From Vasconcelosia minhoensis LEGE 07310 (lineage in GTDB: Bacteria > Cyanobacteriota > Cyanobacteriia > Phormidesmidales > Phormidesmidaceae), in contig NZ_JADEXG010000045.1 of NCBI RefSeq assembly GCF_015207255.1, positions 1-45,345 on the forward strand: 45,345 nucleotides of DNA, read 5' to 3'. Shown one piece after another: positions 1 to 45,345 of the stretch. Positions within the stretch are counted from its first letter, which is position 1; every line of letters begins with the position of its first letter. The notes beneath the pieces are model-generated. The model was not told the DNA's origin. It searched no databases and saw nothing but the letters and a program-made list of their open reading frames with translations. The position numbers were made by a program, and so were the translations under genes.

Positions 1-604
1 GGCAGGGGATAGAGACAGCCTAATTCAGCGCCGCCGCAGCAAACTAGCGGTCAAAACACAATTCGTAGCAGTAATAAGACAATTTGTAACTCGATTAGGC
101 ATCAAAAATGGGGGTTTGGACCATAGGGCTCAAAGCTTGCAGCTCACAAAATATATGGCATATAAAAAATAATATTGCCTATTTAATAGGCGGGGATATT
201 GAGCTGAATAACTGCCTAGAATGGATTGAAAATCTTCTTCACATCGTCGGCTGAAACATTCGTTTAAGTTTGTGTCGAAAGGTAAACGAAAGGTAAACGA
301 AGGATTCGGTTGAGATTTATGAGGGATTGTTTTTTTCTATGAATAATATCTAATTAGGCTAGTCTCATCGGCGGGTTATCCCTTTATATGGGAAGGAGGC
401 CTGTGTAATAGCCGTTTGTAGCGCATCTGGGACTTAATTTTTCATGCAACACTGACAAATAATTAGAAAAGTCAGGCATTCGCTGTTGGGAATCGCGCTC
501 TCATGACGGCTTCTAGGCACCTCGCGATCGCGCATCCGCGTTGCCGGGGTCTTATTCAACGTTAGAAACACCAATGGTTCCCTGCTCTTTAGACCGAACG
601 ATTT
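1..604. other. Non-coding left edge
   Basis: I see no credible gene here; all frames are broken by frequent stops and the stretch is AT-richer than the genes. It holds a small palindrome, GCCTATTTAATAGGC at 177-191, and a direct repeat at 276-297. It is the upstream region of the RpaB-like regulator at 605 and may hold its promoter, but I could not fix a convincing -35/-10 pair. Confidence 0.5.
276..297. promoter_or_regulatory. Two 11-bp direct repeats, OmpR/PhoB-type operator candidate
   Basis: The unit CGAAAGGTAAA occurs twice in tandem. On the minus strand it reads TTTACCTTTCG twice, so the TTTACCT core recurs every 11 bp. Head-to-tail cores one helical turn apart are the usual binding pattern of OmpR/PhoB-family regulators, and the core resembles cyanobacterial Pho boxes (YTTAACCT-like). 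It lies about 300 bp upstream of a regulator of that family. Binding is inferred only from spacing and likeness. Confidence 0.35.
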
Positions 605-1333
605 GTGAGTCAATCCCGCGCCGTTATTCTGATTGCCGAAGATGACGATAGAGTCCGCGATACGCTGGAGCGGAGCCTGGCGGCTGCGGGCTTTGCAGTG
701 ATTACGGCGGCTGATGGGCAGGAGGCGCTGAAGCGCTTTCAGCAGGCAGAGATTGTCGATCTAATTATTTTAGATATTTTGATGCCGCGGCTGGACGGGT
801 TTCAGGTCTGTCAGCTGCTGCGGCAGGTTTCAGACGTGCCGATTATCATGGCGACGGTGCTCAATAGCGCCTCCGACCGAGTGACCGGGCTGGAGCTTGG
901 GGCTAACGACTATGTCGTCAAGCCCTATTCCACCAAAGAGCTGATCGCACGGATTCGCTCGATTCTGCGGCGGATGCCCCGCCGCGGTTCGATTGCTCCA
1001 GCCGCCAGCTTCGAGCGGCCCAATATGATTGAAGTAGGTCCGCTCACCCTCGATAGCGTCACCCGTAAGCTATATCGGGGCAGCCGCTATATTCGCCTGA
1101 CCGAGGTCGAGTTTCGGCTATTGGAGCTGCTGGTTGGCGAACCTGGGCATATTTTTTCGCGGTCTGAGATTCTCCAGCGAATTTGGGGCTACGAAGCGAA
1201 CAGCTTGGTCGATACGAAAACCGTCGATGTGCATATCTCGCGGCTGCGGGTGAAGCTGAAGGACGATACCCAGAGCCCGCAGTTCATCGTCACTATTCGG
1301 GGGCGGGGCTACATGTTTTTAGTTCAGCGGTAG
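605..1333 (+). CDS. OmpR/PhoB-family response regulator, RpaB-like
   Basis: A DNA-binding two-component response regulator. The receiver domain (about residues 7-118) has the acidic pocket AEDDD, phospho-acceptor Asp57 in LIILDILMP and Lys106 in YVVKP. A winged-helix domain (about 135-240) ends in VDVHISRLR and IRGRGYMF. The receiver-to-wing arrangement and the phrase TGLELGANDYVVKP are very close to cyanobacterial RpaB, which controls high-light and photosystem genes. Differences from RpaB spread along the protein suggest a paralogue rather than RpaB itself. The start is GTG; no in-frame ATG precedes the phosphorylation site. No histidine kinase is adjacent on the same strand. Confidence 0.9.
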   Translation: MSQSRAVILIAEDDDRVRDTLERSLAAAGFAVITAADGQEALKRFQQAEIVDLIILDILMPRLDGFQVCQLLRQVSDVPIIMATVLNSASDRVTGLELGANDYVVKPYSTKELIARIRSILRRMPRRGSIAPAASFERPNMIEVGPLTLDSVTRKLYRGSRYIRLTEVEFRLLELLVGEPGHIFSRSEILQRIWGYEANSLVDTKTVDVHISRLRVKLKDDTQSPQFIVTIRGRGYMFLVQR

Positions 1334-1386
1334 GAATTTGGAGGTCAATAATATTCTGTTTTTTAGGGCAGGTTTGAAACCTGCTG

Positions 1387-1866
1387 CTACTTTTCGGTGG
1401 CGATCGCGCCCACCGTCCCCCGCACCGCCCGCAGATAGTCCGCCGTCGCCAGCAGGATCATCGTCCCTCGGATGCCAGCGGAGACGGCAATCCGCTCGTA
1501 AACCTCGGCCCACTCATCGACATAGACCGGATAGTCCTTCTTGCAGGCCAAGGCCGTCACACCGCCACGAATATAGCCGGTCAGGGGCTGCAATTCTTTC
1601 AGCGCGACGGTCTCCATTTTGCGATCGCCTGCCAGCTGGGCCAGCGCTTTCAGGTCGAGCTGGGCATTGCCGGGAATCACCGCCAGGCATACGCCGGTGC
1701 GATCGCCCCGAGTGACTAGGGTCTTGAACACCTGGTCGCTCGGCAGCTGGAGCTTAGTGGCAACGCTTTCGGCGGCTAAATTCTGCGGATCAACCTCGTA
1801 GGTCAGCAGTTCGTAGGCCAGGCCTAAGCGATCAAGCCTGCGGACGGCATTGGTTTTTGTCGGCAT
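1387..1866 (-). CDS. ybaK: YbaK/EbsC-family Cys-tRNA(Pro) deacylase
   Basis: A cytoplasmic trans-editing protein expected to hydrolyse Cys wrongly attached to tRNA-Pro. It has the YbaK fold: an N-terminal MPTKTNAVRRLD segment, KTLVTRGD, the basic DRKMET stretch, GYIRGGVTAL and the terminal SAGIRGTMILLA strand. From ATG 1866 it has 159 residues, normal for the family. An in-frame TTG at 1893 would add nine residues not typical of the family, so I prefer the ATG. It follows the diguanylate cyclase on the same strand by about 30 bp and may share its transcript. The substrate is inferred from the family. Confidence 0.9.
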   Translation of the reverse strand: MPTKTNAVRRLDRLGLAYELLTYEVDPQNLAAESVATKLQLPSDQVFKTLVTRGDRTGVCLAVIPGNAQLDLKALAQLAGDRKMETVALKELQPLTGYIRGGVTALACKKDYPVYVDEWAEVYERIAVSAGIRGTMILLATADYLRAVRGTVGAIATEK

Positions 1867-1897
1867 CGGGCTGGCGGGTTCGGCGTCAGCCAATATT

Positions 1898-3976
1898 TTA
1901 CTCTACCACTTCCGAGCAGTATCGGTTACGCCCGTCGGCTTTGGCCTGGTAGAGCCCTTCATCAGCGATGGCGATTAGCGCTTCAGGAGAGATATCAAAG
2001 GGAGGTGTGATGGCAGCGATCCCCAGGCTCAGCGTAACTTGCTGAAGCGGAGATTGAGCGTGGGGCACTTGCAGCTGCTCAACGGTTTGCTGAATTTCGC
2101 TAGCGACCTGCTCGGCCCCCTGATGAGTGGTGTTGGGCAGAATGATGGCAAACTCCTCGCCGCCGTAGCGAGCGACTAGGTCAGTGGGCCGCTTCACCGC
2201 CTGGCAAATCGACTGAGCCACTTCTTTCAGGCAAACGTCGCCCGCCTGGTGGCCGTAGGTATCGTTGTAGTTTTTGAAATAGTCGATATCGCAGATTATC
2301 AGCGCCAGCGGCGTTTGCTGACGCTGACTACCCTGCCAAGACTGCTGTAGATAGTCGTCGAAGGCGCGGCGGTTGGGAACCTGGGTGAGGCCGTCCAGAC
2401 GGGCCAGGCGTTCTAGCTCGCCGTTCATCTGATGAAGGGACTCCTCGGCCTGTTTGAGATCGGTGATATCGGTAGCGGTGCCAAAAAGCTGACTGGGACG
2501 ACCGTCGGTATCGCGCTGGAAGATAGTTTCACGGATGAGCAGCCATCGCCATTGGCCCTGGTGGTGGCGCAGCCGGTATTCGCCCTCGACGACTCTGCTA
2601 TCTTTGGTTTGCTTGAGCTGACGGCGCTGCGACAGCATGTCCTGCCGATCGTCGGGGTGGACCAGTTCCTCAAACTTATGTTTTTCAGAAAGCTTCATCA
2701 TCTCGTCCGGCTGATAGCCCAACACCTGCTCTAGCCAGCGACTGATGAAAACGATATGCCCGTCTTTGCAGTCGAGCACGTAGAGAATATTGGTACTGGC
2801 GTCAATGATGCCTTGGATTAGCCGCTGGCTTTCATGCCAGGCCTGCTCGACCTGTTCCCGCTCGATCGTCTCCCGCTTGAGCTGTAGCTTCTGTCGGTTC
2901 AGGTCTAGACGCTGGGCCGCTTCCTGGGTCATCAGTTGCATATGGGCCAGGCTAGCGCCAACGTAGCTGGAAATCGTCTGCAGCTTGGTGAACTTGGCTG
3001 GATCCTGGCGATCGCTGAAATGCACCGTAATGCACCCGTTGGCCACACCCTGGTAGACCGTTCGTACCGCAATGAAATTACCCATAGCGCTAGCCAGCAG
3101 CGACGGTAGCAATAGCGACTGGCCATCACAGACCGCTTGCAGATCGACTTCAGGCCAGCAGGCTGGGAGAGCTGCGCCGAGTCGCGGATGACTGGCCAGC
3201 GAGTCATCATCTGAATCGCCATATTCAGCCATCAGTTGCCAGGCCGGGTCGTCGGGCTGAGCAGACCAAATCGCGCAGCGGTTAGCATCCAGGGCCTTAC
3301 CTAAACAGGCCGCGATCTCAGTTAGGGCAGCGGTCTGACTGGTCGCATCGCCCAGCGCCTGGGCAATTTTTGGGTACAGGTCATCCTGCTGAAATAGCGG
3401 CTGAGCGACCGCCTCAGACCGGTTCTGCTGGGCCTCTAGCGCCAGCGAAAGCAGCGCCCCTACCGACCAGACAAACGCCTGATCGGCCGTTGACCAAGCC
3501 CGGGCCGTACCGACTTGCTCGCACCAAATCGCGCCAACGGTCTGATTATTCCGGCGGATCGGTACCGCTAGCAGCGCGCTCACCTGATGGGGCAGCAGCC
3601 AGCCCCGATAGAACTTAGGCAAATGAGTTGACTGCCAGCCCTTAGAAATAGCGACGCCTGTGCCAGCCGTCAGCGTTGCGAAATAGTCAGGATAGCTGGC
3701 AACGGCAAGCGACTGGCCGGCAAAATGGCGTTTTTGGCCGAGGGAGTAGGTATCTAATTGCTGAAACCGGTCGCCCGCTGCGTTGAGCAGCCAGATACTG
3801 AAGCGCTCAACAGCAAGCGCCTCGCCGGCAACTTGGGTCACCGTGCTAGCGGCAGCCGCCAAATCGCCACTATAAATGGCCGGGCATTGGGCTAAAACCA
3901 GCAGTCCATGCTGTTTCCGCTCTGCAGCTGACTGGGCAGAGGCCGAAGTCACAGATTGCTGAGGAAAAATTTGCAT
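1898..3976 (-). CDS. Diguanylate cyclase with GAF-GAF-PAS-GGDEF architecture
   Basis: Makes cyclic di-GMP from two GTP. Two GAF-type sensor domains occupy about residues 25-185 and 205-350, a coiled-coil linker follows, then a PAS/PAC domain (about 388-510, ending GTATDITDLKQAE) and a GGDEF domain (about 525-690). The active-site motif is GGEEF in RYGGEEFAIILP. An RPTD sequence sits five residues before it, the position of the inhibitory RxxD I-site, so the enzyme looks active and product-inhibited. The GAF domains show no obvious bilin-binding Cys, so a bound chromophore is not evident. There are no membrane segments, so it is cytoplasmic. ATG at 3976. Confidence 0.92.
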   Translation of the reverse strand: MQIFPQQSVTSASAQSAAERKQHGLLVLAQCPAIYSGDLAAAASTVTQVAGEALAVERFSIWLLNAAGDRFQQLDTYSLGQKRHFAGQSLAVASYPDYFATLTAGTGVAISKGWQSTHLPKFYRGWLLPHQVSALLAVPIRRNNQTVGAIWCEQVGTARAWSTADQAFVWSVGALLSLALEAQQNRSEAVAQPLFQQDDLYPKIAQALGDATSQTAALTEIAACLGKALDANRCAIWSAQPDDPAWQLMAEYGDSDDDSLASHPRLGAALPACWPEVDLQAVCDGQSLLLPSLLASAMGNFIAVRTVYQGVANGCITVHFSDRQDPAKFTKLQTISSYVGASLAHMQLMTQEAAQRLDLNRQKLQLKRETIEREQVEQAWHESQRLIQGIIDASTNILYVLDCKDGHIVFISRWLEQVLGYQPDEMMKLSEKHKFEELVHPDDRQDMLSQRRQLKQTKDSRVVEGEYRLRHHQGQWRWLLIRETIFQRDTDGRPSQLFGTATDITDLKQAEESLHQMNGELERLARLDGLTQVPNRRAFDDYLQQSWQGSQRQQTPLALIICDIDYFKNYNDTYGHQAGDVCLKEVAQSICQAVKRPTDLVARYGGEEFAIILPNTTHQGAEQVASEIQQTVEQLQVPHAQSPLQQVTLSLGIAAITPPFDISPEALIAIADEGLYQAKADGRNRYCSEVVE

Positions 3977-4260
3977 TTTAGAAACTAAAAAACGAATACG
4001 CTCGATTCAAGCGTAGATTTATGGTGCCCATTGATACAGAACGAACCGATACCCATTAATGAAGTTGCGATGTTTATTGACCTGCTATATATAAACCTAA
4101 TGACCTGCCGCTCACCTGCCAGCGCGCTTTACCGCTGTCGCTATCGCTAAATCAATACAGTAGTTTCTAACCTGCTGTCCAAATATTTTGGGGTATAAAA
4201 GATAATCAGTCGCTGTACCCCCGTTTTCGGATGAATCAGATCATAGCGACTAGCGCTACG
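3977..4260. other. Non-coding stretch upstream of the diguanylate cyclase
   Basis: I see no gene here. It separates the cyclase start from the terminator of the next minus-strand gene and presumably holds the cyclase promoter. It is AT-rich with no clear repeats. Confidence 0.5.
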
Positions 4261-4263
4261 AAA

Positions 4264-4295
4264 AAAAGCCGCTACGACTAGTCGTAGCGGCTTTT
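4264..4295 (-). terminator. Perfect 32-bp palindrome with flanking A/T runs
   Basis: The two 16-bp arms are perfect inverted repeats centred between 4279 and 4280, with core GCCGCTACGAC. The A run from 4261 becomes a T tract on the minus strand after the stem. It lies just past the stop at 4322, so it is a strong intrinsic terminator for the repeat membrane protein gene; the T run on the other side could make it bidirectional. Confidence 0.9.
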
Positions 4296-4321
4296 GAATC
4301 TGAGCTTTTAGGACCCGATGG

Positions 4322-7300
4322 CTAGACGGCTAGTCCACCGCCGACCCCGGCGGCAATCGCAGAAATCAGCGCCGTCGCAAACAGCCACCAGGCTGCTGCC
4401 TCTGCCGCTCTTTGAGTTTCTTCGACCTGGCGCTGGGCTTGCAGCTTCAGATCGTTGAGCCGCGCCTGGAGCTGATACTCCAGCCGCTCGGCCCGGCGCA
4501 AAACGCTGTCTCGAGCGCTTTCCACCTGACCGACGACCTGCTCAGCATCGGCCTGGGAAATCCGGTCGTTGGAGCTGATAATCGCAATCAGCGTATTGCG
4601 ATCAAACTGGCTAAGGCGATCGCGCAGGGCATCAAAACCGGCCTGGGGATCGTCAAACAGCGTCCGCACATCGCGGCTAACGCCTTCATAGTTGAGCTCG
4701 GGTCGGTCGAGGGAATTGAGATAGCGGCGAATCCGAGCGAAGATGCTGTCGATCATCGCCTCAATCCGCAGCTGAATCTGGCGGACCTGGGCCACAAACT
4801 GGTCGCGCACCGACAGCACCTGGTCAACGGTTTGGGCAGCTTCGGCCTCGGTCATATCCTCACGCTGGGCCAGCAGGGCAATCATCGTGCTGCGATCCAT
4901 CCGCGAGAGCCGCTCACCAATGCGCTCGGCGCCCAGCCGGGGGTCGTCGAGCAGCACCTGGAGATCGCGCTTGATGCCCTCGGGGTTGAGCTCGGCTTTA
5001 TCGGTACTGCGCAGGTAGTCCTCCAGGGCCGACTCAAACGACATCACCTGAGCCTGAGCCCGGCGGGCCAGCCGACGCGGCGTTTGTAAGACGGTTTGAA
5101 TACCGTCGAGCAGCTGATCGATGGTTTGATTGATCTCGGCCTCGGTGAGGTCGTCACGCTGGTTGAGCAGCTGCACTAGGGTATCGCGATCCATCCGGGC
5201 CAGCCGGGCGCGAACTGCCTTGGCGCCGACCTGGGGATTTTCCACCAGGGTTTGCAGGTCGCGCTTAATACCTTCGGGGTTGAGCTCACTCTTGCCGGTA
5301 CTGCGGAGGTAGTCTGCGATCGCGCTCGAAGCCTCGTTATACTTCGCCTGAGCCTGGGCCGTCATCGCCTGAGGCGCCCCTCGGAGGCTGTACCAGTTAG
5401 ACTCTACGTGATCGATGATCTGATTGACCTCTTGCTCGGAAAGGTCGTTGCGCTGGCTCAAGAGCTGCACTAGGGTATCGCGGTTAAACCGGGTAACCCG
5501 CCAGCGAATTCGGCGAATGCCTGCCTCGGGCTCGTGCATCAGCGTTTTCAGGTCGCGCTCGATGCCCTCAGGGCTCAGCTCTGCTTTGTTGGTACTGCGC
5601 AGATAGTCCTGTAGCTGCTGCCACTGCTGGTCGGCCCGGACCGTCGCCGACTGCTGTAACCCTTCTGAATCGGCGGCAACCTTGTCTAGAATTTGCTGAT
5701 ATTTATCACTGAGCTGAATCGCTTCATCGGGATTGATATCGGCGCGGGCCACCAGCAGCTGCTGAATCAGCGCGGGCGTCACTTTAGCAAACCTGGCTCT
5801 GAGCTCACCGGCATCGGCATGGTCATCTTCTGCGATCGCGCTGAAGGCCTGCTCGCCCATATCGGTATAGAGTTCTTCCTTCGGCGTCAGCTGGAAAAAG
5901 ATTTCCGTTTCTCGCAGCAGTTGCTTTTCAGCCTGAATATTCTGAGCTGCGATCACCTCGCGCAGCAGCTGCTGACGCACGACGTCTAACCGTAGGGAAA
6001 TGCTGCGCAGCTCGGTCTGGGTGAACAGACCCCGAGACTTGAGAATATCGGCAAAATAAGCCCGGTTGACCTGTTCTAGCTCCTGCCGTAGGAGGTAGGG
6101 ATCGGCCTGGGGGTCGAACAGCACCATCCGAAACTCGTCTTCTAGACGGGTACCGCGCATCTGCCAGGCGTAGGTATTGAGCAGATAGTTTTCAATATCG
6201 GCCTTGAAAATACTCGCATCGGGCTGATCACCCAGCTGAGCTGACAGGCTATCGGCCTGGGAAACGACCTGACTCCGAGCTTCCCTGATCTTGCCGATGA
6301 TCTTTTCCACATCGAAGTCGGACAGATCTACCCTACCCATCGCGACTGCGCTAAGCATACTAAAGACTTGGGACATCATGGCCGCATTGTTGTTACCAGA
6401 GCCGCTGCTTTGCCGCCGCTGTTGGCGCAGCTCGTCGATCAGCTGGCCCAGACGGTCATCGGTGCTCTGAGACAGCAGCCGGTCGGGCGTAGCTGACTGA
6501 ATGTAGTCGCGCAGCTCCCCCAGCAGGCCCTTGCGCGACGACCCCAGGTTGCGCTGCCAGCGCTTATAGAGCCGATCGGCCACCCGGTTAATATCCCGCT
6601 TAGATAGGTCGGTACGACTGCTGACCAGATCGACAAAGGCCTGCCGGTCAATCCGACTGAGCGATTCCATATCTTCAATGTCGCTGAAATCCGACCCCCT
6701 TAGCAGCCGGTCAAATTCGGCCTCAACTCGGTCGGCATCGAACTCAGGCGTCGGCAAACTGCCCAAATAGTCTTGCAGCTTGTATTGCAGGTCCTCAACG
6801 TCAATCGTCGAGGTAAGCTCCCGGCGCACAGCAGCGGCGGCCGCTTCGGCGGTTGACACAATCTGATTGCTCGCCGTTTTTGCCGTCAGGGCTGCGGTTG
6901 CGGTGCCCACCAGGGACTGAAAGCTCGAAGTGGCCGTCTTAACTACGGAGCCGATCATCGAGCCAACCGTGGTCGAGCTGACCCAAACCAGTAGCGTAAA
7001 ATAGGTCCCCCAGATCACTAAGCCGGTAATCACGCCGAGCAGGGGGCTATTGTAAAGGCTCAGCTTAACCGCTAAGAAACAGGCTACAAACAGCGCTAGA
7101 CTAACCACAATCAGCGTCGAGATGCCGAATGCAATACTGATCGTGCGGATGGGGTTGCCGCTGCTGCTATCGTCGCTGCTGGACTTTTTAGAACTGCTGG
7201 AACCTGAATGGGCCACAACCGAAACGCCCGCCGCCACTAAAAAGTTGGTCAGCAGCAGCTGAAAACCAAACGCCAGGACAATGCCTGACAGCAAGGCAGT

Positions 7301-7426
7301 GTAGAACTGGGGACCGGAAAAGATAAACGCGTTATCTCTTAGCTCTTCAGGATCGGGAACCCCGAGCTGAGCCAGCCACAAGCCGGCATCTGCGAGGTTC
7401 AGCGATACCGAGTCAAGGGGTGTCAT
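4322..7426 (-). CDS. Large membrane protein with ~98-residue helical repeats, function unknown
   Basis: A 1034-residue protein I cannot assign to a characterised family. About three hydrophobic segments lie near the N terminus (residues 40-75, 98-120, 128-150), with a Ser/Lys-rich loop after the first, and one C-terminal segment (about 1012-1034). The middle is charged and mostly helical. Four similar units start near residues 605, 703, 801 and 899. Each opens with YLRST, continues with LxPEGIxRDLxTL and ends with an xDLxExExNQxxDxV stretch. Two more divergent units appear near 218 and 400. Coiled coil precedes the last membrane segment. The shape suggests a scaffold or tether with a large cytoplasmic domain. 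ATG at 7426 has an AGAGGA ribosome site. It is followed by a strong terminator and looks monocistronic. Confidence 0.85.
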   Translation of the reverse strand: MTPLDSVSLNLADAGLWLAQLGVPDPEELRDNAFIFSGPQFYTALLSGIVLAFGFQLLLTNFLVAAGVSVVAHSGSSSSKKSSSDDSSSGNPIRTISIAFGISTLIVVSLALFVACFLAVKLSLYNSPLLGVITGLVIWGTYFTLLVWVSSTTVGSMIGSVVKTATSSFQSLVGTATAALTAKTASNQIVSTAEAAAAAVRRELTSTIDVEDLQYKLQDYLGSLPTPEFDADRVEAEFDRLLRGSDFSDIEDMESLSRIDRQAFVDLVSSRTDLSKRDINRVADRLYKRWQRNLGSSRKGLLGELRDYIQSATPDRLLSQSTDDRLGQLIDELRQQRRQSSGSGNNNAAMMSQVFSMLSAVAMGRVDLSDFDVEKIIGKIREARSQVVSQADSLSAQLGDQPDASIFKADIENYLLNTYAWQMRGTRLEDEFRMVLFDPQADPYLLRQELEQVNRAYFADILKSRGLFTQTELRSISLRLDVVRQQLLREVIAAQNIQAEKQLLRETEIFFQLTPKEELYTDMGEQAFSAIAEDDHADAGELRARFAKVTPALIQQLLVARADINPDEAIQLSDKYQQILDKVAADSEGLQQSATVRADQQWQQLQDYLRSTNKAELSPEGIERDLKTLMHEPEAGIRRIRWRVTRFNRDTLVQLLSQRNDLSEQEVNQIIDHVESNWYSLRGAPQAMTAQAQAKYNEASSAIADYLRSTGKSELNPEGIKRDLQTLVENPQVGAKAVRARLARMDRDTLVQLLNQRDDLTEAEINQTIDQLLDGIQTVLQTPRRLARRAQAQVMSFESALEDYLRSTDKAELNPEGIKRDLQVLLDDPRLGAERIGERLSRMDRSTMIALLAQREDMTEAEAAQTVDQVLSVRDQFVAQVRQIQLRIEAMIDSIFARIRRYLNSLDRPELNYEGVSRDVRTLFDDPQAGFDALRDRLSQFDRNTLIAIISSNDRISQADAEQVVGQVESARDSVLRRAERLEYQLQARLNDLKLQAQRQVEETQRAAEAAAWWLFATALISAIAAGVGGGLAV
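4504..5614 (-). repeat. Four ~294-bp in-frame tandem repeats
   Basis: These encode the four similar ~98-residue units of the membrane protein. The nucleotide landmark GGTACTGCG recurs near 5003, 5295 and 5588, about 293 bp apart, so the period is preserved in the DNA. The fourth unit (nearest 4504) is the most diverged. Confidence 0.8.
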
Positions 7427-7698
7427 GAAAATATCCTCTGGAAAAATTACAACTTACTGCGCCTACTGATGTCTATCGGTCGATGCGAAGGCCCAAAGCT
7501 GAGACCAGCAGTAAACCGTAAGCATAGCTTTGAGCCAGGCTCATCGTCGCAGGCAATACTCGGCGGCATCTCTTGCCTAAACTTAAGTCTAAAGTTTAAT
7601 AAGACTCGTCAGTAGCCTCATCAAATCTCGTTATGAATAGGCTGTCATCTTTCTGGGGTAGTAGGCTGATTCTGCGGGCGCGCAGGTAGGCATCCAAC

Positions 7699-8406
7699 TT
7701 AGCTAATTAGGCCTGAGCGTAGGGCTCTCACAGCAGCCTGAGTGCGATCGTTGGCACCGAGCTTGTTGAGTATATTACGAACGTGGGTCTTGACCGTTCC
7801 GACTGTCACGTAGAGCCGCTCAGCGATCTGAGCATTGCTACAGCCAGAGACGATCAGCTCTAGAATCTCTAGCTCACGCTCGGTCAGCGGGTAGGCTTCA
7901 ATAATCTGCTCATACTCAGGATCGACGGCGCGAATTTCGACCGTGCGATCGCTAATCACCATCCCCGCCCCTACCGGCTGCTTAACCTGGGTCAGGACAA
8001 TACTCGCGATCGCGGGATCAATCCAGGAATGCCCGTCGTGAGTCTCCTGGACCGCGTGCACCAGGTCTTCGGTGTCGATTTCCTTAGTGCAGTAGGAATC
8101 GGCCCCAGCGGCAAAAGCCGCAAGCACGGCCTTTTCATTGTCATGCATCGTCAGCATGAGAATCCGAGTGGTCGATTCGGGTTCCTGACCCTCGCGGAAC
8201 TGGCGGATCAGCTCAATCCCATCGATATCCGGCAGGCCAATGTCAACGATGGCAACGTCTGGTGTCGTCTCGTTGAGCAGCTTCAGACCCTGAGCCCCGT
8301 TGGCTGCTTCGCCCACGAACACCAGCCCAGCCTGCTGGAGCGCCGCTCGGAGTCCCATCCGGGTCAGGTCGTGATCTTCAATCAGTGCAACGCGTATTTC
8401 GCTCAT
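7699..8406 (-). CDS. NarL/LuxR-family response regulator
   Basis: A receiver domain (residues 1-125 from the chosen start) with EDHD pocket, phospho-acceptor Asp55 in VAIVDIGLP and a Lys in YCTKE, followed by a LuxR-type helix-turn-helix (about 170-230; LTERELEILELI, VGTVKTHVRNIL). It activates or represses transcription after phosphorylation. The start MSEIRVALIEDHD at 8406 puts the receiver at the N terminus as usual; an in-frame start at 8475 would add 23 atypical residues. It is divergent from the PAS histidine kinase at 8639, about 230 bp apart, making that kinase a plausible partner (inference). Confidence 0.9.
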   Translation of the reverse strand: MSEIRVALIEDHDLTRMGLRAALQQAGLVFVGEAANGAQGLKLLNETTPDVAIVDIGLPDIDGIELIRQFREGQEPESTTRILMLTMHDNEKAVLAAFAAGADSYCTKEIDTEDLVHAVQETHDGHSWIDPAIASIVLTQVKQPVGAGMVISDRTVEIRAVDPEYEQIIEAYPLTERELEILELIVSGCSNAQIAERLYVTVGTVKTHVRNILNKLGANDRTQAAVRALRSGLIS

Positions 8407-8638
8407 ATATCTCGGGTCCTGCGGGTCGAAAAACATCTCGGATTGAGATACTTCAATAGATAGATTGTAAGCCACTTAGCATAAATACATTGGGAGATGG
8501 CTGTAAAATAAGCATCTATCCTTCGACATAGAGTCTAGCTAGGGCAGTATCCTCAAGTTAAGCTAGCCCGCTCAAGACCGCCGCTTCGAAAATTCGAAAT
8601 ATTTAGTACCCGACCAAAATTTGGCCTGTCATTTGCAG

Positions 8639-10546
8639 ATGTCTAACCTACCCAGCCTATCCAGGTTTCATCCAGATTTTGAGTCGCTGGCCCAGCTGTC
8701 GCGGGATCTGCTCTGGGTCTTTGACGCCGCTGGCCGCTGCCGCTGGGTGAGCCCGTCGGTGCAGGCTATCCTGGGCTACCCGCCCGCCGACTGCCTAGAG
8801 CGACCGCTGACGCAGTGGGTTCATCCTGAAGATGTCGCGGCCAGCCAGCAGCAGCTGGAAATCGCGCTGACCCAAGGGCGCAGCGTGAGCTTTGAGAACC
8901 GCTGTCGCTGCCGAGAGGGGCGTTGGCAAACGCTGATGTGGACGATATCACCCGTCCATCAAGAAGAGTGCCATTGGCTGTACTGCCTGGCCCAGCCGTT
9001 GCTCTCTGCGCCAGCCGACCGAGCGCAGGTAGAAGCGGCCCAGACCGATATCTCGATGTACGTCAGCGCGATTCACAATATTCCGGTCGGCATTTACATT
9101 TGGCGGCTGGACGACTTAGCAGACGTGCGCAGCTTTCGACTGATAGCCACGAACCGAGCCGCGACACAGGCCACCGGCGTGGCGATGGAGGGCCTGCTCA
9201 ATCGCGCTATGGCTGAGACGTTTCCCAAGCTGTTTGAGACCGACATTCCTCTGGCCTATGCTGACGTCGTCAGGACCGGTACCAGACGCAACCTGGGCGA
9301 AATGACCTATGCCGATCAGCGGGTTCAGCCCAGTATCTTTGCCGTTCAAGCGTTTCCCCTGCCGAATCAGTGCGTTGGGGTCGCCTTTGAGAACATTACT
9401 GACCGCAAGCGGGATGAGCAGCTGCGACGGCAGGGTGAGGAACAGCTGCGGATTATCTTTCAGGAGGCCGGGGTTGGAATGGCCCGAGTTGCGATTAGCG
9501 GTCGCTGGATCCAGGTCAATCAGAAGCTCTGTCAGCTGTTAGGCTATCAGGACACAGAGCTGTGTCAGCTGACCTTTGACCACATTATCCATCCTGACGA
9601 CCATGCCCTCGATCAGGCTTACTACCAGCAGCTGCTAGCGCAGCCAAACGGCCTGACCCAAGAAAAACGCTGCCTGCGTAAGGACGGCTCGACCGTCTGG
9701 GTAGAGCTGACGGGCTCGCTGGTGAAGGATGACCAGGGGCAGCCCGGCTATTTCATTGCCGTTATCTCTGATGTGACCCAGCGCAAGCAGTCTGAGCTCA
9801 AGCTGCAACGGCAAAAAGACGAGCTGATGCAGATCAACCGCCGACTGGCCCACACGACTGCCACGCTGGAGCGGCGCAATCAGGAGCTAGATCAGTTCGC
9901 CTACGTCGCCTCCCACGACCTGAAGGCTCCCCTGCGCGCGATCGCAAACCTGGCTGCCTGGATCGAAGAAGACCTGACTGACACCCTACCGGCGGAGAAT
10001 AAGCGCCAGCTCGACCTGCTGCAGGGCCGCATTCATCGGATGGAAGGGCTGATCGACGGGCTGCTGCGCTACTCCCGGGTCGGGCGCGAGCGGCAGCCGG
10101 TTGAAACGGTCCCGGTCGCGGCGCTGCTGGCCGAGGTGATTGACTCGCTCGCTCCGCCGGCTGGTGTAACCGTAGCAATAGTGACGCCAATGCCCACGCT
10201 ACAGACCCAGCGGCTACCGCTGCGGCAGGTGTTTGCCAACCTGATCAGCAATGCCATCAAGCATCGCGATCGCCCTGAGGGGCGGGTGCAGATTGCCGCA
10301 GTGGAGCAGGATGACTGGTATGAGTTCTCGGTCACCGATGATGGTCCGGGCATTGCGGCAGCCTACCACAGCAAAATTTTCACCATTTTCCAGACGCTGA
10401 TCGCCCGCGATAAGTCTGACCATACGGGCATTGGGCTCTCAATTGTCAAGAAAAGCGTAGAGGCTGAGGGGGGAGAAATTACGGTCGAGTCCGCGGAGGG
10501 TGAAGGGGCCACCTTTCGATTTACCTGGCCAAAGCAGTCAGCTTAA
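8639..10546 (+). CDS. PAS-rich sensor histidine kinase
   Basis: A cytoplasmic sensor kinase of about 635 residues. A first PAS domain lies at residues 15-125, a second PAS-like region at about 140-260 and a third PAS/PAC at about 265-385 (FIAVISDVTQRKQSE). A short coiled coil leads to HisKA with the phospho-His in YVASHDLKAPLRAI, then HATPase (NAIKHRDRP as N box, DDGPGIAA, GIGLSIVKK). This HisKA type is common in phytochrome-class and PAS kinases of cyanobacteria, but no GAF/PHY domains are present, so the ligand is unknown. A TTG at 8621 would add six residues; ATG 8639 is preferred. It is divergent from a NarL regulator and followed 334 bp later by an Rcp1-like receiver. Confidence 0.9.
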   Translation: MSNLPSLSRFHPDFESLAQLSRDLLWVFDAAGRCRWVSPSVQAILGYPPADCLERPLTQWVHPEDVAASQQQLEIALTQGRSVSFENRCRCREGRWQTLMWTISPVHQEECHWLYCLAQPLLSAPADRAQVEAAQTDISMYVSAIHNIPVGIYIWRLDDLADVRSFRLIATNRAATQATGVAMEGLLNRAMAETFPKLFETDIPLAYADVVRTGTRRNLGEMTYADQRVQPSIFAVQAFPLPNQCVGVAFENITDRKRDEQLRRQGEEQLRIIFQEAGVGMARVAISGRWIQVNQKLCQLLGYQDTELCQLTFDHIIHPDDHALDQAYYQQLLAQPNGLTQEKRCLRKDGSTVWVELTGSLVKDDQGQPGYFIAVISDVTQRKQSELKLQRQKDELMQINRRLAHTTATLERRNQELDQFAYVASHDLKAPLRAIANLAAWIEEDLTDTLPAENKRQLDLLQGRIHRMEGLIDGLLRYSRVGRERQPVETVPVAALLAEVIDSLAPPAGVTVAIVTPMPTLQTQRLPLRQVFANLISNAIKHRDRPEGRVQIAAVEQDDWYEFSVTDDGPGIAAAYHSKIFTIFQTLIARDKSDHTGIGLSIVKKSVEAEGGEITVESAEGEGATFRFTWPKQSA

Positions 10547-10880
10547 GCGAGATAAAGTGAAAGGCCGCTGCCATGAGTTTGTAATTACGAATTTTTTTCA
10601 ATAAGTTCTCTCCAAGGGTAGAGGTTTGCTATCAGGACAGTTCTGCCTAGCAGATGATTGGGGTATCGCAGCAGTTGAGCTACTATCTTAATACTTGATA
10701 TAAGTGTTGCTGCTTTGATCGGGCCCAGCTTGGCAGCAGCAATTTTTAACTCCCAAAGCTGCTCCATGGCAGCGCTAAGCCGACTGATACCGTTTTCTTG
10801 CTCTGCGCCACCCACTGAGGGGTAAATGCACAGGAGAAAATTGGTTTGAGCCCCGGTGAATAAATGAGGAATTCAGAACA
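10547..10880. other. Non-coding gap between kinase and Rcp1-like receiver
   Basis: 334 bp with no gene I recognise. A 76-codon minus-strand reading frame (10585-10815, GTG start) has no family likeness or clear ribosome site and I treat it as chance. The stretch probably carries the promoter for the receiver gene at 10881. Confidence 0.45.
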
Positions 10881-11312
10881 ATGGCTGAGAAGTTGATAAA
10901 CGTTTTGCTGGTTGACGATGACGAAGTCGATGTGATGAATGTAGAGCGGGCGTTTCGGAAAAATCGAATTCAGAACCCGCTGTATGTTGCTGGCAATGGG
11001 CTAGAAGCGCTGACCATGCTACGAGGATACGGCGGTAACCCGCCAGCCGTTCCTAATCAGCGTCGGCTGATCCTCCTCGATCTGAACATGCCCAAGATGA
11101 ACGGGATCGAATTCCTTAAGGCGCTGCGTCAGGATCCGGAACTACAGACAATCCCAGTGATTGTATTAACAACGTCCGATCAAGAGCAGGACAGAATCAA
11201 AGCTTACAATTTCAATGTTGCCGGATATATTCTCAAGCCGGTGACCTTTGCTAAGTTTGCCGATGTCGTATCGGCTTTGAACCAGTATTGGACGCTCTGT
11301 GAAATGCTTTAG
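10881..11312 (+). CDS. Single-domain response regulator, Rcp1-like
   Basis: A stand-alone receiver of 143 residues. It has the DDDEVD pocket typical of Rcp1-class regulators, phospho-acceptor Asp in LILLDLNMPKMNG, a Thr switch in IVLTTSD and Lys in YILKPV. The long loop before the phosphorylation strand (GGNPPAVPNQRR) is also typical of this class, which pairs with phytochrome-like kinases. With no output domain it likely acts by protein contact or phosphotransfer. The receiver-kinase hybrid starts 23 bp downstream, so the two are probably co-transcribed. Confidence 0.92.
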   Translation: MAEKLINVLLVDDDEVDVMNVERAFRKNRIQNPLYVAGNGLEALTMLRGYGGNPPAVPNQRRLILLDLNMPKMNGIEFLKALRQDPELQTIPVIVLTTSDQEQDRIKAYNFNVAGYILKPVTFAKFADVVSALNQYWTLCEML

Positions 11313-11334
11313 AGCTCCATCTGACTGATAATTT

Positions 11335-12624
11335 ATGGATGATTCTTTAGCGCTCCTGATCATAGACGACGATGAAGTTGATCGGATGGCGGTTCATCGA
11401 GTCTTAGACAAAACCGAGCTGACCTTTTCGCTAGCTGAAGCCACTAGCGCTGAGGTCGCTTTAGAGCTAACCCTAGATCAGTTTGACTGTATTCTTTTGG
11501 ACTATCGCCTGCCTGACCAGGATGGGCTAGCGCTGGTCAAGCGGCTGCGCGATACCGGCAGCAAAGTGCCGCTGATCGTCCTGACCGGCCACGGGGATGA
11601 GCAAATTGCCGTCGAGCTGATGAAGGCTGGGGCCTCGGACTATCTTTCCAAATCCAAACTGTCGCCCGAGATCTTGCAGCACATGGTGCTCAATGCCATT
11701 CTGGTTTATCGGGCCGACCAGCTGGTGCACCGGGCCGACCAGCGAGTGGCCCTAGCGAATCAGCGGCTGCGGGAAAACAATGAGCTGCTGAAGCGTCAAA
11801 ACCGAGAGCTAGAGCAGCAGCGGCAGCAGATCCAGCGGCAAAACCTCCAGCTGATTGAGGTCTCGCGCCTCAAAACAGAATTCTTGGCAACCATGTCCCA
11901 CGAATTGAGAACGCCGTTAAATGCAATTATTGGGTTTTCGCAAATTTTGATGCGGCAGACCAAGGGACAGCTCAGCGACTACCAGCAAGATATGGTCGGT
12001 CGGATACTCATGAATGGCAAAAATCTGCTAGCCCTAATCAACGATGTTCTCGACCTATCCAAGATTGAGGCGGGTCGGCTAGACCTGAAACTGGAAGCGT
12101 TTAACCTCGAACAGCTGATTGCAGCAACCGTTAAGGAGCTGCAGACCCTAGCGGATCAGAAAAAGCTGGCTTTAGAAGTCAAGATTCGGCTCCAGGATCC
12201 GACCGTGCTCAACGACGCCCGGCGGCTGCGCCAGGTATTGACCAATCTGCTCTCTAACGCGATTAAGTTTACCGATCAGGGGTCTGTTTACATTAAAGCA
12301 GAGGATATTTCTCCAGACCGGATTGTAATTTGGGTTAAAGATACCGGCGTAGGAATTGCCCCTGAGCACCTCAGCGCTATCTTCGATGCTTTTCACCAAG
12401 CCGATCAGACGGTGACTCGCCGGCATGGAGGAACAGGCTTAGGGCTGTCAATTACTGACTTGCTGCTGAAGATGATGCAGGGCACTATCCGCGTTAGTAG
12501 CAAAGTCAACCAAGGAACGACCTTTCGGGTAGAGCTACCGCGGCGGGTGACGGTTGAGCCCAATCCAGTGGAGGAGGAAGGTCTCGCGAGCCCAGCTGAG
12601 CCGGTCAGGCCTGCCGTAATTTGA
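11335..12624 (+). CDS. Receiver-histidine kinase hybrid (REC-HisKA-HATPase)
   Basis: 429 residues. The N-terminal receiver (about 5-120; IDDDEVD, phospho-Asp in ILLDYRLPD) has SKSK where most receivers have a KP motif. A Gln/Arg-rich coiled coil follows (about 130-175), then HisKA with the phospho-His in TMSHELRTPLNAI and HATPase with LLSNAIKFTD and GTGLGLSI. A kinase led by a receiver is expected to be controlled by phosphotransfer from an upstream kinase, probably through the neighbouring Rcp1-like protein or the PAS kinase (inference). No membrane segment. Confidence 0.92.
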   Translation: MDDSLALLIIDDDEVDRMAVHRVLDKTELTFSLAEATSAEVALELTLDQFDCILLDYRLPDQDGLALVKRLRDTGSKVPLIVLTGHGDEQIAVELMKAGASDYLSKSKLSPEILQHMVLNAILVYRADQLVHRADQRVALANQRLRENNELLKRQNRELEQQRQQIQRQNLQLIEVSRLKTEFLATMSHELRTPLNAIIGFSQILMRQTKGQLSDYQQDMVGRILMNGKNLLALINDVLDLSKIEAGRLDLKLEAFNLEQLIAATVKELQTLADQKKLALEVKIRLQDPTVLNDARRLRQVLTNLLSNAIKFTDQGSVYIKAEDISPDRIVIWVKDTGVGIAPEHLSAIFDAFHQADQTVTRRHGGTGLGLSITDLLLKMMQGTIRVSSKVNQGTTFRVELPRRVTVEPNPVEEEGLASPAEPVRPAVI

Positions 12625-12803
12625 GGCCCTGCCGTAATTTGGGGGATAGTGGCGGCTATGTCCTTCGGCAGACGATTTTAACCGTCTCTCTTAACTACAG
12701 TCGTTGCAGGCAGTCCCGCTCAGCTGTAGGAATCATTTTTTTGAAAACTGCTTTTTTTACTCAACTTTAGCAATTCCTGTAGAAATGTGTCCCTTTGTTA
12801 GAA

Positions 12804-13982
12804 ATGATTGCTGACCGGTCTATCCAAAAATTTAATATTCTTGCCGTTGACGATGCACCAGATAATTTATTTTTGCTCGAGTCAATTTTGGATGATCATG
12901 ATGGGTACCAGCTGAACTGCGTCGAGAACGGCAGAGAAGCGCTGAGTAAAATTCACCAGTCGCCTCCGGATCTGGTTTTGCTCGACGTGATGATGCCTGA
13001 GCTAGACGGCTATGAAGTCACCCGCCGCGTCCGGCAGGATCAGTCCCTACCCTACATTCCGATTCTGCTGATTACGGCCCATGACGAGTCCAGCGTCGTC
13101 GAGGGGCTCGATGCTGGCGCCGACGACTTTATCCGTAAGCCCGTAGAGGTGAACGAGCTGCTGGCGCGGGTGCGATCGCTGCTGCGGCTAAAGCGCAGTA
13201 TCGACGAGCGCGAAAATATGATGCGGCAGCGGGATGATTTTGTCGCTCGGCTCACCCACGACCTGCGAACGCCGCTGGTGGCGGCCAACCGGGTGCTCCA
13301 GCTTTGCCTGCAAGGGGTATTTGGTAAGGTCCCAGATGAAATGCAGGAGGTGCTAGGCAACGTCATCACCAATAACCAAAACCTCCTACAGATGGCCAAT
13401 ACGCTACTCGAAGTCTACCGCCACGAAGCCGGGCAGAAGTCGCTGTCAATGTCCAGGCTTTCGCTCTATGAGGTCGCCCAGGAGGTCGTTCAAGAGCTAA
13501 AGGCTCTGGCTAGTGAGAAGGGGCTAGCGCTGACTTTGGTCGTAGCGGGTAAAGACGATAGCCAACTGAGCGACGAAGACCAGGCGAAGCTGGCTAAGAC
13601 CTACCAGATGCAGGGCGATCGGCTGGAGCTGAGGCGGCTGACGACCAACCTAGTGGGCAACGCAATCAAGTTTACTGATCAGGGCCATATTACCGTTCGG
13701 TTGAGCACCGAGAGCCCGCTGCGGACAGCGATCGAGAACCCGTTTGAGGTCGCCAGCCGCTGGCTGCGGCTAGAAGTCGAAGATACGGGGCCGGGTATCT
13801 CTCAAGAAGACATCGCTGAAATTTTTGGCTGGTTTCGCCAGGGCGATCACATGCGCGCCGGCAGCGGGCTGGGGCTACATCTTTCCCGCCGGATTGCCGA
13901 AATGCACAAAGGCAACCTGAATGCGACGTCGCAGCAGGGGGAGGGGAGCACCTTCACCCTACGGCTACCGGTTTTGCGCTAA
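12804..13982 (+). CDS. Receiver-histidine kinase hybrid with HDLRTPL HisKA
   Basis: About 392 residues: a receiver (about 10-130; VDDAPDN, phospho-Asp in LLDVMMPELDG, Lys in FIRKPV), a HisKA domain with LTHDLRTPLVAANR and a HATPase domain (GNAIKFTDQ, EDTGPGIS, GSGLGLHLSRRIAEMH). The His-Asp HisKA variant and the short HATPase resemble a cyanobacterial group of receiver-kinases. ATG 12804 puts the receiver close to the start; a TTG nine bases earlier also fits. It lies 170 bp after the previous hybrid, so it may be a separate unit. The sensed signal is unknown. Confidence 0.9.
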   Translation: MIADRSIQKFNILAVDDAPDNLFLLESILDDHDGYQLNCVENGREALSKIHQSPPDLVLLDVMMPELDGYEVTRRVRQDQSLPYIPILLITAHDESSVVEGLDAGADDFIRKPVEVNELLARVRSLLRLKRSIDERENMMRQRDDFVARLTHDLRTPLVAANRVLQLCLQGVFGKVPDEMQEVLGNVITNNQNLLQMANTLLEVYRHEAGQKSLSMSRLSLYEVAQEVVQELKALASEKGLALTLVVAGKDDSQLSDEDQAKLAKTYQMQGDRLELRRLTTNLVGNAIKFTDQGHITVRLSTESPLRTAIENPFEVASRWLRLEVEDTGPGISQEDIAEIFGWFRQGDHMRAGSGLGLHLSRRIAEMHKGNLNATSQQGEGSTFTLRLPVLR

Positions 13983-14009
13983 TGCCTTTTCGCCAAGGAG
14001 GGGCACCTC

Positions 14010-15362
14010 ATGGGTCACTTAAACGCTGATTTTGACTATGACCTACTGGTGCTGGGTGCCGGCTCAGGGGGACTGGCAGCAGCCCAGCGAGCCGTTCAGA
14101 TGGGCGCCAAAGTCGCGATCGCAGAGCGCGATGCCGTTGGCGGCACCTGCGTCAACCGCGGCTGCATTCCTAAAAAGCTGATGGTCTACGCTGCCAACTT
14201 TGTCCACCAGCAGCAAACGGCAGCGGCCTACGGCTGGGTCAATCCCAAGGGCCTGTTGGACTGGCCTAACCTTAGGCAGCTGCTGCAAACGCGCGTGGAG
14301 CAGCTGCAAAAAGCCCAGGCGGAAAAACTTAAGAAAGCCGGAATTGACCTGCTGCGAGCTGACGCAACCTTCATTGACGCGCATCGGGTTGCTCTGGGAG
14401 AGCAAATTGTTTCCGCTGCCAAGCTGATTATCGCGGTAGGTTCACAGCCGATCCTACCTGACCTACCGGGCATCGAGCAGGCCCTGACCTCACGCCAGAT
14501 GTTTTCCCTAGAGGCGCTACCCCGGCGGCTCATGATTGTCGGTGGCGGCTATATCGGCGCTGAGTTTGGCCATATCTGCCATGCCCTGGGCAGCGAGGTG
14601 ACCCTAGCCGATAGCTCAGAGGCGATTCTCCCCGGCTTTGACTTTGACCTGCGGCAGCGGCTCCAGCAGCACCTCCAGCAGCAGGGCATTCAGATATTGA
14701 CTGAGACCCCACTGAAGGGCATCCAGTCAGAGCGCGGCGGCTATCGGGTTCAGGTATCGGGCCGTGAGCCGTTGGTCGCCGATGCCGTCCTCTGCGCGGT
14801 GGGACGCAAGCCGGCTTTAGACGGACTCGACTTGGACGCGGCGGGGGTTGAGACAGCGGCAGGCGCGATCGCGGTCGGCACTCACTATCAGACTTCTCAG
14901 CCCCATATCTGTGCGGTCGGGGACTGTATCGACCGACTGCCGCTGACGCCGGTAGCCAAAGCCGAAGGTCGGGCCGCAGCCGATTGGCTATTCGACCAGC
15001 TCCCCCACCCGGTGGACTACGACTGGGTCCCTTCCGCCGTTTTCACCTATCCCCAGGCCGCGGCCATCGGCCTGACCGAAAGCGCCGCTCGCCAGCAGCG
15101 GGACGATATTCGCTGCAGCTATGCCCGCTTTCAGCCGCTGCACTACAGCCCGCTAGAGTCTAGCTTTGAGGCGCTGATTAAGGTCGTCGTTGACCAAACG
15201 ACAGAGCGCGTCGTCGGCGTCCATATCGTCGCCCCTCGCGCCGCCGAAATGGTGCAAATGCTGGCCCCGGCGCTCCGTCAGGGGCTGACCCAGGCCGAGC
15301 TCAGCCATCCGATTGGGATTCATCCCACACTGGGCGAAGAGCTGTTCAATATCTCCACTTAG
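14010..15362 (+). CDS. gor: Glutathione-disulfide reductase
   Basis: A flavoprotein that reduces GSSG with a pyridine nucleotide, keeping glutathione reduced. It has the FAD motif LGAGSGGLAAA at the N terminus, the redox disulfide GGTCVNRGCIPKK (about residues 44-56), a second dinucleotide site VGGGYIGAEFG (about 175) and the C-terminal HPIGIHPTLGEE with the catalytic His-Glu pair. The 450-residue length is normal. A strong AAGGAGG site (13995-14001) sits eight bases before the ATG. It fits the later glutathionyl-hydroquinone reductase gene as part of a redox-defence group. Confidence 0.95.
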   Translation: MGHLNADFDYDLLVLGAGSGGLAAAQRAVQMGAKVAIAERDAVGGTCVNRGCIPKKLMVYAANFVHQQQTAAAYGWVNPKGLLDWPNLRQLLQTRVEQLQKAQAEKLKKAGIDLLRADATFIDAHRVALGEQIVSAAKLIIAVGSQPILPDLPGIEQALTSRQMFSLEALPRRLMIVGGGYIGAEFGHICHALGSEVTLADSSEAILPGFDFDLRQRLQQHLQQQGIQILTETPLKGIQSERGGYRVQVSGREPLVADAVLCAVGRKPALDGLDLDAAGVETAAGAIAVGTHYQTSQPHICAVGDCIDRLPLTPVAKAEGRAAADWLFDQLPHPVDYDWVPSAVFTYPQAAAIGLTESAARQQRDDIRCSYARFQPLHYSPLESSFEALIKVVVDQTTERVVGVHIVAPRAAEMVQMLAPALRQGLTQAELSHPIGIHPTLGEELFNIST

Positions 15363-15385
15363 CTCTCTGCTTCCACAACAGCCTC

Positions 15386-15769
15386 ATGACTGATACTAGC
15401 CAGCCCTTTGTCTACGCCCCTGCCCCCCTCCAGCGCTACTTTGAGGCGTTTAACAGCGGCCAGTTTCAAACCGCTGCGACCCTTTTTTCTCCGCAGGGAG
15501 AGCTCTGTCCACCCTTTGAATCGGCGATCGTTGGTCCAGAGCAGATCGCCGACTATTTGCAGCGGGAAGCTAAAGAAATGCAGGCGTTGCCGCAGCTGTG
15601 GGAGCCGGAGCAGCCGGAGCAGCCGCATACGGTACGAGGTACCGTGCAGACGACGGTGTTTAAGGTGAACGTAGCCTGGCTGTTTTGGCTGAATGCGGAA
15701 GGCCAGATCGATCGCCTGCAGATTCGCCTGCTCGCCGCGCTGCAAGAGCTGCTCAATCTACGCCAATAA
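15386..15769 (+). CDS. NTF2-like / ketosteroid-isomerase-family protein
   Basis: A 127-residue protein of the NTF2-like fold, judged by the opening YAPAPLQRYFEAFNSG, the GELCPPFESAIVGPEQI turn and the alternating strands at the end. In cyanobacteria such stand-alone proteins resemble the carotenoid-binding C-terminal domain of OCP in fold, but nothing here proves carotenoid binding. It follows glutathione reductase by 23 bp on the same strand and is probably co-transcribed. Function unknown. Confidence 0.75.
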   Translation: MTDTSQPFVYAPAPLQRYFEAFNSGQFQTAATLFSPQGELCPPFESAIVGPEQIADYLQREAKEMQALPQLWEPEQPEQPHTVRGTVQTTVFKVNVAWLFWLNAEGQIDRLQIRLLAALQELLNLRQ

Positions 15770-15784
15770 GCTCCTAACTGGACG

Positions 15785-15836
15785 CCGACCAGGACTTTTT
15801 TTGAGATTTCTCTTTCTTTGGAAAGAGTCCGGTCGG
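15785..15836. terminator. Long imperfect stem-loop after the NTF2-like gene
   Basis: CCGACCaGGAC at 15785-15795 pairs with GTCCGGTCGG at 15827-15836, with one bulged base and a T/A-rich loop. It sits 16 bp after the stop of the NTF2-like gene. There is no T tract after the stem on the plus strand, so it may be a terminator or an RNA-stabilising hairpin. Confidence 0.45.
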
Positions 15837-16033
15837 GCTGAGTTGCCTAACAATGTAAAGCAAATGTATTGATTTTCATTTAAGCGGTTTAATTTAAGCG
15901 AACTTCATAATCGGTTTAAGCCTCTGCCCCTCCAAGACCGCCCCCTTCCAGCCGGTCAGTCTAGCGCTAGAGCAGCCAGCATTTCTCTCATCTTTTCTCA
16001 AGATTATCCTTTCCTCGCAATAGCGTAGTAGTT

Positions 16034-16990
16034 ATGGCATCCGCATCCGCTTCCACCGATCTGGTCAGAACCTATCTCAAGGAAATTGGCCGAGTTCCCC
16101 TACTGACCCACGAGCAGGAGATCGTCTACGGTAAGTCAACCCAGGCGATGATGCAGCTGCAAACGCTGCAAGCAGACCTCGCGGGCCAGCTCGACCGCGC
16201 GCCTAGCCTCAATGAATGGGCCACAGCTGCCGGTCTTTCAACAGCTGATCTGCAGGCGACCTTAGATCGGGGCGAACAGGCCAAAAGTAAGATGATCGAG
16301 GCCAATCTGAGGCTAGTTGTCTCGATTGCGAAAAAATACATCAAGCGCAACGTCGAGCTGCTAGACCTAATTCAGGAAGGTACCCTGGGGCTAAACCGGG
16401 GCGTCGAAAAATTCGACCCGGCTAAGGGCTATCGCTTTTCGACCTATGCTTACTGGTGGATCCGTCAGGCAATTACCCGGGCCATTGCGGAGAAGAGCCG
16501 CACCGTGCGCCTGCCGATTCATATTAATGAGAAGCTGAACAAAATTAAGAAAGTGCAGCGTCAGCTCTCCCAGCAGCTGGCCCGCTCTGCCACAATGTCA
16601 GAAATTGCTGCCGAACTCGACCTGACGGCTGAGCAGGTGCGCGAATATCTGCTCCAGGCCAGACAGCCCCTGTCGCTGGATCTGCGCTTGGGAGACAACC
16701 AGGACACCGAGCTGGGCGACCTGCTCGAAGACGATAAGCCTTCACCCGATGACTATGCCGTCAGCAATGCCCTGCGAGATGACCTCAATTTGATGATGGA
16801 CGATCTGACTCCTCAGCAGCGCGAGGTGATTTCCCTGCGCTATGGGCTAACCGACGGTAAGCGCCTGACGCTGGCTAAGATTGGGGCTCGTCTCAGCATT
16901 AGTCGTGAGCGCGTCCGCCAGATTGAGCGCGAGGCTTTACGTCGGATGCGTCAGCAGCGCGGAGCCGTCCGAGATTACTTAACGGTCTGA
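16034..16990 (+). CDS. Group 2 RNA polymerase sigma factor (sigma-70 family)
   Basis: A non-essential primary-like sigma factor of 318 residues. Region 1.2 is DLVRTYLKEIGRVPLL. Region 2 includes NLRLVVSIAKKYIKR and YAYWWIRQAITRAIA, which melt and read the -10 element. Region 3 follows, then region 4 LTPQQREVISLRYGL with the helix-turn-helix ISRERVRQIEREALRRM for the -35 element. The long region 1.1 of the principal sigma is missing, as in cyanobacterial SigB/C/D/E. I cannot tell which of these it is. Such factors act in light, heat, salt or nitrogen stress; the next 13 kb are stress genes. The ATG at 16034 lacks a strong ribosome site. Confidence 0.92.
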   Translation: MASASASTDLVRTYLKEIGRVPLLTHEQEIVYGKSTQAMMQLQTLQADLAGQLDRAPSLNEWATAAGLSTADLQATLDRGEQAKSKMIEANLRLVVSIAKKYIKRNVELLDLIQEGTLGLNRGVEKFDPAKGYRFSTYAYWWIRQAITRAIAEKSRTVRLPIHINEKLNKIKKVQRQLSQQLARSATMSEIAAELDLTAEQVREYLLQARQPLSLDLRLGDNQDTELGDLLEDDKPSPDDYAVSNALRDDLNLMMDDLTPQQREVISLRYGLTDGKRLTLAKIGARLSISRERVRQIEREALRRMRQQRGAVRDYLTV

Positions 16991-17017
16991 GTTTAGCTGA
17001 AATTTCGATATTCGATA

Positions 17018-17053
17018 ATAGAAGCCGGACGGGTCAACTCGTCCGGCTTCTAT
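17018..17053. terminator. Bidirectional terminator between convergent genes
   Basis: A 14-bp perfect stem (AGAAGCCGGACG and its complement, extended by AT pairs) with an 8-base loop lies between the convergent sigma factor and the baeRF-type gene. T-rich sequence follows on the plus strand but no long T run. Confidence 0.8.
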
Positions 17054-17075
17054 ATGGCTCTTTTCCAGTTTATTT

Positions 17076-18245
17076 CTAAGCGTTAACCAGGCTATCGATC
17101 ACGGGATAGCGCAGCGTCGCCGCGATGTCCCCACCGTTGGGCATGCGATCGCGCTCTACCATCAGCACCCGCCCGCCGTTCAGCAAGGTCTGCATCGCGG
17201 CCAGATTCAGCAAGTCTTCGCTATCGGCGGTTTGCTGGTCATGCTGCTCCAGCTGCCGACTTTGCGCATCGTAATGGCCCCAGCGCTGGGTCTGGGGAGC
17301 CAGCAGCAGCGTATCGACCTGGCCGGTATGGGCGGCAGCGACAATTTCGGCTAGCTCATCGGTAGACTGGTCTGCGCTTTGCAAGTTGCCATACTGGGTC
17401 AGCGCCGTTTCCTGGGCCTGATGGAAATGGGGCTCAATCAGGGACCAGGCGCGATCGCGCAGTTCCTCAGCCGACAGGTTGTCGGGGTTGGTCGCTACGG
17501 CCTCGTCCAATAAATGAGGGTAAGTGTTGGCCTCTTGATAGACCGGGAAGAGAAAATCGACGCCGATAAACACGAGCGGAGCCGTTTGCCCTTGAAGAAT
17601 ATTCTGTACGCCGTGATCTACCTTGTGGAAAAACCGCAGAACGTTGGTCTTATCCTCATTTGTACCTACGCCCTGACCATGAAAAATGGCTTGGCTGCCA
17701 CCCCCTGAACCGCTATGGGACTGAAGCTGATCTTCCGGATCGTCGTACTTCAGCGCGGTTTCCAGACTGGCCGGCGTATCGCCCAGGTCCACCGCTTGGA
17801 TGCTGTAGTGGGTCGCCTGGAACAGCCGCACCTGGTTTTGACTGGCTGCCAGCACATAGAACTGGCCATCATCGGTCAGCAGCGGCAGCAGCGGCTTGAC
17901 TTGGGGCTGAGGCGTAACCGTCACCAGCGACTCTACGGCAATCGGCAGTTGATAGGTGAGCGTCTGGCCCGCTGCCAAAAACAGCGCTAAACCCTGCCCT
18001 TGATGCTGCCAGAAGGCGTAGTCTTCCTCCAGCCGGACAATGGGCTTGAGAAATTCAGCCGTCTCCTCTTCTGAAAGCCCCTCCTGCATCAGCAGCTGTT
18101 CGGCCCGGCTGAGCTGATTCTTAAACCGGATCGGGTTTTGCCGGGTCTCTGGACCTGCGACCTGAGTCGGCATGTAAATAGACAGGCAGCGATCGGCCTG
18201 GACATTCATTAATTTTTGCAGGTCGTTTTTTGAAAAGATAGGCAT
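17076..18245 (-). CDS. baeRF-type protein (bacterial relative of release factor eRF1)
   Basis: 389 residues resembling the bacterial archaeo-eukaryotic release factor families: an N-terminal LSIYMPTQVAGPETRQNPIR segment, a central strand-rich part (VRLFQATHYSIQAVDLGD), a His/Gly-rich stretch GSQAIFHGQG, and a C-terminal eRF1 domain-3-like part (IVAAAHTGQVDTLLLAPQ) ending AATLRYP. The families are related to the translation-termination and ribosome-rescue folds; their role in bacteria is not settled. It is the last gene of a probable three-gene unit with the glycine-zipper protein and the cupin. I cannot fix the subfamily number from the sequence. Confidence 0.75.
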   Translation of the reverse strand: MPIFSKNDLQKLMNVQADRCLSIYMPTQVAGPETRQNPIRFKNQLSRAEQLLMQEGLSEEETAEFLKPIVRLEEDYAFWQHQGQGLALFLAAGQTLTYQLPIAVESLVTVTPQPQVKPLLPLLTDDGQFYVLAASQNQVRLFQATHYSIQAVDLGDTPASLETALKYDDPEDQLQSHSGSGGGSQAIFHGQGVGTNEDKTNVLRFFHKVDHGVQNILQGQTAPLVFIGVDFLFPVYQEANTYPHLLDEAVATNPDNLSAEELRDRAWSLIEPHFHQAQETALTQYGNLQSADQSTDELAEIVAAAHTGQVDTLLLAPQTQRWGHYDAQSRQLEQHDQQTADSEDLLNLAAMQTLLNGGRVLMVERDRMPNGGDIAATLRYPVIDSLVNA

Positions 18246-18291
18246 GTTGCTCCAATGAATCAGGTCAGTTGAGTGGTTAAATATGCTGGCC

Positions 18292-18795
18292 TTACTGGCC
18301 GCCGTGACTGCGCAAAATTTCAGCGGCGGGCTGAACTTTTGCTTGTTCGGTTTCGACGATCACCAGATAGCGCTGCGACAGCGTTTCCCGATCGGCCGAA
18401 GCGTCGGGTCGGGGCGCGTTACTGCCCGAAAATCCGCCTACAATTCCCGCGCCGACGGCGCCGACTAGCCCACCCAGCAGCGGCACGACTAGCCGCAGGG
18501 TGCCGCTGTAGACTTCGATGGTAGTCAAATTGGGGACGCTGGTACCAACGAGTACGATAAATGCCCCCAGCAGCCCGCCCGTAAGGCCGCCGACCAGCGC
18601 CGCCGCTCGTGAGCTGCGGCCTGCCTGGGACTGATCGACATGGGGCTCCGGATCGGGGACGTTGGGCTGAATCGTAATCTGATCGGCGCTGAAGCCCGCC
18701 TCGGTCAGCGCCTGACGCGCCCCTTCCGCCGCTGTCTGATCGGCGAAGCTGGCCGAGGTGCGTCGCTCTAGTGATGAAGGTGAAGTGCTATCCAT
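18292..18795 (-). CDS. Glycine-zipper stress protein with ferredoxin-like ends
   Basis: 167 residues. An N-terminal segment like the general-stress GSP17M/YflT fold (SASFADQTAAEGARQALTEA) is followed by two Gly-rich membrane segments (about residues 65-90 and 105-130) and a C-terminal YLVIVETEQAKVQPAAEIL strand-helix. The protein at 19372 has the same layout, so they are distant paralogues. Probably an inner-membrane stress protein. The start is 12 bp downstream of the cupin gene and the end 46 bp upstream of the baeRF gene. Confidence 0.7.
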   Translation of the reverse strand: MDSTSPSSLERRTSASFADQTAAEGARQALTEAGFSADQITIQPNVPDPEPHVDQSQAGRSSRAAALVGGLTGGLLGAFIVLVGTSVPNLTTIEVYSGTLRLVVPLLGGLVGAVGAGIVGGFSGSNAPRPDASADRETLSQRYLVIVETEQAKVQPAAEILRSHGGQ

Positions 18796-18807
18796 GGTCG
18801 GTTTAGG

Positions 18808-19137
18808 TCAATTGACTGCGCGAGCAGGCGGATGTGTCGCCTCGATCGCCGAAAAGGTTTCCAGAATTTTGTAGGTGTGCGCCGCGCCCTTGGGCACAAC
18901 CCAGGAATCGCCCACCTTCAGGCTCAGCGTTTTACCTTCGATCTCAAGCTCCGCTTTGCCTTTTAGCACATAGCCCACGGTTTCATAGTCGCGGCTGACC
19001 GAGGGCTTGCTCTCGCCGGGCTGCTCATCTTGCCAGAGTCGCATCGCGATCGCGTCTCCCTGGGCCAAATACTGCTGGCCCATACCACCAGCGGGAGCCT
19101 GCTGCTGATTGACGGTTTCGAGATTGGGGTTGCCCAT
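18808..19137 (-). CDS. Small cupin-domain protein
   Basis: A 109-residue single cupin barrel. GYVLKGKAELEIEGKTLSL is the first cupin motif region and GDSWVVPKGAAHTY the second, with His in the AAHTY position. The first motif lacks the usual two-His pair, so metal binding and catalysis are doubtful. It starts a minus-strand unit with the glycine-zipper and baeRF genes. Role unknown; stress-linked by context. Confidence 0.8.
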   Translation of the reverse strand: MGNPNLETVNQQQAPAGGMGQQYLAQGDAIAMRLWQDEQPGESKPSVSRDYETVGYVLKGKAELEIEGKTLSLKVGDSWVVPKGAAHTYKILETFSAIEATHPPARAVN

Positions 19138-19327
19138 AGGTATTTTTCTAGTTACTTCTTTTCTTTAAGGTAGGGGGCGCGATCGCATAAAACGTCCTTC
19201 ACAAGAGAGAAATTTGCCCAATGCGTTTAGCAAAACTCCCGCTGCTGGAACCTAATCTACGACTATTGATCGAAATTTTGGCCTTAAACAACCCTCTTGA
19301 CAGAGGTAGGGCACAGGCTCAGTTTTT

Positions 19328-19342
19328 ATCATTGATAATGAT
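19328..19342. promoter_or_regulatory. ATCATT-GAT-AATGAT dyad upstream of the stress protein gene
   Basis: A 6-3-6 dyad symmetry about 30 bp before the ATG at 19372. It contains the Fur-box half TGATAAT but does not match a full Fur box. A TTGACA at 19297-19302 lies too far from a -10-like hexamer to call a sigma-70 promoter. Confidence 0.3.
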
Positions 19343-19371
19343 GTCTTGTTAAGTTTTAAATCACCCTATCT

Positions 19372-19884
19372 ATGGAATATTTGGTTGCCGTCCTATCTGA
19401 CCGCCAGCAGGCCGAAGCGGCCTACTCTGCCCTAGCTGAGCAAAACCTGCCGATGGAGCAGGTCTCTCTACTGGGCGAAGGTCACGAAAGCGCCGACGAG
19501 TTTGGCCTGATCGAGCCCAACCTGCAGGCCAAGAAGCAGTCGAGTCGGCTGGCCTATTGGCTAATTCCCTTTGGATTCGCCGCGGGTTACGCTTTCAATG
19601 TCCTCACCCACATTGCTCTGGTCGGCAATGGCGGCATTTTTGACCATCTCTTTGGCGGTATTTTAGGGGCGGCTTCAGCCGCGTTAGGCGCGGTTCTGGT
19701 CGGCGGGGCCGTCGGCTGGACAACCGGCAGCGGCGATGCCCTGGCCTATCGCAATCGGCTCAATGCGGGTAAATACCTGATTGTCGCCAAGGGGACTGAT
19801 GCCTTAGTGCGGCAGGCGACGCGTACCTTGCGACAGTTTGAGCCCGAGAATATCCAGGGCTACACTGAACCGGCTACCTCTTAG
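19372..19884 (+). CDS. Glycine-zipper stress protein, stop codon inside a repeat element
   Basis: 170 residues with the same plan as the protein at 18292. The N terminus is ferredoxin-like (MEYLVAVLSDRQQAEAAYSA), two hydrophobic Gly-rich segments follow (about 60-85 and 90-120), and a C-terminal KYLIVAKGTDALVRQATRTL segment has the same fold. The last codons GCT ACC TCT TAG run into the repeat element that begins at 19880, so the element supplies the stop. The C terminus may therefore differ from close relatives. Divergent from the cupin unit with a 234-bp gap. Confidence 0.75.
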   Translation: MEYLVAVLSDRQQAEAAYSALAEQNLPMEQVSLLGEGHESADEFGLIEPNLQAKKQSSRLAYWLIPFGFAAGYAFNVLTHIALVGNGGIFDHLFGGILGAASAALGAVLVGGAVGWTTGSGDALAYRNRLNAGKYLIVAKGTDALVRQATRTLRQFEPENIQGYTEPATS

Positions 19885-20047
19885 GATCAAGGATTTAATA
19901 AGATGCACAACTCCCGAGCCCTCATCCCCAACCCTTCTCCCGGGGGAGAAGGGGGCCGGATCTAGCTCCCTCTCCCCCGGGGAGAGGGCCGGGGTGAGGG
20001 CCGCGAGACATGCACAAATGGTTAAGTTATTTAATTCTCGATCCTTA
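19880..20047 (+). mobile_element. MITE-like element, copy A (168 bp)
   Basis: A non-autonomous repeat with imperfect terminal inverted repeats: TTAGGATCAAGGATTTAATAA at the left end against TAAGGATCGAGAATTAAATAA read inward from the right. GGATC...GATCC is flanked by TTA on both sides. Two strong hairpins lie inside (CCCTTCTCCC/GGGAGAAGGG at 19932-19953 and CCCTCTCCCC/GGGGAGAGGG at 19968-19988), a repeat type known to be dispersed in many bacterial genomes. An inverted near-identical copy lies at 36305-36473. It encodes no transposase. It fills most of the gap before the PfpI gene at 20104. Confidence 0.85.
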
Positions 20048-20103
20048 GTTAAATCCGCGCATCACTAGAGCTCAGACGTAGAATAAACGACTCAGGAGAC
20101 CCC

Positions 20104-21165
20104 ATGGCAAAACCCAAAGTTGCATTTCTAATCGAAAGCGAATTCGAGGACTCAGAATTCCAGATTCCATTCAAAGCCCTGAAGCAGGCCGGGGCCCTGG
20201 TCACCGTACTGGGTTCGCGGATGAATGACGAATATACCGGCAAGCGCGGCAAAGTTTCCATTCGCCCGGATGCGACGGCCACTGAGGTGCGCTCAGAAGA
20301 CTTCGACGCGATCGTCATCCCCGGTGGCGCCGCCCCAGATAAAATTCGTACCAATCCCAACGCGGTTAGGCTGATCCTCGACGCGATGGGCCAGGATAAG
20401 CTGATTGCGGCAGTCTGCCACGGCCCGCAAGTTCTTATTGAGGCCGATGCGCTGCGCGATCGCCAGGCTACCGGATTTGCCGCTATCCGCAAAGACCTCA
20501 CCAATGCAGGAGCCCACTACGTCGATGAAGCCGTCGTCGTCGATGGTAATCTCATCACCTCGCGCTGCCCGGCGGACCTGGCCATGTTTACCATGACGCT
20601 GCTGAATCGGCTGGAACTGCCCCTCGGCGCCGCTGAGTCGTCAGCCACCCACGACCTGTGGCAGGTCGCCGAAGCCTGGGGTGGCTCGACTAAAGCCGAC
20701 ATCGTTGCCGCTTTGAATACGGCCTTGACGGGGGAGCGCTACACGCTTTCAGCCTTTGAAAAGTACGACGAAAAAATTAGCGACCCCGAGGCTAAACTGG
20801 CCGTGAGAGAGGCCGCAATCAGCAAGCGTCAGCATGTGACCCTGCTCGAAGAGAGGCTGGAAGCACTGGATGAAAAAGCCTCTTGGCAAGCCATCGGCGG
20901 CGAAATGCTGGCGACCCTTCAGACCTTTCTCCAGTCCAGCAATGACCTGGAAATCCTCCGGCAGGCGCTAGGCGATATCCAGACGGGTATGGTTGATGCC
21001 AAGCGGCTGGCCAACCAGCTCACCGACCCCACCACCGCAGAGCTGATGCTGCAAATTCAGCAAAATCTAGAGCGCCACGAGGAGCACCTATCCACGGTAT
21101 ATCGGTCTCGGGCCGGGGCGAATGTGCAGGCTCCGAAGCCGACGACGATCGCGATTACCGCCTAG
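20104..21165 (+). CDS. DJ-1/PfpI-family protein with helical C-terminal extension
   Basis: Residues 1-175 are a DJ-1/PfpI domain: FLIESEFEDSEFQIPF with the acidic active-site residue, DAIVIPGGAAPD, and the nucleophile elbow AVCHGPQVL with the reactive Cys. Such proteins act as glyoxalases, deglycases or proteases in stress. The remaining ~175 residues are helical (SATHDLWQVAEAWGG, then a heptad-like region with EERLEALDEK), similar to ferritin-like four-helix modules attached to stress proteins; that match is a guess. ATG 20104 has an AGGAGA site. Only 56 bp separate it from copy A of the repeat, so its promoter may lie in the element. Confidence 0.85.
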   Translation: MAKPKVAFLIESEFEDSEFQIPFKALKQAGALVTVLGSRMNDEYTGKRGKVSIRPDATATEVRSEDFDAIVIPGGAAPDKIRTNPNAVRLILDAMGQDKLIAAVCHGPQVLIEADALRDRQATGFAAIRKDLTNAGAHYVDEAVVVDGNLITSRCPADLAMFTMTLLNRLELPLGAAESSATHDLWQVAEAWGGSTKADIVAALNTALTGERYTLSAFEKYDEKISDPEAKLAVREAAISKRQHVTLLEERLEALDEKASWQAIGGEMLATLQTFLQSSNDLEILRQALGDIQTGMVDAKRLANQLTDPTTAELMLQIQQNLERHEEHLSTVYRSRAGANVQAPKPTTIAITA

Positions 21166-21268
21166 CCGCTACTATAATCGCCGGCTGGTGAAGAATACGC
21201 CCTATGCGGAGTGATGGGGTGTAGACGAGATCGCGGCTTCCCGTAGGGTAGGGGTGATCGGGCGTGAG

Positions 21269-21682
21269 CTAGGCTCGCGACTGAAACTCCTGACGGATCG
21301 ACTCGATTCGCTTGCGGTTGACGCCCAGGTCAGACTTGCCCAGGCGGGCCGCCGAACGGACGTGAATGACTGAGCCGTCGGGTACCGCGTAGAACTCTAC
21401 ATCGTCTACAAAGCCCATTATCTTGCTGGCAAACTCGGCATAGAGGTAGGTATCCGTCGCTTCGTTGACGGTGGAGCCTTCCATAGATTTGACGATCTGC
21501 TGGAGGGTTGCGATCGCATCCTGAGCTGGCCCGCTGTGGGCGATGGGCTTAATGTAATGGTCTTTGTCAGACGCGATCGCCTGGCTGTTTACGCAGTTAG
21601 GCGTACCGGGGCAGGCCGTCAGCTGGCCCTGCTTAACGCCAAGATTCTTGGGCTTTTGGCCGGAAAAAGTGAACAGAGACAT
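21269..21682 (-). CDS. DUF1499-family protein
   Basis: 137 residues matching DUF1499: ACPGTPNCVNSQA near the N terminus with paired Cys, YLYAEFASKIMGFVDDVEFY in the middle and HVRSAARLGKSDLGVNRKR near the end. Function is not known; in cyanobacteria and plastids it is often linked to photosynthetic membranes. It starts five bases after the CrtW stop and is therefore probably translated with it. Confidence 0.85.
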   Translation of the reverse strand: MSLFTFSGQKPKNLGVKQGQLTACPGTPNCVNSQAIASDKDHYIKPIAHSGPAQDAIATLQQIVKSMEGSTVNEATDTYLYAEFASKIMGFVDDVEFYAVPDGSVIHVRSAARLGKSDLGVNRKRIESIRQEFQSRA

Positions 21683-21686
21683 AGGA

Positions 21687-22421
21687 CTAATGATGCGCAG
21701 AAGGGAGCCTGTACCAGGGCAAATGTGGATACTGGTGGTGCTCCCAATGATAGTCGAAGTGGTAGCAGGATAGGAATGAGCCTAGCGTAGAGGCCTGGCT
21801 GCTGACGGCGCGATGCTCATTGACATAGCCCTGGCCGGGACGGCGGTGGGGCCGGTAGGTGCCGAAGTAAAAGAGCTGTAGGGAGCTCAGCAGCTGAGGC
21901 AGCAGCCAAAAGCAAACTAGATTGAGCATGGGCGCATGGTAGAAAAACACGAGGGGATAAAATACAGCCGACATTCCCCAAAAAATTCCAATGCCTTGAC
22001 GTCCCCAAACGTAGGCCAGCATAAAGCTCAGGTACCATTCCCAAAAGCTGCCTTCGTAAAAGTCCGGGTCGTCTGCCTGAGCCGGCGTGCGATGGTGCTG
22101 CTGATGGCGAGCTAGAAAATAGGGATAGGACAAAAAGCTGTACAGCCCTAGAAAAATTTGTCCCCCAATTGCATTTAGCCTTGGTGAAGCTGGGTTCAAA
22201 GTGCCGTGCATGGCATCATGGGCCAAGATAAATAGGCCCGTGTGCAAAAACGTACGCAGCCCAATCAAAAGCGCTAGAGCAACCAGGGGTAGACCCGACA
22301 GGTCAACCTGAAAGATGGTCCAGTAGGCCGTCAGCAGCCATAAACCCAGAATCGTACCGGCCAGAATAGGAGTGACGAGAGATTCTCTAAACCAATCTCG
22401 GGTATTTTTGTAAACAATCAT
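21687..22421 (-). CDS. crtW: Beta-carotene ketolase CrtW
   Basis: A membrane di-iron oxygenase that adds keto groups at C4 of beta-ionone rings, giving echinenone or canthaxanthin. The His clusters are all present: HDAMHG, RHQQHHRTPAQADDPDF, FGTYRPHR and the C-terminal YHFDYHWEHHQYPHLPWYRL. Four or so membrane helices separate them. ATG 22421 gives 244 residues; the longer frame would start at a non-standard ATT and add 12 residues. It leads the two-gene unit with DUF1499. Keto-carotenoids feed OCP-type photoprotection, in keeping with the region. Confidence 0.93.
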   Translation of the reverse strand: MIVYKNTRDWFRESLVTPILAGTILGLWLLTAYWTIFQVDLSGLPLVALALLIGLRTFLHTGLFILAHDAMHGTLNPASPRLNAIGGQIFLGLYSFLSYPYFLARHQQHHRTPAQADDPDFYEGSFWEWYLSFMLAYVWGRQGIGIFWGMSAVFYPLVFFYHAPMLNLVCFWLLPQLLSSLQLFYFGTYRPHRRPGQGYVNEHRAVSSQASTLGSFLSCYHFDYHWEHHQYPHLPWYRLPSAHH

Positions 22422-22550
22422 AAACTTTTTAGAAAATCTCAAAAAAAACTGCCTCAATCGCCAGCGACAAGGCAGGGATACTGAAAATTAACAGCTCAAT
22501 CAGACCAAACAACCCATATTTTGATAGAATCGCTCAACTTTAAACTGATT

Positions 22551-22718
22551 CTAGGTCGGGCGGTTGATCAAGCTCATCACTAGAGAAACGATGAAAATAA
22601 CTAGGAAAACCCAGAATAGAATCTGAGCGATGCCCGCAGCTGCACCCGCGATACCGCTGAAGCCAAAGATGGCAGCAACAATAGCGACGACTAAGAAGAT
22701 TAAAGCCCACTTAAGCAT
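22551..22718 (-). CDS. DUF1328-family small membrane protein
   Basis: A 55-residue protein: [20 protein letters not shown], a Gly/Ala-rich turn, then a second hydrophobic segment and a terminal LINRPT. Two membrane helices joined by [10 protein letters not shown] match DUF1328 (YtjA-like). AAAGGAG lies about nine bases before the ATG, a good ribosome site. Such genes in bacteria are often stress-induced; function unknown. It stands alone between CrtW and the GMC oxidoreductase gene. Confidence 0.88.
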
Positions 22719-22836
22719 GGGAGTATGCTCCTTTCAAGAAAGAATACTTTTATTAAAGGATTTCTCTGCCCCAAATGAATCTACCGCAAAGGATGGCCGT
22801 ACAAACGGACAACTATCTCTTTTGAGATAGAAGCCG

Positions 22837-24354
22837 CTAGCCCAGCGAGGCTTTGAAAAGGTCACCAACTCGCAAAGCGTTGGCAATAATGGTGAGAGTT
22901 GGATTAACGGCCCCCATGGCTGGGAAAAAGCTGGAATCAACGACATAGAGATTTTCGACATCGTGGGTGCGGCAATGGGTATCGAGGACGCTGGTTTTAG
23001 GGTCGGTGTCCATGCGGCAGGTGCCAGACTGATGCCAAACGACCGGAAGCCCCATGTACTTATGCCAAAACAGATAAAACCCAATTTGCTTTAGGTAGCC
23101 TTCTAAAACCGCAATCAGGTCGTGATGCGCCTTGAGGTTGTTGGGCTGATAGCTAATTTGGATGTCGCCTGTTGGCGTTAGCGTCACCCGGTTATCCGAC
23201 GACGGCAGGTCTTCAGTGGTCACCCACCAGTCTACCGAATGCTGGGAAATATACTCCAGCATGGCCCGATCCATATCTTCGGGGGCCTGGTGCTTGAGCC
23301 GCTGCCACTTGGCCTTACCTGTTAGCTGAATCTGCCCCAGCGGATAGTCCTGATCTGGTCCGCCAAAGTAAAAATCATGCAGGCTCAGGGTCTTTTGAAA
23401 CACGGTCGGGTTGGGCTCAGCGGAGACAGCCACCAGCGAAGTGTGATTGTGAAACATGAGGTTTCGCCCCACCTGGTCTGAGGAATTTGCTAGGCCGTTG
23501 GGATGGGCCTCGCTGGCCGAGCGCAGCAGCAGGGCTGCGGAATTGATCGCGCCGCAGGACACGACTATTCGATCGGCGGTCAGCATCCGCGTTTCGCCAT
23601 CTGTTTGAACTTCGACCTGGGTCACCTGCTGCCCGCTGGCGTCGGTATGGAGCCTGGCGACATAGGCGTTTTTCAGCAGGCTGACATTGTCGTAGGCCAG
23701 GGCCGGATCTACGCAGGTGACCTGGGCGTCCGCTTTGGCATCGGCCAGGCAGGGATAGGGGTCGCAGGTATCGCAGCGAATGCAGGGGCGATTGTGGGGA
23801 TTTTCGACATCGCGGTTTAGCGATAGGGTAGCGTGAAAGGGCTGTAGGCCTAGCTTTTGCAGCTGGTCGGCGACCTTTTGAATGCGGGGCTCATGGGGGA
23901 AGGGAGGAAAGGGAAAATCCGCAGACATCTGCGGCTCCGTCGGGTCTTCGCCCCGCCGACCGTGAATTTTGTAGAGGCTCTCGGCCCGGGTGTAGTAGGG
24001 CTCAAAGTCACCATAGCTAAAGGGCCAGGCGGGTGAAACACCGTCATAGTGCGCGAGTTCGCCAAAGTCCTGCTCTCGCATCCGCTGAAGAGCCGCACCG
24101 TAGACCTTGGTATTGCCCCCGACCACATAGTAGGCTTCTGGGTGAAAGGGCTGCTGCCGCTCGTCGTACCAGTCTTCCTGAATCTGATAGCGCTGCTCTA
24201 AAAAAATGGCCGTCGGGTCCCAGTTGGCTTTTTCCCGAGGAATATAGTCGCCCCGCTCGACGATTAGAATTTGCTGGCCGGTCGGCGCTAGGGCGTAGGC
24301 TAACGTGCCGCCACCGGCCCCCGAGCCGATGATGATGATGTCGTAGTCTGCCAT
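22837..24354 (-). CDS. GMC-family FAD-dependent oxidoreductase
   Basis: 505 residues. The N-terminal FAD motif is IIGSGAGGGTLAYALAP with ERGDYIPRE. A GTGTK-like stretch is VVGGNTKVYGAALQR. The C-terminal part has VVWHQSGTCRMD with the likely catalytic His, and ENLYVVDSSFFPAMGAVNPT that ends the FAD fold. Between them lies a Cys cluster (CIRCDTCDPYPC with another Cys about 12 residues on). It may be structural or hold a metal centre; I cannot decide. The substrate is probably an alcohol or sugar. The start is five bases after the stop of the Rieske reductase gene, so the two are one unit. Confidence 0.88.
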   Translation of the reverse strand: MADYDIIIIGSGAGGGTLAYALAPTGQQILIVERGDYIPREKANWDPTAIFLEQRYQIQEDWYDERQQPFHPEAYYVVGGNTKVYGAALQRMREQDFGELAHYDGVSPAWPFSYGDFEPYYTRAESLYKIHGRRGEDPTEPQMSADFPFPPFPHEPRIQKVADQLQKLGLQPFHATLSLNRDVENPHNRPCIRCDTCDPYPCLADAKADAQVTCVDPALAYDNVSLLKNAYVARLHTDASGQQVTQVEVQTDGETRMLTADRIVVSCGAINSAALLLRSASEAHPNGLANSSDQVGRNLMFHNHTSLVAVSAEPNPTVFQKTLSLHDFYFGGPDQDYPLGQIQLTGKAKWQRLKHQAPEDMDRAMLEYISQHSVDWWVTTEDLPSSDNRVTLTPTGDIQISYQPNNLKAHHDLIAVLEGYLKQIGFYLFWHKYMGLPVVWHQSGTCRMDTDPKTSVLDTHCRTHDVENLYVVDSSFFPAMGAVNPTLTIIANALRVGDLFKASLG

Positions 24355-24359
24355 AGGTT

Positions 24360-25970
24360 TTAAGAGGTGAGCTTTTCAGTCCAGTTAATATCGGTGTGGC
24401 TTAAACTATCGGCGGCAGGCAACTGGCGCAGCCGCATCAGTTCAGAAATGGCGGCGATGTCGCGATCGCGCCCACACCCGGCCACCGCCCGCACCTGATT
24501 AGCCTGGCAGTAAAAAGCCAGGAACTTTCGCTCTTCCAGGCTGCCCTGCACAATCAGGTCATCCCAATCCTCGGCATGGCCGACGTAGCGCATTTTTAAG
24601 TCAAACTGCCCGGTCCAGAAAAAGGGAATGCCGTCAAACGGCGTCGCTACACCGGCCATATTTAGCGCGGCCGTTTTGCCATGCTGTTCGGCCAGCCGCC
24701 AGTGCTCAATCCGCACCGGCTCTCCGGTCAAAGCATCTGGGAAACGCGCGATGTCCCCCGCCGCATAAATGCCATCGGTCGCCTGTAAATACTGATTAAC
24801 CGGGACGCTCTGGTCTTTCTCATGCAGAGACAGAGCCGATAGAAAGTCAGTAGCCGGCTTCACCCCCACGCCGACAATCACCAGCTCCGCCGGCAGGGTC
24901 TCCCCCGATTCTAGAACTACTGACTCGACGCGATTGCCGCCCTTATCGCCGCCCTTATTGCCGCCCTTAAACTCGGTCGCCTTCATTCCCAGCCGAAACT
25001 GCACCCCGTGCTCCTCGTGCATTTCTTGAAACAGTTGCCCCACCTCAGCGCCCAAAATTTTCTCAAAGGGCACCGCGTCGGGGGAGACCACGGTCACCGC
25101 GAGACCGCGCTGAGCCAGACTAGAAGCCGCTTCCATACCGATAAAGCTAGAGCCAATGACCACCGCCTGCTGGGCCGATCCGACAGTTTTTAAGATCTGC
25201 CGCAGGTCCGATGCTCGGCGCAGCGTATATACGCCTGCGAGGTCCGTTCCTGAAAGATCCAGCTGGCGAGCCTGGCCGCCGGTCGCTACCAGCAGCTGAT
25301 CGTAGGATAAGGAGCGACCCTCTTCGAAATAGACCGCCTTAGCCGCTGGGTCTACTCGCGATACCGTCTGGCCGGTCTGCACTTCGATGCCGTAGGTGGC
25401 GTAAAAGTCGAGCGATCGCAGTAGGCTCGGCTCGGCGTCGGCATCCCCATTTTGCAATGTCGCCTTGCTGAGCTTGGTGCGATCGTAGGGCAGCTCAGAT
25501 TCTTCGGTGAGCAGCAAAACCCGCCCCTTGAATCCGGCCTGGCGCAGCCCTTCGGCCGCCGCCTGGCCCGCCGCCCCAGCCCCAATAATCACAAAGGTGC
25601 GACCATCGGCCGCAGGCTCAGCCTGGGCCATCTCAGGCAGCCGCTGCTGCTCAGGCGTATCGGGCAGCGTCAGCCAGACCTGACCGTCTTTGACCTGGGT
25701 GGAAAAATGCGTCAGCGCATTGCAGCCGGGCGGCTCTAACTGATCGCCGGTAGACAGGTCGTAGCAGGCATTGTGCCAGGGGCAGACGGCTCGGGCGCCC
25801 TGCAAGATACCCTTCTCCAAAGGCGCGCCGTAGTGGGTGCAGTAAGCGCCCGTAGCGTGAAACTCACCTCTGACATTAGCCAGCAGAATATCAGTTTCTG
25901 CGACCGTAAACTGCTTCATCTGGCCTGCTGACAGCTCGCTAGCCGAGCAAACGGCGACTTCCTGACTCAT
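24360..25970 (-). CDS. Rieske [2Fe-2S] / FAD-NAD(P) oxidoreductase, AIFM3-like
   Basis: About 536 residues from ATG 25970. A Rieske domain at residues 5-105 has CTHYGAPL and CPWHNACYD as the cluster ligands (C-x-H, C-x-x-H). Then comes a pyridine nucleotide-disulfide type reductase: FAD site VIIGAGAAGQAAAEGL, NAD(P) site VVIGSSFIGMEAASSLAQRG and the FAD site AAGDIARFPD. The C-terminal domain resembles that of ferredoxin reductases of oxygenase systems. The same arrangement occurs in human AIFM3-type proteins. A longer reading frame begins at 26063 but its first 31 residues are not Rieske-like. It is the first gene of a pair with GMC oxidoreductase and may pass electrons to or from it (inference). 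Confidence 0.9.
   Translation of the reverse strand: MSQEVAVCSASELSAGQMKQFTVAETDILLANVRGEFHATGAYCTHYGAPLEKGILQGARAVCPWHNACYDLSTGDQLEPPGCNALTHFSTQVKDGQVWLTLPDTPEQQRLPEMAQAEPAADGRTFVIIGAGAAGQAAAEGLRQAGFKGRVLLLTEESELPYDRTKLSKATLQNGDADAEPSLLRSLDFYATYGIEVQTGQTVSRVDPAAKAVYFEEGRSLSYDQLLVATGGQARQLDLSGTDLAGVYTLRRASDLRQILKTVGSAQQAVVIGSSFIGMEAASSLAQRGLAVTVVSPDAVPFEKILGAEVGQLFQEMHEEHGVQFRLGMKATEFKGGNKGGDKGGNRVESVVLESGETLPAELVIVGVGVKPATDFLSALSLHEKDQSVPVNQYLQATDGIYAAGDIARFPDALTGEPVRIEHWRLAEQHGKTAALNMAGVATPFDGIPFFWTGQFDLKMRYVGHAEDWDDLIVQGSLEERKFLAFYCQANQVRAVAGCGRDRDIAAISELMRLRQLPAADSLSHTDINWTEKLTS
24934..24969 (-). repeat. Three 12-bp in-frame tandem repeats in the Rieske-FAD gene
   Basis: Units TTGCCGCCCTTA, TCGCCGCCCTTA and TTGCCGCCCTTA follow one another, coding the GGNKGGDKGGN insert between two conserved parts of the reductase domain. 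Near-identical units imply recent slippage. Confidence 0.85.
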
Positions 25971-26061
25971 AACTCTCTGCTTCGATGCGGGGACAGTAGG
26001 GGGGGACAGTACGGTGGGAATAGGATATTTGTTGGCTGAAAAATAATAGACAAGTTTAAGC

Positions 26062-26092
26062 AATCAGGGGCAGATCATTTCTGCCCCTGATT
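26062..26092 (-). terminator. 12-bp hairpin after the rhodanese-like gene
   Basis: AATCAGGGGCAG at 26062-26073 pairs perfectly with CTGCCCCTGATT at 26081-26092, with a 7-base loop. It sits 21 bp past the stop at 26114. The T content after the stem on the minus strand is modest. Confidence 0.75.
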
Positions 26093-26113
26093 CAGACCTT
26101 CGGATCGTCAAAA

Positions 26114-26647
26114 CTATCGAACTCGACCTTCGGTCGTACCGCCAATTGCCTTCCAAGCCGGTAGGCCACCGCGCAGCGCAGAGACCTTTTTGAAGCCAGC
26201 GTCGCTCAGCTGCATCGCGGCCTGGGAAGTCAGCTCGTCGCTATCCCCGTAGACGTAGATGTCGCGATTGGGCTCCAGGGTTTCGGGGGCTCGGTCTACC
26301 AGTTCCTCAGAGGGCATAGAGACAGCGCCCATAATCCGCTCTTCGTTGAAGGCATCGCGATCGCGTACGTCAATAATGGTCAGGGCAGGCTCACCCCAGT
26401 CTAGACGGGACTTGAGGTCAGAGGCAGACGATACGGTATCAAACTTGGCGGGAGCCGGCGTTGCCTGTCGGGCCGGCTGCTTAGCGGCTTCGATGCCTTC
26501 ATTGATGCCTGACATCACCTTTTCTTCGGCATTCTCAATTCCTTCTTTAGCCTGCTCTACAGCCTCTTTAGTCGCAGCCTGAGCTTCCTGTTTGACGGCC
26601 TCGGCTTCCTGCTTAGCCGTTTCAACTCCATTAGCAGCGTCGGTCAT
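26114..26647 (-). CDS. Helical-repeat protein with cysteine-less rhodanese domain
   Basis: 177 residues. The first ~65 residues are Ala/Glu/Lys-rich helix (KQEAEAVKQEAQAATKEAV), like the amphipathic repeats of LEA-type proteins. Residues ~80-175 are a rhodanese domain (TIIDVRDRDAFNEERIMGA, SALRGGLPAWKAIGG). The active-site loop reads VYGDSDELTSQAA; the catalytic Cys expected after VY is absent, so sulfur transfer is unlikely. A binding or stress-protective role is more plausible. ATG 26647 has a GAGGA site; a start at 26671 has none. Confidence 0.85.
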   Translation of the reverse strand: MTDAANGVETAKQEAEAVKQEAQAATKEAVEQAKEGIENAEEKVMSGINEGIEAAKQPARQATPAPAKFDTVSSASDLKSRLDWGEPALTIIDVRDRDAFNEERIMGAVSMPSEELVDRAPETLEPNRDIYVYGDSDELTSQAAMQLSDAGFKKVSALRGGLPAWKAIGGTTEGRVR

Positions 26648-26759
26648 AGGATTATCCTCATAAAACTTCACTTTTCTATAAGGATACTGAAAAACCTGAG
26701 ACGAAACATCTTTCGTCTGATATAGCTCAATGTCTCCCTTCAGAGAGTCGCCCAGACTG

Positions 26760-27329
26760 CTAACTCAGCCGCTTCAGCAGAAAATAGTTGAGTCCGCCGT
26801 TGAGCAGATGCGCGATCGCGAGTCCACCGCCCGTCACGATCACCACCACGTCCAGGACACGAATCGTTTTGGTAGGTTCATAAATAGCCGCGCCCTGGGG
26901 CTGAGTCATCGCCCGAGCCAGCAGTGAAATAGCGCCGATTTCCGTCCCAATCAGAGTCACCAGCACGCCGCCAAGGGCAACGAGCAGGGCTACCTCCAGC
27001 AGCCGTAGAACCTCTGGCTTAGGCGGCAGTGACCCCGTCTGGGGCACCTGCATCTGACGAGCCAGGCGGGTACAGCGAAAGGCCAGAAAGGTATTGACGC
27101 CTAGCACAATAATGCCGCAGACCGCTAGAAAAATAGTCAGCCCGGTCGTAGCGCTATTGGGCGAGTCGTCTAATCGGCGGCTGAGCATCGAGATTAGCAG
27201 CAAACTACTCGCCGCCGCGATCGCGAGCAGCTGCCCCCAAAAGCTGATGCGGCCGCCCCAGCGCAGCAGCCCGCCGGCTTTGTCGGCAGCGGGGACCGGC
27301 TTCGTTACCGGGTTCGGATTGGAAACCAT
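26760..27329 (-). CDS. DUF3611-family membrane protein
   Basis: 189 residues with about four hydrophobic segments (residues 30-48, 65-85, 112-135 and 155-180). LLRWGGRISFWGQLLA at the front and GGLAIAHLLNGGLNYFLL at the end match DUF3611, a family shared by cyanobacteria and plastids. Its function is not known. An AGGAGG site lies seven bases before the ATG. Same strand as the rhodanese-like gene, 112 bp upstream of it. Confidence 0.85.
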   Translation of the reverse strand: MVSNPNPVTKPVPAADKAGGLLRWGGRISFWGQLLAIAAASSLLLISMLSRRLDDSPNSATTGLTIFLAVCGIIVLGVNTFLAFRCTRLARQMQVPQTGSLPPKPEVLRLLEVALLVALGGVLVTLIGTEIGAISLLARAMTQPQGAAIYEPTKTIRVLDVVVIVTGGGLAIAHLLNGGLNYFLLKRLS

Positions 27330-27383
27330 GATTCTGACCTCCTGATAGAATGCGCCTGAGACGCCCTAAAATTAAAAACTGCT

Positions 27384-27620
27384 TTAGCTAGTAGGACTAG
27401 GATGATCTTCTGCAGAGCCGGGGTCGAGCTCCCAGCGATCGTCATCCCGCTCGTCTAGCTTTTCTTTGACCTGTAGGTCTTCGCCCGCGGACATGTCGAG
27501 CCCAGCCTGCTCTGAGAGCATGTCAATTGAGTTGTGATCAGGCGTTGGGTTAGGGTTGCCGGCGTAGGCGCTCTGACCATCTACGGCCTGCTGTTTCGGC
27601 TGACTATTGGTATTTTCCAT
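27384..27620 (-). CDS. Small acidic hydrophilic protein, DUF6335-like ending
   Basis: 78 residues, mostly polar and low in hydrophobic residues; probably disordered. The end, DDRWELDPGSAEDHPSP, resembles the conserved tail of a cyanobacterial family I know as DUF6335; the match is from memory and weak. Located before DUF3611 on the same strand, 54 bp apart. Function unknown. Confidence 0.65.
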   Translation of the reverse strand: MENTNSQPKQQAVDGQSAYAGNPNPTPDHNSIDMLSEQAGLDMSAGEDLQVKEKLDERDDDRWELDPGSAEDHPSPTS

Positions 27621-27814
27621 GCAAATTTTATTGCTACTGCTGACTTAAACAATTTCAGCCTAGTCAATTTTGCAGTCGAATTCCTCCCCAGAGAGACAGA
27701 CTTCTGGGCTAGATATCAGCCAAGTAACGGGCATAGCTGACTGCTAGCGACGACTGTGCCTATACTGATATTTGATAGAAGAGTAGTGCAAAGATAGGAA
27801 CCGTAGGACGGCAT

Positions 27815-28612
27815 ATGCGCGGGTTGAAAGGAAAAAACGTCTTAGTGACCGGGGCGAGCACCGGAATCGGGCGCGCGATCGCGGTTCGGTTCGCTGAAGA
27901 AGGGGCCAACGTCGCGGTCAACTACTACAGCGGTGACGACGAAGCCAAAGAAACCCAGTCCCAGATGGCAGCAGCGCGTCAGGCGGCCGGGCAAGACGCT
28001 AAAGACTTGCTGATTCAGGCCGATGTCTCCAAAGACGACCAGGTCGAGACGATGTTTAGCAAGGTGCTCAGCCACTTCGGCGGCCTCGATATTCTGATCA
28101 ACAATGCCGGTGTCCAGTTCCAGGCCCCCTCCCACGAGATTGAGCTGGAGAAGTTCGACAAGATGCTCGATATCAACCTGCGGGGGGCCTATCTCTGCGC
28201 TCGCAAGGCCATTCAGCATTTTTTAGCTCAGGGTAAAGGCGGCGTGATCATCAACGATTCCAGCGTCCATGAGGTGATTCCCCGACCCAAATATGTCGGC
28301 TACACCATCAGCAAGGCTGGGATGAAGAGCATGACCCAGACCCTGGCGCTGGAATATGCCCGCGATGGTATTCGGGTGAATTCCATCGGGCCGGGCGCGA
28401 CCCTGACGCCAATCAACCCGTGGAAGGATGACCCAGAGGAGAAGGCCAAGATAGAAAGTAATATACCCATGGGCCGGGCCGGTACGCCTGAGGAGATGGC
28501 GGCAGTCACAGCTTTCCTCTCCTCCGACGATGCCGCCTACATCACGGGTCAAACGCTATTCGTAGACGGTGGGCTGACGCTGTATCCCTCCTTTCGCACG
28601 CCCTGGACCTAG
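27815..28612 (+). CDS. Short-chain dehydrogenase/reductase, glucose 1-dehydrogenase-like
   Basis: 265 residues. NAD(P) site TGASTGIGRAIA, NNAGVQ, catalytic Ser in NDSSVHEV and the Tyr-Lys pair in YTISK, ending TGQTLFVDGGLTLYP, which is the classical SDR pattern. Overall it looks like glucose 1-dehydrogenase-type proteins, but these motifs do not settle the substrate. It opens a plus-strand unit running through the 85-residue membrane protein, the GST and TspO genes. Confidence 0.9.
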   Translation: MRGLKGKNVLVTGASTGIGRAIAVRFAEEGANVAVNYYSGDDEAKETQSQMAAARQAAGQDAKDLLIQADVSKDDQVETMFSKVLSHFGGLDILINNAGVQFQAPSHEIELEKFDKMLDINLRGAYLCARKAIQHFLAQGKGGVIINDSSVHEVIPRPKYVGYTISKAGMKSMTQTLALEYARDGIRVNSIGPGATLTPINPWKDDPEEKAKIESNIPMGRAGTPEEMAAVTAFLSSDDAAYITGQTLFVDGGLTLYPSFRTPWT

Positions 28613-28644
28613 CAGCGTACCCATCCTAGTCACCGGTAATCCCC

Positions 28645-28902
28645 ATGAAGGCTCCCCCGAAGGCCCTAACCAAAGATTTGTCTAAGTTCCCGGCCAGACT
28701 GCTGACGGGCTATCCCCGCTATATGGCGTTTATCGCCGTCTGTAGTATCTTTTCGCTATTGGCCTTCAAGACAACGCCAGAGCAGTCTTTTTTAGGCGCT
28801 GCCGGGCTGGGCCTGGTGCTGGAGCTGGTGGCCGAGCGGGTGCTGGCGCAGCGGCGGGCGCAGCAGACGAGGGCCTGGCTGGAGCAGGATTCGGTTCGCT
28901 AA
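28645..28902 (+). CDS. Small membrane protein, unknown
   Basis: 85 residues: a basic N terminus, two hydrophobic stretches (YMAFIAVCSIFSLLAF and FLGAAGLGLVLELVAE) and an Arg/Gln-rich tail. I do not recognise a family. It lies 32 bp after the SDR gene and 27 bp before the GST gene, so it is likely co-transcribed. Confidence 0.65.
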   Translation: MKAPPKALTKDLSKFPARLLTGYPRYMAFIAVCSIFSLLAFKTTPEQSFLGAAGLGLVLELVAERVLAQRRAQQTRAWLEQDSVR

Positions 28903-28929
28903 TTTGGCTTCGGGATAGGAGAGTTCGCG

Positions 28930-29889
28930 ATGGCGCTGGGTGCATTAGTTGAAGGCGAATGGAAGACGGCTCGCGACCAGGAAGACGGCGAGGGCAAGTT
29001 TGTCCGGCCTTCGACCACCTTTCGCGACTGGGTTACGGCCGAAGGGGGACGCTTCCCGGCTGAGGCAGGGCGCTACCACCTCTATGTTTCGCTGGCCTGC
29101 CCCTGGGCGCATCGCACCCTGATTATGCGCCAGCTGAAGGGGCTGGCCGAGGCGATCGGCGTCTCCGTCGTGCATCCCGAAATGGCGGAGGAAGGCTGGG
29201 AGTTTAAGCCCTTCCCCGGCAGCACGGCAGACCAGGCCAACGGCGTAGACTACCTGCGCCAGATTTACCTCAAGGCCGAGCCGCAGTTTACCGGTCGGGT
29301 CACAGTCCCTATTCTGTGGGATAAGCAAACCCAAACAATTGTGAATAACGAGTCCCGCGAAATCATTCGAATGCTCGACCGGGCCTTTGGCCAGATTGCG
29401 CAGTCCGACTGCGACCTCTGCCCTGCCGATTTGCAGCCCCAGATCGACGCGGCCATTGACGTGATCTATCAGCCGATCAACAACGGCGTTTACCGGGCCG
29501 GGTTTGCCACCCAGCAGTCTGCCTACGACGAAGCGGTCACCGAGCTGTTCGAGGCGCTAGACCATTGGGAAGCCGTGCTGGGCCGGCAGCGCTATCTCTG
29601 CGGCGACCGGCTGACCGAAGCCGATATTTGCCTGTTCACGACCCTGTTTCGCTTTGACGCGGTCTACTATGTCCATTTCAAATGCAACTTGCGGCGGATT
29701 GTGGACTATCCCAACCTCTGGAACTACCTCAAGGATCTGTACCAGACCGACGATATTCGCCGCACCTGCAACCTGGAGCAGATCAAGACCCACTATTACC
29801 GCAGCCATCCGAATGTGAATCCCACCCGAATTGTGCCGAAGGGGCCGGTGATTGACTTTGATGCTGCGCATAACCGCGATCGCGTTTAG
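28930..29889 (+). CDS. Glutathionyl-hydroquinone reductase (GST Xi class)
   Basis: 319 residues. The thioredoxin-like domain has the redox motif SLACPWAHRTLIMR with the catalytic Cys, and NNESREIIRML binds glutathione. The C-terminal helical domain ends ADICLFTTLFRFDAVYYVHF and VNPTRIVPKGP, as in YqjG/ECM4 proteins, which reduce glutathionyl-hydroquinones. Length is as in the family. AGGAG sits ten bases before the ATG. It would use the GSH kept reduced by the gor product. Confidence 0.92.
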   Translation: MALGALVEGEWKTARDQEDGEGKFVRPSTTFRDWVTAEGGRFPAEAGRYHLYVSLACPWAHRTLIMRQLKGLAEAIGVSVVHPEMAEEGWEFKPFPGSTADQANGVDYLRQIYLKAEPQFTGRVTVPILWDKQTQTIVNNESREIIRMLDRAFGQIAQSDCDLCPADLQPQIDAAIDVIYQPINNGVYRAGFATQQSAYDEAVTELFEALDHWEAVLGRQRYLCGDRLTEADICLFTTLFRFDAVYYVHFKCNLRRIVDYPNLWNYLKDLYQTDDIRRTCNLEQIKTHYYRSHPNVNPTRIVPKGPVIDFDAAHNRDRV

Positions 29890-29901
29890 GAGGCCCTACC
29901 G

Positions 29902-30363
29902 ATGCTGAAGCCCTGGCTGCTGATCGGTGTCATCACCTTCGTCGTCGCCCTCGGGGCTAACGTTCTCCGCCCTAGGGATATCAAATGGTTTCGGCGGCTC
30001 CAGCGACCCCGATGGCTGACCTTTGAAAAGCTGATTCCCATGATCTGGACGATCGTATTCATCTGCGGAGCCTGGTCGGCCTATATTGTCTGGAAGCAAA
30101 ACCCAGGTGCGCCCCAGACCTGGACCCTGATGGGGGCCTACCTGCTTTTGGAGCTGATTACCGTTGCCTACTCGCCCGTGACGCTGTGGACGCACAGCCT
30201 CAAAGCTGGAACTGCAATTGGCGGGGCAGGAGCTCTTTGGGGACTGATTGTAGCGATCTGGGTCAGCCAAATCTCGATTTGGGCCACGGTTCTGCTAATC
30301 CCCTATCTGCTCTGGAGCCCGGCAGGAACCTACATCACCTGGAAAATGGATCGGTTGAACTGA
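29902..30363 (+). CDS. TspO/MBR-family membrane protein
   Basis: 153 residues with five hydrophobic helices and many Trp residues (RPRWLTFEKLIPMIWTIVF, WSAYIVWKQ, YSPVTLWTHSLKAG). This is the five-helix TspO layout; the family binds porphyrins and other tetrapyrroles and acts in stress responses. The sequence is divergent from classical TspO, so it may be a subfamily. The GGAGG site overlaps the end of the GST gene, so translation is probably coupled. Confidence 0.85.
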   Translation: MLKPWLLIGVITFVVALGANVLRPRDIKWFRRLQRPRWLTFEKLIPMIWTIVFICGAWSAYIVWKQNPGAPQTWTLMGAYLLLELITVAYSPVTLWTHSLKAGTAIGGAGALWGLIVAIWVSQISIWATVLLIPYLLWSPAGTYITWKMDRLN

Positions 30364-30365
30364 TG

Positions 30366-30401
30366 CTATCCAGCTTTCCCAAAATTGACAAAGCTGGATA
30401 G
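30366..30401. terminator. 12-bp hairpin between TspO and the secreted-protein gene
   Basis: CTATCCAGCTTT at 30366-30377 pairs with AAAGCTGGATAG at 30390-30401 with a 12-base loop. It separates the two convergent genes. No long T run on either side, so strength is uncertain. Confidence 0.75.
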
Positions 30402-30405
30402 TGAC

Positions 30406-30651
30406 CTATTTGCCTTCAGTCAAATCCAAGGGCTGCAAACGTCCTCCCCGAGCATCCGTTAGGGTGCTGTTTGAGAGAATATCTAAGCGAGTGCCTTCAA
30501 CCTGCCTGAGGTTTTTAGTGCCGCCCCGGTCTAGTGCAGCATAGCGGATAGACTGAGCTGTAAAGGTTTTTACTTCATTGGCCTGGGCAGCGGGCGCAGC
30601 AGATAGGGCGGCTGCGGTCAGTGCGAGAGCGGTCAAGATGTAGCGTTTCAT
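30406..30651 (-). CDS. Small secreted protein with signal peptide
   Basis: 81 residues. MKRYILTALALTAAALSAAP, then AAQA|NEV is a typical Sec signal with an AxA cleavage site near residue 24. The mature part (about 57 residues, strand-rich, Thr/Leu/Arg) has no match I know. Probably periplasmic. Convergent with TspO. Confidence 0.7.
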   Translation of the reverse strand: MKRYILTALALTAAALSAAPAAQANEVKTFTAQSIRYAALDRGGTKNLRQVEGTRLDILSNSTLTDARGGRLQPLDLTEGK

Positions 30652-30757
30652 GGTACAAGCTCCTGGTGTAGAGAAGTTTTAAGCTTCATTACCTACCAGG
30701 ATGCAACCCTCATGTGAAGCTGGACTGATACCTATCTGATATCAGCTTAAGCGCTCA

Positions 30758-30962
30758 ATGAGAATACTGAGAGGGCTATATAAAGAGTCCCCTATCGGTG
30801 AGTCCGCCAGCAGCCTGGAAAGAGACAGCAATAATCGTCAATGCTTTTCGCCAGGGGTTACTGCCCAAAAGCATGGCTCAATCCTACCCGCGACTAGAAC
30901 TTGAGAAAGTGTACGGCGCGATCGCGTTTTATCTTGCCAACCGTTCCGAAATTGACGATTAA
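30758..30962 (+). pseudogene. Decayed DUF433-like antitoxin remnant
   Basis: In one frame from ATG 30758 the text reads IGESASSLER; in the next frame it continues ETAIIVNAFRQGL, SYPRLELEKVYGAIAFYLA and NRSEIDD before TAA at 30960. Together these resemble the RVTLDTV...F.QG...IVxxYPxLxLxxVY...YYL...SEVD pattern of DUF433/VapB-like antitoxins of cyanobacteria. The frame break is near 30815-30825 and the front is missing. The rest of the 30652-31028 gap shows no gene. Confidence 0.6.
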
Positions 30963-31028
30963 GCGGATCATTGCATTGAGCAGACCTACTTAAATCTAAG
31001 CCTGTATCCCGGAAACTCGCTGTCGTTC

Positions 31029-31289
31029 CTAATGGCTGATCATCCAGGGTCTGCCTCCGGCGGCGTGATTTCGCGGGGTTAGCGGCGGGGTTTCAGAACG
31101 TTCAACTAAGCGCGGAGACGGGCTTGAGCTGACCCGCAGCGTCCCCGAGGTGATCACCATTGGAGGTAAAAAAACGCGGCGGGCAGGTTGCTCGCAGGCA
31201 GGACAGACCGTAGGCTGCTCTAGCTCAGCCATTCGCATCCATTTTTCAAAAGCGCCGCAGTCGTCGCATTTAAAGTCGTAAAGGGGCAT
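31029..31289 (-). CDS. fmdB: FmdB-type zinc ribbon protein
   Basis: 86 residues. The front MPLYDFKCDDCGAFEKWMRM and CPACEQPARRVF has the four-Cys (CxxC, CxxC) zinc ribbon of the FmdB family. The tail is low-complexity and Pro/Ser/Arg-rich. FmdB is a regulatory protein often found beside formamidase, as here: it starts 21 bp after the formamidase stop. Probably controls amide use, but its action is not proven. Confidence 0.85.
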   Translation of the reverse strand: MPLYDFKCDDCGAFEKWMRMAELEQPTVCPACEQPARRVFLPPMVITSGTLRVSSSPSPRLVERSETPPLTPRNHAAGGRPWMISH

Positions 31290-31310
31290 CGCTATCGTGA
31301 CTTGGCTCAG

Positions 31311-32522
31311 CTACTTGGGCAAAATGTCTTGATCAAAAATCTCAGTGGGCAGGGCCAGGGTGCAGCAGGCATTAGGAATATCGACGATACCGCTGATTCG
31401 ACCTTCGACCGGAGCGCAGCTCAGCAATAAATAGGCCTGTTCGCCGGTAAAGCCAAACTTTTTGAGATACTCAATCGCATTTAGGCAGGCTCGCCGATAG
31501 GCCACATGAGGATCGAGATAATACTGTTCTCCGGTGAATTCATCGACCGAGATACCTTCGAAAATGAGATATTCGGAATAATGCGGTTCAACCGGACCCG
31601 GCTTGAAAATCGGGTTCACCATACCGTATTTCTCGACTCCGCCCTTGATTAGGTCTACATGCAGGTCGATGTATCCCGACATCTCAATCGCACCGCAGAA
31701 CGAAATCTCGCCGTCGCCCTGGGAAAAGTGAATGTCGCCCATCGACAGCTTCGCGCCCTCGACATAGACCGGGAAATAGATCCGCGACCCCTTCGAGAGA
31801 TTCTTAATATCGCAGTTGCCGCCGTGTTCTCTAGGCGGAACGGTGCGAGCCCCTTCAGCGGCGACCCGGTCGAACTCAGGCCCTTTGTTCACATGACTGC
31901 CTAGCTCACCCAGAATGGCATAGTTGGGAGTCGGCAGCGCCGCGTATGGCGGGATTTCGGGCTTCCAGGGGGGTCCCCAGCCGGGGCCTTTCTCAACCAG
32001 GGCGGTTTCTCGCCGGTTCCAAGTTTGCAATAGCTCCATTGAAGGGGCACAGCCAATCAGCCCCGGATGGGTAATGCCCGCAAAGCGCACGCCGGGAATA
32101 TGGCGAGACTGAGTATAAATGCCCTCCAGATCCCAACAGGCCTTGGCTGCCTCAGGAAAATGGTCGGTCAGGAAGCCGCCGCCGTTGTTTCGGTCAAAGA
32201 TGCCCGTAAAGCCCCATTCGTCTCCCTGAAGCGCGCCGATGTCGAGTAGATCGACCACTAAAATATCGCCTGGTTCCGCCCCATTCACATAGATTGGGCC
32301 GCTGAGAACATGAACAACCTGAAGCTCAACATCGCGGATATCGTCGGGGCTGTCGTTGTTCTTAATCTGCCCGTCTGTCCAGTCCTTACATTCGATCCGA
32401 AAGATATCGCCTGGATTCACCGAAACTACCGCCGGAATGTCGGGATGCCAGCGGTTGTGGCCGGGCATGTCCTGCTCATGCATAGGCTTAGTCAGATCGA
32501 CTTCGAACAGCTTCTTGGGCAT
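31311..32522 (-). CDS. fmdA: Formamidase/acetamidase FmdA
   Basis: Hydrolyses formamide (or acetamide) to ammonia and the acid; a nitrogen-scavenging enzyme. 403 residues: DLTKPMHEQDMPGHNRWHPD at the start, then FRIECKDWTDGQI, VDLLDIGAL, HPGLIGCAPS, GGNCDIKNL, HFSQGDGEISFCGAIEM and LLSCAPVEGRISGIVDIPNA, all as in FmdA/AmiF formamidases. GAGGAG lies eight bases before ATG 32522; a GTG at 32531 overlaps that site, so the ATG is the start. Followed by FmdB. Confidence 0.93.
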   Translation of the reverse strand: MPKKLFEVDLTKPMHEQDMPGHNRWHPDIPAVVSVNPGDIFRIECKDWTDGQIKNNDSPDDIRDVELQVVHVLSGPIYVNGAEPGDILVVDLLDIGALQGDEWGFTGIFDRNNGGGFLTDHFPEAAKACWDLEGIYTQSRHIPGVRFAGITHPGLIGCAPSMELLQTWNRRETALVEKGPGWGPPWKPEIPPYAALPTPNYAILGELGSHVNKGPEFDRVAAEGARTVPPREHGGNCDIKNLSKGSRIYFPVYVEGAKLSMGDIHFSQGDGEISFCGAIEMSGYIDLHVDLIKGGVEKYGMVNPIFKPGPVEPHYSEYLIFEGISVDEFTGEQYYLDPHVAYRRACLNAIEYLKKFGFTGEQAYLLLSCAPVEGRISGIVDIPNACCTLALPTEIFDQDILPK

Positions 32523-32636
32523 GATGGGCACTCCTCAGGTGAGTCGATGAAATTGCACCGGCAGAAAAGCGGTCTTCGTTTATTCTCGTCTGACCATAAA
32601 ACCCGCTGAAAATCTAAAATGCAGCATTGATTACAG

Positions 32637-32678
32637 TTCAGCCCTTTTTTGACCAAATTTAGCCAAAAAAGGGCTGAA
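32637..32678. terminator. 15-bp perfect hairpin between nuclease and formamidase genes
   Basis: TTCAGCCCTTTTTTG pairs with CAAAAAAGGGCTGAA over a 12-base loop. The GC block lies at the base and the A/T run inside the stem, not after it, which is not the classical intrinsic form. It sits between the stop at 32769 and the formamidase start and may end the nuclease transcript or protect it. Confidence 0.65.
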
Positions 32679-32768
32679 ACACCTGTCTATCCGTCAAAAC
32701 TGAACAATTACTTTTTATGACGCCGCTGTTCCCTATCGCAGCGTCGCTAGCAAAACGCTATCCGGCGT

Positions 32769-33728
32769 CTACCGTTCCTGCTCTGCTAGCCAGGACTCTA
32801 AGTCAGAATGCGTAGAAAAATCTAACAGGGCTTCGCCTAAAGTCTCAAGCTGGGTGATAGGGAGTTGGTTGATCTGCGATCGCGCGGCTTCTGGAACTTC
32901 GCCGAGCTTACGAGCGAGCAGACGGAAGATCAGCGATCGCTCGCGCTCAATGCCCTGCTCAATGCCCTGCTCAATGCCCCGCTCAATGCCCCGCTCAATG
33001 CCCTGCTCAATGCCCCGCTCCATCCAGCTGGTCACAATTTCCATAATCCCCTCCCGCTCAGCTGGCTCTATTCTATCAATCGCTGCCTGAAACACCTGCT
33101 CCTCCGGCTGGCTCAGCCGCAGATAGGTATCGACGAAGCCCGAAATCAGCTGCGTCCTGGCTGGGTCCAGCCGCAGGGTCGCCAGCAGCCGCAGGCACTC
33201 TAGCTTCACCCTGGGGCGCTCCTCAGGTGCGATGCGCATCTTCGCCATCAGGGCAGCGGCTATGGGGTTGCGCTGCTGCAAAAAGTCTCGCCAGCGGAGC
33301 CGGTTGAGCTGAATGGCGCGAAAGTTAAACTCGACAACTTTCAGGTCGTCAAACGCGACGCTGTACTGATGGGGCTCTGGCCGATAGGGCTGGTCAAAGG
33401 AAAAGACGACTACTGGATAAATACGCTGGCGGAACTTCTGATGCAGCCGAGCGAAGTAGAAAAACATGCGCTGGGCGAAGTCTGCCTGGGATGACGCCTG
33501 AGCCTCGACATGGATGAGGAAGCCTACGTCCTGACCGGCTAGGCGAACGGCGGCGAGCAGGTCGATGATCCGGGTTTCGCCTGTGGTTAGGTCGGCAAAG
33601 TACTCTTGGGGCTGGAAGGCAATGGAGTCGCGGTCGATGGCGTTAGCGACCTGGGGAAGAAATAGTTCTAGAAATTCGACAAAGAAGGTGGAGAGCAGTT
33701 CTTTGAAAAGGCGATCGTGGTCGGTCAT
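32769..33728 (-). CDS. Rpn/DUF4351-family PD-(D/E)XK nuclease-like protein
   Basis: About 319 residues. HDRLFKELLSTFFVEFLELF at the start and the ETRIIDLLAAVRLAGQDVGF ... IHVEAQ core are those of the Rpn/transposase_31-type PD-(D/E)XK fold (Asp, then Glu-x-Gln). Cyanobacterial genomes hold many copies. The C-terminal helical part has a GIEQ/GIER repeat and a DUF4351-like tail (RKLGEVPEAARSQINQL). Members may promote recombination or work as selfish or anti-phage genes; the role here is open. I take ATG 33728; an upstream ATG at 33779 is possible. Divergent from the regulator at 33885. Confidence 0.8.
   Translation of the reverse strand: MTDHDRLFKELLSTFFVEFLELFLPQVANAIDRDSIAFQPQEYFADLTTGETRIIDLLAAVRLAGQDVGFLIHVEAQASSQADFAQRMFFYFARLHQKFRQRIYPVVVFSFDQPYRPEPHQYSVAFDDLKVVEFNFRAIQLNRLRWRDFLQQRNPIAAALMAKMRIAPEERPRVKLECLRLLATLRLDPARTQLISGFVDTYLRLSQPEEQVFQAAIDRIEPAEREGIMEIVTSWMERGIEQGIERGIERGIEQGIEQGIERERSLIFRLLARKLGEVPEAARSQINQLPITQLETLGEALLDFSTHSDLESWLAEQER
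32946..33017 (-). repeat. Six 12-bp tandem repeats in the Rpn/DUF4351 gene
   Basis: Six units CTCAATGCCC(T/C)G follow without gaps and code GIEQ or GIER. The unit is a multiple of three, so copy-number changes keep the frame and lengthen or shorten the helical linker. A similar GIE-run linker is common in this protein family. Confidence 0.9.
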
Positions 33729-33800
33729 GGGCAAAGGCAGCTGATGGTCTGGCTCTGTATTAATCATTACATTGCCCATCCTAAAATCGTCCCATTATTC

Positions 33801-33833
33801 AGAAATAGGGCAGAAATAGGGCAGAAATAGGGC
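33801..33833. promoter_or_regulatory. Three perfect 11-bp tandem repeats before an OmpR-type regulator
   Basis: AGAAATAGGGC occurs three times head to tail. The 11-bp period is the usual spacing of OmpR/PhoB-family binding sites. The site lies 51 bp before ATG 33885 of such a regulator and 72 bp before the divergent nuclease start, so it could serve both genes. Confidence 0.5.
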
Positions 33834-33884
33834 GACTTCGGATTGGCTGGTATTGCGAAGCATCAACACAGGGGGCACAGTCGG

Positions 33885-34559
33885 ATGCGGATTCTTTTAG
33901 TTGAAGACGATCATCATTTAGCGGCATCGCTGTCGGAAGCCCTGGAGGCTGAGCGCTATACCGTCGATATTGCCTACAATGGCGAGATCGCCTGGCAGCA
34001 GATGCGGATACTGCCCTACGACCTGGCGCTGATGGATGTGACCCTGCCCCAGCTCGATGGATTGAGACTCTGCCAGCGAATGAGGTCTCACGGGGTCTGT
34101 TCTCCCGTCCTGATGCTGACCGCCCGCGATACCAGTGGAGATAAGGTCGCTGGGTTAGATTCCGGGGCAGACGCTTACATGGTGAAACCTTTTGACCTGG
34201 CTGAGCTGATTGCTCAAATCCGAGCTCTCCTGCGGCGGGGGGCGACGGCACCACCGCAGGCTTTGGCCTGGGGGGCGCTGCGACTCAATCCAACCACCTA
34301 TGACGTAGGCTACCAGGACGCACCTGTCAGACTGACCCCTAAGGAATTTGCTATTCTAGAGCTGCTGCTGCGCAACGGGCGATGTGTCATCAGCCGACAT
34401 TTCATTTTGGATTCGATCTGGAAATTAGACGATCCGCCGGGGGAGGAAACGGTCAAGGCTCATCTCAAGTCAATTCGTCAGAAACTGCGGAAAGCGGGCG
34501 CTCCTCGTCAATTTATCGAAACGGTGCACGGGTTGGGCTATCGGCTGATGAATCTCTAG
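33885..34559 (+). CDS. OmpR/PhoB-family response regulator
   Basis: 224 residues from ATG 33885 (a TTG 42 bases upstream gives a non-conserved leader). Receiver: LLVEDDHHLAASLSEALEAE, phospho-Asp in YDLALMDVTLPQLDG, Lys in YMVKPF. Winged-helix domain: VRLTPKEFAILELLLRN and ETVHGLGYRLMNL. The gene converges with the CHASE kinase gene (29 bp between stops), probably its partner despite the opposite strand. Three 11-bp repeats upstream may be its own site. Confidence 0.92.
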   Translation: MRILLVEDDHHLAASLSEALEAERYTVDIAYNGEIAWQQMRILPYDLALMDVTLPQLDGLRLCQRMRSHGVCSPVLMLTARDTSGDKVAGLDSGADAYMVKPFDLAELIAQIRALLRRGATAPPQALAWGALRLNPTTYDVGYQDAPVRLTPKEFAILELLLRNGRCVISRHFILDSIWKLDDPPGEETVKAHLKSIRQKLRKAGAPRQFIETVHGLGYRLMNL

Positions 34560-34588
34560 GGCCGCAACAGTTTTTTGATTCGGTCTTC

Positions 34589-36334
34589 TCATTCAATGCG
34601 GGGCAGGACAGCGGTGAGGCAGGTTCCCCTACATGAACTACTTTGAACCGTTAGATAACCGCCGTGCAAATCGGCACAGGTCCTGGCCACAGCCAGTCCG
34701 AGCCCGGCACCTGGAACAGCGCCAACGTTCTTTCCCCGATAGAAGGCTTCAAAAATTTGTTCTAGCGCCTCAGACGGAATGCCGATTCCCCGATCGGCTA
34801 CCTGAAAGTGTAAGCTTTGTGCTTCTGCTGTCACAATCAGGCGAATTTGGCTATCTTCAGGCGAATACTTAGCCGCATTAGAAAGCAGATTGATCAAAAT
34901 TGAGTGCAGCAGCTTTTTATCCAGATAGGCCTTTCCTGAAACAGCTTTACCTTCTAAAGAGAGATTTTGCCCTGGCTTCAGCTGAATTTGTTCAAACAGC
35001 TGCTGACAAAATGGGGTGAGTTCTACAATTTCGGGGTTGAACTCCAGCTTGCCCGCTTCCGCCCGGGTGAGAGTAAGAATGTCGTTGACGAGCTGCCCCA
35101 TGCGCCTGGCGGCGATCTGGATTCGCGCGATCGCGCCTTCCTGCTGCTGAAGCGATAAACTCTCCCGGTTAGCTCCCAGGGACTGAGCAGACACCGAAAT
35201 CACACTCAGCGGCGTCCGCAGCTCATGGGAAGCCATGGAGAACAGCTGTAATTTCAGATCGCTGAGTTCGCGGGTGCGCCTCAGCTCAGCCTGCCAGCGG
35301 GCTAGATATATTAGCAAAACAGCCGTGATTAACAGGCCAATCAGCAGGGTGGCCAGAGTGCGCCAGAGCAGATAGGGGCGGTCGGAGGGTAAAAACAAAA
35401 TCTGCCATTCTCGCTGTCCCAGACTAATGGTCTGTACACAGTTCAGGCCGCTGGGGCAAAGTGAGCTGACAGCCAGACGGGTCCGTGGGGGCTCACGGGT
35501 GACCAATCGCCTGGTCTGGGCATTGTAGAATCCCAACAGCTGTTCTTCAAGCTGAGCCGATTGGTCGAAAATATAAAAGTCAATGTCGCCGTTGAGGTCT
35601 CTAAGCGACTCTTCTACGACATCAGCCACTCTGAAAACGCCCAAGATGTAGCCCTGAAGCTGCTGACGCCGATTTGAACGAGATTGGGCAGGCTGATTGT
35701 AAATGGGGACGAAAACGAGGAAGCTGTATTGATCCTCGGCCTGATCCTGCACCAGCTGAATTCGACCGGTTGCGGCTGGCATCCCCGTATCTCGGGCTCG
35801 TTCTAGCGCTACTCTGCGAGTGGGATTGGAGGCCAGATCGAAGCCCAGGGCGGCCTCGTTGCTCTGCCAGGGTTCTAGAAAGGTGACGGGGACATAGCTG
35901 GAGCGAACGGCCGCCGGGGTGAGGTGGCCTGCGCGATCGCGTTCGGTAATACTTGCCTGTTCCCCGTTAGTCATCTCCTCCAGCCACAGCTCGTACTCAG
36001 CCCGTTCCGGCTGGTCAATCAGCGGTGCCCACTCTAGAGCTTGAATTCCAGGATAGGAACCGAGCGATCGTTGCACAAACCGGCTAAAGGTCGCCTCATC
36101 AATGGGCGCCTTAGACGCCCGGTAGAGGTCGCTAATAGACAGCAGCAGCTCGTTATAGCGATTAGTAGTGCGCTGGAGAGCGGTCGTTAAGCTATTCGTA
36201 TGTTGTTGAAACTCGCTCTGCCGCAATAGGCGTTCCCATCGCCCGACTGCAGCAGTTGCAGCTAGGGTCACGCCTAGGCCCAAGATCAGAATTAGGCTGG
36301 TAGGTAAGGATCGAGAATTAAATAACTTGACCAT
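34589..36334 (-). CDS. CHASE-domain membrane histidine kinase, start codon from a repeat element
   Basis: 581 residues from ATG 36334. A membrane helix near residues 12-32 (LILILGLGVTLAATAAV), a periplasmic CHASE-type domain (about 55-270; LEWAPLIDQPERAEYE, GFDLASNPTRRVALERARD, FVPIY), a second helix (about 325-345), then HisKA (SMASHELRTPLSVIS) and HATPase (NAAKYSPED, DRGIGIPSE, GAGLGLAVARTC). The first codons MVKLFNSRSL lie inside repeat copy B. No other Met occurs until residue ~120; an earlier TTG or GTG would cut into the first helix. So the element-derived ATG appears to be the working start. Confidence 0.88.
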   Translation of the reverse strand: MVKLFNSRSLPTSLILILGLGVTLAATAAVGRWERLLRQSEFQQHTNSLTTALQRTTNRYNELLLSISDLYRASKAPIDEATFSRFVQRSLGSYPGIQALEWAPLIDQPERAEYELWLEEMTNGEQASITERDRAGHLTPAAVRSSYVPVTFLEPWQSNEAALGFDLASNPTRRVALERARDTGMPAATGRIQLVQDQAEDQYSFLVFVPIYNQPAQSRSNRRQQLQGYILGVFRVADVVEESLRDLNGDIDFYIFDQSAQLEEQLLGFYNAQTRRLVTREPPRTRLAVSSLCPSGLNCVQTISLGQREWQILFLPSDRPYLLWRTLATLLIGLLITAVLLIYLARWQAELRRTRELSDLKLQLFSMASHELRTPLSVISVSAQSLGANRESLSLQQQEGAIARIQIAARRMGQLVNDILTLTRAEAGKLEFNPEIVELTPFCQQLFEQIQLKPGQNLSLEGKAVSGKAYLDKKLLHSILINLLSNAAKYSPEDSQIRLIVTAEAQSLHFQVADRGIGIPSEALEQIFEAFYRGKNVGAVPGAGLGLAVARTCADLHGGYLTVQSSSCRGTCLTAVLPRIE

Positions 36335-36473
36335 TTGTGCATGTCTCGCGGCCCTCACCCCGGCCCTCTCCCCGGGGGAGAGGGAGCTAGATCCGGCCCC
36401 CTTCTCCCCCGGGAGAAGGGTTGGGGGATGAGGGCTCGGGAGTTGTGCATCTTATTAAATCCTTGATCCTAAG
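36305..36473 (-). mobile_element. MITE-like element, copy B (169 bp), inverted relative to copy A
   Basis: Read on the minus strand it matches copy A (19880-20047) except for one substitution and one G insertion. The substitution (ATGGTCAAG here, ATGGTTAAG in A) leaves the encoded MVK unchanged. The same terminal GGATC/GATCC with TTA flanks and the two internal GC-rich hairpins are present. It overlaps the 5' end of the CHASE kinase gene. Confidence 0.85.
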
Positions 36474-36949
36474 TAGCGTGAAAGAGAAGACATGATAGAC
36501 AATGCGTCAGGTAGAGCGCTGACAGCGCTACGGGGCACTTCACCATAGGAAGGCTTTTGGCCAGCGAATTTTGTAGCGCTTGCAACAGTTTTATGAAAAC
36601 AAAATAGATGCTAAGTATTCAGGAAATACGAAGAGAGCAGGCTATGCGATCCACAACTTCCGATTAGCTTAAATCTCGGTTAGGGGACGAAGCTACGAAA
36701 TGTAACGGCATTGGGCGTGCTTAATAAAGAAAGGGTAAACAAGGCAAGCTGATTTGCCTACGTACTGCATACTGGTGCGAGCTTGAACGTGAAAGTCATG
36801 CTGATGACCTGAAATTTCATCAACCATTCAATCCAAAATGGCTGTAGCTGCGTATGCCTGACAGGTAAGCTCTTGTCGAATGCTCGTATCGCGAGCTGAG
36901 CCCTACCTCTGATTTTTGCTTAATCTATATCTAAAGTAAATCGCTTGCA
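36474..36949. other. Non-coding leader of the type III-D operon
   Basis: 476 bp between the repeat element and cas10. All frames are broken by stops and there is no CRISPR repeat or spacer pattern. A small AGCGCT...AGCGCT hairpin is at 36514-36528. It should hold the operon promoter; a weak A/T-rich stretch (CTTAATCTATATCT) lies just before the cas10 ATG but I would not call it a promoter with confidence. Confidence 0.5.
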
Positions 36950-39232
36950 ATGCACAATCGAGTAGAGAGTCAATCCATACAAATTGCGATCGCGTGGTGT
37001 CTGGCCTGGGGTGACCAGGCCCAACCTCAGGTTGAGATTGCGGTGCTGTACCAGATGCGGCAGGCAATGCTGGGTGAGGGGACGATGCCAGAGGAAATGC
37101 GATCGCGCCTTGAGCAGGTGCGTCAGCTGGACGCGCTGGACTATCCCCAAACGCTAGACCAGCTTCAGGCATTGGCCGACCAGTATCCTGAGCTATGGAA
37201 GTCGCGCCTTGGATTGGTCTACGGCGGTGCCACCAAGATCAAGCAGTATGTATTCGAAGCCTCGAAGCTACAGGACATTCGCGGCGCCTCGGCCCTGTTA
37301 GATCGGATTAATCTGATCGACCTGCCCGCCTTTTTTAATCAGCCTCCTGAGTCCCAAGAGTTTGAGCCGCAGTTCAGCAAAACTCGGCAATGGCTTGACC
37401 GGAATAGTCCTGCTCGGGATGACTTCCAGAGTCTGACTGACGTGCTCATTCCCGAGCTAATTATCTATTCCACTGGGGGCAATATCCTGGCTTTTTGCCC
37501 GGCGGCCTACGTTCATGAGCTGTCAAACCTGATTGAAAAGCGCTACACCGAAGAAACGCTTACCGCCAACTCCTGCGCGGTGGGTGAGACCTTTCGGTTT
37601 CTAGAGCTGCGGTTTGGTTTGCTCAGAGATCCGATCGAGGAAACGTTCTGGCTGGGGGGCTATCAGAAGCAGGCGAGCAAAGACCTGGTCAAAGCCTATT
37701 ACGGCGAACCCGAACCCAACCCGGCCGCCCAGTTTGAGCGCCGCAAAAGCTTTAACGAACTGGTGGGCAAACTGGCCACCCGCTTTAATCAGCGCCGCAG
37801 CGGCCACGACCAGCCCGCCGAAGATCGCCCTAGTCGTCGCTATCCGCCCCTGTTCGAGACGCATCCCTACGTCAGACGCGATGGCACAGATAGGCGCTCA
37901 GCCGTTTATCAGGCGAAGAACCTGCCCGGCTCCCCCTGGTTTTCGGAAACGACCGCTAGAAAGCGCCTGGTGGGGCAAAAAGCAAAGCGAGAAGATCAGA
38001 GCGATGCCTGGTATCGCCAGATGGGGTTTGATTGGGAGGCAGGCAATGTCGAAAGCTGGGTGCAGCGGTATGAGAAATTTCTAGCTGACAATCCTGAGCT
38101 CAAAAAGGAATACAACTCAACCGGCGAGACGCTTCAGGAGGCGCGATCGCTGCGGGAAATTGGCAATGCCAGCCAGGGCTTTGTCGCCTATATCTATGCC
38201 GATGGCAACAACATGGGCGGCTACATTCAAAATATTACGACCGCAGATAGCTACCAGCGCTTCAGCCAGGTCGTTTCTGAGGCCACTGAGCAGTCGGTGT
38301 ATCAGGCACTGGCTCGCCACCTCGACCCTCACGAGCTACAAGGTATTAACGATGCAGAGACTCAGAATCGGGATGGCAAGCATGTTCATCCTTTCGAGAT
38401 TCTGACAATTGGCGGCGACGACGTGATGCTGGTGGTGCCTGCAAACAAGGCTCTCGCGATCTCGCAGACCATCAGCGAAGAATTTGAGCAAATTTTACTG
38501 GCGCTGGATCCCTCACTGACCGTTCAGCCAGAGCCTCAGCCTGATCAGCAGACGATCCATCGATATTCTCCCAGCCAGGCTAGGGCATCGACGTGCGAGC
38601 TGAGCATGTCGGCTGGGGTGCTGATCACCGCCGAAAATACGCCCATCTACTATGCCGAAAACCTGACTAATCAGCTGCTCAAATCGGCGAAGAAAAAGGC
38701 TAAGCAGCTGAAGCAGAAGCATCGCTATTCTGGCGGCACCATCGACTTTCTCGTGATGAAGTCGGTTACCATGCTGACCTCTAAGGTGAGTGAATTTAGA
38801 GAATCAGCGTTGGTTTTTGGCAATAGCCCCAAACTCAAGCTATACGGAGCTCCCTATACGCTACACGAGGTTGGCGGCCTGATCGAGACGGCAAAGGCGC
38901 TAAAGGCAGCTGACTTTCCGCGATCGCAGCTTTACCAAATCCGCAGCCTGCTAGAGCGGGGCAAGCATACCGCGATGCTCAACTACCGCTATTTCTGGTC
39001 GCGTTTGGACAATAAAGCAGCTCAGCAACAGCTCAAACGAGCCTTTGAACAAGCCTGGTGCGAAGCCAGAACTAATAACGGCAACCTGGTTCCCTGGATG
39101 TGTGTGCCATCCCAGAAAGGTAAGTCAACTTACGAAACCATCTGGCGCGAGCTGATTGACCTCTATCCCTTCATTGACGAGCCCAAGCGGCAATCTGAGA
39201 CGCCCGCAGCAGCTGAAGCGGAGGTCAGGTAA
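36950..39232 (+). CDS. cas10: Cas10 of a type III-D-like CRISPR system, HD-less
   Basis: The large subunit and signalling enzyme of a type III effector complex; on target RNA it makes cyclic oligoadenylates from ATP. YGGATKIKQYVFEASKLQDI and RGASALLDRINL (about residues 91-122) are typical of Cas10. A first palm with STGGNILAF (174-182) precedes a second palm with YADGNNMGG (416-424) and GGDD at 488-491 (LTIGGDDVMLVV), so the cyclase looks intact. There is no N-terminal HD nuclease domain. The usual zinc ribbon Cys pairs are replaced by RRDGTDRRSAVY and SETTARKR (about 309-339). An in-frame stop lies about 18 bases before the ATG. The stop and the next ATG overlap (TAATG). Confidence 0.93.
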   Translation: MHNRVESQSIQIAIAWCLAWGDQAQPQVEIAVLYQMRQAMLGEGTMPEEMRSRLEQVRQLDALDYPQTLDQLQALADQYPELWKSRLGLVYGGATKIKQYVFEASKLQDIRGASALLDRINLIDLPAFFNQPPESQEFEPQFSKTRQWLDRNSPARDDFQSLTDVLIPELIIYSTGGNILAFCPAAYVHELSNLIEKRYTEETLTANSCAVGETFRFLELRFGLLRDPIEETFWLGGYQKQASKDLVKAYYGEPEPNPAAQFERRKSFNELVGKLATRFNQRRSGHDQPAEDRPSRRYPPLFETHPYVRRDGTDRRSAVYQAKNLPGSPWFSETTARKRLVGQKAKREDQSDAWYRQMGFDWEAGNVESWVQRYEKFLADNPELKKEYNSTGETLQEARSLREIGNASQGFVAYIYADGNNMGGYIQNITTADSYQRFSQVVSEATEQSVYQALARHLDPHELQGINDAETQNRDGKHVHPFEILTIGGDDVMLVVPANKALAISQTISEEFEQILLALDPSLTVQPEPQPDQQTIHRYSPSQARASTCELSMSAGVLITAENTPIYYAENLTNQLLKSAKKKAKQLKQKHRYSGGTIDFLVMKSVTMLTSKVSEFRESALVFGNSPKLKLYGAPYTLHEVGGLIETAKALKAADFPRSQLYQIRSLLERGKHTAMLNYRYFWSRLDNKAAQQQLKRAFEQAWCEARTNNGNLVPWMCVPSQKGKSTYETIWRELIDLYPFIDEPKRQSETPAAAEAEVR

Positions 39233-39954
39233 TGGTGCAGCTGCGCGATCTGCTTCAAACCACAGGCGACTCTATCGCACTCACCGCTCGGGTTGACAGT
39301 GCGCTGTGCGTAGGCGCAGGCGGCTCGTCGGGCTCGCTAGCGGATAAGCCGATTATCCGAACGGCTAGCGGCCAGCTGCTGATTCCCGGCTCTCAGCTAA
39401 AGGGCCGCTTACGCCACGAATGCGAAAAGCTGGCGCGGGGACTGAGCTGGCCCATCTGCGGCGCTCCAGCACCTGAGACCATGTGCCCCCAAATCGGGCT
39501 CAGCAATTCTGACTTTCAGCGTCGGGGCTACAATATCGGCAGGCAGTTTGCCGACGGTCGCCAGCAGTACCACTGTCTGACCTGCCAGATGTTTGGCAAT
39601 CCGGCTCTGCCGTCTCGGGTGATGGTAGACGATCTGATTTGCGACATTGAGCCAGATACCCTACCCGAGGTGCTGCGCCCCGGCGTTACGATTAACCGCC
39701 GCCGCCAGACAGCCGAAGACCAAAAGCTCTATTTTTTAGAAACGTCTCCGGTCAACGTAGCGCTTCCCTTCACAGGGCAGATTCACTTCGAAGCAGACTG
39801 CCCCGACCATGCCAAAGTTTTAATCCTAGCGGCCTTACAACACATCCATGCCCTGGGCGGAAGCAAGTCAGCCGGGCTGGGCTGGCTGAGGTGGGAATAC
39901 GATCTATTAATAGATGCCCGGTCTTGGGATTTGCTGAAGGCAGAAGATAGCTGA
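39232..39954 (+). CDS. Cas7-type RAMP (Csm3-like)
   Basis: 240 residues; a backbone subunit that binds crRNA and cleaves target RNA. The motif ADKPIIRT has Asp38 where Csm3 has its catalytic Asp, followed by IPGSQLKGRLRHECE. CxxC in CLTCQMFGNP and Cys75/Cys84 fit the zinc site. The Gly-rich loop ALGGSKSAGLGWLR is near the C terminus. It overlaps cas10 by one base and Csx10 by TGATG, so all three are translationally coupled. Confidence 0.9.
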   Translation: MVQLRDLLQTTGDSIALTARVDSALCVGAGGSSGSLADKPIIRTASGQLLIPGSQLKGRLRHECEKLARGLSWPICGAPAPETMCPQIGLSNSDFQRRGYNIGRQFADGRQQYHCLTCQMFGNPALPSRVMVDDLICDIEPDTLPEVLRPGVTINRRRQTAEDQKLYFLETSPVNVALPFTGQIHFEADCPDHAKVLILAALQHIHALGGSKSAGLGWLRWEYDLLIDARSWDLLKAEDS

Positions 39955-41240
39955 TGAAAGAGATCCTATTGACGATAACAGCGCTTTCTCCCCTGGCGAT
40001 TGGCCGACAAAAACCGGGCGGATCAGTCAGCGAAGCGCAGTCCTACATTCCGGGATCGGTAATTCGGGGCGCGATCGCGGCCCAAATGCTGCGCCAGTCT
40101 AATAGCGGCGACCAGCCCGGCGGCGACTTTGAAACGCTTTTCCTGAGCGAGGATGCTGCTATCTTTAGCAATGCCTATCCTACAGTCAGAGGCCGACAGC
40201 CGTTAGTGCTGCCCGCCACCGCCGTCAGCTCAAAGACCAATCCGGGCTTTCAAACTGAGACAAACTCCAACGGCGGCGTGTTCGATACGCTGATGGATCG
40301 CTTCTGCGCCGAGGGCTATGGGCATCTATACGACCCAAACTGCCCAAGCGATCAGGGCCGAGTGGAGCCCTATGGTGGCTTCTATAGCGTTGAGGATAAG
40401 AAGTATAGGTCTCATTCTGCTGCGACCCGACTACTCACCCGAGTGGGTATCAACCGCAGGCGAGCAACCGCCCAGGAGCAGATGCTTTACAGCATTGAGG
40501 CCCTGAGTGAAACCGTGCGGGTCAAACATAAAAAGGCTGAAGGCGAAGATAACGATGAAGAGACCTACGAGTGGTCGCCATCGAACTTTGGCGGCACCAT
40601 TCGCCTTGCGGATGCAGAACTGGCAGAGCAGCTGAAAAAATATATTGAATCCAGGAATCCGGAATCCGGTATTACCCAACCGAGCAGACTTCGACTAGGG
40701 GGTTCCATATCACGGGGGCTGGGAAAAGTCTCGATTGAAGCCACTATTCAGGATTACCAATCTAATGCTGCGTCGAGAATAGCAGCCTTTGATCAAACGC
40801 TGCGCGATCGCTGGGAGACCTGGAAAATTTTTGGCACTCCTGATGTTCCTTTAGCGAAAAACCGCACCTTTTTTACCATTGGTTTAACCTCAGACGCTAT
40901 CCTCAGCGAGCAGTGGCGACGCACAACCGTGATTTCGCCAGAGATGCTTTGTCAGATGGCCGGGGTCAGCGATTCTGGCTTAGAGCTTCATGCTTCCTAC
41001 AGCAGCTACGACCATCGCTCTGGCTGGAATGCGGCTTGGGGGCTGATGAAAGATGTAGAGCTGGTGACTAAGATGGGTAGCGTATTTCTGTTCAGTATTC
41101 CGAAGGAGCAAGAAAATGTCTGGATCAGTAAGCTGGCTAAGGTGGAGCGGCAGGGCATTGGCGATCGCACCAGCGAAGGCTTCGGGCAAGTCAGGATTTG
41201 CGACGAGTTTCATCAGATCAGGCGGGAGGCGGCAAAATGA
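39954..41240 (+). CDS. csx10: Csx10-family RAMP (Cas5-like, type III-D)
   Basis: 428 residues. The opening MKEILLTITALSPLAIG and the YIPGSVIRGAIAAQML segment are typical of the Csx10 family, the Cas5-like subunit found in type III-D loci. VSSKTNPGFQTE followed by HLYDPNCPSD and a GGFYSV segment are in the middle; LRLGGSISRGLGKVSIEA is a RAMP Gly-rich loop. It probably holds the crRNA 5' tag. The last codons overlap the next gene (ATGA). Confidence 0.85.
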   Translation: MKEILLTITALSPLAIGRQKPGGSVSEAQSYIPGSVIRGAIAAQMLRQSNSGDQPGGDFETLFLSEDAAIFSNAYPTVRGRQPLVLPATAVSSKTNPGFQTETNSNGGVFDTLMDRFCAEGYGHLYDPNCPSDQGRVEPYGGFYSVEDKKYRSHSAATRLLTRVGINRRRATAQEQMLYSIEALSETVRVKHKKAEGEDNDEETYEWSPSNFGGTIRLADAELAEQLKKYIESRNPESGITQPSRLRLGGSISRGLGKVSIEATIQDYQSNAASRIAAFDQTLRDRWETWKIFGTPDVPLAKNRTFFTIGLTSDAILSEQWRRTTVISPEMLCQMAGVSDSGLELHASYSSYDHRSGWNAAWGLMKDVELVTKMGSVFLFSIPKEQENVWISKLAKVERQGIGDRTSEGFGQVRICDEFHQIRREAAK

Positions 41241-41794
41241 CTGATAATCCGGCTATCAACCTAGAAGAGCAGCTTCTGCTGAGAATCAACCGAGAAATGG
41301 GTATTCAGCTCGATGCTGTCATCAAAAAAGTTCAAGATTTAGCGAAGAAATTTTCAATTGATTCAGACCAGGAAAAATCGCCATTCAAAAATGTTCTTTC
41401 TGCCGCAACTGAGAACTATACATCCCTTGAGGTCATCAAAAACTTTATCCGCTATCAAGCAGGTCGTCAGCCTAGCAATATTTGGAAGAAACAAGGATTT
41501 GCCAAAGCATTAGTCCAAGACATTGATGGACTATCAAATGACGTCAATGATATTTTAGATCGCATTTCTAAAAAGCTTGATGAGGATCATCCCTTGGCCA
41601 AACATATCGTCGATAATCGCGATTCAATCTCGCGGTCTCTCCATTTACAGCTAACGCAGCTCTATCTTGGATATCTTAGCCGTGAACATACAGCTCGGCT
41701 TGGGGAAGAATCGAATAACTCTCATTCAAATAGCGCTTCAACTGCAGAAAAACCGAAAACCAATCGGCCAAATCGTAACCCAAACAGAGAATAG
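41237..41794 (+). CDS. Probable small subunit (Cas11/Csm2-like) of the III-D complex
   Basis: 185 residues from ATG 41237, which overlaps the Csx10 stop (ATGA). Predicted all-helical with a polar Asn/Ser/Pro tail. NYTSLEVIKNFIRYQAGRQ and FAKALVQDIDGL resemble parts of Csm2-like small subunits. Identity is inferred from size, helicity and position. Base composition is visibly AT-richer than cas10 and cas7, as in the next gene, so this part may have been acquired separately. Confidence 0.65.
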   Translation: MTDNPAINLEEQLLLRINREMGIQLDAVIKKVQDLAKKFSIDSDQEKSPFKNVLSAATENYTSLEVIKNFIRYQAGRQPSNIWKKQGFAKALVQDIDGLSNDVNDILDRISKKLDEDHPLAKHIVDNRDSISRSLHLQLTQLYLGYLSREHTARLGEESNNSHSNSASTAEKPKTNRPNRNPNRE

Positions 41795-41855
41795 TGATAC
41801 TTAACGCCTTTTGGGGTTCCTATAACCTTCGCCGCTAGTGATCTAGAGTATTCCA

Positions 41856-42422
41856 ATGTCCCCAACTCAGTCTTCCCTCAAACTGTCCCTTGAAAAGTTT
41901 TTGGAGCTTCCTGAAACGAAGCCTGCCAGCGAGTATATCAATGGTCAAATTTATCCAAAGCCCATGCCCAAAGGGAAACATAGCCGTCTGCAAACCTACC
42001 TAGCGGCTGAGATTAACCGGGTCAGCGAATCTCAACAGCTTGCCTCTGCTTTTACTGAACTGCGTTGCACATTTGGAGGCCGGTCGGTTGTTCCCGATAT
42101 TGCTGCCTTTTCTTGGCAGCGCATTCCAATAGATACAGCAGGGGAGATTGAAAATACATTTAACATTCCTCCTGATTGGACAATTGAAATACTGTCTCCA
42201 GAACAGAGCTCAGTCCGCGTTATCGACAATATTCTATTTTGCTTAAACCACGGTACGGAGCTTGGATGGTTGATTGATCCACAAGAGCGACTCGTCGTTA
42301 TTTTTCGACCTGGGAAACAACCTGAAATTAGACAGGACGAAGATGAGCTGAGCGTTTTAAGTTTACTCAGCAATTTCCAAATATCAGTTTCAGTGATCTT
42401 TGGCTGGCTCAGTCTAACCTAA
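41856..42422 (+). CDS. Uma2-family (DUF820) PD-(D/E)XK-like protein
   Basis: 188 residues. LSLEKFLELPETKPASEYIN is the usual start, VVPDIAAF carries the PD, and DWTIEILSPEQSS the Glu. The Lys expected some 10 residues on (...K...Y) is not seen; the sequence there is VIDNILFCLNHG, so catalytic activity is uncertain, though a cyanobacterial subset shares this form. GWLIDPQERLVVIF ends the fold. It lies in the CRISPR operon 61 bp after the small subunit and 36 bp before the CARF gene. AT-rich like the small subunit. It may be a hitch-hiker. Confidence 0.85.
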   Translation: MSPTQSSLKLSLEKFLELPETKPASEYINGQIYPKPMPKGKHSRLQTYLAAEINRVSESQQLASAFTELRCTFGGRSVVPDIAAFSWQRIPIDTAGEIENTFNIPPDWTIEILSPEQSSVRVIDNILFCLNHGTELGWLIDPQERLVVIFRPGKQPEIRQDEDELSVLSLLSNFQISVSVIFGWLSLT

Positions 42423-42458
42423 TTCAACTTTCGACAACTTATACGCTTTACTCTTGCC

Positions 42459-43598
42459 ATGACTCGAACTGTCTTAGTATCTACCGTTGGAACTAGCCTT
42501 CTGACGAATCAGATTAACCGCGCTGAGGCCGCTGAGAAAGATTGGTACGGCAGGCTCAGGGATGCGGCCAATCTGGCACCTGACCAAACGCCTGAAGCGG
42601 TATTGGCGATCATTGACACGCTGAAAAGCAGAGCGAGTCAAAAGCTGGTTCAGAGCTCAGTTGCTCAAATCCGGGCGGCCAGCGCAGAGCTAAATGGGGT
42701 GTATGGCTATTATCAAGAACAGCTCCAGCAGGGTAGTCAAGACATGAATCTGCTGATTGCTACCGATACGGCTCAGGGACAGGAGGCGGCTAACCTGGTT
42801 AAAGACTTTCTTGAACAGCAGGGGATCAATACGCAGATTATTATGCCAAAGGGGTTCTCCACCGAGAATACAGAAAAATTCACAGAGGGCATCGACCAGC
42901 TGATCAGCCGATTTGAGAGCGAGCTGCCGGGCTATAAAGAAAGCGGCTATCAGGTATGCTTTAACCTGGTAGGCAGCTTCAAGAGCCTCCAAGGCTATTT
43001 GAACACCATTGGCATGTTCTACGCGGATGAGATTATCTATATCTTTGAAGGACAGGGCTCTGAGGTGATTAAAATCCCTAGGCTGCCGATTGCGATTGAT
43101 CAGTCGGCTATCGAGCCCTTTGCCGTCCAGTTTGCGCTGATGGAGGCCGGTTTCGATGCGGAGCGAGCCGAGCTTGAAGGTATCCAAGAGGCGCTAATCT
43201 ATCCAATAGAAAATGACGTAACGCTTTCTGAATGGGGGAAGCTGATTTGGAAGCAGGCGAAAAAAGAGTCGCTCTCCGGCAGCCTGTTGGGATTTCCCTA
43301 TCTGAAGTATGAAAGCTCCTTTATTCAAGATTATAAGACGCAAGCGAAGCAGGCCGAGCGGGTGAAGCTGCAGGAGACGCTAGCCAGAGTATCGGGCCTG
43401 CTCATAGAGAGCAATGGTAGTTTAGCGGCCCTTAGAAAAGACGGCGGCATTCAGTACAAGGACTACCGAAATGCAGATGTGGGCCATTTTAGGGTTTCGC
43501 TTGAGCTACGAGTGAGCTGTCTGATCGAAAATGGGCTGCTGTCTCTGAGGCGCTACGGCACCCATGACCACGTAGAACGCAGTGAAGGAGTTCGATAG
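42459..43598 (+). CDS. CARF-RelE fusion: predicted cOA-activated mRNA interferase
   Basis: 379 residues. The N-terminal ~210 residues are a CARF domain of the APE2256/TIGR02619 type: VLVSTVGTSLLTNQ (6-19), LLIATDTAQGQEAA (98-111), FNLVGSFKSLQGY (168-180). CARF domains bind cyclic oligoadenylates made by Cas10. The C-terminal ~90 residues look like a RelE/YafQ toxin: SFIQDYKTQAKQ (287-298), KLQETLARVSGLL, GHFRVSLELRVSC and the terminal LRRYGTHDHVE (363-373). The same fusion is known in Cami1-type effectors, ribosome-dependent RNases. The HEPN domain of Csm6 is absent. The catalytic residues of the RelE part cannot be fixed by eye. Confidence 0.8.
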   Translation: MTRTVLVSTVGTSLLTNQINRAEAAEKDWYGRLRDAANLAPDQTPEAVLAIIDTLKSRASQKLVQSSVAQIRAASAELNGVYGYYQEQLQQGSQDMNLLIATDTAQGQEAANLVKDFLEQQGINTQIIMPKGFSTENTEKFTEGIDQLISRFESELPGYKESGYQVCFNLVGSFKSLQGYLNTIGMFYADEIIYIFEGQGSEVIKIPRLPIAIDQSAIEPFAVQFALMEAGFDAERAELEGIQEALIYPIENDVTLSEWGKLIWKQAKKESLSGSLLGFPYLKYESSFIQDYKTQAKQAERVKLQETLARVSGLLIESNGSLAALRKDGGIQYKDYRNADVGHFRVSLELRVSCLIENGLLSLRRYGTHDHVERSEGVR

Positions 43599-43610
43599 GG
43601 GGAGCACATT

Positions 43611-44474
43611 ATGTTTGATATTTTCAAAAATCGTCTGGAGCTGAGCGGCACCTTAACCACAGTGACGGCCCTTCATATTTCGCAGGGCCGCTCGACCGAG
43701 CCGATTGGGTCTGACCTACCGGTAGTGAAAGACTCGCTGGGCCAGCCGCTGATTCCAGGGGCGAGCTTTAAGGGGGCAATGCGATCGCGATTAGAAAGCT
43801 TCCTACGCGGTATAGACCTATCCTTAGCTAGAGATCCGGCTGAGCTGGTCAGTACCCACATGAGTAACCAGGTGAAGTCGCTCAAAGAGGCTCATAAAAA
43901 TAACGATACTGATCTAACTGAGGCGCTAAATAAATTAACTGATGTAGCCTCCAGCGTGTTTGGAACCCCGTGGCAGGCCAGCAAATTTCAGATTCGCGAT
44001 TTGACCATACTGCCAGACACCTGGTTTGGTCAGTATCAGGAGCGCGACGGCGTCTCCATCGAGCGCGATACCGAAACGGCTGCTAAAAGGAAGCTCTATG
44101 ACTTTCAGGTGGTACCGGCGGGGACGCCGTTTGAGTTTAGAGCCGTGGTTGAGAATGCCAAAGATTGGGAGCTGGGCCTGCTTGCGATCGGGCTGCATCA
44201 GTTTGAGGCGGAGCAGATTCCCCTGGGGGGCGGTCGGTCGAGGGGCTTAGGCGTGGTCAAACTCGATATTACAGATGCTTGGTGGGTAGACTATCCGGAC
44301 GAGCAGCCCGAGGAGCTTTTGACCTATCTTCAGCGCCTGATCAATGGCGAAAAGGATCATTATAAGCTTCAGCCAGAAACGTTTAATGAGTATAAGCAAG
44401 ACTGGAGTAAGGCACTAATTGACCATCTGAGGGAGAGAATTCAGTCTTCGACAGCTGACGTAGTCGGTGGCTGA
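43611..44474 (+). CDS. Second Cas7-type RAMP (Csm3/Csx7-like)
   Basis: 287 residues. HISQGRSTEPIGSDLPVVKD has Asp35 in the position of the Csm3 catalytic Asp, then IPGASFKGAMRSRLES and the Gly-rich loop PLGGGRSRGLGVVKLD. An insertion of about 55 residues (KSLKEAHKNNDTDLTEALNK) sits where the thumb usually is. It starts 12 bp after the CARF-RelE stop with a GGAG site. Type III-D complexes use several different Cas7 subunits, so this is a second backbone subunit rather than a duplicate. Confidence 0.88.
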   Translation: MFDIFKNRLELSGTLTTVTALHISQGRSTEPIGSDLPVVKDSLGQPLIPGASFKGAMRSRLESFLRGIDLSLARDPAELVSTHMSNQVKSLKEAHKNNDTDLTEALNKLTDVASSVFGTPWQASKFQIRDLTILPDTWFGQYQERDGVSIERDTETAAKRKLYDFQVVPAGTPFEFRAVVENAKDWELGLLAIGLHQFEAEQIPLGGGRSRGLGVVKLDITDAWWVDYPDEQPEELLTYLQRLINGEKDHYKLQPETFNEYKQDWSKALIDHLRERIQSSTADVVGG

Positions 44475-44513
44475 CTATGCTGGATATGAATCTATCGCTT
44501 ACCCGAGGTCAAT

Positions 44514-45143
44514 ATGCCTTTTAGCGTTTTTAAGAACCTGGGCGCAACTCTAAAAGAGTTTCAGGTTGTCTATGCCGAAGCTAATTTCATACAAGAGCTG
44601 CCCTTTGGGGTGTCAGACTACTTTCGGCAAGACCTTGATCTGATGATGAGTGAGGCTGTGGTGGACAATTCAGAGTTTGCAATCTGTGAAAACCTGGTCT
44701 ACCCGATTCTCAAAGAGGTGTGGAAGCAGTATCGCAGCAAGTTTGTCCTCTGGAGCCACGAGTTTTTGAATCAGGATGCTCAGCTGTCGGGTTATCCAGA
44801 ATATATCCTGGCTCGGCGATCGCCCCTGGGTAAGGTCGTCTTTGACAAACCCTACTTTCTGCTGGTGGAAGCGAAGCAGGACAATTTTGATGGCGGGTGG
44901 GGTCAGTGCCTGGCGGAGATGGTGGCAGCGCAGCGGCTAAATGAAGAGACTGACCTGGTGATTTATGGCATTGTCTCCAATGGCGATGTCTGGCAGTTTG
45001 GCAAACTGGAGAAACAGAGGTTTACTCAAAACAGAACTTTTTACTCGATTCAGGCTCTAGACCAGCTCTTTGCGGTCGTCAACTATATCTTTCAGCAGTG
45101 TGAAACCCAGCTTGACCAAAGACTTGCAGCCTCAGCCCTATAA
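44514..45143 (+). CDS. Putative PD-(D/E)XK-fold protein of unknown function
   Basis: 209 residues. VFDKPYFLLVEAKQDNF followed by GWGQCLAEMVAAQRL is the D...ExK...Q layout of restriction-type nuclease folds. GIVSNGDVWQFGKLE resembles a recognisable strand at the end of such domains. I do not know a named family; the form is common in cyanobacterial hypothetical proteins. Starts 39 bp after the second Cas7 and is probably in the operon. Function inferred only from the motif layout. Confidence 0.7.
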   Translation: MPFSVFKNLGATLKEFQVVYAEANFIQELPFGVSDYFRQDLDLMMSEAVVDNSEFAICENLVYPILKEVWKQYRSKFVLWSHEFLNQDAQLSGYPEYILARRSPLGKVVFDKPYFLLVEAKQDNFDGGWGQCLAEMVAAQRLNEETDLVIYGIVSNGDVWQFGKLEKQRFTQNRTFYSIQALDQLFAVVNYIFQQCETQLDQRLAASAL

Positions 45144-45267
45144 TTTTTTGACCTATGCATAAGCGACTTGTTAACCATTGCACCATTGACCTCACCCTGT
45201 CTCCCTGTGGGCCAATTTTATACTCTAGACGCCTGATATTTGGACTTTCTTAAAGGACTGAAAATTC

Positions 45268-45345
45268 ATGGTCAACAAAGTTTCTAGCGATGCTTTGTGG
45301 GTCGTATTGGCCTGCTCAATACAAGTGTTAATCGCGTCCTTGAAC
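45268..45345 (+). CDS. Possible next gene, cut by the window edge
   Basis: An open frame of 26 codons starting MVNKVSSDALWVVLACSIQV and running off the right edge without a stop. A hydrophobic stretch begins at residue 10. A weak AAAGGA site lies some 12 bases before the ATG. It could be another gene of the CRISPR operon or unrelated; too short to name. 45144-45267 shows no gene and no CRISPR repeat. Confidence 0.35.
   Translation, partial: MVNKVSSDALWVVLACSIQVLIASLN

What the first reader, a model, noticed from the sequence alone, without database searches (positions are those of the whole stretch)
42459..43598. CARF-RelE fusion effector embedded in a type III-D operon
The protein joins a cyclic-oligoadenylate sensor domain (STVGTSLL, TDTAQGQ, LVGSFKS) to a C-terminal RelE/YafQ-like toxin (FIQDYK, RYGTHD). 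Known type III ancillaries are mostly HEPN RNases (Csm6/Csx1); the CARF-RelE class (Cami1) cleaves ribosome-bound mRNA. Here it lies between complex subunits, not beside them, and Cas10 keeps GGDD, so a signal-to-toxin path looks complete. It is the strongest candidate for an unusual system in this window.
Basis: partly seen in the sequence, partly recalled or inferred. Interest (0 to 1): 0.75.

Follow-up and report, generated by a model that had tools for sequence, protein, structure and literature searches.

The report
Cami1-type CARF-RelE effector, type III-D CRISPR
This cyanobacterial gene most likely encodes a switchable toxin that a CRISPR defence system turns on to stop protein synthesis during infection; it belongs to a known family, but its relatives seem to swap the toxin half of the protein as a unit.

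Summary
Window 42459-43598 (+) encodes a 379-aa CARF, winged-helix, RelE-fold protein inside a type III-D operon. PADLOC's CARF7--CARF_RelE model covers residues 3-371 at 7e-137; the model (pLDDT 94.5) matches solved Cami1 over its whole length, and its C-terminal domain matches RelE-family toxins, YafQ best.

It is ordinary: Cami1 is in 135 of 1113 published type III loci, and purified SyCsm6, a relative, is a ring nuclease. The place between complex subunits is usual: 36 of 41 csx10-bearing loci among 80 fetched.

Two corrections. A third cas7 gene is interrupted at the contig end, so the path may be broken here. Three ring-nuclease residues are kept in 78 of 78 rows, so the protein is probably self-limiting.

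Unexpected: RelE domains appear to be exchanged as cassettes between CARF sensors. Nineteen rows sharing a RelE type are rejected as a clade on the CARF tree (p 4e-6) but not on the RelE tree (p 0.41); one locus pair shows a breakpoint on each side of the RelE part.

The parts
42459..43598 (+). CARF7-RelE (Cami1-type) effector, 379 aa: CARF 1-210, winged-helix-like 219-273, RelE/YafQ-like fold 280-379
42495..42497 (+). S13 of the CARF domain (equivalent of SyCsm6 S12), 78 of 78 rows
42687..42689 (+). E77 (equivalent of SyCsm6 E70), 78 of 78 rows
42981..42983 (+). K175 (equivalent of SyCsm6 K167, whose alanine variant loses cA4 cleavage), 78 of 78 rows
43563..43565 (+). H369, at the place of the YafQ proposed general acid H87; H in 57 and E in 16 of 78 rows
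36950..39232 (+). Cas10, GGDD kept, no HD-domain model among the matches listed
39232..39954 (+). Cas7-type RAMP (Csx7/Csm3-like), first copy
   Evidence: TIGR02581 2e-24, below its cut-off; PDLC01442 8e-34
39954..41240 (+). Csx10 (Cas5 of type III-D), subtype marker
   Evidence: TIGR02674 2e-130
41240..41794 (+). Csm2-like small subunit (Cas11)
   Evidence: PDLC01011 1e-32; an upstream start at 41198 is possible
41856..42422 (+). Uma2-family protein between cas11 and the effector gene
   Evidence: PF05685 5e-36
43611..44474 (+). Cas7 (Csx7), second copy, 12 bases after the effector gene
   Evidence: TIGR02581 3e-66
44514..45143 (+). PD-DExK CRISPR-associated protein
   Evidence: PDLC01472 1e-49
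45155..45223 (+). first 23 codons of a third cas7 gene, 74% identical to a relative's; interrupted after this point
45219..45345 (.). end of a repeated (mobile-element-like) sequence; 127-130 bases, 99-100% identical, at seven other places in the assembly

Best explanation
It is a Cami1-type effector of a type III-D CRISPR system. When the Cas10 complex binds target RNA, the GGDD cyclase makes cyclic tetra-adenylate. The CARF dimer binds it, the winged-helix linker passes on the change, and the YafQ/RelE-fold domain cuts mRNA in the ribosomal A site, arresting growth. The CARF site then cleaves the cA4, so the effector switches itself off. Shown here: domain layout, fold, operon context and the conserved ring-nuclease residues. 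Inferred from Cami1 and SyCsm6: activator, ribosome dependence, cA4 cleavage. Whether the path runs in this genome is doubtful, because a third cas7 gene is interrupted in the assembly.
For: PADLOC CARF7--CARF_RelE 7e-137 across 3-371. Whole-length structural match to cA4-bound Cami1 on the 70S ribosome: Foldseek E 7e-18; VIA Z 19.6, 5.9 A over 328 residues, model 4-379. RelE domain alone: YafQ Z 11.2, 2.3-2.4 A over 85-86 residues. Profile alignment of residues 2-368 with SyCsm6 (probability 100, E 7e-49); SyCsm6 cleaves cA4 and its K167A variant does not (PMC9676260, sections 6 and 7). S13, E77, K175 in 78 of 78 rows. Cas10 with GGDD in the same operon. Published: Cami1 is dimeric, activated by cA4 and cuts mRNA in the A site (PMC11229360, passages) and has ring-nuclease activity (PMC12409355, passage).
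Against: SyCsm6 showed no RNase activity on total RNA in vitro; the sections read mention no added ribosomes. Of the YafQ catalytic residues H50, H63, D67 and H87, only H87 has a counterpart, in a low-confidence sequence alignment (hhalign E 0.16, probability 0.4%), and Cami1's own RelE domain matches less well (Z 7.9) than YafQ does. H369 is E in 16 and neither H nor E in 5 of 78 rows. The sequence link between the window's C-terminal domain and any RelE family is weak on its own. The third cas7 gene is interrupted.
Confidence: 0.78

Rival explanations
1. Mainly a ring nuclease: the CARF site removes cA4 and the RelE domain is weak or inactive, so the protein is an off-switch for another effector such as the CARF8 membrane protein encoded further on.
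For: SyCsm6 cleaves cA4 but not total RNA; S13, E77, K175 invariant; NCBIfam ring-nuclease model NF040951 matches 5-243 at 6e-18, though far below its cut-off; a CARF8--CARF_TM protein lies on contig C49.
Against: The RelE domain has a confidently predicted fold and conserved F344 (73), R351 (77), C354 (76) and H343 (71 of 78 rows); a dead domain should decay, yet 77 of the 80 loci held a full-length ORF (these 80 are the best of 116, so the count leans towards intact ones).
Confidence: 0.15
2. The C-terminal domain has the RelE-superfamily fold but another target, as ParE does (gyrase; recalled), so the toxin does not act on ribosomes.
For: RelE and ParE folds are alike: ParE chains also appear in the list, such as 8c24 at Z 8.7, tied with ribosome-bound RelE (8.8) and HigB (8.3-9.0), and a chain titled YoeB/ParE at 10.1; the YafQ catalytic set is mostly not seen.
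Against: YafQ leads (Z 11.2), above the chains titled ParE or ParDE alone (8.7 or less); the closest full-length relative of known function, Cami1, acts on the ribosome.
Confidence: 0.07
3. The fusion is idle in this genome, because the third cas7 gene is interrupted and no signal is made.
For: cas7 residues 24-236 not found; eight copies each of the two repeat ends, one of which interrupts the gene.
Against: The effector ORF and the other cas genes seen are open; draft assemblies break at repeats, so the missing piece may lie on a contig that was not kept.
Confidence: 0.3

Closest known systems
Cami1 (PDB 8phb, 8phj; that the source is Allochromatium vinosum is recalled)
   Same: CARF, linker, RelE in one chain; type III association; whole-length structural match
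   Different: About 20-23% identity; the profile alignment with the A. vinosum protein reaches only the CARF and linker region; the RelE domain here is nearer YafQ than Cami1's own; the A. vinosum gene stands beside cmr genes
SyCsm6 (Sll7062, Synechocystis PCC 6803, type III-D)
   Same: CARF7 plus RelE, cyanobacterial III-D operon, same three ring-nuclease residues
   Different: 31.7% identity over 84%; last ORF of its operon, not between subunits; the C-terminal part aligns poorly
Crn1-type ring nucleases (Sis0811, SSO1393)
   Same: CARF plus linker domain, Z 20-21; the Ser and Lys mutated in the Sis0811 entries (S12, K169 in the entry titles) lie in the motifs that align here
   Different: Structures end after the linker; no RelE domain in the aligned chains
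YafQ toxin (E. coli DinJ-YafQ)
   Same: Fold of the C-terminal domain, Z 11.2, 2.4 A over 86 residues; His at the H87 place
   Different: Free toxin held by an antitoxin; H50, H63 and D67 have no clear counterpart

Membership tests
Cami1 / CARF7-RelE | N-terminal CARF domain with oligoadenylate-site motifs | tested here: met
Cami1 / CARF7-RelE | winged-helix linker (recalled as part of Cami1) | tested here: met
   helix-helix-strand-strand-helix at 219-273; alignment with Cami1 spans 4-379
Cami1 / CARF7-RelE | C-terminal RelE-superfamily fold | tested here: met
Cami1 / CARF7-RelE | curated profile of the family | tested here: met
   PDLC01934, 7e-137, residues 3-371
Cami1 / CARF7-RelE | type III cas operon with a GGDD Cas10 | tested here: met
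Cami1 / CARF7-RelE | activation by cA4 | not testable with these tools
   needs protein
Cami1 / CARF7-RelE | A-site mRNA cleavage and capture by the ribosomal stalk (stalk part from a paper title seen in reference lists) | not testable with these tools
   the Science 2023 paper is not held
CARF ring nuclease (intrinsic) | residues S12, E70, K167 of SyCsm6 | tested here: met
   S13, E77, K175 by profile alignment, each 78 of 78 rows
CARF ring nuclease (intrinsic) | cleavage of cA4 | not testable with these tools
   shown for SyCsm6
YafQ toxins | catalytic H50, H63, D67, H87 (PMC6529426, passages) | tested here: inconclusive
   H369 stands at H87; no counterpart seen for the others, but the sequence alignment is poor
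Type III-D CRISPR-Cas | Csx10 (Cas5) with several Cas7, Cas11 and Cas10 | tested here: met

The most novel reading that the evidence does not exclude
The RelE half of these effectors is an exchangeable warhead. Across the family, sequence-distinct RelE subtypes have been swapped repeatedly between CARF sensors by recombination that, in the clearest pair, enters just after the conserved LSxWGxLIW stretch before the RelE domain and leaves at the start of the next cas7 gene, as in polymorphic toxin systems. This would let a cyanobacterial lineage change its toxin while keeping its cA4 sensor, for example to escape phage-borne antitoxins (the driver is a guess).
Probability: 0.72. Interest if true: 0.5.

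Novelty: new member of a known kind. Interest (0 to 1): 0.36.

Why it matters
The gene itself adds a well-supported cyanobacterial Cami1 to a known family and predicts a self-limiting, ribosome-directed effector. The wider gain is the sign that toxin domains are replaced as cassettes inside an effector gene, a finer grain than the module shuffling of type III effectors already in print (PMC12669027, passages). That would point to pressure on the toxin half, and it can be tested directly by swapping domains between related cyanobacterial genes in a laboratory E. coli type III system.

Tried and rejected
Chance or a broken ORF: rejected; 77 of 80 named loci hold a full-length relative (the 80 are the best of 116). 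HEPN effector: no HEPN-labelled model among the matches to this protein; several PADLOC models labelled Csm6 match its CARF part only. Viral carriage: 58 pattern stretches in viral contigs, none a relative. Sequence-only link of the C-terminal domain to PDB toxins: nothing for the window alone; the profile gave YafQ at E 0.13; Pfam YafQ_toxin in 6 of 37 members, best 0.0016, not in the window's own stretch.

That the window's own RelE domain is a swapped one: not shown. On the RelE tree it sits with 12 rows from other phyla by their record titles; joining them is rejected on the CARF tree (p 2e-6), but holding those 12 apart from the window is as good on the RelE tree (p 0.68).

Against the swap reading: controls are not clean. 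Close pairs with a segment at least 25 points below operon-wide identity: 81 of 144 for residues 301-379 of the effector and 0 to 6 for every window of Cas10, Csx7a and Csx10, but 37-38 of 144 for the first two windows of the Cas11 gene next door, 4 to 27 for effector windows within 1-250, and 13 of 137 for the end of Csx7b. A control of N part versus C part within one protein gave 6 of 29 for the effector, 0 of 50 for Csx10, 1 of 40 for Cas10, 0 of 239 for Csx7a, but 66 of 599 for Csx7b. Of 28 pairs with CARF and Csx7b both at 70% or more, 5 have RelE at least 25 points lower. In the clearest pair (L090/L103) the Cas11 gene and the first 200 bases of the effector gene are also only 53-63% identical, so RelE is not the only divergent block there; L103 is a MAG. 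Fast divergence alone could give low RelE identity; the tree conflict and the breakpoints are what it explains badly. The RelE tree rests on 91 columns with many weak forks, the trees are quick searches, and the clade tested was chosen after seeing a tree.

Csx3 ring nuclease in the own genome: no match with one query, which the tool warns shows nothing; by hand count, 27 of the 41 csx10-bearing loci have a Csx3 match in the stretch held. Papers: searches; the listings showed no paper on RelE-domain exchange within Cami1 genes. Passages or sections of six papers were seen (PMC9676260, PMC11229360, PMC11980606, PMC12669027, PMC12409355, PMC6529426), none whole.

Full report
What is there. The ORF 42459-43598 (+) is intact, 379 aa. 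Pfam finds Cas_APE2256 at 73-209 (3e-30), NCBIfam TIGR02619 (5e-11), and PADLOC its CARF7--CARF_RelE family over 3-371 (7e-137).

Operon. Upstream are Cas10 with GGDD (36950-39232), a Csx7-like Cas7, Csx10 (TIGR02674, 2e-130) and a Csm2-like Cas11, then a Uma2-family gene; downstream are a second Csx7 and a PD-DExK protein. Csx10 marks type III-D. No HD-domain model was among the Cas10 matches listed; PMC11229360 (passages seen) reports HD domains in 3% of III-D systems.

Structure. An AlphaFold2 model from 60 sequences (the window and 59 relatives, of 77 full-length ones) has mean pLDDT 94.5. Its best Foldseek match is Cami1 bound to cA4 and the 70S ribosome (8phj, E 7e-18). By VIA, ring nucleases of the Crn1 kind match residues 1-273 at Z 20-21, and Cami1 matches 4-379 at Z 19.6 with 5.9 A over 328 residues. 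The large rmsd would fit domains set at different angles. The C-terminal domain predicted alone from 37 sequences (pLDDT 96.0) matches YafQ at Z 11.2, YoeB at 10.0, ribosome-bound RelE at 8.8 and Cami1's own RelE at 7.9. Sequence-only evidence for this is weak.

Residues. Of 80 fetched relatives, 77 are full length; with the window that makes 78 rows (the partial rows L064, L089 and L113 were dropped). S13, E77 and K175 are in 78 of 78. By profile alignment they stand at S12, E70 and K167 of SyCsm6, which PMC9676260 (sections 6 and 7 and passages seen) ties to cA4 binding and cleavage; cleavage is lost in K167A. In the RelE domain R351 is in 77 of 78, C354 in 76, F344 in 73, H343 in 71 and H369 in 57 (E in 16). 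H369 falls at YafQ H87, the proposed general acid (PMC6529426, passages), by two routes: the structural alignment ends at 374 against 92 (this assumes no gap in the last five residues), and the hhalign sequence alignment, though poor, agrees.

Known or new. PMC11229360 counts Cami1 in 135 of 1113 loci (section seen) and calls it cA4-activated and A-site cutting. PMC12409355 states that Cami1 has ring-nuclease activity (passage). The original Cami1 paper is not held. In the phylum sample, 30 of 386 genomes (own genome included) matched at 1e-5. In the 80 named loci, 41 have a csx10 match in the stretch held, and in 36 of those the gene lies directly between cas11 and the second cas7, with Uma2 allowed in between. 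A further 16 have a match to genes of a Nostoc III-B locus, some on a single hit, and 23 gave neither signal, several on short contigs. So the place inside the operon is typical of this cyanobacterial III-D type.

State of the system in this genome. The contig ends at 45345. At 45155 a third cas7 gene starts (74% identity to a relative over residues 1-23) and is then interrupted by sequence whose last 127-130 bases recur at seven other places. Contig C49 ends in a different 147-base repeat that also has seven further copies. Next to it C49 carries the tail of that cas7 gene, Csx19, a fourth Cas7, Csx21, a CARF8 membrane protein, an 18-repeat CRISPR array and a Cas6. Gene order in relatives makes C157-element-C49 the likely join. 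Residues 24-236 of the cas7 gene were not found at E 0.01. That is a deletion or a lost contig; I cannot tell which.

Unexpected: exchange of the RelE domain. The H/E state of residue 369 needs 9 changes on a tree of residues 1-269 but 2 on a tree of residues 275-364 (73 of 78 rows have H or E). Holding the 19 E or Q rows as one clade costs 633 log units on the CARF tree (p-AU 3.9e-6) and 4.5 on the RelE tree (p 0.41). Calothrix parasitica NIES-267 (L090) and Rivularia sp. MS3 (L103, a MAG) are 84-97% identical in DNA from nt 200 to 800 of the gene, 55-61% from 900 to 1200, and 90-98% again over the next 700 bases, which hold most of the next cas7 gene; their Cas11 genes and the first 200 bases of the effector gene are also divergent, 53-63%. 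The base-level alignment breaks at about nt 827, just after the LSTWGQLIW stretch, and recovers at the cas7 start codon. Three more sets of relatives show a similar dip at lower identity: L056/L061, L078 or L085/L088, and L066/L076. The reverse sign, RelE more alike than CARF by at least 15 points, is seen in 11 of 3003 pairs. Controls, not all clean, are given under Tried and rejected; the neighbouring Cas11 gene is also exchanged or fast-evolving. Module shuffling of type III sensors and effectors and in situ exchange of cas9 are published (PMC12669027, passages); I saw nothing on exchange of the RelE domain inside the gene in my listings.

Verdict. The finding is real and correctly named, but it is a member of a known family in its usual place. 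Most likely it is a cA4-activated, self-limiting, ribosome-directed mRNA interferase. The cassette exchange is the part worth further work.

Noticed in passing
45155-45345 and L133:16890-17042: A repeated element with eight copies of each end in the assembly interrupts the third cas7 gene of the operon; the remaining operon is on contig C49.
   Followed up: yes
L090, L103, L056, L061, L066, L076, L078, L085, L088: RelE domains of CARF-RelE genes seem to be replaced as cassettes between conserved flanks.
   Followed up: partly
L133:13580-14458 (-) and 11150-12472: A CARF8 membrane protein (PDLC01942, 2e-91), a possible second effector, and an 18-repeat CRISPR array in the same genome.
   Followed up: partly
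window 41856-42422: A Uma2 gene sits between cas11 and the effector here; in 6 csx10-bearing relatives a close homologue lies after the effector instead.
   Followed up: no
Cas11/csm2 of the operons compared: Cas11 is also very different in otherwise close operons (37-38 of 144 close pairs at least 25 points low).
   Followed up: no
L118: In a Tolypothrix brevis MAG the effector directly follows a Cas10 match that is split in two; no match to csx7a, csx10 or cas11 was found there.
   Followed up: no
L038:8992-10127: In Synechocystis sp. B12 the CARF and RelE parts are annotated as two separate adjacent genes.
   Followed up: no
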